64,000 nucleotides of DNA from Polytrichum commune (lineage: Eukaryota > Streptophyta > Polytrichopsida > Polytrichales > Polytrichaceae). The position numbers and the translations under genes were made by a program. Shown in pieces: positions 1 through 64,000 of this stretch (the stretch's first letter is position 1; each line of letters starts with the position of its first letter). The notes beneath the pieces were generated by a model that was given only the letters and a program-made list of their open reading frames with translations, was not told the DNA's origin and did no database searches. The stretch spans positions 34,192,440 to 34,256,439 of the forward strand of contig OX485807.1 in NCBI GenBank assembly GCA_950295325.1. Direction: 5' to 3'.

Positions 1-7
1 ATCACCA

Positions 8-604
8 TTGGTCATCAATATGGCGAACCAAAGTCCGGTGGTTTCAGTGGAAATTATTAAGGATTGTCGACTTAGCACGGGTGGCGATGAGTACGTTGTT
101 ACCTTTCAAGTGATTAAAATGCATGACAACAAGGATGCATTTCCCATCTTGTTAGTAAGACCTTGGTTAAGAATGGCCAACGCCGTGGTAGATTGGGGAG
201 GACAAAAACCTTCCATCACTTATGGTCCTGATGATAATAGAGTCAAGGTCTCAATAACATCCTTGAGTGGTTGGGTTAGAGAGGAGATTGATCCTATTTC
301 GGATGATGAGGAGAATGGTAAGAGTATTGGAAAGTTTGATGATACATTGGTGGGGGTAGTTCAATTGAACGATGAGAAGGCTAAGATGTATTCAAGTTCA
401 GGTTTTCTAGGTCCTAGCTTTTACAACCAAGAGGATAATGGGGATTTTGCATCTTGGTTGAGACAATATCCGGAGTCCATTAGCGATGTTATGATGATGT
501 CCCATAGTTGTATTCTCCGAGATGATATGTCTAGTTCGCAGAGGGAGTATTATTTGTCTTTAGAGCCATGTGAGGTTCTCACGGAGGAAGAATGGGTACA
601 ATGA
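8..604 (+). pseudogene. Ty3/gypsy-like polyprotein fragment, copy 1
   Basis: This open frame lacks a natural start because it is cut by the window edge. Residues about 1-95 resemble the C-terminal half of a retroelement aspartic protease, with the hydrophobic stretch FPILLVRPWLRMANAVVDW, followed by an acidic linker and a conserved tail ending LTEEEW. The same order of blocks recurs in the next frame (644-1909), so this is the end of an upstream repeat of the same module. Two TGA stops and a TAG follow, after which the same reading frame resumes, so the two were probably one polyprotein. No reverse transcriptase or integrase is visible. The element is inferred to be inactive. Confidence 0.6.
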
Positions 605-643
605 TGACTCACTCCATAGATAGGTGATGTTGAAGTTAGTGAT

Positions 644-1909
644 GTGAGTTTGGTACATGTAGATGAGACTCAACAGGAGAGGGCTATCTTGGAGGCTTCT
701 AAGTTAGAGGAACCTTTACATTTTAGGAGAGGGAAGGCCCCATTAGAGGTAGGAGTACAGGGTCAAGAGGAGTATTCTTCGGATGAGGCTCCTAATCTTT
801 CCGAATTGGATAAGGTAGCTAGAGTAGCTAGAAGGGCCACTAGAGAGTTGGAGAGGGAGAATGTAATTCTTCATGATAGAGAGAGGCCTAATGTCATTCA
901 TGATTTGGAAGATAGTGAGATGGGAGAATTGGAAGGACCGGAAATTCCTTTGGATGAGTTTGATGGTGTTGGCAATGCCAAAGTGAAGAAGTCGAGTCGC
1001 TACGATTTATGGGCCGATCTTAGCTCACTTAAGGCCTATATTACCTTCGGACAATTGTTGGAGATTTCACCCGTAGTTAGGAAGACTCTCAAGGAAGGAA
1101 TGTCAGTGACTAGGAGAACTAGGAAGGTTAAGCCTAGGATGGTGGCTATAGTTCAAATGCAAGGAGGAATACGAGATATCAAACCAATTGAAATTGAGGT
1201 TTTGGTGGTCGACAAGATGATTCTTAATGTGCTAGTGGATGGAGGTAGCGGACTAAACATCTTGCCGGAGCATACCATGAAGAGGTTGGGACTTAGTCTT
1301 ACGGGTTCATCACCTTTCATCATCAATATGACGAATCAAAGTCCGGCCGTGCCTTTGGGGATGATTAAGGATTGTAGGATTAGCACTGGAGGGGAAAAAT
1401 ATGTGGTCACCTTTCATATCATCAAAATGCATTCTAATAAGGATGCATTTCTCATCTTGTTAGATAGGCCATTGTTGAGAATGGCGGATGCCATAGTGGA
1501 TTGGGTAGGAGTCAAGCCATCCATTACTTATGGTCCGGAGGACAATAGGGTCAAAGTTCCCATAGGGTCGCTAGGTGGTTGGATTAGACAAGAGATTGTT
1601 TCATCTTCGGAAGATGAACGTGATGCCAAGGAGGATGGCAATAATGATGAGGCATTGATAGGAGTAGTTCATTCGGGTGGTCTAGGTCATAGTTTCTATA
1701 ATTATGGGGATGATAGGGAGTATGCCCAATGGTTGAGAGATTATCAGGAGTTCGAATTCGATGTTATGACCACGTCCCATCATGCATGTTTGAGGGATGA
1801 CATTGTTAGTTCAAGGAACGAGAAATATTCCTTGTTAGAACCATATGAGGTGCTCACCGAGGAAGAGTGGATTTTAGGGGAATTAACACTTTGGGTTGAT
1901 AGTATGTAA
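644..1909 (+). pseudogene. Ty3/gypsy-like gag-pol fragment with aspartic protease, copy 2
   Basis: The frame encodes 421 residues. Residues 1-130 are charged and gag-like. Residues about 170-320 form a retropepsin-like aspartic protease: the active-site loop reads VLVDGGSGLNIL, the DGGS form seen in plant retroelements, and the flap and C-terminal strands end in LLDRPLLRMADAIVDW. The tail ends LTEEEW, as in copy 1. The first codon used is an in-frame Met only if GTG/TTG is excluded; the frame is actually continuous with copy 1 apart from stop codons, so a separate start is doubtful. The protease would process a gag-pol polyprotein. No RT, RNase H or integrase follows, so the element is degraded. 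Confidence 0.65.
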
Positions 1910-2149
1910 GAGAGTGACGTAAGTTTAGTACATGTAGATAGGACTCAAGATTATGATGCTATCATAGAAATGGAGAAGTTGGAGGAGCCTTTACACTTCG
2001 AGACGACATCAACGGAAATTATGGTTGGACAAGATTTCAGGGGTTATCTTCATGTACCAATGGATTGGTATGAACCCGAAAATGAGCAAGTTTGTATACC
2101 CGAGGGAGATTGGTATTATGTAAATGTTCCAATTCAAATCGGACATTGA
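1910..2149 (+). pseudogene. third partial module of the same polyprotein
   Basis: Directly after the TAA that ends copy 2, the same frame continues as SDVSLVHVDRTQ then LEEPLHF, matching the start of copy 2 (SLVHVDETQ then LEEPLHF). It diverges after about 35 residues and ends at TGA. This shows that the module unit begins at SLVHVD and that at least three unit starts or ends lie in this polyprotein. No function beyond relic retroelement is inferred. Confidence 0.5.
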
Positions 2150-2476
2150 AAGCTAGCGTGGGCATCTCGCGATCCACATAAATGTTGGGGTGAAATGTGA
2201 AGACTATGGATGAAAGACGGAATTAGAGTTTAATTGGGTTACCAACAATGTGACATCGAGACGTCCAAGGATGAAGAAGACGACCAATGTGTTACTAGTT
2301 CCGAGAAAATGTTGCCTAGACATCGATCTAGTTTGCAATGGACACTCTTAAGGATGCAATGAGTTCGCATCTTGTCGGAGGTCAATCATGGAAGAGGGTT
2401 AACCGAATTCGAGTTTGAAGACAACTTACCTTTGAAGCAAGAAATTTGGGATCTATCCCCCGATAGTCGCCAATAA
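2150..2476. other. non-coding tail of the retroelement
   Basis: No open frame of note. It lies between the last polyprotein remnant and the LTR-like start and is probably decayed coding or 3' untranslated sequence of the element. Confidence 0.3.
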
Positions 2477-3640
2477 TGTGAGCCCAAAATGGTGCTCACA
2501 TGTGTTCTTAACTCTTCGAAACCATTAGAAGTTATGTTTTCATGTTTTATGATTATTCACAAAAATATAAAAAGAGTGAAGTTTGAAGGAAGTTATGTTT
2601 AAGCATTAGGCTTGTGTGGAGTGGATTGATTAGAAGATTAGTAGTGTGAGGAAGCTCCTTAGTTGGGAACGTAGTAGATAAAGAACCAAGGGTAGTTCCT
2701 TGAGTTAAAAGTTTGAATTAGGATCTAGGTTGTTCGTTTGAGGGACAAAGGCTTAGAAGATAAGATGAGAGCCTACAAAGTAGGGGAGGATTACGAAGGC
2801 TTATCTTGAGGGTGCTCACCTACTCCCTCTCAACTTACTATATAAGCCCTCATTCTTCCCTCTCTCTTCCTCTTTCTTTCATGCTCCTTGACACCTCACG
2901 TGTTATAAGTGTGGGTATGTAGGAAGCAAGATAGGAGCACATGTGTATGCATGGTTTTAGGGTGAAGAGCTAAGACTAGTTAGCCTTGAGGTGGCTTGAC
3001 TTCTTGTTAGGAGTAGCTTGGGTTGGAAGAATTTAGAGTGTGACTTATAGTCTTCAAATTGTAGTACTTGGATTCATGATATCCATACTTATAATTATTT
3101 AGACTTACAAGGTTATGTTTGTGAAACATTGGAGCATTTAGTTTTGTTGGACTAACAAAGTTACATTATTGAAGTAGGTGAGCTTGTGTGTGTGTGGAGT
3201 AAGAGAGAGGCACGTAGGTATGCGAAGTTATAAGGTGAAGAGTCAAGATCAATTAGTCTTGAAGATTAGCCTTACATTATTAGATGTGGTTTAGACTCAA
3301 GGCATTCATGAACAAGTGCCTAGCTCTAGCATCTAGATTTTTAGTAGTGGAATTATAGTATTTGGATTTATAGTATTCACTCTTATAGTTCTTAGACTTA
3401 TGATGTTTAGACTTAAAGTGTTGGGATCATTAGGTAGGAAGGGGTGTGTGTAACTTTTGAATGTATTGGTGATTGACCATTGAGGTAAGTATTTTTAAAC
3501 ACTCGCACTCTTTTGGTTGAAATAAATCAAGTGCACAATCAATGGAGAGGGTGGAGGACCCCCTAATGAAAGATGGTGAGACAAAGGAGGCTAGGACAAC
3601 GGGTGCAAGGGGGTAATTACGTGTTAGTCCAAAATTCCGC
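2477..3640 (+). repeat. LTR-like region with TATA box
   Basis: It starts TGTGAGCCCAAAATGGTGC, an LTR-like TG end with a self-complementary start. A related start, TGTGAGCCCAATATCGTGCC, occurs on the minus strand at 14509, followed by similar downstream blocks (CTTAA, CATTA, AAAAAGAGTGA). A TATA box is at 2839-2846. Inside is a degenerate duplication, about 2930-3130 against 3215-3425. The right boundary was not found, and the end given is approximate. Position right after the polyprotein fits a 3' LTR. Confidence 0.4.
2839..2846 (+). promoter_or_regulatory. TATA box of the LTR-like region
   Basis: TATATAAG followed 30-40 bases later by a pyrimidine-rich stretch, a usual arrangement for an LTR promoter. 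Activity is not shown. Confidence 0.35.
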
Positions 3641-4300
3641 ACTCGGACTAGGACGAAATCAAGGGTGAGGATTGCGGACTGGCAGAATGTGATTTCAGAT
3701 TATGTTTTGATGAGGATTTATTATGAGAATACTGAGGACGAGATGCGCAATTTTCGAGACGACGTTGTCGAATGCTGCCGAATTAATAAACCCACGTGTA
3801 ATTGCCATTTGTTAGCACGAAACAAGATAAATGTGCCAATATCAGCATTGTCCGATAATTTGTATGCTCTAGGTTCTATTTTTCCGGGTTGCCTGGCGAC
3901 CAACGGGCCCAATGGGCAGCCCGAGGATAAAAAAAAACTCCTCCTTCCATCTTCTTTCCTTTCTGCGGCAAATTATTGTCCAGGCTGCCCGAAGACCATC
4001 GGACCGGGAGGGGCAGCCCGTGAAATAAATGTAATTTTAACCTTTCCCCCATTTTTGATTTTTTACCTACTTCTTTGTTCGTTATTGTGAACTTTACCTT
4101 CACAACTCTTGAATGGTTTAACATCGTTTGGAAGTGCATTCTTACTTTAGTTATTTTTCAATCAAAGTTACCTTGCAAGGGTTAATCAAGTTTGTAAGTG
4201 CATTCTTCTCCCCTTCCATTGCTAGTGATTTTTTTGATGCATGCATGTCTACATGAAGTATTGGGCCCACACCCTGGCCACCGCCGCTTGAAGCTGCTCC
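3641..4300. other. unassigned stretch left of the CACTA element
   Basis: Contains short open frames only. GC-rich GGGCAGCCCG-type segments at about 3905-3925 and 3990-4020 look like a degenerate inverted repeat. The left end of the CACTA element should lie near or inside this stretch, but no CACTA terminus was found. Confidence 0.3.
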
Positions 4301-4369
4301 TGGCACGCCACTGCACGCATGCACGGTCCAAGGATTCTGTTGAATGCTCGAATCTAGGGTTTTGGGTTT

Positions 4370-4545
4370 TTATGACTATATGTAGTCATCCTTGCACAAT
4401 GACGGTGACTACTTGTAGTCATACTTCTTGCACACTGCGAATGAGTAATATTAGTCAAAGAGCAACGGTGTCGTGTGGACACATTTTTTTGGGCCCCATG
4501 TTCATGACTTTTTGTAGTCATATATGCTTCATTCAGCACCAACAC
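4370..4545. repeat. left subterminal TAGTCAT motif cluster
   Basis: TGTAGTCAT occurs in direct orientation at about 4380, 4413 and 4514, with GTGACTAC-type inverse relatives between. Similar motifs recur at 7470 and at 9960-10190. In CACTA elements, subterminal repeats bind the element's own protein; that role here is inferred. Confidence 0.45.
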
Positions 4546-4585
4546 TCCTCACAAATGCCCTTGACAATTTCACAGAAGGTTGGAA

Positions 4586-4790
4586 ATGGATCCGGAATCA
4601 CAACAGACTTTGTTGCAGTTGCAACTGTGGGACATGGAGGAAAAGGAGGCAGATAGGCGACATCTCACAAGTTATGCATGCTCATGCAAGAAATGCATGG
4701 GAGCAAAAATGTAGTCACAGAAACCATCCGTAAACATCTTCGACAATACCAACGGGACCCGGAATTCAAGAAATCAATCTTGGTATGTCG
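4586..4790 (+). pseudogene. CACTA transposase N-terminal CxxC module
   Basis: An ATG at 4586 opens a frame with a glutamine-rich start and then YACSCKKCMGAK, a C-x-C-x2-C cluster. One base further along, the next frame continues NVVTETIRKHLRQYQRDPEF, so a single-base frameshift lies at about 4711. The two halves together match the N-terminal block that precedes Transposase_21 in many plant CACTA proteins, as I recall that family. It would help in DNA binding. It is broken by the frameshift and lies 270 bases before the SET block. Confidence 0.45.
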
Positions 4791-5053
4791 GGTGGACATC
4801 AATTATTGTATTTTTGTCTTTTGATAAAGTCGTGTGTTCGCAGAATGGTACTGAATAGCTTACGATGTTGCCCCCAAACATGTAGGAAACGAGGAGACCC
4901 TATGTGCAGGCCGCAACAACTGCTGCCCTGCACTCTCTAATGTTTAGTAATCCACCATTCCCCCCAAAAAGCAAATTTGGTTCACATGGGGACCAACAAA
5001 TGCTGATGCAGACTTTTGGCCCGGATAGATTCCATGGACAGTGGGACCCATGA

Positions 5054-5475
5054 CCAGTTCCGAAGCTCACTCCGTTTACATATTGGAATAGGAAGTGGGA
5101 GGTCAAAGTATCAACACATGCATTCATGGGATGGGGTCTATTTGCATTGGAAGTGGCAAAGGTTGGGGATGAATTATTGTCATTTGTGGGGCAATGGTTT
5201 TCTAAAACGGAGTTCAAAAGCATGTGTAATGCAAACCCACAATTCATAAAATATGCACTATGGCTGAAGAAAAATATTTATCAAGATGGGAATGTCTTGA
5301 ATAGAAACATTGCTGGATACATTAATAATTCTATTGGGAGGGAAGAGGAGGCTAATGTGCAGTGGGACTATGTGTCATTGTTGGCACTGTGGAACCCCAA
5401 AGTTTGGAGATATGCCATGACCGTGGCAACAAGACGGAAGGAGACGAGTTATTCACGTATTACCCATTGAATTGA
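5054..5475 (+). pseudogene. SET domain embedded in the CACTA element
   Basis: The frame open from 5054 reads KVSTHAFMGWGLFALEVAKV then GDELLSFVGQW, the N-terminal SET motif (GxG-type SAM loop as GWG, then a glycine-rich strand). About 60 residues on comes NIAGYINNSIG, in the place of the canonical NHS motif of the SAM and catalytic pocket. Near the end, one base is missing at about 5429; in the shifted frame KTEGDELFTYYPLN follows, which matches the GxELxxDY C-terminal SET motif. SET proteins transfer methyl groups from SAM to lysines. Cysteines of a post-SET domain are absent. The degenerate NHS motif and frameshift make activity doubtful. The domain call rests on three motifs in the right order and spacing. 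Confidence 0.6.
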
Positions 5476-5590
5476 ATGCCAATGGTGCTTAACATTGTGG
5501 CACGGAGGCATTGCTTCATCTCATATAATTTAGTGAGAGGGTAGCACATACAGACTGTTCGTGTGGGAAACCCAGATGAAAACCACGTTT

Positions 5591-5860
5591 GTAGTCATTG
5601 CTTTGGACTTTATGACTGCAATTACAAAATGTAGGCATTGTTTTGGACTTCATGACTGCAATTACAAAATGTAGGCATTGTTTTGGACTTCATGACTGCA
5701 ATTACAAAATGTAGGCATTGTTTTGGACTTCATGACTGCAATTACAAAATGTAGTCATTGTTAAGGACTTCATGACTGTAATTACAAAATGTAGTCATTG
5801 TTAAGGACTTCATGACTGCAATCACAAAATATGGTCATTGTTTTGGACTCCATGACTGTG
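5591..5860 (+). repeat. 40-bp tandem repeat, about 6.75 copies
   Basis: The unit contains GTAGTCATTG or GTAGGCATTG, TTTTGGACTT and CATGACTGCAATTACAAAAT. Copies are very similar, suggesting recent expansion. It lies between the SET block and the transposase and carries the same TAGTCAT motif as the element's flanks. Confidence 0.85.
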
Positions 5861-5888
5861 GAGGTGATCATATATACTAACATAAACC

Positions 5889-6903
5889 GTGCAATGTGGA
5901 TTTGTCTTGTCATGCTTGAAGTCTGAAAGTGTGTCCGAATGCGAAGAAGAATGCGAAGACGATGTTCGTCGCAGGCGGTCGAGGGAGGATCCACAGTGTA
6001 CTGGAAGCGAAGACGAAGATTTTGAAGTGTTGAGAATGATAACAGAGTGTCTTGTGAGGTATAACAACAACAACTCTACGGGATGTAATGTTGGATTCGA
6101 CGATGACGTAGATGCCCATGTCGTAGATACGGATGAGTGTGGGGAGGAAGACCTTGCGAACGTACTGCATGAATCGAATATTCCTTTGTACGAGGGTGCT
6201 CGGACAACACGTCTAGTGGTAGTGTTGCTTCTATTGAATTGTTTCACGGTTTTTGGAGTTTCGAATGCATGTGCAGATGAGATTTTAAAGCTAGTCAGCG
6301 AACTTCTTCCAGCCGGAAATAATCTACCAAAGTCGCACTACGAAGGGAAGAAGTTATTGAGATTGTTGGGCCTTTCGTATGACTATCCATGCTTGCAGAA
6401 ACGGATGTTGTCTCTTCCGCAAACAATTGGCAGATGCATTGAACTGTCCAAAATGCGGACAAATGCGGTACACATCGGAGAACAACAAAAGGCCTGCAAA
6501 GGTCCTAAGGCACTTTCCATTGATACCCCACTTGAAGCGCATGTTTCGTTGTGCCCGCCTTGGACATTTGAACAAATGGCACATAACAAAAAAAGGTTTG
6601 CAAGGGAATATTGAGTGCGTTCCGGACTCGAAAGCATGGAAACACATAGATGCTATGTATCCTGAGTTTGCATCCTCCGATAGAAATATACGACTAGGAA
6701 TGGCCCTAGATGGTGTGAACCCATTCTCCAACCAGTCATTGAGCCACCCTACTTGGCCGGTTGTGCTTTTGAATTACAACTTGCCGCCGTGGTTGATCAC
6801 CAAGCGATTTTTCCTTATGTTGGTGCTCATAATTCCTGGAAAAGAGAGTGTGACATCAGAAAACATAGATGTGTATTTGGCGCCCCTTATTGAGGAGTTG
6901 TAG
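5889..6903 (+). pseudogene. CACTA transposase, Transposase_21 (Tnp2) N-terminal half
   Basis: After an acidic start, the frame reads IPLYEGARTTRL, then VSELLPAGNNLPKSHYEGKK, a signature of plant Tnp2 proteins. At about 6378 the frame shifts by one: the next frame, from 6379, continues MTIHACRNGCCLFRKQLADA with CPKCGQMRY (a zinc-knuckle-like pair), then FPLIPHLKRMFRCARLGHLN, KAWKHIDAMYPEFA and RNIRLGMALDGVNPFSNQS, the strongly conserved core with the first catalytic Asp region (ALDGVNPF). A TAG stops it at 6901-6903. The enzyme would cut and rejoin the element's ends. It is a pseudogene because of the frameshift and stops. Confidence 0.8.
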
Positions 6904-7445
6904 GAGTTGTAGGGTGGTATCCATGCGGTTGATGTTTCTGATGAAAATTAAAACTGCGATTTCATCCTTAAGGCCATTTTGATGTGGTGCATTCATGATT
7001 CCCCGCATATGGTCTTGTCTCTGGATAGGTGACAAAGGGATATAGAGGATGCACGGAATGCGGTCCCAATGTTTCCACACGCCAATCTGCAGTGCTTGGG
7101 AAAAATCTATATTTGGGACATCGGAGGTACTTGAGCCGAAGTCACCCATATCGACGCATGCGGGCGTCTTTTGATAGCAGAGAAGAAAGGCGAGCACCAC
7201 CCTGCCCTTTAACCAGGTGGGACATAATGCGGCATGCCCATGCAAGGGAGAGGTGGTTGAATGCCTCAAAGGACAACAAACCAGGAGGAGACAATGATCC
7301 AGTGTACCAAACAATAGTGAAGAGGTTATCAGCCTTGTACAGTCTCCCGTATTGGCAGGTCAGTGTGTGGCACTCCATGCACCAGTCATGCAGTGCATTG
7401 AAGCAACTAACATTTGTAATTAGTGGACGTGTTTGTGATGATTAA
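6904..7445 (+). pseudogene. Transposase_21, middle part, with stops
   Basis: Directly after the stop at 6903, the same type of protein continues with further stops: GGIHAVDVSDEN, then an LSLDR block, then from about 7029 KGYRGCTECGPNVSTRQSA, LGKNLYLGHRRYLSRSHPYR and NDPVYQTIVKRLSALYSLPYW. These are conserved in CACTA transposases, including the HRR(Y/F)L block. The segment that normally holds the DxxH-type catalytic motif after LPYW reads WHSMHQS and is degenerate. The region up to the next block, about 200 bases, has no good match. Confidence 0.7.
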
Positions 7446-7645
7446 ATGTATGTATGATGACTGTAAGTAGTCATCATCTTTAAAATTATGCCCAAACAAA
7501 CATATACAATGTGTGGAATTGAAAAGTGATGACTAATCTACCGAGGTGTTGGGAATGGTGGCAGTATCTTTTGGTTTGGCATGTTCTGGATCCCATGCAT
7601 TGCGAAAAAAACTTGTGCGAGAATATCATGAAGACAATCTGAGGC

Positions 7646-8464
7646 TTGAAAGATACACTGAAAGTGCGATTGGATATGAAGGAAGCAAACATAAGGCCGG
7701 AGCTTCATCCAGTGGACGATGGTGGGAATGGCATGACGGTCTTGCCAGCTACTCCGTACGTGCTGTCCAAGTCAGAGAAGATAGTCTTCCTAAAGATTAT
7801 TCGCGAGCTCAAGACTCCGAGCAATTACGCTGGGCAATTGTCAAAGAAAATCACAGTGGATGGGCAGTTGCGGGGTCTCAAATCGCATGACTACCACATT
7901 TTGATGCAACAAATTCTTCCTTTATGTTTGCGAACACTATTACCTAAGGAAGTTCGAGTGGCAATCATACGAATGAGCAGGGTCTTTGCACGCATTTGCG
8001 CAAAGTCTCTAGATCCGTCAACAATGACAGACCTAATGGAGGAAACTGCGACGACCATGTGCATGTTGGAGAAAGTTTTCCCACCGTCATTCTTTGATGT
8101 GATGTCTCATTTGCCAATTCACTTAGTGCAACAGTTGATCATTTGTGGGCCAGTCCACACACGATGGATGTACCCTGTGGAACGGTATTTGAAGACATTG
8201 AAGGGTTACGTATGCCAACGCGCACAGCCTGAGGGCTCCATGGCAAGAGGCTGTATGGAGGAGGCGATTGGATATTGCACAGAGTACATGCAAAATTGTA
8301 GTGTGACAGCTCGTCGTGTATGGGACGACACTGAAGAGCCTAGTATGAATGAAGAACTTTTAGAAGGCAAAGGGAGACGACGTGTATTGACAGCATACTT
8401 GCAACACTGGATTCATGAGTTTGTCATAAACAACGCCGAAATACTAGAAGACTACAGGGAGTAA
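7646..8464 (+). pseudogene. DUF4218 part of CACTA transposase
   Basis: An open frame of 272 residues with RLDMKEANIRPELHP, FLKIIRELKTPSNYAGQLSK, GLKSHDYHILMQQILPLCLR, FPPSFFDVMSHLPIHLVQQL and WMYPVERYLKTLKGYV in order. This is the C-terminal DUF4218 region of plant Tnp2-type transposases and the longest intact piece of the element. The first Met is internal to the family and is not a real start. It is followed after 40 bases by a 44-bp repeat array and then by DUF4216, where homologues would continue or splice. Confidence 0.85.
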
Positions 8465-8505
8465 GCACACGAACTCCTTTTACGTTTCATAGCAACAACA
8501 TCGAA

Positions 8506-8728
8506 GAGAAACACTGTGTGTAGTCGCATATTTGGAGAAGATGACAAGAGAGAAACATTGTGTGTAGTCGCATATTTGGAGACGATGACTAGAGAGAAAC
8601 ACTGTGTGTAGTCGCATATTTGGAGAAGATGACTAGAGAGAAACACTGTGTGTAGTTGCATATTTGGAGAAGATGACTAGAGAGAAATTCACTGTGTGTA
8701 GTTGCATATTTGGAGAAGATGACTAGCT
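8506..8728 (+). repeat. 44-bp tandem repeat, about 5 copies
   Basis: The unit holds GAGAAACACTGTGTGTAGTC and GCATATTTGGAGAAGATGAC. Starts are at 8506, 8550, 8594, 8638 and 8682. TGTAGTCGCAT resembles the TAGTCAT motif of the rest of the element. The array separates the DUF4218 and DUF4216 blocks. Confidence 0.85.
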
Positions 8729-8756
8729 ATGTTTTGCAAGATGTAGTGAGAATGTA

Positions 8757-9599
8757 ATGAGAGGAAGAGAGGTGGGAACTGTGCGACTAAGCAAAGGTAA
8801 TCTGGGACACTGCAGGAGGTACGGAAATGATATGAGGAGAAGAGAGCAGGCCAGACGTGCAGAGTGCGGAAGCGGTACTCGACATTTAATGCTAATGGAA
8901 TGGCTCCCTAGTGTAGTGGACGATGACATCGCGAGGGGGGATGTTGTATCGGATGATGTGCGAGCACTCTTACTGCCACCCTCTAGAGATGCAAAAGGGT
9001 ACAGGTCGATGTATGCGTATGGAAATCATATAAGAGTACGTGGAGCTGAAGCGGATTTGTCTACTTGTGACAGTGGTGTCGCCGCCACGTTTTTGCAGTC
9101 ATGTCGCTCTAGCAGTAGCGACAAGAACATGAGGACAACTAATCTGGAATATGTTAGGTGGGTGGAGGAGATAATAAGCGTGGACTATGGTAAATTTGAG
9201 GTTGTTGTGTTGTATTGCACATGGGCACGAGCAAATAGGAGTGGTGCCCGCGCCACAATGAAGAGCGATGAATATGGTTTCACACTCTTCAAATTTGATC
9301 GCTTGATTCCTTATTCAGCATATTCATTTGCATTTCCCCTTCATGTGTAACAAGTTTTTTTTGTGGATGATGGGGGGAATGATGGATGGAAAATTGTTTT
9401 GCGGAGAGAGCCACGAAGTTGTAGAGTCCCTTCAAAGGTGGATGGAGGACCAGATTTGCAGGCATTGCAAATAGGTAGAAGCACGGAACACCACGGCCTT
9501 GGGGACCTCTTCAGTGACATTGACCGTGCACATGACACCCATGTGTTGGCGGGATTAGAGATTCTAACTCCGGAGGATGTTATATTAGCATCGCATTGA
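8757..9599 (+). pseudogene. DUF4216 part of the CACTA protein
   Basis: The frame 8757-9350 contains YAYGNHIRVRGAEA, STCDSGVAATF, WVEEIISVDYGKFEVVVLYC and DEYGFTLFKF, in the order known for DUF4216 proteins that follow DUF4218 in CACTA elements. After a TAA at 9348-9350 a shifted frame continues FVDDGGNDGWKIVLRREPRS, the usual end of the domain, and runs on to 9599. So at least one stop or frameshift splits it. The biochemical role of DUF4216 is not known to me. Confidence 0.7.
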
Positions 9600-10200
9600 A
9601 GGTCGTGCATGAGGATCCACATTGTGAAGACAATGTTGGCGAACACTAGGAAGGGAGGTCGCATGGCAAAGACAAATGCTATGTGCATGTATCGATCTAT
9701 ATGTACTATATAGACTATGTATGTGCATTTTTTTCAAATAATAAATAAAGTATGATGTTGTGTAAAATTAATAGGACGTGTGAGCAATGCAAATGAATTA
9801 AATTATGCTTATACTACAATGAATGCACCTAAAAGTAACGTAAATGTCCTTGGCAATAGACAATTTGGTCAACCACATAATACCGGGGACTCCCTACACG
9901 TACAAGCGTGAAAGAAATGTAAATGCATCCCAACAAGCACTCTCTATTGGGATCTGGAAACCATAGTCATATGGGTATCAATTTTAGTCACATGGACCGT
10001 TATGAAAATGTAAAATATGGGGACAAAATGTTCCCAACACGTTCTCTGCAGAGTTCCCGGCAAAACTTGTCCAATCTCAATAAAACCTTAGTCATATGAT
10101 GACTAACGTGTGTTCAGTCATCACTTTGGTTCAATATGACTTCCCTGCAACCAATAGTCATATCCGGTCATATGGCCCTAGTCAATTTTTCGTGCTCTCC
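9600..10200. repeat. right subterminal region of the CACTA element
   Basis: AT-rich, no gene. From about 9960 the motifs TAGTCATATG, AGTCATATGATGACT and TAGTCATATCCGGTCATATG repeat in both orientations up to the terminus. They parallel the motifs at 4370-4545. Confidence 0.5.
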
Positions 10201-10208
10201 TTGTAGTG
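10201..10208 (-). repeat. CACTA right terminal inverted repeat
   Basis: TTGTAGTG here is CACTACAA on the minus strand, the diagnostic end of the superfamily. The three bases after it are CTG; the left partner for a 3-bp target duplication was not found. Confidence 0.55.
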
Positions 10209-11002
10209 CTGCCCATTCCAAGACATTATGACGAGTCCGAAGTGATATACTGTTTCTGTGATTCTGAATCGGCTCTTAAAGTTGGAAACCTTGAACGTCT
10301 AGTCTACTCTAGGCCACCATTGATGTTCATGTCCTTTATTCGTCAACAGCTTTTGATAATGCGTCCCTTAACGTACCTAAGGTGAATCTCTCTCCAGATC
10401 CGTGGGCTTTCCGAATTTGGTTGGTGGTGCTATTGTTAGACCTAGTGACTTCCCATTTTGTTTCTGCATAATTTAATTATGGCTGTATTCTGTATTTGCA
10501 TTGTTATAGTTCAAAATAACTCGGCTTGCATTGACGTTATCATGTATGATATTTTGATCTTTCCACTGTCATTTATGGTATTCATCGTCTCTAACAAACC
10601 TCATAGACTACATACTTATATACACATGGGACCCGTCATATAGGCATTTATTACCTCTATAATATGACATTGTGGGGTTCAAGAGTGACATATGAACAAT
10701 GTCACAATCGTATTATGGAGGTAGATTCTAACTAGAAAATCCGGCTTACAATATCTATGTCATTATATTGAGGTTGTTGTATTATGGAGTGTCCTATTAA
10801 AGGGTTGGACTGTAGACTAGTTTGAGGTGCATGATGTTATTTTCAAAGTCAAATCATGTAAAGTGATCATTCAAATACTACAATACTAACACCACCAAGT
10901 AATTTTCTCAAATTGGTAGTGATTAAGACATATTATATTAAACCAAATCCTCCCCTCTTTTCCCGCCAACAAAATATGCAATGGTCCCGCAACATGGTCC
11001 AT
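10209..11002. other. no gene seen
   Basis: AT-rich sequence with stops in all frames and no recognisable repeat other than the family that begins at 11003. Confidence 0.4.
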
Positions 11003-11148
11003 TCTCACTTCACACTATGCTTGAGGGCCCGTGACCACATAAAACGACTTTCCCAACACCCATGGTACCGTGGTACGGCTTTTGGATGAGAATCAAGGAC
11101 CCTCACCATTACAAAGTCATGGCTTTTGGCTCATGTGTGAAGTGGCCT
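11003..11148 (-). repeat. dispersed repeat F1, short copy
   Basis: Its two ends are CTTCACACTATGCTTGAGGG on plus and, on minus, AGGCCACTTCACACATGAGC. The same pair of end types bounds copies at 20218-20352 and 46056-46569, and one end is present at 43394. Likely a non-autonomous DNA transposon. Superfamily not assigned. Confidence 0.5.
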
Positions 11149-11580
11149 TTTAATTCTATGTGTATTCTAAAAGACACTCATTACAATATAGTGTGGAGGC
11201 CTCGATGAATATTGCTTCCTTGCCAAGTTGAACACATCGAACATGACAAAGAAGCCTTGGAGAAGCTAAATCGTGACATCTATCTTCCTCGAGGTTATAT
11301 AAGCCCGTTAAGTTCCAACTTTCCACATGGTTAGATGAAAAATATTCAGTTCGTTTGAAGAACCCTGATGTGATTGGACGGATCTCGATGAAGAGTGCAC
11401 TAGGATCCAAATGCTTAAATTGTCATCCATCTTGGAACTAGGAGTTAAGACACAGACTTATTATAGACATAACGGAATGGTAAATCTACACTTCTATTGA
11501 TGAACCATGTGATATAAAACGGTATTGTGTTAATTGTGAAAAAATACTTATATACATGTGTATATAAGTATGTAGTATAT

Positions 11581-11792
11581 ATAGTCCATTTCCCTGAACA
11601 GAGGTGGAGGAAGAGAATGCGCTATAGCCGCGAAGTGTACCGAAGACTGCCTTTCATTGTGCTCGAACAACTCTGGATGATTATAGACCTTCCGTAGCTT
11701 AATGACAATATTCATCAGATTGAGGACCTTCTTGACATTGAGCTGGCCTCCATTGCCAAAAAGATCAGCGACTGATATTTTATTCTTGATTG
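11581..11792 (-). pseudogene. INO80-like SNF2 ATPase exon fragment
   Basis: On minus, a GT-AG style acceptor (CTTATTAG) is followed by a frame reading AIKNKISVADLFGNGGQLN, VLNLMNIVIKLRKVYNHPEL, FEHNER and SLPPPLFREMDY. This matches the part of plant INO80 between the two helicase lobes, where Arabidopsis INO80 has NIVIQLRKVCNHPELFERNEG. INO80 is the ATPase of a nucleosome-remodelling complex. No donor site follows and neighbouring INO80 exons were not found within 1.5 kb on either side, so this looks like a captured or stranded exon rather than a gene. A very long-introned real gene remains possible, but the flanks hold MITEs and unrelated frames. Confidence 0.55.
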
Positions 11793-12358
11793 CTAATAAG
11801 CAAACTAGTGTTGTATTCTAGCCAACAACTCAAAAGCTTTAATGTTTTCTACTGAATGATCTATTCGATCAAGTTGAGGGAGAGATATACCATCCTCAGC
11901 AGATAGATAGCAATAGTGAGAGAGAAAGTAATGTAAATGAAAACACTGCAAAATATCCTTATCAAGCTTCCCTACTTCATATGCAGCATCCCGAATGGCT
12001 AGGAGATTCACAACGTTGTGAGTCAAGCAATTATTGACCAACAGACCACTATGTGAGTGTTTGAACCAACTGATACGTTTGCCATACAAATGGAGGTGCG
12101 AGAAAATGCGACCGCCTAGATATGTCCCTACAACTTCTCATCAGCAGATACCCCTTTGAAGAAGAATATTAAAAAAAACATTACCTGAAGACTAAGTAGT
12201 ACAAATCAAGAGAACGAATACAATAAAGTTTAACATATATTCAACAAACACGTCCTGACAAGAACATGCACCTCAAGCTTCGAATATGTGACTTATTTCT
12301 TCCTTACTTACTTACTTACTTACTTATTCTCTCAACCTATGTGCCATCGGCATGGCGC

Positions 12359-12704
12359 CTCGGGGGGGGGGGGGGGCAGTGTGTTAAAAAGTTAAGGATA
12401 TAGGTGCGAACAACCACTATTTTATAGGGGGGTATTACTTTCAATTCTCTTCTTTTTTTCACATGCTATCATTATGTAAATTTCTACTTTGGGTTAATAG
12501 AAAAATGGCTTGCATTACTTATAATTCCAAATTACCTATTATTCCATACCCTATAGTACTTTTAAAGATGTCCAATGCCATTTTTGATACCCTATATTAC
12601 TCTTAAGTCCATTTATAATTTTTAGCCCCCATGTTTTTTAAATACCCTATCATTTGTTCGCACGTATATTGCTACTCCAACCAATGACTACCCCCCCCCC
12701 CAAG
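12359..12704 (+). mobile_element. hAT-like MITE, 346 bp
   Basis: Ends are CTCGGGGG and CCCCCAAG (inverse CTTGGGGG). An exact 8-bp target duplication CATGGCGC flanks it at 12351-12358 and 12705-12712. Subterminal GTGCGAACAA occurs near both ends in inverted orientation. A reverse copy lies at 63076-63418. No coding capacity. The 8-bp duplication points to the hAT superfamily; the terminal G run is unusually long. Confidence 0.85.
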
Positions 12705-12853
12705 CATGGCGCAATCAGACACTCATGACAAATTGTTCACAAACCTCACGAATACCCCACCAAAACTATAATACAAACCGAAATATGCCAGAAATTTCAC
12801 TAACCGTGTTGTATGATCCATGCCCAATTTCTCAAAGATATTTGAAGTGCTTC

Positions 12854-13138
12854 TCAAACATGAAAATGTTGGCTATCCTCTTCAGGTGTGTAGTAAGAAG
12901 CAACTTCGTATCCCTCAAACTTTGTTGCCTGGACAGCTGCTTCCTCCTGCGATTTGTAAGAAACGCCACAAATAGTACAAACAACAATGAATAGCTTTAG
13001 TATACTCCCTGCAACTTACAAATGACGAAGAATCATTGAGACTCCCTACAACTTTGCCATGCAATAAGAGAAGCATAGGGGAATGAGCACCAACCACTAT
13101 AGTGATTCGAAAGCCATCATGTAGTAACCGTGCACGAG
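12854..13138 (-). CDS. unidentified two-exon reading frame
   Basis: On minus, an exon 13138-13020 (acceptor TGCACAG) encodes RARLLHDGFRITIVVGAHSP then MLLLLHGKVVGSLNDSSSF, followed by donor GTAAGT. A 73-base intron ends TCGCAG, and an exon 12946-12854 continues in phase with EEAAVQATKFEGYEVASYYT then PEEDSQHFHV and a stop. The phase agreement across a good donor and acceptor is the main support. I do not recognise the family. An upstream exon ending FVCRASRFHNQ with donor GTAAGT at about 13270 may belong to it, but its phase does not join directly. It could be a real gene end, a pseudogene or chance. Confidence 0.3.
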
Positions 13139-14280
13139 CTGTGCACCCAAACGAACCAACGTTAATGAATAACCCCTAAAGATTCAGAGATTCAGGGTTA
13201 CGACTACGAGCTGCAAGTTAGCATGAAAAAACGATTGTGGACCAAGTACAAATTAAATCGCTCTGCACTTACTTGATTATGAAACCGTGATGCTCGACAC
13301 ACAAACTCAGAAAGCTTCCCAACGGCAGAAGCTGGAGCTGCGAATAGGGAGACAAACTGGGAGATCAGCGAGAGAACGCGGTTTGCTGAACGCAAGCCAC
13401 CAATTTTCCGACTTCTTCCGACTCTGAAGGCGCCAAACTCTCTTGCTCATGTGATTGGGAAGGAAGAACTGAAAGCGTTTGCGATCGGACACAAGGGATC
13501 TGAAACCCTAGATCGTATCCAAAACATAGCAAGAAGAAGTGTACCAGGAGAAGACGAGGAGTGTGGGAAGACGAGGAGTGCGGCAGCTAACGCATTTCCA
13601 GCGGCTTCTACAACGAATGAAAACAAATTAAATGGATGATAAATCGGAGCGGGCAAGTCGCAAATTTTCGCTCTCAACGGCATTACCCCGGAGCACAGGC
13701 ACCCCGGGCTCAACCACGGGTGGCCTGGCCTCAACCGCGGGTGGCCTGTGTTTTTGCACGCCTGTCAATACATGGCCCTTTTGGTACACCCTACCTCCTT
13801 CCCTGTTGTCATTCCGCTCCTTCCTTACTTCAGGGGCCGCTCGCCTCCATCCATGGTGCATCTTGTCTCTCTCCCCATTTCAGCCACACTCCATGGCACC
13901 GCAGCCGAGCCGCCTCCTTGCACCGCAACCGCGCTGCCTCCTTCAACACATACTTCTGATCTTCTTCCGCCCCCCTACCTCATTCCTTTGGCCCCTGTTT
14001 TCTCCTCCGCCGAATTGGATAACCCTGGTGCTCTCCCTCCTAATCAGAGGCCTTCCTCGCCTTAAACAAACACTGGTTCTCCCTAAACCAGTCAATACAG
14101 TGGGCATTCGGCCTCTTGAGCCCGGCCCTTCCTACTCTCAATCCATCACTTAAATCATTTTTGATTTTCCCTACATAACAACTTGGATCTAACCATCTAA
14201 CTCAACAAAACCTAACTCATAAATTCCAATCCAATCCAAATCTCCACACACCCGGCAATTGCTAACTCTAGTGTTTTCAG
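13139..14280. other. no certain gene; pyrimidine-rich GC segment
   Basis: 13650-14050 on plus is C- and T-rich with overlapping frames open in several phases, each Pro/Ser/Leu-rich, and two near-identical GGTGGCCTG units with CAACCACGG and CAACCGCGG at 13710-13750. Multiple open frames in such composition are expected by chance. It may be the body of the LTR-like remnant that starts at 14509 on minus. Confidence 0.3.
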
Positions 14281-14509
14281 TTTTTGTTTTTTTTGAACTT
14301 AACTCAACTTGTGGGCACAAAATCATGCTCGCACAATACTCCAAGCCTCAAGCCCAAGATAACTCCTACACTAGTCTTTAACTCATTTCAAGCACTAACT
14401 TAAAACCTCACTCTTTTTATCCTTTTTAATGTCCAATGTAAATCCAGACCTAAGAGTTTAATGACTTTCAAGGATTAAGCACCCATGTGGGCACGATATT
14501 GGGCTCACA
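14281..14509 (-). repeat. LTR-like remnant, minus strand
   Basis: From 14509 leftward on minus it reads TGTGAGCCCAATATCGTGCC, then CTTAATCCTTGAAAGTCATT and AAAAAGAGTGAG, parallel to the LTR start at 2477. The other end is not found. Confidence 0.4.
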
Positions 14510-15896
14510 AGCTGCTTGTGATATCGGTAAGTATTGATTATTAATTAAAATCTTAAGGGAATTAAGGCCAACTTAGAATTTCACCACCTTTAATAATTAT
14601 ATTGCTTAAGCATTATTTGTAAGAATAATAAATGAAATGAATTGGTGAATTAAATGTTTTAAGATCTAGGATTATGGAATTGGAACACTAAACAAACAAA
14701 ATGAGTTTATGACTGATGTGAGAATATGTTAACATGCATAAGTGGTTTTGACTTATTGACATGAGGAAAGAAATTATAATTGCCTTGGCCAAGACTAGGT
14801 AAAAGACCATCGTCGGACTACAAAATGAATATCTTATTTAATCAATGAGACTGATAATCTTGAAATGATGACCGTACTGTCTTTTCAAGTTACATTAAAT
14901 GAAATTAATTAATGAAAGACTATGGACTACGTTGAAGTGTCCTTGGCTTCGGTTAAGAGACAAAAATGGGTTATTTATGCAAGACCACTGACTATGGTTG
15001 TGCCTATGCTTGTGCACCGCACTTGGTCCAATTAAAATTAATTCACTGTCAGACCATTGCTTGGGAAATTAAAGTGAGTTGAGTGACTGTCACAATTGCA
15101 TGTACTGACATGGAGAGATTTTTGAAGATTTTTGAAGTTTTTATCCCTTACCCATCATCCAATTGTCCATCCTAATCCAAAATAAAATGAAATAATCTTG
15201 TATTTTTTCCTAGTAAACATGGGTTTGTTTGTAACCAAAACCTAAACTACACCTAAGCATGCTAATATGAAATGACATCAGCTTTCAAATTGACTCACAA
15301 TTCTTGCATCTCCTGAGATTCCTTCAATTGTGTGTTCACAGGGTTATAATTAAACCCTTTGTATGCATGTCAAAGTGGTTTTGAATTCATATATACTACT
15401 CAACAAAAATTTTAAAGATGAACTTTATAGATATACCACTCTTGATTATCCAAATATAAATATGCCTCTACATATATGTTCCACATTAGTATTTCTAATT
15501 CTTAATTTTGTTTTAAAGCATTTTTTAAATGATTGTATTGTTTCAATCTCAAGTTCTCGCTTCTTCCCATCATTCCTTCCCCTCATTCCCATGCCCTTTC
15601 GTCTCAGATCCCTCAAAACTAAGGCAACAAACTTTGGGGGCTTTGTTAGTATTCATTTCCTTGAATTTGTATGCATGATTTATACCATCAAAATATATGT
15701 ATTTGTAAGATGTTTCCAAAGGTATATTAAACTCTTGATTTGATGAGGAAATGAATACTCTATCTGTAATCGGAGGTTCATGATCTCCGGAATCAACATA
15801 AAATGCAACCTCTTAACCAACTTATGGGAGGAGCAGATTACAATATTGAAGGCCTTCTCAAGAGCTCAAAAATGGCTCAAAACCTTGGTATTTACA
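14510..15896. other. no gene; degenerate repeats
   Basis: AT-rich. Between about 14780 and 15110 the phrase AAGACCA(T/C) with flanking CTTGG recurs in poor tandem copies. A 126-residue frame at 15363-15743 is Phe/Leu/Ile-rich and has no family look. Confidence 0.3.
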
Positions 15897-17112
15897 CATG
15901 GGGAGGTCACTAGCTATATACTTTTGTAAATCACACATTGTTGGGGGTTATTCCAAGATGATCTATTTATCTATTTTAAAAATAATAATTGGCACGATAT
16001 GAGTAGATAAATGATACTTTAACATATTTTTCAAGTCCCTATGAGTAAATATAATATTTTCAAGTCCCTATGAACTTATTTTGTGGACCTTATTTTATTT
16101 GTAAATTTTATTTAGATGGTTCTCACCTTCAAGTAATGTGCTAAAAAAACAAAACTAAATGAACCTACAATATGAGTCAAATATCCAACATTATTGTATG
16201 CAAAGAATCGAATGTCAATAAGGGGTAAATGTTCAAGCTCAATTAATAGCAATGCAATTCTTACAACTATGATTTTCCCACAATTTCATCTAAGCTCTTA
16301 GCATCTACGGGATCAATCAAATAAATCTTCCTACCTAGATCATACTCCATTTTCATATTTAACATAATTGAATCTTCATCTACCCACTTACAATGTGTAA
16401 AGTCATAATGGAATTTGAGGTGTCTTGGAGTAGGAGAAAAAATAATATATGACTTCAAAGGTCGGCACGGCAACTCCCTTTTTGAATGCAACTTCTTGTC
16501 TTTTTTGGAGGTCAACAAGTTGCATGCACAATTCCCATTTAGTGCCAAATTTCTTCCACATCATTTGAACCTGCACACTCTATCACATACCATTGTCAGC
16601 TCTTTAAAAATTTGAAGTTAGGGTGTTGTTCTTGGGCAATCTCCCTCTGCTACGTTTCTTGGCAACTTTAAATGTTGAAGAAATTATAGTTGAATTATTG
16701 GACACAAAAAAAACGCCCATATGAGATCCCAATCCGACCAACATGGAAATGGGCAAGGAGGAGACATTGATATAGTCGTCGTTGTTATTGAAGTAAATTG
16801 AGTTTTTAACTCACATAAGCTTGCCATTAGACAAAAACGGGTTCGCATTAAGTGGAGATACCAAAGTGGCCTTGAAGATTTGATATCCGTCATACTCCAC
16901 TATCGGCATGACTTTCACAATTGCAATATTGGATTCTCCAAACCATTTGAAATAGCTTGTTGTTTTTCATCCTCGATAATGGGTAGAGAAAGTAGAATGT
17001 CCTCCATGACATCGTCCTCTAGAATACTCTCAAAGTTTCCATTCTCTTCTTCCATTTCAGCCCTCAAAACTTCAACATTGCCATCATACACCTCCATAGG
17101 CTTCTGTAGCTA
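15897..17112 (-). pseudogene. transposon remnant encoding an unknown protein (family U)
   Basis: It begins on plus at a terminus-like CATGGGGAGGTCAC, the type shared by the hAT-like elements of this window. On minus, 17097-16915 encodes an acidic peptide starting MEVYDGNVEVLRAEMEEENG, and 16548-16267 encodes 93 residues ending WVDEDSIMLNMKMEYDLGRK then IYLIDPVDAKSLDEIVGKS. The ending matches the frame at 36187-35843 (WVDVDVIISTVSLLYESTSK then IYTLDEVDANSLSEFI). Between them frames are broken. I recognise no known domain. The right end of the element may have been displaced by the nested insertion at 17121. Confidence 0.4.
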
Positions 17113-17120
17113 AGTTTTTC

Positions 17121-19724
17121 CACGGGGAGGTGACTATCGGAATTTTAGAAACCACGTGAGATAAAAAATAGGGTCAATTTAATTCGTTGAGGGTAAAATT
17201 TATACATTCATTAGATCTACCATAGCTTTGGAAATATGTCCCCTACATGTTTATATGTAAAATAAGGCGATGAATAATTCCTTCATTTTAGTAATCAGTA
17301 GAAAAAAATAGGATTATAGATATTGGATCCCCCCAAATGTGTGTAGTAGAATCAATAGAATAATTATGGGTTTGACTACTTGGATGAAGAATTGTGTAAA
17401 TTCTGTCCAAATTTGAATGAAACGCGTTAGTTTGGAGGGAAACGTTGTGGATTTTTTTGGGGGAAAGAATGTTGCGACTTCTCAACGGCCCTTGGGTTTG
17501 CTTAGGGTTTGGACAAGCATAGTGTTGTGAAGGCGGTGAAGTGTTTGGGTAGGAGGTCTTGCATTGGTGAAGCGTGACACAAAGGCGGTAGGTAAGACAC
17601 ATTTTTTGGAGCTTTCGTCTTTGCTCCATAGCATTCACAACATTCACACAGGGTGTTTCACAAGTGCCAAAGATTCAGCTTGTTCCGCTCTCGTGAGGTA
17701 TGTCCACCTCATGCCAACAATTAGTTTTAGTTCTTTGTCATCATTGGTGTTAAATCTTTCCAATTTTTTCGTCTTATCATGACATTGTGGAGAATATTAA
17801 TATGTACCTTGATATGTATTGGAGGGTGCATAGTTGTATCCTAACCCTTCACATTGTAAATATTTGGTACAAGATTAAATGTGTTTGTGAACATAATTAA
17901 AGTAATTGTTTTCAATTTGTGTATTTATTTTTTTCAATTGAATGCAATCTTTTGTTTTGGAGTGGATAATTATGCAAAATTTTCATGTTTTATGACAATT
18001 GATTATATTTCTTGTTTTGTTCTATCCGTGTTTACAACTTGTCTATGTTAGCTTGTACATTTTGTCATCTCTATGTTCATTGGTAATCTTTTAACTAAAC
18101 TCCAAGTGTTATTGATTGTGTTTTAAACACGGGGGGGTCACACCCCCTTATATTTTGTAACCACGTGCGATAATGGGGTATTTAATGGGGGGGTATTTAT
18201 GCACCTCTCGGTATTTTTTCCCTCCCTATTTGTAGATATAAAGTTACTTTGACATATTTTTAAGCACCCTATGTTTATTTGTAAATTTTTAGAGAGACCA
18301 ATTTTTGGCATCATATTTTTTTTATAAATCGTACAAGTACCAAATAATGAACGGAATACTATAGCATTGCAAAATCAACTCTATGAGCAACAAACGTTCC
18401 ACACCATCCATCTTATCATTTAATCGGTTTCAATTAGTTATACCAATGCTAAAGCATTCAAAATGCCATTCAAAGCACAACCAATAACACTTGGAGTTTA
18501 GTTAAAAGATTACCAATGAACATGAAGATAATAAAATGTACAAGCTAACATAGACAAGTTGTAAACACGGATAGAACAAAACAAGAATTATAATCAATTG
18601 TCATAAGACATGAAATTTTGCATAATTATCTACTCCAAAACAAAAGATTGCATTCAATTGAAAAAACCAAATACAAAAATTGAAAACATTTACTTTAATT
18701 GTGTTCACAAACACATTCAACCTTGTACCAAATATTTACAATGTGAAGGTTTAAGATATAACTATGCACCCTCCGATACATGTCAAGGTACATATCGATA
18801 TCCTCTACAATGTCATGATAAGACAAAATGTTTTGGAGAGGTTTAACACCAATGATGACAAATAACTAAAACTAATTATTGGCATGAGGCGGGCAACCTT
18901 CGAAGTCTCCAACCACTCCATCACGTATCCTCCAAGGCAAAGCGCAATCCACCGCCTTCACGCCACTATGCTTGTCCAAACCCTAAGCCAACCCAAGGGC
19001 CGTTGAGAAGTCACAATGTTCCTTCCCCCCAAAAAATCCACAACATTTTCCCTCCATACTAACACTTTTCATTCAAATTTGGACAAAATTTACACAATTC
19101 TTCATCCAAGTAGTCAAACCCATAATTATTCTATTGATTCTACTACACACATTTGGGGGGATCCAATATCTATAATCCTATTTTTTTCTACTTATTACTA
19201 AAATGGAGGAATTATTCACCGCCCTATTTTATATATAATCATGTATGGGACATATTTCCAAAGCTATGGTAGATCTAACGAAGTTATAAATTTTACCCTC
19301 AACGAATTAAATTGACCCTATTTTTTATCTCACGTGGTTTCTAAAATTCCGATAGTCACCCCCCCCCCCCCCGTGGTTTTAAATGGCACTTTGGATGCTT
19401 TAGCATTGGTATAATTAATTGAAACCGATTAAATGACAAGATGGATGGTATGGAACGTTTGTTGCTCACATAGTTGATTTTGTAATGCTATAGTATTCTG
19501 TTCATTATTTGGTACGTGTACAATTTATAAAGAATATATGATGCTAAAAATCAGTCTCTCCAAAAAATTACAAATAAACATAGGGTGCTTAAAAATATGT
19601 CAAAGCAACTTTATATCTACAAATAGGGAGGAAAAAAATACCAAGAGGTGCATAAATACCCCCCCATTAAATACCCCATTATCGCACGTGGTTACAAAAT
19701 GTAAGAGGGTGTGATCCCCCCGTG
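17121..19724 (-). mobile_element. hAT-like element E2 (outer), interrupted by E1
   Basis: It starts CACGGGGAGGTGAC and ends ATCCCCCCGTG. The flanks AGTTTTTC (17113-17120) and GGTTTTTC (19725-19732) agree in 7 of 8 bases, as an aged 8-bp target duplication. Without the insertion it is about 1.35 kb and is the reverse complement of E1. Subterminal CCACGTGAGATAA and CCACGTGCGATAATG lie just inside the two ends. No recognisable transposase frame. Confidence 0.8.
18128..19375 (+). mobile_element. hAT-like element E1 (inner), 1248 bp
   Basis: It starts CACGGGGGGGTCAC and ends GTCACCCCC...CCGTG. An exact 8-bp duplication GTTTTAAA lies at 18120-18127 and 19376-19383, and these 8 bases are part of the outer element E2. 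E1's own counterpart of that site reads GCTTTGAA in continuous sequence (inverse of TTCAAAGC near 18470), which is the unoccupied form. E1 is therefore a copy of E2 inserted into E2 in reverse orientation. Confidence 0.85.
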
Positions 19725-19732
19725 GGTTTTTC

Positions 19733-20217
19733 CTATGACTTAAAATAACCAAAACCCAAGGTACAAAGTCTCAAGGAATGCTTGCTTAATTGGTGTCTAT
19801 TACATGAATTTGTGACATTACAATTTATTAATTAGACAATACAAATGGTCTGCAAATTACCATTACCTCATGGTAAAGAAATAACAATAGTGTTTGGTAA
19901 TCATGAGCTTTTTGAGGGTAACAGTTGTCATTATAACCATTCGCCAATGCATCCTCAAATTATAACAAGTTCCGTCATTAATTGATCAATGTTAATTCCA
20001 ATGCAAGACAAATTGTTCATTTTTTACTTCCAAGATTTGATTATTATTTACAATTATGCAATTAATAGCTAATTCCAACGTCAAGCTATAGTCTTGACTA
20101 CCCTACGCAACCTGCAACATTCATAACAACAAATAGGATAACAAACAAGACCATAGTTAAGGACCCCACATGAATAGAAATCCCTTGAAATAGCATTTGG
20201 TTGAGGTCCTAGTCACA
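19733..20217. other. no gene seen
   Basis: AT-rich, stops in all frames, no clear repeat. Confidence 0.35.
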
Positions 20218-20352
20218 TATGACTTTACACTACACTTGAGGGCATGTGACCAACATACATGATTTTGGAAGTGCCTTGGGACGGCCTTTGGACATTTTTT
20301 TGGGCTCTCACGATTTCACGGTCATGGCTCTTTGCTCGTGTGCCAAGTGGCC
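20218..20352 (-). repeat. dispersed repeat F1, short copy
   Basis: TACACTTGAGGGCATGTGACC at one end and, on minus, AGGGCCACTTGGCACACGAG at the other. About as long as the copy at 11003-11148 and similar in order of blocks. Confidence 0.5.
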
Positions 20353-21608
20353 CTAAATCATGTTATCCAATGCCAACTTCTAAATTGGATGACTTTTTAG
20401 TCAATCGAGGCAATCTCCCATCCAATCCAAATACATTCATTGAACCTCACATAAATTCTTCATTCGTCCAAATATTACCAACCCTACTTTACTAATAAAA
20501 ACTAAATACCACCTATAGTTTTCACCTACCCTACTTTAGATATAATATTGTATGGGTCGTTTTACACTCACCCCTCCCCCTATGTATACATACAAGGGAT
20601 GTCTTCTTAATCCCTAGGCATATAAATATACTTAATACATGGTTTAATTTTCTTAAAAAAAACCCTCAATTGAGCGTACATGGTGTGGTACATAAGACAA
20701 ATTACATCCCATGGGCTCAAGTAGCAATTGAAATCACTATAAAGAGTTTTCTTGTTGGGGTGTAGAAGAGCTATGACATATAGTCAAGTTAGAAGAGCTA
20801 TGGCATGTAGTCAAGATACAAGGGCATGATTACTTCATATGCATCTCATAATCTAATCTAAATCATGTCACTCATGGTGGGAGTAGTGATCAAGGGAAAA
20901 TGTGGTCGCGAAACTTGTAGCTACAAAATTGGCCACATAGCTATACATCACGATAAACACGCTTACAAAATACTAATGCAAGCTAATGTCATCTTTGTAA
21001 AGTCATGCAAAATATTTATTAATGATTTATTAAATCAATGAAGATTGAGAATGGTTCGATGAACGAACACATAATGATATTGTGATTGTAGTTGCTCGTA
21101 CATTGAGGCATACTATAGATACAAGGGAAAGTGTTTTGTGTGGCAAAGTTCATTATTACCAATGTAGTGGCATCTCCTTCATGTGTTATCACATCTTTTG
21201 TTACTTGTGCTGAAAGGGAAGCATGACCCCCAGAAATTTACTAACAATAGGGATTCATCAACCATATGTGTGCAATGGGTATTGTAGGAGGTTGGGGGCC
21301 GATGAATTCTCAAAAATCATTTATCTGATTGTCGGCGATTTTGTAATTTGCATTCATAATGGCCTCTCCTGGAACATGAGACTTTAGAGAAGTGAACATT
21401 TATCGTGGTGAAAAATCGATTGAGCAGTTACAAAAAATTCTTAGGAATTATCTATATAGTGCTCATTTACAAGCTTCGAGCAATCCGATGGTCCTTTGGT
21501 CACCTTCGTAACAATGCTTAAATTCTGGAAAGTTTGCCCAAAACCCTTGGAACTTTGAGAGGGACAAACGAAGAAGAAGACGAGCAATTTGCGAAGGGAG
21601 TTGCAGCG
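20353..21608. other. upstream of the RPA12 gene; no gene seen
   Basis: AT-rich until about 21500. A two-copy 34-bp repeat, AGAAGAGCTATGACATATAG type, is at about 20765-20825. GC content rises at 21500 into the 5' leader of the next gene. No TATA box stands out. Confidence 0.35.
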
Positions 21609-24013
21609 ATGGCGGGGGTGAAGGCGCAGCAGGACTGCCTCTTCTGCGACCTCTGTGGCTCCATGCTTGCCTTCGACACTGCCTCCTTCGCCTCCTGCCT
21701 ACTCTGCAAAGCCCAACGATCCGTGGAAGGTAACAATAAATCTCTCTCTCGCTCTCTACCTTCGCCAATCCTTTCTTCAATTGTTGCGACATTGTCTTGG
21801 CCAGAGTGAGAAACGTGGCGCTCGGAGGAGCTTTTGGGTGTTTGCATTTTCTGAGACTCAATTCCTTGTTTGGGTGGGGGCGGGTGACCAGATTTTCAAG
21901 GCAAGCAGATTTGGTATACGAGTAAACCTCAGGCACGTTTTGGGTGAACTTTTTAGATTTTAGGGTTTAGGGTTTAGGGTTAGGTTGATTTTGCTTAATC
22001 TTCAGCAGACGCTGGGTTAAGGAAGAGTTCTCAAGCGAAATTCTGAACTCCAAAATTTTGTTGGCATTGCTTTTGAAATTTTTGAATTTAAAAAAAAGTA
22101 GGCTCCAAATCGTTGAACACCCAGAGCCCATGTTCATATGCGTCGTGTAAAATGTGTTAGCTGCATAGGTCTCTGGACCGCAAAGCACTTTCAATTTCAG
22201 TCCTCGTGGGGTTTGCAGGCTATGGAGGGTTCATGAAGCATATTGAGGTATTCATGAATTTATAAGCTCGTTGGGACATGGCAGAGTTCCTTGAGGATTA
22301 TTCAAGGTTCTTCTGTCAGATCGAATTTTCTTATCCTGTTGTTGCAGTTGAAACAAAATACAATACGCAATAGGTGTGCTTTACCCTTTAAGGACGTGAA
22401 CTTCGGCTTCAAAGTGCGTACGTCTCTGCAAATTTGTTTGATGCTTACCATGTCCTTCGTGTACAGGATTTTATGAGGCGGTTAGGGGTGGATCTCCTCA
22501 TTCAAAACGAGGAGGAGCTAGAAGATAAAGACGCTGATCAAATGCAACAACGTGCAGTGGTATGTCTAACCTGCTTGTTGTTGTTCTTATTAATATTAAA
22601 TCAACTGGTAGAGATGGAGTTAGAGGTGTTGTCGTTGGAGCTCAATTGCAACATAAAAGGGATTATGTTGCCCATGTGTGGATCACCTTTATGGTTTCAA
22701 GGTCTCATCCTTCTCCTTAAATTTCACCTTTACTTATCATGTATCAAAACTTGATTCATTAGCACCTGGTACTACCCCTCTCCATGCCATATAGATTTAG
22801 CAAAAGGAAAGTAAACAAGGGCTCCACGTCATGACAAGAAGTCAAGTATTGCCTGGCTACATTGCTGAAGTGCAAACTTGTGAGGATTGCCCTAGTGCAA
22901 AGAAGAATTCCTGTTGAGGAAGCTTGCTATGTGTGCACACAACAGCCTTCCAATTCCTCAAGCATTCTAAGTGTTGGAGTGACTAACCTACTTGGTGGCT
23001 GCCTTTCATTGTCAAACATGTGACTGTTAGGGTGACTAACCCTACTTGGGAGTTATTTCCTTACTTGCTACGAGCAACTATCCAGATGTTGGTTCATGTT
23101 CACCTCCAAATGGCGCTCTACCCCCGTGGTTCACATGGTTAAATGAACCAACGGTCGATGTGAAATTTTTGTTATAAAAAAACCTACATCTTGAAGTTCT
23201 CACCCTTCTCATGTGGGAGCTTCTGCCACATTGGAAGCTTAGATACATGTGTGGCGTTAGCTGGTGCTAGCTTTCAACTGATGTCTACAACAATATATAT
23301 GAATAAGTTGTTTGCTTTGTGGAACAGGTGAATGACGAATGTCCAAAATGCCTGAACCCAAATCTGGAGTACTACACAAAGCAGGTACCTTGCATCTCCT
23401 TTGGATGAGCTATTACAGTGTCATTTTTACTTGTAGACATTTTGCTCTTGTCCAATTCAGCTTTGGTTGACCTGCTTATACAATGTCAAAGAATCTTAAG
23501 AGTAGTACTATAATAGCATGTACCATGTTCTAATTCTGAAAATCCAGACATTTATGTTGATCAGTTTCCAATGGTCGACTTTGGCTTTTGATTGTAGTGT
23601 GCAAGGGAGATGGTGCTAACACCAGTGACCTCACACACTACAATGAAAAAGTCAAAGCCTAATTTAAAATTATCCGCATTAGCAACCGCGAGGGAATTTA
23701 ATGCACCAAAGTTTGCCATGCTTGAATTCTGTATATAGAAGAGAGTGGGTTCAAATTTTCACTGGAAAATGACCCCAAAACCATCAAGGGAGCATGATGT
23801 TAATGTGGTGGGCATTCTCAAAATCAATATGTACTTTTAGTTCAAGATTTTTTGGCCGGGATAGTTGATTCTGCATGGTCTACCTTAATTCTGAATGACT
23901 AGACTGACTGACTGACTTGCTTTTCATATGTGCAGTTACGGTCAGCAGATGAAGGCCAGACAGTATTTTACGAATGTCCAAAGTGCCACCATAAATTTTC
24001 CCAAAATATGTAG
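21609..24013 (+). CDS. RPA12: DNA-directed RNA polymerase I subunit RPA12 (A12.2-like)
   Basis: RPA12 is a small zinc-ribbon subunit of RNA polymerase I, needed for RNA cleavage and termination during rRNA synthesis in the nucleolus. Exons: 21609-21729, a microexon, 22467-22559, 23328-23384 and 23936-24013. Exon 1 gives [20 protein letters not shown] and CLLCK, the N-terminal ribbon (C13-x2-C16, C30-x2-C33). The last exons give [15 protein letters not shown] and [20 protein letters not shown], the TFIIS-like C-ribbon with its Asp-Glu cleavage loop. Length, about 125 residues, is usual. The microexon is needed because exon 1 ends in phase 1 and exon 3 opens in phase 0. Two candidates fit: 22219-22247 (open) or 22348-22373 (better acceptor, but its last codon is TAG). 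If the latter is used the gene is broken. Confidence 0.85.
21957..21984 (+). promoter_or_regulatory. telo-box run in RPA12 intron 1
   Basis: TTTAGGGTTTAGGGTTTAGGG followed by TTAGG. AAACCCTA telo-boxes are common near plant translation and ribosome-biogenesis genes, which fits a Pol I subunit. Function here is inferred from position only. Confidence 0.5.
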
Positions 24014-25575
24014 AGTGGAGAGGACTTATAGGCAGCCGATTTTCAACCCTATTGACAGGGGTATATTGAGGAGTATTCTTGTAAAGTGCATTCAGGGGTG
24101 ATATCTACCTAAAGTAAGTCTGACGTGAGCAACTGAACATCGGTTAATGATGTTAAAATTTAGCTAGTTATTGCATGTAGGCACAGCTTGAGTACAAGGA
24201 TGTTATCTTCAAATATGAATACACGTCCATTGCCTTGTCAAAAGGTTAGATTAATGCGGTACAATATGTAGACAAAAGGTGTGATGTCTGTTCACCACCT
24301 CCTACCCATGTCTGCTGTAGAAAGACACAACTATCCATGGTGCCAAGTACTTCACCAACTTTTGGATCAGACATCAAAACATTTTAGCATGTCCATTCAT
24401 AATCGAAATGAATTTTTGGTTATAGATGTCTCTGTCGTAGGACCTTACAATTTAAAAGACTCAAGGGAACATGTTTGAAATTAATATGTAATATCAGTTC
24501 TGAGAAAATGAGATTATCTTCAATTCATAAAATGTAGTTTGATGTAAAGAGACTCACATGGCGTTGCCAAATAAGAGGAAAACAGGTGGAATAATCTTAT
24601 AAGTTGGAACTTTTCCTTACAACGTCACAGGAGATGGGGTGCATACTGCAGCTCTCTTCCATCCAAGCCACAAAGCAGTTTGCATATCCTATTTACATTA
24701 TCATCTCTAATTGTTTTGCTCGTGCTCATCCACCAACCTCTAATTACATCACATTGCTTCCAGTGCTTTTGAGCTCTCTATACTGTATGTTAGTATCTCA
24801 AGCCTTGGATTAGTTCTACAGTTTGCTATTCTTAGTGACAATTATTTCGAAACTCACACTCTCCCTTGCATTTCATTTAAATGACACGTACCCCCTTACT
24901 AATTATCAAGAGCTTTTTAACAGTGCCAGGAATACCTCTGTAGGGCCTGGGGTCTAGGAGATCTCACCTGACACACAAACAGACTCACAAACTTCTTGGA
25001 CCTTGGATATATACAGAAATGACCCATTTCTACAAGCTTGTATCTACTGCTTCTGTTTCTTTTGCAATTGTTGCTCTTTGTGCAGACTGTCCTCTCCAGT
25101 ATCAGTTCTTGTCATTGCTTCACTTTCTTTTACTGTCCTTTCAGCCCGAATGACCTGCACATTACACACCTCCATCACATTGGGACTAGCTGGAAACTTA
25201 GAGCTCTTCCAAATTTGCAAGACTTGGTCTCCAAAGTTTTGTCATGATCGTGGTTTGAATATCTTTTTGAAAGATCAGGAAGAGCAGTCTTCGTGTTGCA
25301 AGTTGTTGGTCTTGAAAACAATCACTGATCACAATTGAAAAATAAAGTGTCTCAACCTCTCGGAGCTCATGGATTAAACTCACTACGGGGATCTTGTGGT
25401 CTTTCCACTGGTTCCCAGCCACTAAATGATTTCATAATTTATAAAACTGCTGCCTTCAAATATCATAAATCCATCTAGTGAACGAGAACCAATGTTAAGA
25501 CCACGAGATCCAAGTAATGACTTGATACTCCCTAGCGAAAAGAAAATGAACAATTGAACATGAGAAGGAAGGTTT
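24014..25575. other. convergent intergenic region, two 3' flanks
   Basis: Lies between the stop of RPA12 and the stop of the minus-strand B3 gene. Several AT-rich stretches could serve as polyadenylation regions. A 111-residue frame at 25003-25338 is Cys/Phe/Leu-rich with no recognisable domain; I do not call it a gene. Confidence 0.4.
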
Positions 25576-28548
25576 TCATACATATTTTCCTTCGACGCTT
25601 CTGTACAATGATAGCAGGTCTCCTACTTGCAGATTATGTGCCTTCACATAATCACCTGCATAAAAATCCGTCAACAATTGCATTAGATGACAATGTATGA
25701 CATGTAGACATGTATCTATTGGAGATGGGAGATAAATTCCGATTGAATCACAATGCCATGACAAGCACTCTAGTGCAAAGAGAACCTCACACAAACACTT
25801 GCATGACAAATGGGCAAATTCTGAGTATGGAAGCATGCACTCGAGTCACAGCAAACAGGAACTTACGAGTATTCTCCAATAGATACATGCGGCTCTTGTT
25901 GTTGGACCAGAATCTAAACATCACCCAACAACCAAGGGGGTTGTCAGCACAAATGCAGCTATCAACCTCAACCTTCACAAGATCCACAGTGGCTCAAATT
26001 TTGTAAGTATACTTCATTAAGAAGTCCTGTGATCCTCAAACCTATCAGATCCATGAAAAAATGAACTTTTAGTGACAAATTTTCTGGTCCAGAGAATTAT
26101 TGGGAATGATCTTAAATAAGAGAGATGAATTTATGATGTAACCGAAACAAGGTCCACCTCTGTAGGTTTGATACGAACAATAATTAGAAGGTGATCCACA
26201 CAATACCTGTAACGAAATGTCCAGCTCTGGCCACTGTCAAAGTCCTCCATTGGTATTTGAATCCCTTCGCTGAGGGCCAAATATGGGAGGTGAGATTCTG
26301 CCTCCTTCTGCAGTTTTAGAACCCTTGGCAATGTCAGATTCGAGGACCTGGGATTTAAAGAATTTCAAAATATTCTTGCACCAGAAGAAACTCAGAATAT
26401 CCGACAGACATTTGTGTCATTACATATTGTACTGCACCCCAGGTGAATATAATACTTTCTGTCAATGATTCATGCAACACATCATAAATAGGTACGCACA
26501 TAGAGAAATGTCCAACATAATCACACAAAATGTAACAGAAGGAAGATGAATATGTAGTGGTAGATCCACCTTTGGGAGTACAATACGCCCCAGACTGCTT
26601 ACACCACTCGGATTAAGCTCTTTCTGTAGCAGCAACACCAACGCCCCTGTACTCCGTCCCTGCATGTGGCATCCGAAACATGGTGAATGAGAACGTTAGA
26701 AACAAAGGAGTGACGTGACTCTCCTCTGGCATGATTGCATTGGTGACAATCTAACCTACACGAAGCATCTCCTATCACTCTACCTAAAGATTTGATCATA
26801 TTGAGGACACATACGCATGCGCTGTAGGATTGGCGTATGTGGGCCTTGGTCAGTAGAAGAAAACTTGTTGCTGGAAGAAAATGTATTACGACCATCCATT
26901 ACGACCTCTGGAGACAAAATATACAAATATATAAATTTGGTTGCCACCCAGAGGTTTTTGGACAGTTTGCAACCACATTGTTTAATTTATACATTTTAAA
27001 AACTGGCAATTGCAATGGACGGTTGAAATGGAGAGGGTTTCTTCTGTGGTCATTTGGCTGGAAGGTTTTTCACTCATTTTCACCTGGCAATGGATTCGTT
27101 TTCCATCTCACAAAAGAGAAGAACAGAAACATAGAATCACGTGCCTGCTGTCGAGCAGCTGAAATTGGTCGCACTGTCTCCTCATAATTCCCCCTTATTG
27201 GTAGTACTGCAGCCTCGCCACAGCTACCACCACGACCAGTGGTTGTACAGTTCGCCTGCTGCATCGGTTGTTGCAGATTGAGATGCACTTTCCGCCTCGC
27301 TATTCGACTTTTACGAGACGCTCTTCTCATTGCTTCCTCGTGCACAGATTCGGCGGAAGGGGTTGTAATATTGGGGCACCCCCGCACTGGGGCGAGCACC
27401 AGTTGCACACAGGGGCTCACTGGAGAGCAACCTCCGATGCTTGGCGGGTAATCGCAGTAGAAATTAGGGTAATATGCACCGAGAAACGGAGGACCGCCCA
27501 GGTACGTCATCCCTCCGCGGCCGGGCAGCACGACATGGCCACGAGCAGCCGCGTACCAATTTTCGTGTCCTCCACCGCGATTGAGCTGCTCGTTCGGGAC
27601 CATATGACATGGAATTGAAGCTTGTTGCGATGCTCTGGTATCATCATCGTCGTCATCATCAACGCGCGGTTGTTTTTCCAGGTCGATTTCTTCGCTGCGA
27701 TGTGGAGATGTGATTGTGGAGTCGGTGATGCCATCAATAGAGTTACCTCCGCTGGAAACTCTATCCCGTTGTCGCTGCTGACTTTTCAGGATACACACCT
27801 GATGTAACCCTCGGATGAATGCATCCGGGCTTACGTTTCCCGCATTTTGTTCTTCAAATTCTTGGAAATATTTTATGAACTCTATGACGACTTTCAACCC
27901 CTTTTCACCGCCCCCGAGGGTTTCAATCGCGTCATGGAGTAATCCTTCGTTCACTCTCACTTTCCTCAGCAAGCCTCGCAAGCTGCTCTTCACTGTATGC
28001 TCGGCAGATGTGGCGGAGTCGGGATTCATGTCCTGTTTCAGATCACGGGAAGCATTTTCAACCGGGTTCCCAAATCTCCTTGGTAGCCCTATCGTACCAG
28101 AAAGGATCCCAGGGATCTTAAAATGGAACGGCTGCTCGGTAGTCGCCGGACCAGATCCAATTCTTTCACAATTAGCTCCATTCGCATCACTGTCATCGCT
28201 CGAAGCCTCACGCGTGTTCATGTCCAGCAAACGTCGCGAACGTGGTGATGAGTGCTCGTCAACATTATTTTCACCCACGCACCACACACCTGCAGAGATG
28301 TAATCAACCTGCTCTGTCATGCCTCCTCGCAGCCTTATCGGAGAGGCGCCCGTTAACGAAGCAAACTTTGTTGTGGTAGGCTCAGGTTTCATGCATTTAT
28401 CAATGCAATCTAGTGCACATGTAATATCTGACCAATCTTCAAATACATCCCGGAGCAATTCCAAGCTGGTTCTGTCTTTGCCTCCGTGCCGCCTGAACGC
28501 CTTTGCTTTCCCGGACATGCCGGTAACATAATCCCCCTGCGAAAACAA
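25576..28548 (-). CDS. ABI3: ABI3/VP1-type B3 transcription factor
   Basis: ABI3/VP1 proteins are nuclear activators of abscisic-acid and desiccation or seed genes; B3 binds RY elements (CATGCA). Five exons on minus: 28548-27112, 26659-26570, 26307-26207, 25913-25867, 25655-25576. All junctions are GT-AG and in phase, giving 584 residues. Residues 187-234 (VNEGLLHDAIETLGGGEKGL then KVVIEFIKYFQ) match the B1 domain. Residues about 404-425 (EEAMRRASRKSRIARRK) match the B2 basic domain. Residues about 490-584 are B3: LLLQKELNPSGVSSLGRIVL, KEAESHLPYLALSEGI, SWTFRYRFWSNNKSRMYLLE and GDYVKAHNLQVGDLLSLY. The protein ends at B3, lacking the C-terminal tail of angiosperm ABI3. The start is uncertain: TTTTCGCAG just after the first ATG could be an acceptor, in which case Met11 or an upstream exon is used. 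An Asp run is at 297-303. Confidence 0.88.
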
Positions 28549-30330
28549 TGAAAGAGCCTGTCAATACGTTTACGACCACAAATGGATCCCCGGTGTCAAT
28601 TAGGGAAATGGCATCATTTGCGAAAACTAAACTGCCAAAACCTAGTGATGATTCTTAGAAACTTAAGAAACCTGGAATGCACTAACCAGGGGGAAAACAA
28701 ACCCCCCCGAGTCCAGTTGCCCGCAAATCACTTGTCATCTGCAACATCTTCTCCGAAATGGCTAACCCTTCGTACCAGCCGCAGGAGGTTAAGCTACAAC
28801 CTGAACTAACGATGCAGGCAAACCGCTAACCTACACGATAAGCTTATCGCAATACAATGGACATACTCATCGAAGGCGGCCGCTCTCGATAAATAATCCT
28901 AGACCAGAGGCGCGTAAATGCATGAATCAAGCAGTACTCTTTCATTACCTGTTGCTGCATGCTCGAGTTAATGTGCGCGCCGCTGATTCTTAAGCACAAC
29001 TAAAGCTTCTCCGGATCCTCTACGAGAGACGTGATCCATAGCCAATACCAATTCCAGCAAGTGAAGCTACGACTCTTCCAACACACCACTAAAACTCTTC
29101 CAACCGACTAACCCCCTTCCCCCGCCGCTTTATCCTCACCCTCAATCATCAGCGAATCGAGCGGCGGTGAGCAAGCAACTAGATGTCCATTCTTAACTCT
29201 TAACTACAAGCCTTGCGAGTGTGGAGCTTTAAACCTTCACACACGCTCGGCAGCAAGTTAAGCTGGCTGCAACCTGATGAACTAACGATATTGCAAGGCC
29301 ACCGGTTGATTAATTACCTACACGATAGGTTTCTTGGAAAATCCGATTGGCCTGATCGACTCATCGAAAGCGGTCCTAACATCTCGCGATTCTTACAATC
29401 ATGTCAAAACCATGCAGGTTCTATCGTCTTCCTTTACCTACTTGTTGATGCATCCTGCAGGCTGAGGTTCCTAGTCTGCTTGCCGCTTCCCTTCCCAAGC
29501 ACAAAATCAAGCTTCTCGCTTCTCACTTCTCACGACTCCCTACGAGAGTCGACACGGCCGTGACCAACACCAATTAGTCTCACCAGTAATCGAAGCCATA
29601 AGTCCTCCTCCACGGCACCTCCCGTTCCAAAGGGGTGCACCTCCCCCGCCGTCTCACTCACTGGACGCTCTCAGCTCATCATCATCACCATCATCATTCA
29701 CCACCATGAGCAGCAGCAATTCAACCGAGTGGGCGACCCGGCGCGGGGAAGAGACAAAACAAAAGCGCAAATTCTCAGAGTCAAAAACTAAAATACCAAA
29801 TCCACACGACGACCTAAATAACTTACCACTAGCTCAGCTTACAACCGCTCATCGGCCTGCTTCCGGCCCCGATCCGAATTCATGCGGCGAGTGGATATTA
29901 TACACCTTTCCTGCATGCAGTTAGAACCGTTTACAAATCCGAGAAGTGTCATGCAACCCGGCCCCCAGTAGAATGGAAAACTTTATAAAAGTAGTAAGTA
30001 GTAAGTAGTAAGAGACCGATCACTGAAGAGATTCTGCGCCAACTTTGGAGAAGTACAAGGCGGTACAAATTTTTCCGTGTAGAAAGATAGAAATCAAGAG
30101 GACTGCCCCCCAAAAAAATTAAATGGGTAATTTTACTCCTTAATTTTGAAATTACTGTGAATTTTCGAAGCCAAAAGTTGGCTTGAACACATTACCACTG
30201 TCTCGAGTTTGCCGAAACCGCTGTCGTTTTGAGACGAATTCCTCCTCACTTTAGCACTCAAAACCAAGGACATGTGTCATGCCACTATCGATTCCCTGGT
30301 GATACCATAACCGAAGTTAAACTGAACTTA
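28549..30330. promoter_or_regulatory. upstream region of the ABI3-like gene, with tandem duplication
   Basis: Segments at about 28785-29050 and 29258-29575 share AACTAACGAT, CTACACGATA, CTCATCGAA, AAGCTTCTC and CTACGAGAG in the same order, a degenerate direct duplication of roughly 480 bp spacing. RY-type motifs occur: GCTGCATGC at about 28953, CTGCATGCAG at 29911-29920. No coding frame is convincing. The gene's 5' leader should lie here. Confidence 0.4.
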
Positions 30331-30446
30331 GGGTTAGTTTTCATGTAGGCCGCTTCGCCCACCGAATTTTAAGTGCAAATGTAGATGCCACGCAGTGGCA
30401 TCCACTATAATTTGGTGGGCGAAGCCACCGACGTGAAAACTAACCC
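30331..30446 (+). mobile_element. Tourist-like MITE, 116 bp fold-back
   Basis: Arms of about 45 bases pair almost along the whole element: GGGTTAGTTTTCATGTAGGC at the left and, inverted, GGGTTAGTTTTCACGTCGGT at the right, continuing CTTCGCCCACC on both. TTA flanks each side (30328-30330, 30447-30449), the target duplication of PIF/Harbinger elements. Related ends occur at 43774 and 45232. Confidence 0.8.
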
Positions 30447-30753
30447 TTAGAAACCATGAAACCTTGTTTCAACCACCCACCCAAAAAAAATTAATTACCA
30501 AACTCAATCCCAAGATGATCAAAATTATGACACCCTATAGATCCCCGATGGGGTTTTGATGAGATACTACAGTAGGTGGTCCTACTATAGTATCTCATGT
30601 TTGGCCCAATCGCTTACTATTGAACGGATATTCTAATATACATCCTATCTTTGTAATCATGCGAGTAAATTAAGTAAGTAAATTAGGTGGAAAGATTGTT
30701 GACGATGCATGCAAGATATATTGAACAAGGAGACCCGACCGCTAGCTAGCCAC

Positions 30754-31060
30754 AAATGAACCTGTTGAGTTTGAGGAATAATAACTAGATGAAGTTGGAG
30801 ATTGCATGATAATTATCGATCATTCTACATTCCACTAGCTAGAAGAGGCAACATAGGGAATATTCCCCAACTTAATAAAGAAAACAAAGCTGAAAGATGT
30901 CAGTCAACATGCAACCCACTAGCTAGAAGAGGCAACATAGGGAATATTCCCCAACTTAATAAAGAAAACAAAGCTGAAAGATGTCAGTCAACATGCAACC
31001 CGTTTGGACTCGGTAACACTAGAATCTCAACATACCATGCACAAAAAATCCCACCCGGAT
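30754..31060 (+). repeat. dispersed repeat R1, with an 84-bp perfect duplication
   Basis: Begins ACAAATGAACCTGTTGAGTT, as do copies at 47577 (ACAAATGAACCGGTCGAGTT) and 63441. Within it, 30832-30915 is repeated exactly at 30916-30999. The other R1 copies have a single unit, so the duplication is recent and local. A partial R1 piece recurs at about 31908-31970. Confidence 0.7.
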
Positions 31061-31310
31061 AAAGGGACAGGTGTTGGGCCGGGGGGGGGGATTCATCCAT
31101 GTTTCTTTGCTTTCCTTTTAGTAATTTGGTTCCGTGTCCGGAGAGATTTGTGGGCATAATCCGGTTCCCCTTTTCATTGATTTCAAATACTTTATGAAAT
31201 TCTTCAAAAAACAATGGGCAAGTTTCCGGAACTTCACCCGTTTATTTCCGAAACCCCGCCGGGTCATGTGTAACGTAGCATCTATCCGGCTCCCTCCCCC
31301 CCCCCCCCAT
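31061..31310. repeat. segment bounded by G run and C run
   Basis: A G run at about 31079-31090 and a C run at about 31296-31309 bracket 205 bases. It resembles the G-run-bounded MITEs in layout, but no inverted repeat beyond the runs or target duplication is seen. Confidence 0.3.
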
Positions 31311-32500
31311 CCATAGATTAGGTTATGTTGGTGTTTTGGTTTCGTAACCGGTTGGCCGCTTTGTTTCGCCGAGGTGGCACTACACGATTGGCTCTGAGCA
31401 CACAGGTTTGCAGACAATAACCTCGACATCCCAGCCGGTTATGATCATCTAAATCGGATATGTTGAAGAAGACGACAGGCAACCCACTGTTTAGGTCACC
31501 TGCGCGGCTCAACAAAGCGGCCAACTGGTTACGTCCGGTAATCGTTTTATTGGAACCGGTTATCGGTGCAGAACCGGTTCCAATAAAACGATTACCTAAT
31601 ACATAATTGGGGGCTTTTTGGTTTGGTAACGGCAGAGAAGTGAGAGAATTGGTGCAAGGTGACGAGCAGGGCTGATTTTTCACAAAGTTTTTGCCCGTCC
31701 ACGTCCAAAAACCTTGAATTGAAAGACAAAAAAAAATTGCAACCCATCCCAAAACCGGCAATTTCTAAACCAACCCGTCCATGGAAAGGTTAAAGAAAAA
31801 CCAACCCGTCCCAAAACCGGTTTGAAAATGAAAATACCCGTCCCGCAAGAGGTATAAATAAGTCTCTTACGATGTTGGTAAAAATTTAGAAAAAAAAAAA
31901 CAAAAACCAAAAGATGTCAACATGTGACTGGTTGCACTTGGAAACAATAGGATCTTGACAAATTATGCCTTCAATATTCGTCAGTTATCTGTCTTTTGCT
32001 GTCGATTCTCATCTTTCCAGTCCACCCCATTCTAAATTTTGTGGTTGATGAATTAATGTATGCAGGTGAATCAAGCACTTCAAGATTGATATATTGATTG
32101 GGTATTAGTGGTTTGATTGCAGTATGCTTATACTCACATGTCATATATGACATAATGTAACTGACATTTGTACCATTTATTTTTTTTGGAAAAAATGATC
32201 AAACAAATTGTTATTTTTAGAACCCATCTAAAGTGAATTTGACAAGTCCAAAAACCGGTTCATTTTCTAAGAACCCGTCCATTGGAAATGTTTTTTTTAT
32301 GAACATGTTAGGGACCTTGTGAAAAATCACCATTGGTGACGGGGCATGCAATAGAGGCTTGGGGGGGGGGGCAATGAGATAGTACAACTAGCTGGATGGT
32401 AGGGCAAGGGATCTTGGGTTGTGGGGAGGTCACGTGTCATGGTCCTGGTCTACGTGGCAAGTCTTGGCGTGGCCCTGGGCCACGTCACTGTAGCACACAC
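31311..32500. other. non-coding, CCGGTT-rich
   Basis: AACCGGTT-type words are frequent (31339-31600, 31755-31825, 32255-32270). A 147-residue minus frame at 31318-31761 has no recognisable domain. A lone CTTGGGGGG terminus-like run is at 32358. Confidence 0.35.
31537..31596. repeat. perfect 25-bp inverted repeat with 10-base loop
   Basis: Arm 31537-31561 starts GGTAATCGTTTTATTGGAAC; arm 31572-31596 is its exact reverse complement; loop ATCGGTGCAG. Confidence 0.9.
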
Positions 32501-32519
32501 ACACACACCACTGAGCACA

Positions 32520-33900
32520 CTGTACACTAAACTATTATAGTAGTGTATTTAGTGTCCACTTACTATTATATGGGATTACGCCAGTGCTCTATATTAGTGT
32601 TGATTTTGGACAAAGGGGTGCCTGCTTTTCATGTGACGACCAGAGTTCGGGAAGTTTTTGAAGCCTTAGTGGCTAATTGCCGGTAGTTGTTATGAAGGGT
32701 CGGATTTTTTCCAATTTACATCGGCAAGAGCCGGTCTTTTGTAAAATCAATCGGCCAATTGCCTATATTTTCATATTTTCATTGGCCAATATCCGATTAA
32801 ATGGAATTCATATCGGCACTAATTGTTTAAAAAAATGTATGAAAAGTTATTAGAAATCATTTCTTAGTACAAAATCTTGAATAAGTGAAAAGATAGGCAT
32901 GTTCAAAACTTTAAATTTGAAGAGTTAATATCCTTGGCATGAATTGAACCTAGCAATGCCTTCACCGCTTGAAGGCCAAGGGTCCCCCAATTCTTCACAG
33001 AAGTAATTGGATTTGGTCATGGAAAGGTTGCATAATTCAAAAAGTTTAAGGTTTAGGGTACTTCCTCAAGTGCATCATCAAATGCCCCAGACAAATAGCG
33101 CTCTAGATGCTTCCGGCTGAAATCCAGTAACTCACAAGAAGAATCGGCTACATTTCCGGGACATTTTGTGGTCCATCGGCTAATTGCCGGAGGATTGAAA
33201 TTACAGTCGGATTGCCATCCGATGGTTGGAAATTTGGACCGGCCATGAGGGGAAATCCATCGGCTGATAATGAACTAGCCGTCGGTTTTCCCCAAACATA
33301 GGTGACGACCAACTAATGACATCACCCTATATTGGGACGGATTGGTCAAATTTTCAAACATGTCTTTTGACACCTAACCTTTTAAATTGACCTTTCTACA
33401 CTAAATATGATGTTTAGTGTCAAATGGTGTTTTATGTCACTATGGCATAATTTATGAATGACATTTCTTATGTGTACGTGAATAATAAATATTGTCATGG
33501 ATGAAGGACGAGTTTCATCCATTGGCCAAAACCCTACATTTAGTGCATACACTGCACTAAAATGTTATAGTGTATTTATTAGTGTCCGCTTACTATTGTT
33601 TGGAATTACGTCAGTGCTCTATATCAGTGTTGATTTTGGATAAAGGGTGCATGCTTTTCACGTGACGACCAACTTTGACATCACTCTATTTTGGGATGGA
33701 TTGGTCAAATTTTCAATATCATGTCTTTTGACACCTAACCTTTTTAAATTGGTTTTGCTACACTAAATATGATGTTTCGTGTCATATGGTATTCTATGTC
33801 ATTATGGTATAATTTTTTGGATGACACTTCTTATCTATACGTGAATAATAAGTATTGTCATGGATGAAGGATGAGTTTCATCCATTGGCCAAAACCCTGC
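32520..33900 (+). repeat. 360-bp tandem duplication, first unit interrupted
   Basis: Unit 1 is 32520-32642 plus 33302-33540; unit 2 is about 33555-33900. Shared blocks include CAGTGCTCTATAT, GTTGATTTTGGA, GTGACGACCA, TGTCTTTTGACACCTAACCT and TTTCATCCATTGGCCAAAAC. Non-coding. Confidence 0.75.
32643..33301. mobile_element. 659-bp insertion with 10-bp target duplication (Mutator-like?)
   Basis: Flanked by GTGACGACCA at 32633-32642 and 33302-33311. The second unit of the tandem duplication has the uninterrupted site at 33662-33671. Inside, ATCGGC and AATTGCC words are frequent in both orientations. Ends show only a weak inverted likeness (GTTCGGGAA against GTTTGGGGAA). A 9-11 bp duplication suits Mutator-like elements. 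No coding frame. Confidence 0.75.
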
Positions 33901-34015
33901 ATGAGTTTCTTTTGTCAACAGCTTGTGATGAAATATTGTCATGGATGATTGAAATTTGGATGAGAAATCACTTGACAAGTGGCAATAAATTGCAACACTA
34001 TAAACCTTTAACCTC

Positions 34016-34425
34016 CTCGGGGAGGTCACTCCATTGTCAAGTTGTAAACCATGTGTGAAAGAAGTTTGCTACCCCTATATTATATGCCATAGATAATTTT
34101 AAAAATTATGATTTTTTTTTCTATATATACATATCCATTGATAATATATTTTGTATATTTTCTTGAAATTTTTAGTCATCTCCATTTTTTCTAGTAATTG
34201 TTTTAGTTCAATTTTGCGTCATTCTAGTTAGAAACGGTATGTTTCTAGAAAAAAAAATACCAAATTTGGTTATCAATTTTTACTATGTAATAGATACCAT
34301 GTATATGTACTCATAATGTTTTTTTGATAAAAGTTTGACCCATTTTGTTGATGCAACTTAGAAAAAGTAGATTTTTTTTCTTTCGCACGTGGTTTTCAAC
34401 TTGACAATGGAGTGACCTCCCCGGG
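34016..34425 (+). mobile_element. hAT-like MITE, 410 bp, with about 45-bp inverted ends
   Basis: Left CTCGGGGAGGTCACTCCATT continues GTCAAGTTGTAAACCA; the right end is the inverse, CCCGGGGAGGTCACTCCATT then GTCAAGTTGAAAACCACGTG. Flanks TTAACCTC (34008-34015) and ATAACCTC (34426-34433) agree in 7 of 8. GGGGAGGTCAC links it with the elements at 15897 and 17121. Confidence 0.85.
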
Positions 34426-34433
34426 ATAACCTC

Positions 34434-35108
34434 CCCAAAAAAAAATTTACAAGGAATAATAAATAATGTTGGGTTAACATTTAGTGTTGGTGACACTACA
34501 CTGCGGTTTACATCTAGTATTGAGCAAGACAATTAGAATTGGTGACACTAAATATCATATTTAGTGTAGGTTCCGAAAAGTCTAAGCACAACAACATTAG
34601 AAGTGCACCGTTTATGGTATTTAGTGTCACTTATTATTTGGGACTTTGCAATAACTTCTTATTCGAGAGTTCCATTTTTACTAGTGAGAGTAGACTAGGT
34701 TGTTTGGACATTGTAGAACATAGCTGACTTTGTTGGGTGAAACGTTACGTTCTCAATAAATAGTTATAGCACTACGGAACTCCAAATAGTAAGTGATACT
34801 AAATACCACAAACAATGTAGTATAAATTGAAAACAATATGCAATCAAGTCACTTTCATCATGCGTTCGTCAACAACCTCAATAACCATTACTTTGCAAAA
34901 ATTGGAATGATGCACTTGTGAGTTTGTGTAGAAAAAAACTAACACCTTTGTTGTTGAGTGCTTCCCAAAAAATGACACTGAAATCTCTCTATGATTCAAA
35001 TACATAGCAATGTCGATAAATCAACGGTGATTGGAAAGATAACCCACTTGTTGTTGAATAGCATGCCAAGACATTTGAAATGTGGAGCTCGATAAGTTGT
35101 AACTCAAA
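34434..35108. other. non-coding, contains CACTAAAT palindromic words
   Basis: ACACTAAATATCATATTTAGTG is approached at 34541-34562, with direct and inverse relatives at 34612 and 34795. No gene. Confidence 0.4.
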
Positions 35109-36426
35109 CGGGGGGGGGGGGGGGCACACCCTTGTATATTTTGCATACACCTGCGATAATGACCTATTAAAATGGGGGCTATTTACCTATGAGAAAGGAT
35201 TATAAGGGATGCTAATTTTTTAAATAATGGTAAATTGTTGTGATTATTTGCACCCTATTGGTAATTATAAATTCTTGGATGGTTGATTTTATGGTACCCT
35301 ATATTACTTATATGTATTTTTTCCCCTGATTGCCCCCATTCCTTAAAGTGTATGATACAGTAGAATTCTTGTTAGAAGCACATGTACAGAGTAAGAGAAC
35401 AAACATTTACTAGGGTTTAGGGTTCAGGGTCACACTGAAGTCCGGGCAAAGCAAAACACTAAACAATAACAACAAAAGATTGCAATTACATGTCATAAAG
35501 CAACACAAGCCAACGAATAAAAGTTGTGTTGGATAACACAGTTAGAAACCTTGAGGTCTTAGGGAACAGGCCAGCCACATGTGTCTCAAAGTCACATTTA
35601 CAAGGTTTGCAAAATCCCTACAATTGATGCCTTGATCTTCCAATCCTACACATTGGAGGAAAATCCCACGCCATGCAAGCAAAATCCACCTAAACTAGCT
35701 AGGCTACCATTTACACATGTGGGAGATATGAGGGTACTCGAACTGAAATGACTACTACAGATTTCAAGGTATACTAATGATCATTCAGCCCTTTTCCAAA
35801 TTATATCTCCACATGTGTGAGATAGTACAAATTTAGCAGGTTTTATTTTTTATTTGAAATGAACTCACTCAATGAGTTTGCATCTACCTCATCTAAGGTG
35901 TAGATTTTGCTAGTTGATTCATACAGTAGAGACACAGTTGAGATAATAACATCCACATCAACCCACACACAGCCACTCTCAACATACTTATATTTGTTGA
36001 GACCCGGCTGTTTTTTGAACCAATGGAGGTAAGCCATAGCAGTTGGGAAGAGCGTTTCTCTATTTCCGTTTTGGACTACACGTTTCATCAAGTCAATGGG
36101 TTGCCAACAATTGCCCCACTTAGTACCAACCTTCACCCTTATTTTTTGAACCCTTCCTATATAGAACATGCCATATTTTGGTAGCAAAGTATTTAATTTT
36201 TGAAACTATCGCTTTTTCTCCATGCTATTTTATATGTACCACTTAGGTAATTTAATCATGTTTTGTCAAATGCTATATTACATATAATCATGTTTCACAA
36301 TCCCAAAGCACCCTATACTACATCTAATAATTTACAAATTTTACGCCAAATTTTTATACAAGACCCTATATTTTATCGCACGTAGTTCCTACGTTTTTCG
36401 CCAGTGCCCCCCCCCCCCCCCCCGAG
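35109..36426 (-). mobile_element. hAT-like element E3, 1318 bp
   Basis: A G run at the left and a C run ending CCCCGAG at the right. AACTCAAA is present exactly at 35101-35108 and 36427-36434. Subterminal ACCTGCGATAATGA (left) and, inverted, ACGTGCGATAAAATA (right) match the inner motif of E1 and E2. It encloses the unknown frame at 35843-36187. Confidence 0.8.
35843..36187 (-). CDS. unknown protein of family U inside E3
   Basis: A 114-residue frame, starting MLPKYGMFYIGRVQKIRVKV and ending YESTSKIYTLDEVDANSLSE then FISNKK. The C-terminal 35 residues match the frame at 16267-16548 (W-V-D-x-D-x-I, then K-I-Y-x-x-D-x-V-D-A-x-S-L-x-E). The conserved Trp and KWGNCW segment suggest a once-folded domain. 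I do not recognise a family. Because both copies sit in or beside hAT-like ends, it may be an accessory or captured gene of that element family. No upstream exon was identified. Confidence 0.4.
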   Translation of the reverse strand: MLPKYGMFYIGRVQKIRVKVGTKWGNCWQPIDLMKRVVQNGNRETLFPTAMAYLHWFKKQPGLNKYKYVESGCVWVDVDVIISTVSLLYESTSKIYTLDEVDANSLSEFISNKK

Positions 36427-36434
36427 AACTCAAA

Positions 36435-37520
36435 AAACAGTTGCAAAGGTGGATCCTCATAGCTCCAAGCATATTGCAATGCCAATTCACAATGATAAAG
36501 ATGTCGACATGTATTTTGAAACTTCATGACAAGTGACGGGCATTTTGGGAGTGATATGTTAAGTTGCAGGTCATGTGGAACCAATAGCAGTGACCAACTG
36601 TCCAATGGGTTGCGACATGTACAAAAAACAACCTTGAGTGCTATAACTACACTAAATATGATATTTAATGTGACTTATTAGTTGGAATTACGCAATGCTA
36701 TAACTATCTATTGTGCATCTCATTCTTTACCAACTATGGGCGAGTTGATTGTCTGGACACAATAGAACATTAATATCTTTACTTGGTAGAAATAATACAT
36801 TAATAGAAAGAAAGAAAGAAAGAAAGAATATATATATATATATATATATAAGAACATGTAACTCCAAACAGTAAGTCACACTAAATATCACATTTAGTGA
36901 AGCTCTCGTATATCTCATTTACTTTGCCAACAAAGGTCGAATTGGTTGTTTGGACATTATAAAACATGAACATCTTTACTTGGTAAAAAAAATTACATTA
37001 ACATTAGATAGATATACTACAATACACGAAATATGATATTTAGTGTTTGATACACTAAATACGAACACATACACTAAATCAATTACCCTATGAAAGTAAG
37101 TAACATTAAATGTAAACTCAAACACTAGTAAATATCAACTATGGTAATATGTGAAAGTTACATGTTTGAATTTAGTGTTAGTAAGGATATGAAAAAAAAG
37201 GATATAACAAGGAAGGTGGCAGTAGGGAAGGTAGCGGTACATTTATGTCTAACACTAGTTGTCAAAGAATTGAAAACTAGTGTTGAGCATGGTAGGGTGA
37301 CAACAACACTAAATACAATCAAACACTAACTATCATATTTAGTGTCGTAGCATTGTGTAATTCCAAATAATGAGTGACACTAAAAGATAATGTGTTAGTG
37401 TAGTACGGTAAACCTCACTAAGCTTAGCTGAGTGAGCACAAGCCACGTGTAGCCTGCCCCACAATTCCCGCATTCCATCATCCCAGCCTCCCGGCTCTAA
37501 GGTGGACGGTGGGTCCAACT
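36435..37520. repeat. non-coding, CACTAAATAT palindrome cluster and microsatellite
   Basis: Words of the type CACTAAATATGATATTTAGTG occur at about 36650, 36883, 37035 and 37330, each joined to a CTTATTATTTGGAATTAC-type tail in one or the other orientation. A GAAA repeat followed by a TA repeat lies at about 36807-36850. Confidence 0.6.
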
Positions 37521-37525
37521 ATGTA

Positions 37526-39182
37526 AGGTAGAGGGTGCTTAAACCAACACTTTAAGCTATTGCACATACCGTACGTTAAGGGCAGGTTCGGCACAAAATA
37601 ATTCTAAAAATAGATACCGGAATTTTTGGAAAATTATTGACATTTTTTGCCGAATATAAAATTAATTATTTTTCAAAATTGCCGAAAAGTAAGAAATTTT
37701 TACTTCTCACTAGAGTTTTACTTACAGTGGAAGCATATGTGAATTTTGAAAGAGAGAAGGTGCTCCTTTTGTAATCAAGCTCACTTACATTAGTCCACAA
37801 AGAATATGGGTTAAGAAATAGCAAGATTCTAGGTGAGGCTTTTCAAATGTGTTGTACACAAATTTTTGGAGTCCAATTGAGCATAGAAGATGAAGTTTTA
37901 TAGAATTTTGTCCAACTAACAAAAGCTGAGAAATCAATCCTTCTTCCACCTCCAACAAGTTTTGTGTCAAAATAAGTCTTTATGCAAAAGATATGGACAA
38001 AACATTGCAGCCGTGTAAAGACCAAAAAATTAAAATGCATTCATAACAGTTTTTCGGAGCTTATTTGTGCATAGAAGATCAACTTTTTTGGAATTTTGTT
38101 GGTCTAAGAAAAGTTTAGAAATCAAGTAATCTTTCACCTCCAAGAAATTTTATGTCATTTGAAGACTCTATGCAAAAGTTATGCGTGTTATAAAAATGAA
38201 GTCTAACTCGGTGCTTCACTTCAAAGTTTACATATCCCATATGCATTGTTGAACACAACTCCACTCTACTTGCATAAAGCACAGAGCATTCTCAACTCTT
38301 CACTCACATCTTACTTGTCATTCAATGCAAGAGAGATGTACAAGATATAAGCTTAAATAGGAAATTAAAAATGAATTTAGGCTGAATTTTTTTAAATTAA
38401 AAGAGAAAATTGCTGAAAATATGAATGTACTATTTTTAGGTGCCAAACCTACTTTTTGAACTTTAAATAATTATTTGGCTAACATGTGCCGAAGCTGCCC
38501 TTAACGTACGGTACATATGGCTATGTGGTTGATATAAAAAAATATACATTCATATTAGCCTTTGGGGTAAACATAGGTATCAAGAAAGAAAAAGTATTTT
38601 TAGTCTCAATTGAATATTTGATGAATATTCAAAGTCAAAACTACTAGCTTCCTTGAACCGATCCAAAGGCCCCTTGTATAGCAACCTTGCATATGATGAG
38701 GACCCCCACCTTTATTGCCTAGATCTAACACAACATAGTTGCATACTAGACCCAAACTACATCAAAGCCCAAGTAGTAATAGTATGCAGTCACATGGCTA
38801 CCTCCATGATCCCACCCAGTTCGCTTGCAAAACCATCACCTTGCATCCCGGGAACCGACCCTCTTGCATCTTGGGAAATGACCCTTTTGTGCTTTGTGCT
38901 TTGTGCTTTGTGGGCCTCTGAATGGCTAGAATAGGCATTGACAAGCCACCCTAATCCCACCTTGAACCAACATGAGACAGAGTGGAACCCATCACCTACC
39001 CTACATGGAGGTAGTGGAGGCCGCTATGAAGTGGCACCACCAATGGCACCTAAAACCGTCACTCCGTGGGTCAGACACTCCTACACCGCCAGGTACGGTT
39101 CAAGGTTGTAGAGTGTTGGCAATTGGGAGGCGTTTATAGATGTTGGTTTTGGATGGGGTGTTGGTTTTGGCACCCTCTACCT
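37526..39182 (+). mobile_element. TA-flanked element M2, copy 1, interrupted
   Basis: Ends AGGTAGAGGGTGC (left) and, inverted, AGGTAGAGGGTGCC (right), flanked by TA at 37524-37525 and 39183-39184, as for Tc1/mariner-type elements. It is about 712 bp once the insertion at 37569-38511 is removed, matching copy 2 (732 bp). Non-coding. Confidence 0.8.
37569..38511. mobile_element. TA-flanked element M1 inside M2, 943 bp
   Basis: Inverted ends start CCGTACGTTAAGGGCAG on both sides and run about 26 bases to TTCGGCAC. TA flanks it (37567-37568, 38512-38513). M2 copy 2 has the unoccupied site at 46875-46890. Internally there is a degenerate direct repeat of about 215 bp spacing. No transposase. Confidence 0.85.
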
Positions 39183-39184
39183 TA

Positions 39185-39496
39185 CAATCAAGACTCTATA
39201 AATGTTATAGGTCGGGAGTAGCAGAAAAATATTTGAATCTTCTACTGGCTGAGTAAAGAAGGCCCGGACCGCAGCTCAAACGTATTCTTTGAACGCTGCC
39301 CGCGACCTTTCGGGGCCAAAAACATATATAGAATCATAACAAGTAACACTTATAGAATTCATACCAATGATAAATAACATTTATCGAAATAACACTTAGA
39401 ATTTATGAAAATGAAGAACATAACACTTTATAAAAATAAAAATTGAAAGTACAAATGATAATACATAATTCAACTAAACTAATTGAAAGAAATAAT
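39185..39496. other. no gene seen
   Basis: A short GC-rich part at 39240-39325, then AT-rich sequence. Nothing recognised. Confidence 0.35.
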
Positions 39497-40015
39497 CTAT
39501 ATAGTAGTAACTTGATGAGATTCTTCCAACTGAACTAACCGATAGAAAGAGCCTATAGTAGTATGATGAGAAGCTTCCAAATGATGAGATGAAACTTCCT
39601 TCTGGAGTCCTTGAATGCTTTTGATGTGTGATAGGGCATCATTTGGTCTTTGTTCAAAGTATTTCTTCAAAGTCTTTAGAGAACGCTTAGCAACACTCAA
39701 TCCTATAACTTCTTCTACCACATCAAGCATATTCCTCATCAACATCATTTCTTGATGTTATGAGGAATGCATATCCAAAAACTCCTCATTGGTAGGTTCA
39801 TAGGGGTTGTTAAAATCAAACTCCATCTCATAATTGAGGTGTTCACGAGCATTCATCACATCACCCACCTCACTATCAAATGACAACAACATCAGTTGCT
39901 GAAGTAGAGTAGCAACTTCATCAACCTCTACCAAGCGCCTAGCTTCCTCTATCTCCCTCTCAATAGAGATCGAAAGAACACCCGTGTGCCTCCAACAATT
40001 TTGAATTGTTCGCAA
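39497..40015 (-). pseudogene. pogo/Tigger-like DDE transposase C-terminal fragment
   Basis: On minus, 40015-39758 starts with an arginine-rich turn and TIQNCWRHTGVLSI, a motif typical near the end of the DDE domain in pogo/Tigger-type (CENP-B-like) transposases, followed by an acidic helical tail. After one TAA the same frame continues 39748-39497 with MLDVVEEVIGLSVAKRSLKT. The remaining catalytic domain is not present upstream. It is a dead fragment. TA-flanked M1 and M2 elements nearby are the kind such a transposase could mobilise, but no direct link is shown. Confidence 0.5.
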
Positions 40016-40814
40016 AGAATATGGGATAAATGTGATTACATGTTCAAAATGTATGCTCTCATATATTATTACCTTGATTTTCTCAAAATTAACACTTATA
40101 GAGCTGCAACTAACAAAGAAGGGAGTAGAGCATGTTATAACACTTAACTCATATTACTCACTAGTCTTACCAATTATGTTTTTGTAGGGGAGTAAAATTT
40201 TCTTAACATACATGAAATTATAATGCTTATAGGGGTAACACTTATAGAGTCTTGATTGTAACCCATGAGTGTGTGTGTTTGACAAAGTTTTTGCAAGTTT
40301 TTCACTTTTGACATGCAAAAACTCGCACCAACCCCCCCCCCCCCCCCCCAAAAAAATGCTCATCAATTGACACACACAATTTAGAAGTTGACACGTACTA
40401 TGACTTTTTAAGAATTAAAAAAAACACATCAATTGACACGCTAGAAATTGAAATCACACGTATTACTAGGCAACTTAAGTACTATAAACTTCAGTTCAAG
40501 TATTCGGAAAACATAACCCATAACATTAGGAGAACTTCCTACACTCACTTACATACTTAAGTTCAGCCTTGTTCTTGTAATTTCCTTTGTAACTGGGAAG
40601 GCTCTACATCTGATATGGTGATCAGAGAGGTGGTGGAGGCTAAGTACAAGGCCGACAAGATCATTGTTCCTTGTCTCTTGTGGATGTATTTTCATGATTG
40701 TTTTGTATGGGTATGAGAATGAACAATTTGCCGTAGCAGATCTTGAAGAGTGATGTTTTGGTTGGTTAAATATTGGGTTCATTTTTAGGCGTCTCAGCTT
40801 GACATTGGGATGAT
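40016..40814. other. no gene; C run
   Basis: AT-rich. A C run at about 40331-40349 followed by A's. No matching G run or inverted end was found. Confidence 0.35.
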
Positions 40815-41570
40815 TTGAGGTAGACTTTGCATAGTGCAGAGATCCCCTTCAAATTGAATTTACTGTACAATTTACAATGCCTAATTTGAAGCTAGATTGG
40901 GAGCAATACTGTTGTTGGGTATGTGATTTGAATGCCATTAGCATTTACAAGTCCCTAAAGTTTGTCACATACTCTAGGCCAATGGTAGATAATCCACTCT
41001 CACCATTGGCACCGCCTACATCTGTGATAAATACTTTTGTATGGTTAATTCCTATGTTACTTGATTTGAAGTTAAAAATTGGGAGATCTAGAATGTTTTG
41101 TTTGATTAAAAATTGAGGAAGGTAGCCATCCCAACTCATAATGATTTGAATTTTGAGGTCTTGCATAGGGCAAAGATCCCCTTCAATTGAGTTTAATATA
41201 CAATGTGAAATTCTCATTGATTCAATGCAATGCTTGAGTTGACGTTAGATTGGAATCAATAATGTTGTTGACTCTGTGAGTGGAATGCTATCAGTGTTCA
41301 CAAGGCCCTGAAGTTCATCCCCTAAGTCTGTCCCAATATCTAAGATAATGGAAGACATTCCACTCTCACCATTGGTACCATCTACACTCCTGCTAGATAC
41401 TTTGTGTTGGTCAATTCCCACTAGTCCAAACTCTTGTCCTTTAGTTTGATTAGCCATCTCAACTTGATAGGATGATTTGAGGTGGTAGACTTGCATACTG
41501 CAAGATTCCTTTCAATTGAGTTCAATGTACGATGTAAAAATCATAATGCTTCAATACAATGCTTGAATTG
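40815..41570 (-). repeat. three degenerate copies of a 330-bp unit with coding-like content
   Basis: Units start near 40815, 41155 and 41483, each with TTGCATA, (A/C)AAGATCCCCTTCAA-type and TTCAATTGAGTTTAAT-type words. On minus, two units are open and parallel: VGGANGESGLSTI and VDGTNGESGMSSI, each following a segment with H(T/K)KVSI or HKVSSRS. The protein-level likeness suggests repeats of a former coding exon. I do not recognise it. Confidence 0.4.
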
Positions 41571-41958
41571 AAGTTCAAGTCATCACATAAGATATGAAGA
41601 AAGAGGAATTGTGGCTCGAAAGGATGTTATTGAAGTTTCAATACACTAAAGAAGAAATTGACATGTTTAAGGGAGAAATCCTGGAAATCCTGGAAACACC
41701 TCGATAGGAGTGTGAGAACAAAACAATATTAGAGACTTCATCCCTTGAATAATGGTTTTTTATTTTTTATTATTGAACACACAATGATATCATATTTTGA
41801 GCAAACAATCTAATCTCTTATAAACATATGTCATTTTGGTATCCATTTTTTGAGCCACATGAAACCACACACCATTCAAATTTGGATGTCCGATCAAGAT
41901 AAGTTACCAAATTAGGCATTTCTACCTTACCCTCCTTCTACTGTTGGTTGCCGGGTAG

Positions 41959-42532
41959 GTATTTAACCTTAGGTGGCACTTCCAACTCTGCGTACAAGTT
42001 TGATTGTTGGAACATACCCAAGTCAAGTAGGTATTTAACCTTAGGTGGCACTTCCAACTCTGCGTACAAGTTTGATTGTTGGAACATACCCAAGTCAAGT
42101 AGATATTTAACCTTAGGTGGCACTTCCAACTTTGTGTGCAAGTTTGAATGTTGGAACATACCCAAGTCAAGTAGGTCTTTAACCTTAGGTGACACTTCCA
42201 ACTCTGCGTACAAGTTTGATTGTTGGAACATACCCAAGTCAAGTAGGTGTTTAACCTTAGGTGACACTTCCAACTCTGCGTACAAGTTTGATTGTTGGAA
42301 CATACCCAAGTCAAGTAGGTATTTAACCTTAGGTGGCACTTCCAACTTTGCGTACAAGTTTGAATGTTGGAACATACCCAAGTCAAGTAGGTATTTAACC
42401 TTAGGTGGCACTTCCAACTCTGTGTACAAGTTTGATTGTTGGAACATACCCAAGTCAAGTAGGTATTTAACCTTAGGTGGCACTTCCAACTCTGCGTACA
42501 ATTTTGATTGTTGGAACATACCCAAGTCAAGT
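41959..42532 (-). repeat. 72-bp tandem repeat, 8 copies, open in three frames
   Basis: Units start every 72 bases from 41959 to 42463 and differ at only about eight positions. Since 72 is divisible by 3, frames without stops stay open: minus 42581-41922 (24-residue unit TWVCSNNQTCTQSWKCHLRL plus NTYL), minus 42525-41938 and plus 41948-42541. The first shows the fewest amino acid differences between copies. Without a recognised domain or splice context I treat it as a minisatellite and not as a gene. Confidence 0.8.
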
Positions 42533-43393
42533 CCAATATAGTAGACAATTTTAGCATGGAATCGGAGTGGAGAAGCGACAATTGAACTGCATCACATTGC
42601 TACAACCCTAGCGAGGGTTTTGAAGAGAACAACTTCACCTTGTAGGTCATCCAACTATCGTGAGTTGTGATTGCTAGGCCCATCGGCCACACAATTGGCT
42701 CTACAACCCCCCATGACATTTGTGTTTACGAAAAATCCACCATGTCATAATCTAGTCTCCTCTTATTAAGAATGTAAAATATTCCTCTATCAGAGGGAGG
42801 AAATCTTATTGTCAAAGCTCCGTAGGGGAACTTTACGAACCCTCTAGGGACCCTCTAGGAACCTCCAAAATCCAACACAAAACCTTCCATACAACCTATC
42901 TCATAGCATCACACATGTCATTACGGTGTCACACTATAATTACAACTCTTGGCACCATAGCCTACTGAAATATAGGCCCAAGATTGATGTCCAATGAAGA
43001 AGACCACATAAGGCCCACATGAAACTTTGATCAATAAAAGCCTACGAGGACTTCTTTTTGTCCATGGCCTAACCAATCCTTAGATCTTGCTAAAAACTAC
43101 ATGGCTTTCTTTTCTTTACCCATCCGCATGGTCACAATCAACCAATTTTGTTGAAAACATTCAACATTGTGAAAAGAAAAGAAAAAAGAAAAACATCACA
43201 TACAACCTTGATGTTTACAAGTGTTGATCGCCATATATGGAGAAAAACGCATAAACATTGGGTGTTGTAGAGTTGAACATGTGGGAATCAATCACCCTAA
43301 ACCTCCGATCCATTGGATCGAGATATTGTACATGCAATGATGTGGACTTCCTCTTAGGGTGAAATGATCCACGCCCCAATTCATGGACCAGTT
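42533..43393. other. no gene seen
   Basis: Mixed AT-rich sequence with stops in all frames. Nothing recognised. Confidence 0.35.
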
Positions 43394-43480
43394 AGGGCCA
43401 CTTCAACACACAAGTCAAGGGTTGTGACCATGTAATTGTGAGGGTCCTTGATTCTCATCCAAAGGCTGTACCGGTTTTTC
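43394..43480 (+). repeat. dispersed repeat F1, one end
   Basis: AGGGCCACTTCAACACACAAG, then TGTGACCATGTAATTGTGAG and GGTCCTTGATTCTCATCCAA, the last also in the copy at 11003-11148 (inverse). The other end is lost. Confidence 0.45.
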
Positions 43481-45232
43481 TAAGGCCCACCTACTAATCT
43501 CCTCATGCTTACCAAGGATGAAGTTTCTGGACCAACATTGGTTTCCTTGAATCTCCAACTAGTTATAATCCTTTGATGACCGGTACTTGTAGGTGAAAGA
43601 TTTTTTAGTGGGCGCATGGAAGTCTAATGGCCCATGTCTATGATTCTCCACAGTCTAGGGGACTGCCGGAATGTGGTTGGATGGCGGTTCGTGCTTAACT
43701 ACATGTGAACACCTCTGACCCACTATTATCTAGAATCTAGTGGGCGAGCGGCCTACATGGAAATTCACCCTTAAGGTGAGTTTCCATGTAAACCACCTGC
43801 CCACCAAATTTTAGTGTGAATAAGGACAAACCCGCCCAAATGTAAAGTGAATATGATGGGGAAGGGTTCATATGTACCAACTAGCTAATCCCATCTTCTC
43901 AAATCCAGGCCCACCTACGAATCTCGTCTTCCTGGTTATCAACGATGTGGTTCTAGACCAACATTGGTTCTCTTGAGTCTTCAACTGGTCTTAGGGGCAA
44001 GTTCCATGTGTTGGTCCCAATTCATTTTTTAAGTCGGTGAGAAACGAGTGACATCATCCCAAAAATGGGTGATGTCACCCATTTAATGAAGGGGTACTTC
44101 TATATGGGGTGACGGTTTATTCCAATTTCCTACTTTCTCGCCAAATTTGGTGAGTGATAAAATATCAAACTTTATGAAGGTGACCGGTAATCAAGGTCAT
44201 CATCATTTAACTTTTAATATTTTATTTGCACATGAATTTTTGTACATTTATTGAATGAATCCAAATTATGTGTTCTTGGTGTTCATAGAATGGTATTGAT
44301 GTCATCTATGGAAATTTATAATATTTATACATTTTACTTTCAGTTGAAATCGTGATTGCACGTTGTTTATAAATGATTTTTGATACATTTAAATAATATT
44401 AAAAAAGGGTTAAACTTGATACTTACTATTACATTGTATTTAATATATGTAAATTTTGTTATTAAGATTCAAAATCTTGAAAACATCACGAGATACAAGT
44501 TCCCATTAGTTCACTTTAGTGCATGATGAGAACTCCAACGATATAACATACAATCATCTTCTATCTCTTCTTTCCTTTTCATTTGAAAAGTAACTAAATG
44601 ATTGTTCATGCATTGTAATAAACTCAAGAGATTAATAATTAACACTAATATTACATCACACTTGCAAAATATTATGTAGGTGATTGATGTGTACCTTGCC
44701 CTTCACAAAAGAGTATCACTTACCGCAAGGAGCCCTAGGAGTACCCCTCAAAAGAAAGGACTTGAAGAATGATATGACCTTTAGTACCCAAGGTGCCGGC
44801 CGATCCGGTCACCAATGCTCTCTAACTGGCACATGTCCTCCTCTTGACCGTTAGGACGGCCCGTCCTTTGGCGCCCGTCCTTGCACAACGTACATTGCAT
44901 GACACACATCCATGTGGGGTACCGGTCCTTGGGTGAGGGGGATGGCCACATGGCACCACCCTTTTCCCACCTGCCCACCCATTTATTTATTTTTAAATGG
45001 ACTGGGACCGGTACATGAACCTCGCCCTTAATCCTTTGGTGACTTAAACTTGTAGGCTAAAGATTCTTTAGTGGGCTCATGAAAGTCCACTCGCCCATGT
45101 CCACGGCCCTCCACATTCTAGTGGACCACCAAAATGTGGTTAGATGGGGCTTGTGCTTAACTACATGTGAACACCTCCGACCCACTATTATGTAGAATCT
45201 AGTAGGTGAGCAGCCTACATGGAAACTCACCC
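43481..45232. repeat. degenerate 440-bp tandem repeat, second unit interrupted
   Basis: Unit 1 (about 43470-43773) and unit 2 (about 43905-43993 plus 45028-45232) share GGCCCACCTAC, ACCAACATTGGTT, AATCCTTTG(A/G)TGAC, TTAGTGGGC and TGCTTAACTACATGTGAACA. At 43771 an inverted pair of Tourist-like ends meets at TTA (AATTCACCCTTAAGGTGAGT). Confidence 0.6.
43994..45027. mobile_element. Tourist-like element, 1034 bp
   Basis: Ends GGGGCAAGTTCCATGTGTTG and, inverted, AGGGCGAGGTTCATGTACCG, flanked by TTA (43991-43993, 45028-45030). Unit 1 of the surrounding repeat has the unoccupied site AACTAGTTATAATCC near 43556. Non-coding. TTA duplication indicates PIF/Harbinger. Confidence 0.65.
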
Positions 45233-46055
45233 TTAGTTTGCTATGGAACATTTCTAAGATTAATTTAAGCCTCACTAAAGCTGGATCACTTTATGCATAA
45301 GCTTATGAACCCACCCTTTTGGACTTCAACCACATATTTGTTGGATAAGTTATAGTAGATGGCACCTATTCCTGATCGGGACCCCATCGGCAATCCATAG
45401 GATACCAGATATTCGATCCACCTAGGATTGAATTTCGATTGGGCCGGAAGCAATAATGCCATGACATATGGCATGGTTTTGAGTGCTAAAGCAAGGAGGA
45501 GTGAGTGGTTAAAATGATCGATTATGGTATACTCTAGACATTGGTAATATGTTCAGGCCAACCTTTGGCTTCAAAAATTCAGAGTAATTTCTATTTCAGG
45601 AACACGATTATCATTTTTTGGGGAAATTCTCATGATTTCTATCTTCCTCCAAAAAAAATTGGACCACCTTATACTTATCAAAGTTTGGCGCAAAATCTCT
45701 TATTAAGTGATCGGTTATGGATGCCTCTACTCTACATCATGCATCTACCATACTAGAGTAACACTTGGCTCTTTGGATTAAAGTCTATAGTCTCTACAAA
45801 TAAGGGAAATTACACCTCCACATAAATGACCATGTGGATGTGCACATACACCATCCCATTGCATCGCTATGTATGGGCATAATCGATCAAAATCGTAGTG
45901 TTTCCAAGTCCAACTGGTTACATGTTGTGATCTTCCAGTTTTTCTTTATTAAATTTAAATGCATTCCATAGATTCATGTAAAGCGATCAGTTTAGTTTTT
46001 GAAGTCTTGAACTTCAACTAGTTATTTCTCAAACTCGACCAGTTCATCTGTAACT
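45233..46055. other. no gene seen
   Basis: Short frames only, no repeat recognised. Confidence 0.35.
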
Positions 46056-46569
46056 AAGGGCCACTTCACACACGATCCAAGAGCCATGACCATGAAATTG
46101 GGAGAGCCCGAAGAAAATGTCCAAAGGCTGTCTCAAGACACCTTCAAAATTTTATAATGTGGTCACGGATCCTCAAGTGATCCTCATGTGAAATCATACG
46201 TGATTGGGTCCTCAAACAAATACTATTTCAATGAATTTCTATTCATGCAAGTCCTTACACCTGATAAAATATAATATATCAATGGTTGTGAGCATTCGGA
46301 GTACCATGGTCTCCCGGTTTTGTGTTACGCCTACCTCCAAATGACGTAACACATGGTTTTTGAAAACAGTCCAAGTGACCATGAAACATGATCCATTCGA
46401 TGCCATATAGGAATCCATGTAGACTTTACATCCATCTTGCAGTCACATACTCCGTTGGTCCCTCAAGCATAGTGTGAAGCGAACTTGGACCGGCTCCGCC
46501 TTTTCCACCAATGAGAGTGCTCGAAGTGCAATGGTCACGGGCTCTCAGTCTCGTGTGTGAAGTGACCCT
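46056..46569 (+). mobile_element. dispersed repeat F1, full-length copy
   Basis: Left GGGCCACTTCACACACGATC and, inverted at right, GGGTCACTTCACACACGAGA. Both continue into GAGCC(C/A)(G/T)TGACCAT. This copy has both inverted ends with an insert of about 450 bp, so it best defines the family. Flanks share TAACT, a possible 5-bp duplication. Confidence 0.6.
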
Positions 46570-46839
46570 AACTGTAAGTTCTTCCCGTTCATTTCACTGT
46601 ATTCACCCTTCCCAATATTAGGCATAATATATATGGGGCTAAAAGTGCAGGGCCTCATTATTACCTAACAAAATATAGGGGAAAAAAAGGGGTTGACCCG
46701 TTGACTGTATTGTGCCTGGCACCTTCTTGCCGGTTTCCCGCAGAGTTTTATTTTTTATTTTATTTTAATAATCTTTTTCTTTTTCTTTTGCTCCCATTGA
46801 GCTGAACACTGGGCAATGAACGGGGAGAACCAACCACTA

Positions 46840-47571
46840 AGGTAGAGGGTGCTTAAACCAACACTGTAAGCTATTGCACATACATATGGCTACATGGTTG
46901 ATATAAAAAATATATATTCATATTAGCCTTTGTTCTAAACATAAGTTTGAAGAAAGAAAAAATATTTTTAGCCTCAATTAGATATTTGATGAATACATAA
47001 AGTCAAAACCACTAGCTTCCTTAAACCAATATATAGGCCCCGTGTATGATGACCTTGGATATGATGAGGATCCCCACCTTCATTGCTTAGAACCAACACA
47101 ACATACATGGGTATAAGACCCAAGCTGGATCAAAGACCAACTAGTAACGGTGCGTAAAGCCACGTGGCCACCTCCATGATCCCACCTACTTCGCTTGCAA
47201 AACCATCGCCTTGCATCCTAAGTACCAACCCCCTTTGTGCTTTGTGGGCCTACCTCTGTGACTTTGCGAATAAAATGGCTATAACCCCTCCCCCCCTGAA
47301 GTGTATAGAATGGCTAGAATGGGCATTGATTAGCCACCCTAAACCCATCTTGAAGCAACCCAAGATAGAATAAAGCCTGTTATGTACCCTACATGAAGGT
47401 AGTGGAGGCCGCTATGAGGTGGCGCCACTAATGGCACCTAAAAGCGTCACTCTGTGGGCCTGTACATTCCTACACCATGGGGAACACTTCAAAGTAGTAG
47501 AGTGTTGGTGATTGGGAGGTGTTTATAGGTGTTGGTTTTGGATGGGATGTTGGTTTTAGCACCCTCTACCT
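46840..47571 (+). mobile_element. TA-flanked element M2, copy 2, 732 bp
   Basis: Same ends as copy 1, flanked by TA (46838-46839, 47572-47573). It is inserted in an R1 repeat; the R1 copy at 63419-63460 is continuous across the site (TA at 63437-63438). It has the site that is occupied by M1 in copy 1. Confidence 0.85.
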
Positions 47572-47573
47572 TA

Positions 47574-47760
47574 CTTACAAATGAACCGGTCGAGTTTGAG
47601 AAATAACTGGTGCAAGTTCAAGACTTCATGAAAACTACTGATCTTTTTAGAGGGATTTATAGAATATATGTCAAATTAATAAAGAAAAACACAATGAAAC
47701 CAATTGGGCTTGGAAACACTAGGATTTCGGTTGATTATGCCCAAAAATCACTCTATATGA
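47574..47760 (+). repeat. dispersed repeat R1, copy 2
   Basis: ACAAATGAACCGGTCGAGTT and, 110 bases on, TTGGAAACACTAGGATTTCG, parallel to the copies at 30754 and 63441. Its left piece (GGGGAGAACC) is at 46822, split by M2. Confidence 0.65.
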
Positions 47761-48949
47761 TCACTGTGCATTCTCAGCCATCACCATATGCACCTAAAAC
47801 ACCATTGAAAGCCTAAAACAATGGAGCCGTCAATGGAATTGATTGTGAATTTGACCTAAAAGTCCAGGAAGTCAAAAGGCTCATGGGACTAGAAGTACAA
47901 CATGATGGTGTCAAACCAACTGTTTCCCTAGAGTGGCAGGGTATGAGTGGTATGAGATAGAGGCTAATATAGACTTTATGGTCCAGTTGAGAGAAATACT
48001 TATAATAGTTAGACTCTCTATTACTACATTCTCAAATAGTGATTCAAATTTATCTCTAAGGGAGTTATGTAGGGGACGATCCACCACAAAGTGTGCCTCA
48101 TGCTTTTCAACTAGACTACAAAAGCAAAAGTGACATGATCTATTATTTATGGAGAATAGGGATAGTCAACCACCTTCCAATTTCAATGGCAAGCCTATGA
48201 TTTGAGGTGTTGTAGAAACAATGATATTGCATTGTGGTTGTGTCAATGGTTGCTACAAGTACAATTCACATGCGTAATTGAGATTCTTTTTGAAGAGTAT
48301 ATGGAGTTGAAATTTTAAGGATTGAAATGACTTCTAAATCTCACGGCCCACTCCACAAATGTTTTCATGGCTAACCTTGTCCCAAACCCCATATCATGCC
48401 TATTATGAAAATGGGAAATCTGCAGAGAAAACTTCAAAGCTCTACACATGGTCCTTTAGGGGTTAAGGTCAAATCAACCACATGTGAACAATGAGAAACA
48501 CCTTCATGTTTTACTTTGATACTACAATTTTAAATATAACTACAATACTACAATTTCAAATATTCAATCAAAATTTTACATTTTATATTATATAGGTTCA
48601 ATAATGTATTGAATAAAGTAAAAAAATCTCCAGTATGTTGACAAAAACATGATTTAAAATTTATTTATTTTAATATATGTAAACTATAATATTTTTGATC
48701 TAGAATCGGAGTTAGAATCAAGAAATTAAATATTCAATCAAATGTTTACTATGTATATTCTATCACATATTTTGAAATCATGTATGAATAAAATCAATAA
48801 TATTTTTATCACAAATAAATAACATATTTATTCAAGTTTTTAGCAATTTTAATCAACTCCTTTTATAAATAAATAAATAAATAAATAGTCCAATTTTACT
48901 TTGACCATATCTTTTTAGTTCAATCTGTACTTGCCATGGAATGTCCCCA
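47761..48949. other. no gene seen
   Basis: AT-rich, very AT-rich at 48530-48900. Short frames without recognisable domains. Confidence 0.35.
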
Positions 48950-49990
48950 AGGCAACATTTGGAGGGTAAGAGATGTTCACTCTAGACTCTTATGCATTTT
49001 GCATCTCCAATTTTGGATTGTAAACCATGAAACCACAATCTTTTTGGTTCACAATTGTTGTTTGGATGAGACAATTTCCAAGCGGATCCAATGGCCCAAA
49101 AACAAAATGGAGTTGAAAGTGGCACAATAGGGCCGCTTACCTAACGTACACCTATGTTCTAAGATAGCACTCCACCAAAAAGACTTTGGACTAAAAAGAA
49201 AGGTGTGTGGGCTTTATGTGGTCACGATTCTTAATTGAATGGCACATATTTGAGTGGCATATGGTAGGCTTGTAGTAATTAAGGGACCCCCATAAGGACA
49301 CATGTCACGATATGTTTGGATGATGTGCACAAAAGATATAGGCTCAAAGGTGAACCCTACAAAAAGGCCTTCTACACAGGTATGAGAAGAAAGAGAATCT
49401 TTACGATGAACTCTTCTAACTTTCACATCTCTACTCTGATTCTAAAACTTCAATTGACAAACTCCAAGAAACGCAATTGCTGATTGGATGAGACGATTTC
49501 CTAGCCAATGACTAGTATTTACATAATTCCAAACTTTTTGACCAATTCAACATTAAATTGCCATTGCATGCTCGTTTAAAATATCTCCGCTTTGGTGCCA
49601 AGTATCTGCACACATCGTGTACAATCACCTACATAATGGCTACAGATGAGTACAAATAACAACACTTGTAGCACAAGTGTTCACATTTCCAAAAACTACC
49701 CAGTTATTTCCGAACTCATGAAACTCCATAATTACCTAAATACCATTCAATCCAAATGGTCATAATGATTGTGAAGGTAGAAGCGTCCACAATATCAACA
49801 AAATATATGGGAAAATTGGTTGGTTTGGTTTGCCCTAATTGTCCATAACTATAACATGGAAAGTAAGAGAATCTTCACTATGATATCTTGAAACTTTGCA
49901 GCTCTACTTCAATTTTCAAACTTAAATTGACAATGTTCATAATCCACAATTCCTAACACAAATGAGACAATATATGAGCTAATCTAATAT
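48950..49990. repeat. three degenerate copies of a unit about 450 bp long
   Basis: Each copy has an AGA(A/G)AATC or TCAC-type start, a TCTAC-type block, TTCAATT(G/T) and then (T/G)ATGAGACAATT-like words, near 48970-49080, 49390-49490 and 49865-49970. Non-coding. Confidence 0.35.
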
Positions 49991-50098
49991 ACTCATAAAT
50001 GTGCGTGGAGTTGGAAGTACCCTCACTATATGGCCACGTGTTTTAGGTACATGTTCACTTGTTTGGAAAAAAAAAAAAAAAAAAAAAAAAACTTCTTA

Positions 50099-50699
50099 GG
50101 GGGGCACTTCCATGTGCCAAGTCGTTTAGGTTGAGCAAGATAGAAGTTGCCATTATTTTCAAACCCAGTCTTGTTGGCCAAGCAATGCCATGTCAAGTAG
50201 ATGAGCCAACAAATAGAGAGCACATTTGCCTTATCATCAAACATGCAAGTTGCAGTGGAGTGTGGTACTCATCACATTTATCCATTTTGGGTGTTGTAAA
50301 ACTTGAGTTATTGAACTTTATGTCTTGAGATTTTGGAAAATAAAACTAAATCCAAAAACATGACTATTTTGGACAAGGTTTGAATAAGAACAACATGCGC
50401 ACACGAGACATTTTAGTGTAAAACATGACCATTACAGACCCACACCAACATATTTATGTTTAAGATCAATATTTTAAAGATAAAACAAAAGTCAACTTTT
50501 TGGTTCCAGAAGAGAGAGGCGGTCAAACCCTGGGCTTCCACAAATTGTAACCTCCCCCTATACTGTAATTGTGCTAGCCACCAATTCTCATTCTTGGTAA
50601 AAATCATCATTAGCACATACTTCTCCCTCAAGGTGGGTCCAAAATTTTGTCATCTAGTGGCGATTGCCGACTTCGCCTGCACATGGAAGTGTGCCCCTA
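50099..50699. mobile_element. Tourist-like element, 601 bp
   Basis: Left GGGGGGCACTTCCATGTGCC and, inverted at right, GGGGCACACTTCCATGTGCA. TTA at 50096-50098 and 50700-50702. An A run of about 25 precedes the left end. Confidence 0.55.
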
Positions 50700-51359
50700 T
50701 TAAGGTTGAGGCATATGTAACCGATAAAATAATAGATATTTTCACATGTTTAGGAGGAATGATAGTGGGAAATCATTTTTCTTGCGAAGAGAAACAAATT
50801 CTAAGGAGATTGCAGTTTCTTTTCATGGATATTGCTAGAAATTTAGAAACGGTAAACATGTAGTCAAACTATGGGGTTAATTTATAACCACTCATCTAAA
50901 TTCTAACGCTTGGTTAAGATAATTTTCAAAACTCTTATGAAAATAATCCATCACAAACCAGCACCACATAAACCTTAACTCCGTTCTCCTAGAAAATATA
51001 AGACCTCATCTATGTCGGCATTACATGGCCCTAGTGAGCTTTTAAATGGACCGGGTCGACTATGGATGCATCGACCTTGAGTAGTAAGAGCCCCATTTTC
51101 GTTAAGCCTTCCCCGCTTGAACCCGAGTGAGAGACTGGTTCCCGCTCCCGCTGGCTGCCACGTGGCGGAAATAACTGCTGCCCCATACTTGAGCTAGCAA
51201 TAGTCTTCTTCCTCGGGCTCCGGAAGGCTCTCGTAGCTCCGGAAACAGAACCTCGCATCGAGCGCCGGAACAATGCCTACCCTTACACGCAACGAGAAAT
51301 CGTCGCGATGGCACAGAATAAGCCTCGGATCACGCGAACATATCCATCGCGCTGCTTCG
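50700..51359. other. GC-rich stretch upstream of the repeat array
   Basis: From 51030 the sequence is GC-rich with overlapping frames on both strands (minus 51031-51314). It could be the promoter or first untranslated exon of the GST gene, but this is not shown. Confidence 0.3.
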
Positions 51360-52600
51360 TCTGGAGCTGCAATTCGCACTAGGTTACGACGGATACACAG
51401 TGCTATATACAGGCAGATACATATAACTCCTTGTGGCGGGTGGGAAATCGGGGAGCTCGTGGATCGGCTTCGAGCTAAATTTGGTGAGAGAGATATGTCA
51501 TCTTGGCACTTCTTAGTGCAGTTCCGATCGCAAGGTAGGCGATCAGTTTTCTGTCGGTTAGCTGAACGAGTATTTGTTTTGTTGTGTGTGTGTGTGTGTT
51601 GAATGTAGAGCTCGGTAGAATGCGCTTTGAGTCCTCTTGTGTTTTGTATGGAACGAAATTTGACGAAGCTGAGGGACTTGAAGTCTTGACACAACACTAC
51701 GTATACACTGATACATTTAACTCCTCGCGTTTGAGTAGGATATTGAGAACCCGTGGATCGGGCATCAAGTTAACTTTGGTGAGAGAGAGATCGAAATCTG
51801 TATCTATTGTGGATGTAATCTTGGCACTGCTTGATGTAGGGTTGATTGGAACGTAGGAGATCCAATTTTTGTCGGTTTAGGTAATGAGAATTGTTCTGTT
51901 GTGCACTCGAGCTCGTTAGGATAGTCATGCTTCGAGTGTAAGTTCTAGTTGTCTTCGCCTCTTGTGCTTTGTATATGTGGAACGCAATTTTGACGAATCT
52001 GAGAGAATTGATATCTTGACACAACACGGATGAATATAACCCCCTTGTGTGCAAGTGAAATATCGAGAGCTCGTGGATTGGCTTCATTCTAAATTTGGTG
52101 TGTGAGATCTGCTATAATTAGCTATTGTGGATGTAATCTTGACACTTTTGGTGCACGTCCGATCGGCAGGTGGGAGATCAATTTCTGTCGGTTCAGCTAA
52201 AAGAGAATGTCTGTAGGCATCTTAGGACTCTTGTGCTTTTTGTGAAACGAAATCTTGACGAAGGTGAAGGACTTGAAATTTTGACACAGCACTACACAGA
52301 CACACAGATACATATAACTCCATGTGGTGAGTGGAAAATGGAGAACTCGTGGATCGGCTTCAAGCTCAACTACAGAGATATCGGCTATATTTCTCTTTTG
52401 TGGATGTAATCTTGGCGCTTCTTGATGTAGGTCGGATCGCAACGTAGGAGATAAAAATCTAAGGGTTTAGCTGAACAAGAATTGTTCTATTGTGCATTCT
52501 AGCTCGCTAGAATGTGCTTGAGTCCTTAGTTCTAGCGGGTTCGCCTCTTGTTCTGTGTATGAACCGGAAGCTTGACGAAGACGAGTCTCGGAGTGGAACA
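51360..52600 (+). repeat. degenerate tandem repeat, units 265-330 bp, about 4 copies
   Basis: GACGAA(G/T)-type anchor words are at 51662, 51992, 52257 and 52573. Each unit contains CTTGACACA(A/G)CAC, ATATAACTCC, CTCGTGGATCGGCTTC, GTGGATGTAATCTTGGC and GCTCG(T/C)TAG(A/G)A. Non-coding, lying about 1-2 kb before the GST start. Confidence 0.7.
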
Positions 52601-53358
52601 ATCGACCCCTTACGACTATGAGAAGCTGGCAAGATTTTAATTCTTGAACGGCCGCTATTGAGGATCACTGTGGAGATTTTCTTGTGATTTTTTGGTTGGT
52701 TATGTGAAGTTTCGGTATTTTGCACTTTGGAGAAGCGCAGTAGCAGCCATGTCCATAAACCAGGGTATAGTGCTGTCCTGTAGGTTCTAGCACCCATTGG
52801 TCATATGGTAAGTATATTTTGCAACACGGTTTACCCGTCCTTTTCACTGTAGGTTTAGAATTAAATTTCCGGAGCTTTGAATTTGTTCTTGATCTGCGGA
52901 GTAATACGGGGTCATGTCATCGGCGCCATCTCCCTCTGGTACCCTAATTGGCATCGACTTCTTGTATGTAGAATACCAGAGACAAAAACTGTATTTATTG
53001 CAGCAACTTGGTCATGTCATCAGTTCATTGAGAATCTGTAAAGTCCGCACCTAAGAGGTGCCAGAAGGCATGTCCTGAAGGATCTTTTCTGAAATCCTCT
53101 CCGTCGATGCAACTGAACAAGCCATTATTTGTTGACAAGCGCTTGCACGCCGATACTTGTGACAGAAAATTGCTTCTATGTAGGTGTCCAAAGATTTAGG
53201 CGTGCAAGGGTTGCAGTAACTATTTGACCTAACTCTTGGAATTGGCTCGCAGGAAATCAGTGCGCTGAGGAGTCGTGGAGCTTCTCCCACTCTGGGGATA
53301 TCTCGGTGAATTTCCCGAAAATCAACAAGTAGTGCGTTGTAACCCTGATTACCCAATC
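52601..53358. other. 5' flank of the GST gene
   Basis: No convincing frame. It may hold the promoter and 5' leader. No TATA box is distinctive. Confidence 0.35.
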
Positions 53359-56161
53359 ATGGAGGAGAAAACTAGCAGCGGTGCTACATCCTTTCCCCCC
53401 ACTTACCTACTCTATTTTGTTGTTTTGACGAAGATTGTCATTTCCAGGTGTACTTGTTCCAAAGGCTTAGGACGCTCATACAAGAAAATCAGTAACAATG
53501 AACCCTCACAAATAAAACATTCCCCCTCATTTAGATCGCATAGATTGTGTCTGAAGGTATGGCTTTGAAGGTATGATAAGTAAGGTCTCTGTGTAATGGT
53601 TAGAGATAGCCTTGAGGTTCTATGGGTTTAAAGGGATAACTACCTACTTATCCTATGTCCCAAGATAGGAACAACTAGGAAGCTCACTATGAAATTATAC
53701 TCACTACGTTATGGCTAGTAGTAGCCTTGCTGAAGGTACAAAGAATCAGGAAGTTCACTATGCAATGGAATTCACTAAGACTAGGGGCTAAGGGCCGACC
53801 ACCAAAGTGGATGAGATGATCTGCCTTAAGGCAGCTGCCACAAATGCAGTGTGGATGTACTTTGCAGCCCCTAAATACAATTCATCTGAGCCATTCGAGA
53901 TAAGATGAATTCTGACGAGGAGAAAATATACTGAGTTCCATGGAGTTTATTCCATCTGAACGTCAATCTCACTTGTAATTGGCGGTTGCATCCTTTGGGG
54001 TTTGTTTCTGCAGGAGTTCTGTTTTATACTTACTCTCTTGCTTTCAACCCAGCCAAAGCAAAGCTTGCCTTGGAGGAGAAGGGTATAAAGGTAGGTCACC
54101 CTTCTTTGCTTCCACACAGGTTTAAGATAGTTGTAAGTTGCATTACATTTAGTTTGCTTCCCATGCTATTTTAACGCAGTCTTCTATTACTACGCATGTT
54201 GTTTCTTGCAAATTCAGCAGCTGGTGGTTGCAAACAACGAAGATAATCAAAATAGCAGCCGAATTGTCCGCCGTTTTTGAAATCTTGAAATCTTGATATG
54301 TGTAAACCATTTAGCCAATGTCCTATGATTTTGGCGGCTCTATCTACCTATTTGTGCCTCCTTTGGAGGAGGATGACGTGCATTTTGAATTCTTCGTTAT
54401 TAATATGTTATCAATTGATGACTTTTTTGCATACAGTATAGGGAGAAGAAGATTGATATATTTGACGGCCAGTCTCTGGAACCTTGGTATTTGAAACTCA
54501 ACCCCCATGGCTCTGTCCCGACTCTGGTGACTGGGACAGAGACGCTAACAGAGTCCTTGGACATTATCAAGTGAGTGCTCACCTTTATTTTTAACGACTT
54601 TGAGAGGATGAGATATAACTACATACTTCTCACACTGACCTCATTATTTCTGGCCTCTTCTAGACTGCTTTCAAATTCAGCCTACAAAAATGTGGCTGAT
54701 AACCTGAACGCCCTTCTCTCATTTTATACTTAACTGCACAAACATATTTTCCTTATCAATGTCAAGACAGACCCACAAAGTTTACAAAGGTAAATCCCAT
54801 GCGGTTTGAGTTTCTCTTAAACTCCCTGTCCCATTTATCTTTTACATGTGTGTTCTTGTAGGGATACTACGAAGAATTTCCTATTTGCCTTGTGTACGCA
54901 AATCCTCAGTGATTAAAGACTTGCTACATCTGACGAACCGGATAAAATGCAGAATAACATGCCGTGTCCGGCAGTCGTCTCTGGCAACTGCAGATGTGCT
55001 GGTTGGGGAGTAAGAGGAACTTGCCTAGTTTCCCCAAATCATTTGGTAATGCTAACTGAGTCTGAGAGCCCTAAAGAGATCAAGCAGAAATCTTGGAGTA
55101 ACAATGGCCCAATGTAATATACTTTTAAAATTTTGAAGGCATGTTATGCCAGGCCACAAGCTGGGACACCACACCTAGTTTGTAATTGAGGATATCATTA
55201 GCCAACCACATTTCTTAAACTGTGTGTTTTACCTTAAAAACACTCAGCTCAAATTCAGTACTGGTGTTTTTTATGTGGTGTTGGATTTGCATTCATGAGA
55301 GATGATGAAGTCTCGCCAAGGTACAAGAGCCTCAAATGGACACCCATTGTAAAATGGGCATCATACTCGATACAACCCGTCTCTTGATTTTGAAGTACAA
55401 ATCTAGGAGGGACATTGTACATTGGTAACCATTTACGTAAAGTGCCCGCTTAGTTCTCAACACACCTTAGTGGATATGTTTGTGATAATCAATCGTAATC
55501 ATTTGTCTCCCAAAGAAAAAGAAAAAAGAAAGAAGAAGATAATGATTCGTTATGGTATTCCACTTGTTGCAGATGGGCAGACCAGCAGGGGACTCCTCTT
55601 GGGGGTGATGCTGTGGACAGGGACTTCATAGCAGAGTGGCTCACCAAAGTGGATTCCTGGGATGGGAGCCTCTTTGCAGCAGCCAACAGCTCAGCCAATG
55701 GGTTATTCAAAGCCACCACAAAGCACAAACTCAAAGTGGCCGATGCGCTGTTAAAGCGGAACGCGGACATGGCAGATGTGTACAGACAGAAGATACAGAG
55801 CATGAACGCACTAACTGCAGGGACAATGGAAGCTGGGGTAGCCGACTCAAATCGCGCACAGCTAGTGAGCCTTTTGGATGAGGCTGAATTGCGGCTCGCG
55901 AATTCCAAGTTTCTGGCAGGAGAGCAGTATTCGGTGGCTGATGTGGCCTTCACCCCGGTCGTGCAGCAGGTGTTCCGTGCCAAGAAAGATAAAGAGTATC
56001 TCGAAACCCGAACAAATGTCAAGCGTTACTACGAGGAGATGAGGAAGCGACCGAGCTACAAAAAGGCCTTCGGGGTTTCGGAGAGCGGCCTGGCAACAAT
56101 GGGGACCATCTTGCCTTCCCTTGGGAGAATATACTTCCAAAAAATCACAGGAAGCTACTAG
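53359..56161 (+). CDS. TCHQD: glutathione S-transferase, TCHQD class
   Basis: TCHQD-class GSTs resemble bacterial tetrachlorohydroquinone dehalogenase; the plant substrate is not settled. Four exons: 53359-53380 (MEEKTSS), 54014-54090, 54437-54570 and 55573-56161, all GT-AG and in phase, give 273 residues, close to Arabidopsis TCHQD. The thioredoxin-fold N-terminal domain has FYTYSLAFNPAKAKLALEEK, where Ser15 is the likely catalytic residue, the cis-Pro G-site NPHGSVPTL (Pro61) and the gamma-Glu site TESLDII. The helical C-terminal domain has EWLTKVDSWDGSLF, LLDEAELRLANSKFLAGEQY, SVADVAFTPV (the N-capping SxxD-type motif) and RRPSYKK-like KRPSYKKAFG. Exon 1 is short and its donor GTGCTA is weak, so the first seven residues are the least certain part. 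A cytosolic protein is expected. Confidence 0.85.
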
Positions 56162-57418
56162 GTAGAGCCAGTCGATTTATGGAGAAAGTAAGAGCACTCT
56201 GACATACCCTTCGCTTCCAGTGTTATCATAATGCAACATATTTGGACTACAAAACCGGCCAGAGGAGAGTGGATGACTCGTGAGCTGCAGTAGTGGTGAG
56301 ACATCCACCTACTCGGGCCGTTAATGGGGCACAACTGGTCTGCTCATGGACATAAGTCGATCGAGGTTATGGATGAAATGATCTTTGCATGAATAGAAAA
56401 GCACAGGGGAGCTGCTGGATGTGCTCTCCACCTGGGCAAGCGACCAGGTATGGTACTAGTGTCTATAGAAGGTTTTCTATATTTCCTCAGTCTTTGATCA
56501 CGGTTCTCTCCAGAGTCAAAAATCAATGTTGCTACTGCAGGTAAGAACATTTCAGCAGGGAGTCTGTCTTGGTTTCTCCATCTGCATCACCTTCTATCTT
56601 ACAGTTTTGTAGATAACTTCTCCCTTGTCAACTATAAATTTGCCCAAACACTGAGGAAGCAGCTGATGTCATCTTGTAAATGAAATTTGCTACTTTGGTA
56701 GAGAGCGGAACTCTTCTGTGTACAGTAGTCATTAGATCATGAGGTTAAGTTCAATTGCAAACGAAACATAATAGAGCATTGTCAAAGTTTAGAGTAATGG
56801 GTGCTTTGATCATGAGGAAGATCACTATGTTCAGTAGATTGGCTGGAGGTTGGTTATCTGTTTGATAGGACAATATGGACATCCTTGCTCCTGTAAGCTT
56901 CAATGACACTCTTTTAATATGTATGACACATTATCTGTTGATGCGCATGGATCTTAATTGTGTCCTACTGCAGATGATCTAGCATAGTATCACTTAGTAT
57001 CAGATTCAACACTTTTGCATTTCGAATCGTACTTTATTTTTGTGCCACATCAACCTTTACCGCTTGTTTCAACCAATACTTTCTTGCATGTGATGCTTTC
57101 GCTTAAAACATTACTCAATTAGTGTTGAAGCTGGTCTTGGTACTATGGTATACTATTCTGTACAAATGTAGAATATGCAACAACAAATTGAGCTAATTGT
57201 CGGTGACGAACTAGGTGTCCGTATAGAACCTACTGGGTCATCAAAACAAGGACAAGTGGTCATTTTAGAACTTACCCATTCATTAGGTTGCAAGTTCTAA
57301 GGATCAAGCATGGACATTGGTTTGTGTTAGTATCAAAAAGGAACCAAGAATAAGCGGACTTACGATGTTACAGATCATTTGATGGTATATTTAGAAACAA
57401 TAATTGCATCAGCTTATA
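56162..57418. other. 3' flank of the GST gene, no other gene seen
   Basis: Contains the GST 3' untranslated region. Short frames only. Confidence 0.4.
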
Positions 57419-57475
57419 AGGTAGAGGGTGCTAAGACCAACACCCCACCCAAAACTAACACCTTGGAATCTTGCA
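57419..57475 (+). repeat. M2 terminus, truncated
   Basis: TA then AGGTAGAGGGTGCTAAGACC and CAACACCCCACCCAAAACTA, matching the inverted right end of M2 copies. No partner end follows. Confidence 0.55.
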
Positions 57476-58167
57476 TAATAAGTACTTATTGATTATGAGA
57501 ATGTTCACCACGTGAACATCATGCCCCCCCCCCTTCCTAACGGGTTTGGGTGACGACACAATTTTCACTTCAAAAATTTGTATCTATTTCAAGATTTTGG
57601 GGGAAAATAAAATAAAAACTCGCAGTGTACATGGTCTTTTTTTTTCTCCCTCTACAAAGGACTGATTTTTTTCAGTTCATAGGGCTACCACTTGTATGCC
57701 AAATACCTTAACTTCTTGGTTTAAGGTGTTGTTGCCTTACGTCATATATTATAGCCTTAGCTGCTTATTGAGTTACATCTGAGGAATGAAAAGTCTTCAA
57801 ACGACTCTTTCTTTCTTCATTTTGAGAAAGCATTGTCACCCTCTTGGTTTGTACAATTTACTCTACACTTGTGAGTATGTGATCTAGTTTGAGCAACATG
57901 TGAGGTGATCAAACAATGTTCATCAACAATCGCAAGGGTGTGAAAAATAATTATAAATATATATATATATATATATGGGTGTTTGATTAATTAGCACATG
58001 CCAATTGAAGGCCATCCAAAAAGCAAAGACCACAAAAAGACACATTATCAGGAGTCATAGTTATTGAAAGTGAAAATTTTACTTATAAAAAAAAAAAAAG
58101 CAAGTACAAGTTTGAATGAGAGTAAATAGACAAACATTTGTCTTCTTGTGTGAGACTTTAAAGCCTA
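57476..58167. other. no gene; short C run and TA microsatellite
   Basis: A C run at about 57523-57532, a TA repeat at about 57957-57976 and an A run at 58088-58099. Confidence 0.4.
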
Positions 58168-58350
58168 GTGTCAAGAAATCTAATACTTTGTGTTGAGACT
58201 AGAGTTGTCCTTACCTTTGCTAGGCTTGCTACGGGTAATACACTATCTACGATTGGAGATTTATATGGTATAGCTGAGAGTACTACATCTCTTATTGTTC
58301 AAGAGTGTTGCAAGGTCATCAAAGATCATTTATTGCCGCTAGCATACTAG
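58168..58350 (+). pseudogene. PIF/Harbinger transposase fragment
   Basis: The peptide runs ETRVVLTFARLATGNTLSTI, then GDLYGIAESTTSLIVQECCK. This matches the helix-turn-helix region that precedes the DDE_4 nuclease domain in plant Harbinger transposases (RVA..L.RLATGNS..TIS.LFG...STV..IV.E.C). The catalytic domain does not follow, and the frame ends at TAG. The Myb-like partner fragment lies 170 bases downstream on the other strand, as in Harbinger elements that carry two genes. Confidence 0.6.
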
Positions 58351-58521
58351 GCAAAGTTAGGATTCAAATCTTATAAAATCTAGGAACTAACTTATAAAGA
58401 GATATTCAAACATCAACTATCGTGATGTCCAGTATGAAAGTTCCACATAAAACTTAGCAAACAATTATAAACATGTTCATTTGCCAAACCGATTGCTTGT
58501 ACTGCCAATTAGTGACATCAT

Positions 58522-59070
58522 CTAAAGCATGTAGATAGAAGCATTGACATGTTTTGTATGTTTGTGTCCACAACGCTCACAATATTCCAATAATTTTTTT
58601 GACAAATTTGTAGTAGACAAACACATTTGACCAATTAGGTCTTGTATATGCAACACCGACAATAAATTTGTTAGCCTCTCTATGTGCTTGTCAAGGTTAT
58701 TTATGAACCCATTAGCCACTTGCATACTCTTGGCCATGTCGTTGTTGTTGTTGTTGACCACAAGCTGAAATATAAGCTCAAGAGCTTCCTTTTGATACTT
58801 TATTTTCCCAGGCACCTTTCTGGAACTTGAAGCAGACATACTCGCTTGCTCCAATTCTTCTGTCTTTACCACTGATGAATCACATTTTGTGTGGACATTG
58901 TCACTTGAAGATGCTAAAATGTGTTTCAATTTAGCTCCATTGAGGTGATACTAAGTATCCATAGAGTCGTAAAACTTGCAAGTTTGACGTGCCCTTCCAG
59001 AATTAGAGTTCGCATGTTTGTCTTCCTTGTAAGACTCGAATATCTCATTGAACTTGCTTTTACATACCTT
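58522..59070 (-). pseudogene. Harbinger-associated Myb/SANT-like protein fragment
   Basis: On minus, the frame from about 59070 reads VCKSKFNEIFESYKEDKHAN, then RARQTCKFYDSMDT, a TAG, and YHLNGAKLKHILASSSDN, continuing for 130 residues with KVPGKIKYQKEALE. It has the pattern of the Myb/SANT-like second protein of Harbinger transposons, which helps the transposase bind DNA, with a TAG where a Trp is usual. The C-terminal part has a run of Asn and a helical LTNLLSVLHIQDLI. The initiator is not seen. Dead fragment. Confidence 0.45.
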
Positions 59071-59454
59071 TGGTGTTTAAAAAAAAAATTAGGGCACAAA
59101 TATAAGAGCCTTGATTGTAGCTTGCGTCACATGTCCACACCTTAACCATGAAAAATTATAGATTGTTCATGATAATGAAGTTGATAATCAAGGATGTTTC
59201 TCGTGATAATGAAATTGAGTTACAAACACGTATACAACTGTAAAATCAAACCTTGTTTCTTGGCATGTTTTTATTTTTATTTTTTATTTTTTATGACTCT
59301 AGCTACATTTCGTCTTTCAATGTAAATTATAAAATCATTAGAAAAAATAGGATATAAAAAATTCATCATGATAATACAATAGACGTGTTTCAAGATTATT
59401 CATCAACTATGCATAATGTCCCATGAATATGTGCATTACTTCATAGGCCCCTTG
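59071..59454. other. no gene seen
   Basis: AT-rich, with A and T runs. Confidence 0.35.
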
Positions 59455-59517
59455 AAAATACCCCGTTATTGCATGTGACCCCTTCATTTTTGAAGGAACT
59501 TACACCCCCCCCCCTTT
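59455..59517 (-). repeat. hAT-like terminus, single end
   Basis: On minus it reads a G run, GTGTAAGTTCC, then GGGGTCACATGCAATAACGG and GGTATTTTCAAGG. Compare E1: G run, GTCACACCC, then CCACGTGCGATAATGGGGTATTT. The partner end was not found. Confidence 0.4.
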
Positions 59518-61334
59518 TGCATACAGAGGAGTGATAGAAGATTCTTTAGGAAGACTTCATCTTTGCATTTGTGTAATCATAAATTCACATTACCACCATG
59601 TTATACTTCTCATTTGTCATGGTATGGATTCTTTTCTTCTTCCCTCCCTTTTGCTAGGTTTGTTTTTTTGGCATGGAAGAGGGTCACTAGTGCCAATGAA
59701 TCAAGTTTAGATGCGAGGAATCCAAATTTGGAACATAGGAATTGCTTTGTAAGATAAGCAATTATCAATCTTGCATGAGTATTTTGTGATGCACTACACT
59801 ATGTTGTCTATCACGCCACAAATACATGATAGTTCAACAACATACACTACACAACAACTATTAGGGCATGGGACCCTTTCGTGGGCACTTCCACCCCCAC
59901 TTACAAATTGACTGTTGGATCGGATGTGAATTACCTCATAGAGTTTGCAATTAAAAATTAATGGATTTTGTCACTTCAAGTTTCATAATCGGAGTTGGCA
60001 TTCAAACATTATGTGATGTGGAATGAATTGTTACTCTCTTTTCTTCAAGCAATCGCATAGGCTCTATTGAATGTGTTAGCAATAAAATCCAAAATGGTGT
60101 ACACAATATGACACATAGTCCAATCTAATTGTAACACTATGTTTGTCTGTGTGTGTGTCCATTCTTTGTCATATATGACTCAAATATAGATGTTCAATTA
60201 AGAAGAGTAACCGCATACTTTGGTGAGGTTTGCAAATATAAACTTGTGTTACACACAAGTACCACAAGTGGTGGAGTTGAAGTTTACACACAATTGTTAT
60301 TGTATTTGAAGATCAAGTTTTACCTCAACAGTTGTATCTCCTACTAGTGTGATATGTGGAGTGGAGACAACAATGGAAAGTTTGTCTTAGAGTAACTGCA
60401 TCCTACAAATCATTTCCCTTGTTTTGGTCTTGGACTTTTCTACATGTGCCACATAAGCTTAGAAACCACGAACAAAATAGAACCAAAGACAGTCAAACTA
60501 CAACACGCATTGTACAACCCATGGCAATTAAGGTAGACTTGCCTAATTCGGATACTTATCTAAATTGGACGCTAACATATGAGTGGTACATGGTTAGGTG
60601 TGGCTCCAATAATGGATATAAAAAGACACGTGCTTAACACATATTGGACTACGTGCTTAGTAATGATAAACATTTCAGTCTTGATAGTCAACATAATTGG
60701 AGGTTTAAAATGTGACTATATAACAAGCACAAAAACATTCACTTTGATTAAGAATAAGATTTTCATACGATCTATGAAAATTACAAGGAAAGTGACTACG
60801 GCCTCAATTTGGATTTTGCTAAACGTCTTGTACTAATCGTGAGTTTCATATATCCTAAGAAAAGTGAACTAGTTAGAAGAAGTAACCATTCAAGGCCCAT
60901 GTACCTTACTCCCAACCACACCTTGTATTGTTTCGAATAGTAGACATAGTTGTGCTTGTCATCAATGAACCTTGTCCCTCCTCTCTCCCAAAAACATAGC
61001 CGAAGATACTTGACCACAACCACCGGTCGCCAAAATGGTGGTTGAGGGTAGATACATCTTGGCATGATGCCATGTGAATGTGGGTGTGTCTTGCTCAATA
61101 ATGGACTTGTTGGGAGGGCATGGCTTCATGGAAACATGTCACTTGCTCTATGTGCTTACTTCAATACTAAGTGGTAAATAAGATTATGGACAATGATCTA
61201 TTGGTTAATTATCCTTAACATTGGATGGATCTTTTGATTTTTCAAGATCATATAAATGTGATTTTTTTCTTTCTAATATTTGTTTTTGAAAAGCACGGAA
61301 GTAATATATGTGAGATTCAAAAGCTTGATCTATA
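59518..61334. other. no certain gene
   Basis: Several frames of 60-100 residues (60153-60347, 60356-60637, 60796-61098 minus) have no recognisable domain. AT-rich, probably decayed repeats. Confidence 0.35.
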
Positions 61335-61606
61335 CTCCCCGTTTCAAAATGATTGTTCGTGTTTTTTAACTTTGGTGAGATTAAGGCCCGCTGATCGTTA
61401 ACCGAGTAGTTATAAATATGATTCTAAAAAACAACAACTACTCTAAAACGTCCCCGGAAGTTACGGTGTCGAAAGACTTCTTGATAGAAAGTTTGGCACA
61501 AAAATATACTTTGAACCTCAAATTTCTAGTTGGGCAGATAAACCGGACAATCATTTTGGCACCAAACAATCCGGGAAGTAGGACAATCATTTTGGGACGG
61601 AGGGAG
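61335..61606 (+). mobile_element. Stowaway-type MITE, 272 bp
   Basis: Left CTCCCCGTTTCAAAATGATT and, inverted at right, CTCCCTCCGTCCCAAAATGA then TTGTCC. TA flanks it (61333-61334, 61607-61608). CTCCCTCCGT is the known Stowaway end of plants, a Tc1/mariner derivative. Non-coding. Confidence 0.85.
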
Positions 61607-63075
61607 TACAACATTCATGAAGACCGCAATTGACACAAGCTCATGATGACATCCATGACCTCCACCATGGTTGTATATTGGACTATGAGCTCCATGATGT
61701 AAGCAAAATCCAAAGGTGAACATAATAAAATCTATATAAAACGGATTCAACATTAGCTTGTGTTGATATTTTGTAACCATGTTCGTCATATGTAGACTTT
61801 TGACATATGGTAAGATTTATAGAGAAATGCGGTGCTTATCATATGTAGAGAGTGTGTACAATGTTTGTTAAGGAATCCAAGAGCACATCATTTAGATCAT
61901 TGTAAATATAATTTATTTATAGTCATTGTATGTTGCACACACAACCGTCTTGATGGTACATTGAACCAATTATGAAATGCAATTGGGTCCAAGCACGGTA
62001 AAGTGGGCAGCTCATGATCCTTGCCTAGTGTTTACTGAAAATGAATCAAAACTATACACTAACTTTGAATTTTGTGAAGAAAAAAATCACAGACGTTTAA
62101 AAAACATATTGATTTACAAAAGCCAAGCAAATTATGATGACCAAAAAAACTCCAAGAAAAGTCTACATATTGTAGAAGATGGTACAAGTGGTGTGCAAGT
62201 AGGTGATATTGAACAAGTGATTGTTTAAAATTTGTTTAAAGTGCGATAAAATTACATTAAATTGATGGTCTTCCACAAAGTTTTGTGATGATGCCCTCAA
62301 GTAGATAATGGATTCAAGGAATATGAAAGAAAATTCCAACTTCAAAAATGTCTCCACCTTGGAGCCCAACGAACTGCGCTTTGTGTCATCATCCTCATCT
62401 TTTGATTCCTTTACTTTTGGATTTTTACGTTTTTTTTGTGGAGGAAGAGAAACTATTTGCACATCATCATTGACCCACCTTCAATTCTTTCCTCTACCAA
62501 CTTCTGTTTTGTGGCGGTGATTAGACAAGGGTTTTTTAAATGGTGACAGATTCTCCACAGTGTCCAATCGACTACACACAATTAATACCTTCAAGAGATA
62601 AATTTCTGATGATTTTGAAGACATAAGGTCAGTACACACAAGATTGAAATGTGTTTGTAGAAATTACTCAAGTTATGCATGATAAGAAGTCAACTCACTT
62701 TGAAATCCCAATTGTTCACAGTTGCATTGATATTTTCAATTAATCAAGTAGTGATCTAATTTAAGATAGGAAGGCTATATACTCTCTCTTTTTTCTTCTT
62801 CCCAAAATCTTTTCAACTATCACACATATAAAAATTCAAAATCCACCATAGTATATGCTTTGAAGCTTCAGATTTGTAGAATGAGAAATTACTTTGGCAC
62901 TCAATGTTATGCCAATTTGATCTAGTGTGAGTTGGAAGATACTAAATCCTAGGGTCAAAATGAGAAGTTGAGCAACCCTCTGAGAACTAATAGAAATCAT
63001 CAAGTTGAATACTAAGTTCTCAAAGAACATGGGGAATTGACTAACCTTTTGGAGACTTGACCAATGATCAGGGAG
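61607..63075. other. no certain gene
   Basis: A minus frame at 62462-62163 starts with a Lys-rich KKRKNPKVKESKDEDDDTKR, a nuclear-localisation-like peptide, then turns hydrophobic; a plus frame overlaps it. No family recognised. Confidence 0.35.
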
Positions 63076-63418
63076 CTCGGGGGGGGGGGGGGGGGTAGTC
63101 ATTGGTTGGAGTAGCAATATACGTGCGAACAAATGATAGGGTATTTTAAAAACATGGGAGAAAAAATTTATAATTGGGCTTAAGAGTAATATAGGGTATC
63201 AAAAATGGCACTGGACATCTTTAAAGTACTATAGGGTATGGAATAATAGGTAATTTGAAATTATAAGTAATGCAAGCCATTTTTCTATTAACCCAAAGTA
63301 GAAATTTACATAATGATAGCATGTGAAAAAAAAAAAAAAACTGAAAGTAACACCCCCCTATAAAATAGTGGTTGTTCGCACCTATATCCTTAACTTTTTA
63401 ACACACTGCCCCCCCGAG
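63076..63418 (-). mobile_element. hAT-like MITE, 343 bp, reverse copy of that at 12359
   Basis: Starts CTCGGGGG, ends CCCCCCGAG. Flanks TCAGGGAG (63068-63075) and TCGGGGAG (63419-63426) agree in 7 of 8. Internal blocks such as CACGTATATTGCTACTCCAA and TTACATAATGATAGCATGTG are shared with 12359-12704 in reverse. Confidence 0.85.
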
Positions 63419-63426
63419 TCGGGGAG

Positions 63427-63640
63427 AACCGGCCGTTAGTTACAAATGAACTGGTCGAGTTTGAGAAATAACCAGTTGAAGTTCAAAATTGTAGGAAAAT
63501 TACCGATCATTTTAGAGGAATTTATACAATACACCCCAATTTAATAAAGGAAAACCGAAGGATGTCAACACGTAACCGGTTGGACTTCCAAACACTAGGA
63601 TCTCAACCGATTAGTATGCCCAAAAATCTCCCCAACCACT
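63427..63640 (+). repeat. dispersed repeat R1, copy 3
   Basis: GAACCGGCCGTTAGTTACAA then ATGAACTGGTCGAGTTTGAG, and GGACTTCCAAACACTAGGAT further on. It shows the R1 sequence without the M2 insertion. Confidence 0.65.
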
Positions 63641-64000
63641 AGACTTGACCAGCCATTCATTGAGAAACCAAATAGCACCGAATCCTTGACATGACACAAA
63701 GTAACATAATAGGAATTTGAGTAGCCCTTCGGCAGATTCACGAAAACACTGAAGCCTAAACCCTAAACTCAAGGCATGAAACTAAGGAAAAAGAGTAGCC
63801 CATCAATGACACTCATGAAAGCACCAAATCCAAGATAACAAGAAAACGGTAGAACCGTGAGGCTCTGTTCTTTATTATGAAAGATTACAATTGTAGTTGT
63901 CCACTTTGCTCATGCCTATTCATGGCTATTCACTATACCAAACCTTTCTTGGATTTTGTGCACCTTCTTCTCAAATACGGGTCAAGGATTAAAGCTACTC
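63641..64000. other. no gene seen
   Basis: No frame or repeat recognised up to the window end. Confidence 0.35.

Follow-up and report, generated by a model that had tools for sequence, protein, structure and literature searches.

The window, a stretch of 64,000 nucleotides from the moss Polytrichum commune, contains a decayed copy of a CACTA/EnSpm transposon in which a SET-like stretch lies ahead of the Transposase_21 and DUF4218 parts of the transposase gene (Table 1). This copy is dead: its exon 1 is frameshifted, the SET exon, as read from the sequence, is broken by an in-frame stop (5051-5053) as well as by a change of frame near 5428, and several frames share the transposase. The initial annotation had placed three SET motifs, GWGLFA, NIAGYINNS and GDELFTYYPLN, in this order at 5054-5475, and the order was borne out on the plus strand, with the last motif in a different frame. 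The missing base reported near 5429 is borne out by comparison with the relative L012, in which the part preceding GDELF is longer by about 7 bases, so that the window copy is one base short modulo 3. The location on the transposase strand was likewise correct, since Transposase_21 and DUF4218 follow downstream on that strand. The proposed place between a CxxC module and Transposase_21 was confirmed as a position, but in the copies inspected the SET frame does not continue into Transposase_21.

Table 1. Parts of the transposon copy in the window
Feature	Position	Strand	Remarks
Exon 1 of the transposase gene (CxxC/HL module, Transpos_assoc-like)	4586..4782	+	Frameshifted; donor TTG/GTATGT; read from the sequence
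Putative SET cassette exon, decayed copy	4886..5475	+	Acceptor ATGTAG directly before 4886; terminal TGA at 5473-5475
SET frame, longest stretch without a stop (138 codons)	5054..5467	+	Contains GWGLFA and the I-N-N-S motif
Transposase exon, first part	5886..6900	+	N-terminal half of Transposase_21, in two frames; PF02992 6.2e-35
Transposase_21, C-terminal part	7029..7442	+	Other frame; PF02992 3.4e-14
DUF4218 part of the transposase	7643..8461	+	PF13960 9.7e-36
Equivalent of the ORF that encodes DUF4216 in other copies	8727..9347	+	Judged from its location and from likeness by eye
3' terminal inverted repeat, CACTACAAGGAGAGC...	10178..10208	-	3' end of the window element at 10208

The ORF in the position of DUF4216 had no match in a Pfam search of the window copy. 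A search of the window that tolerated up to 3 mismatches found no 5' counterpart of the terminal repeat; if the 5' end is about 10 kb from the SET, as in the subfamily termed B below, it lies outside the window. Short tandem repeats of the GTAGTCAT / GACTGCAATTACAAAATG type occupy intronic or intergenic element parts at 5590-5870 and 8480-8740, and an ORF at 620-1909 was labelled by eye as that of a Ty3-type retrotransposon.

The copies sampled from the genome fall into four subfamilies, A to D, with the window copy in D. These elements are CACTA/EnSpm transposons by their ends, target duplications and Transposase_21, in agreement with the initial annotation. In subfamily B, 29 bases are common to both ends (CACTACAACAGATTGGGTATTTTGTGACT), and a 32-base pattern of this end, with up to 3 mismatches, was matched 98 times, as compared to 0 for the reversed-pattern control. 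Paired B ends enclose mostly some 14-17 kb, and in some cases more, with the SET inside, as illustrated by the element at C2:43574017-43589514 (SET at 43584079), which carries exon 1, SET, Transposase_21, DUF4218 and DUF4216 in this order on one strand. No 5' end was found within 2.5-7 kb upstream of the SET, as the end is farther away, about 10 kb in B. Paired CACTAC ends were also present in subfamilies A and D, again with reversed-pattern controls of 0; the ends covered are those of A, B and D and, for the window copy, the 3' end only. Target duplications of 3 bp were seen in 17 of 18 elements (9 of 10 in B, 8 of 8 in A and D), a count that leaves out L042, which has a left flank without a right partner; the lone exception is the B element at C7:27133613. 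The transposase matches PF02992, which is of the CACTA type and not of the Harbinger (PIF-type) kind. Matches to the flanking domains were weaker: the exon 1 module of L011 gave E 3e-4 and 21.3 bits against Transpos_assoc (cut-off 27.7), and an ORF of the same locus just missed the DUF4216 cut-off (PF13952; E 1.5e-6, 29.1 bits; cut-off 30.6).

Several further features of these elements were recorded. Exon 1 of L011 (2125-2322) also matches the Pfam U-box (23.1 bits, cut-off 21.4), possibly reflecting a RING-like zinc fold or chance. Four pairs of B-type ends about 7 kb apart and without a listed SET (C3:45035958-45043158, C3:48730502-48737563, C4:12776107-12783570 and C6:39029013-39036030) are probably non-autonomous derivatives. 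On the minus strand of the C2 element, a row of ORFs at 823-5420 takes up a large share of the 5' half, and one of these ORFs has a lysine-rich stretch; the row is possibly a TNPA-like second gene, and none of five of these ORFs had a significant Pfam match (best E 0.029). In subfamily A, an ORF upstream of exon 1 (L009, 969-1511; L010, 898-1440) resembles antisense large-subunit rDNA and is presumably TAR1-like; an Rfam search of the L009 ORF returned no match. At L013, the first part of a C-type transposase is succeeded by a Ty3-type ORF (by eye; 5752-9999, minus strand), by which the element appears to be interrupted.

The association of SET and transposase was followed across the genome from which the window derives (408 Mb in 64 contigs). 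Seven of these contigs, of 42-78 Mb, suggest n = 7, and psaB on contig C8 has its best matches in chains 6l35, 8htu and 7ksq (1702, 1702 and 1701 bits, ahead of 1665 and then 1628), which belong to photosystem I of the moss Physcomitrium. At least 150 stretches, fragments included, are related to the window SET frame (150 of 198 candidates were scored). The Pfam SET profile had 119 matches, of which 89 are at related stretches, 69 of these being stop-free; the remaining 30 are elsewhere, and the 13 pieces inspected read like ordinary host SET genes. Among the best-scoring 150 of 643 Transposase_21 candidates, 71 are preceded on their own strand by a listed SET match, with 1,282-3,177 bases between match starts (5-kb limit), and no listed pair within 5 kb showed another order or strand. 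Many copies with the SET between the same neighbours, whose absence would have refuted the initial annotation by its own terms, are thus present in this genome. The other 79 of these 150 matches, L054-L059 included, have no SET among the matches listed, and the SET therefore appears to be dispensable for some elements. A local SET profile applied to 4.5-5 kb of each of L054, L055 and L057 gave best E values of 0.54-0.75 in two and nothing in the third; for L056 and L058-L062, SET-lessness is read from match lists only, and further or diverged SET copies may remain in elements that seem to lack one. Relatives were also sought in viral contigs, where none of 26 pattern matches was confirmed.

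The window SET stretch alone scored E 0.051 and 14.4 bits against PF00856 (cut-off 22.4 bits), and its assignment consequently depends on the relatives. In the proposed check against Pfam, the window frame thus stayed below the cut-off, but the family did match, and the refuting outcome of no SET hit did not occur. The members aligned were selected and mostly intact, from copies mostly picked as stop-free, which favours intact frames; 17 of these 18 reach E values of 0.01 or lower against the SET profile, down to 1e-11. When a profile of the 18 members was compared with solved structures, ASH1L (4e-6), an H3K4-specific enzyme (8e-6), SETD2 (2e-3) and EZH2 (4e-3) were retrieved, with the best matches spanning profile positions 80-150 only and not the C-terminal part; the profile matches include enzymes of the Set1 type. 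M-G-W-G-L of the GxG motif is invariant across the 18 rows. The NHS(C) motif departs from the canonical form: I-N is invariant and serine is present in at least 90%, histidine is replaced by Ser or Asn, and the next residue is I, T or A instead of C. Furthermore, F takes the place of Y in the YxG motif, and no cysteine post-SET follows, as the frame ends directly after the SET domain. L190 and Y194 of the C-terminal ELxxxY are conserved at 90% or more; owing to its frame change, the window copy does not have this motif within its open part. The claim of a methyltransferase-type SET domain accordingly stands as to the fold, which the profiles support, but activity is not to be assumed, given the replaced NHS histidine. 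PR-type SET enzymes (PRDM9-like) are active without this histidine, and together with the conserved motifs this precedent leads us to weight an active enzyme above a dead fold, without certainty.

As read from the sequence, the gene has the same arrangement in A, B, C and D: an intron (88-115 bases) separates exon 1 from the SET exon, and the transposase exon follows. Whole SET exons in relatives have 198-202 codons. All 8 relatives examined have a GT donor after exon 1. The acceptor before the SET frame is GTGTAG, or TTGTAG and similar in B, with a GTAG ending in 5 of 5. Exon 1 of B aligns to that of L009, L012, L013, L014 and L022 as well as to that of the SET-less L054 and L055, to which it is 60-62% identical; in these two, about 190 bases (L054) and about 560 (L055) separate exon 1 from the first in-frame CAG at which the transposase exon could begin, the interval that in A to D contains the SET exon. 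In A, B, C, D and E alike, possible CAG acceptors in the frame of exon 1 lie ahead of the transposase frame; only phase-0 CAG/TAG codons were looked for, so that the agreement in phase is not an independent test. In all 10 copies inspected, a stop occurs within 5 codons past the SET domain, and in diverged copies within a subfamily (E009/E022; window/L012) DNA similarity ends at this stop. By these features the SET resembles a cassette exon that is placed within intron 1 of the transposase gene and closed by a stop of its own. Because of this stop and the break of similarity at it, inclusion of the exon would give the zinc module plus SET, and skipping would give the transposase.

Selection was assessed by dN/dS ratios (Nei-Gojobori, ratio of sums, pairs of at least 90 codons); no ratio was obtained for 483 of the 820 SET pairs, in which dS was saturated. 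The pairs are interdependent, and most copies were selected for open frames; on this basis, the SET ratio was 1.07 at dS below 0.03 (37 pairs), 0.78 at 0.03-0.1 (70), 0.40 at 0.1-0.3 (43), 0.25 at 0.3-0.6 (13), 0.17 at 0.6-1.2 (28) and 0.21 above 1.2 (142, near saturation). The transposase gave 0.83 (9 pairs), 0.46 (20), 0.22 (3), 0.18 (5), 0.14 (5) and 0.08 (4) in the same bins, with L013 left out on account of the Ty3-like ORF after its first part. Such a fall with age would result from dead recent copies together with selected lineages. By Fisher test, silent changes were in excess in 6 of 7 hand-picked SET pairs (p 0.011 to 1.5e-17); the L046-L077 pair had a pN/pS of 1.10 (p 0.56). Judged by these ratios, the SET frame is under purifying selection over the period in which the four subfamilies diverged, which answers the question about dN/dS that the initial annotation had raised.

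The histories of the two parts also correspond. SET and transposase distances are correlated (r = 0.906; 190 pairs, 20 loci), and both trees contain the same four clades. In the transposase tree (29 rows, midpoint root, several forks weakly supported), the SET-bearing A to D form a group that excludes L060-L062, for which no SET is listed; the SET-less L054-L056 adjoin subfamily D of the window, L057 is within B, and L058 and L059 are within C. As rows without SET are beside and inside A to D, the exon seems ancestral to the four subfamilies and lost in places, with weak forks that formally permit independent gains.

These data suggest a model in which one promoter and exon 1, encoding a zinc-binding-like module, would serve two products. 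Skipping of the SET exon would yield an ordinary transposase, and its inclusion, with translation ending at its own stop, a protein of about 265 residues with zinc module and SET. This protein would bind either to DNA of the element itself or to the complex formed by the transposase, and it would methylate a lysine, most likely of a histone. The likelier result would be an active mark that counters host silencing, so that copies stay mobile; this direction is favoured since the nearest solved relatives are H3K36 and H3K4 enzymes, and it draws on weak profile similarity. That the selected SET exon is spliced into one of two products, and that the SET protein methylates lysine, likely as an active anti-silencing mark, is a reading of sequence to which we give modest preference, judging it somewhat more probable than its contrary. 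The ratios of 0.8-1.07 in young pairs and that of L046-L077 are such as dead copies would show and count against it. The more specific proposal of a CACTA lineage with an alternatively spliced, sequence-targeted histone methyltransferase that would mark its own copies against silencing is advanced tentatively, as a possibility that falls short of even likelihood.

Catalysis may have been lost, given the replaced NHS histidine and the absent post-SET cysteines. The SET fold would then have been retained for binding or dimerisation within a protein of the element, comparable to a TNPA-like accessory factor. The isoleucine, threonine or alanine after NHS and the phenylalanine of YxG are in line with this alternative; the invariant GxG motif and motif asparagine, the largely conserved final tyrosine and the existence of active PR-type enzymes speak against it, and we consider it unlikely while taking it seriously. 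Alternatively, an active SET protein may target the transposase or another element protein, or set a repressive mark that limits copy number, as a form of self-regulation. In its favour, exon 1 would be common to the SET product and the transposase, both of which would arise at one site, and the best of the host SET pieces compared (19.1 bits) looks to be of the E(z) type. The better solved matches are H3K4 and H3K36 enzymes, however, and we regard this alternative as rather improbable. The same comparison with 13 host SET pieces, several of them partial, gave no match strong enough to name a donor of the exon. Plant CACTA elements often contain captured host sequence, and a SET exon captured by the ancestral element could have been amplified as a passenger without function, as the many transposase matches without a listed SET might indicate; the ratios of 0.17-0.25 at moderate divergence, the significance of most chosen pairs and the co-divergence with the transposase make this very improbable. 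Chance resemblance of motifs or a mis-read frame, to which the score of the window copy on its own might point, is refuted by the Pfam SET matches of the relatives, including the 89 related places over the cut-off, and has a negligible probability.

The preferred reading, a selected SET exon spliced into a second product of the transposase gene, can be set against known systems. Plant TNP2 elements have the order Transpos_assoc, Transposase_21, DUF4218 and DUF4216. The moss elements resemble plant CACTA/EnSpm transposons with TNP2 in their CACTA ends, 3-bp duplications, Transposase_21 and DUF4218, and more weakly in Transpos_assoc and DUF4216; what sets them apart is an additional SET exon, which lies in the first intron and ends in a stop of its own. 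Another parallel is that of En/Spm, in which the two proteins TNPA and TNPD are made from one promoter by alternative splicing, as are the two products in the model presented here. However, to our knowledge TNPA is not a SET protein, and it differs in this respect from the predicted zinc-SET product of the moss.

The initial annotation knew of no described CACTA family with this arrangement, and a search of the open-access literature, which did not cover Repbase, likewise found no SET in CACTA/EnSpm elements. SET domains in transposons have already been reported for other superfamilies; within CACTA, none was found in the literature searched. A passage of PMC12730594 cites HarbingerS, a SET-encoding Harbinger clade, and SET-bearing MuDR families in Phytophthora (Kojima and Jurka, Repbase Reports 2014). 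Like the moss elements, these are DNA transposons with a SET methyltransferase gene, whereas their transposases are of other superfamilies and the host named is an oomycete; the likeness drawn from the citing passage concerns the presence of the gene. SETMAR (PMC6326780) is a primate gene that arose when one transposon inserted beside a SET gene; it combines SET and transposase sequence as the moss elements do, but it is a domesticated SET-mariner gene and not a multicopy mobile element. If the model is true, a cut-and-paste plant transposon encodes its own histone writer under long-term selection. As one genome has related elements with and without the SET exon, the consequences of the exon for chromatin and copy number can be tested directly. 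According to PMC12730594, fungal EnSpm transposons carry TET/JBP genes that have been proposed to help escape silencing and DNA methylation; these share with the moss elements the superfamily and an encoded epigenetic enzyme, which is, however, a DNA dioxygenase and not a SET protein, and their hosts are fungi. Element-encoded anti-silencing proteins have also been reported for plant VANDAL elements (PMC12730594), and a selected domain of the histone-methyltransferase type in a plant CACTA transposon would add another anti-silencing route.
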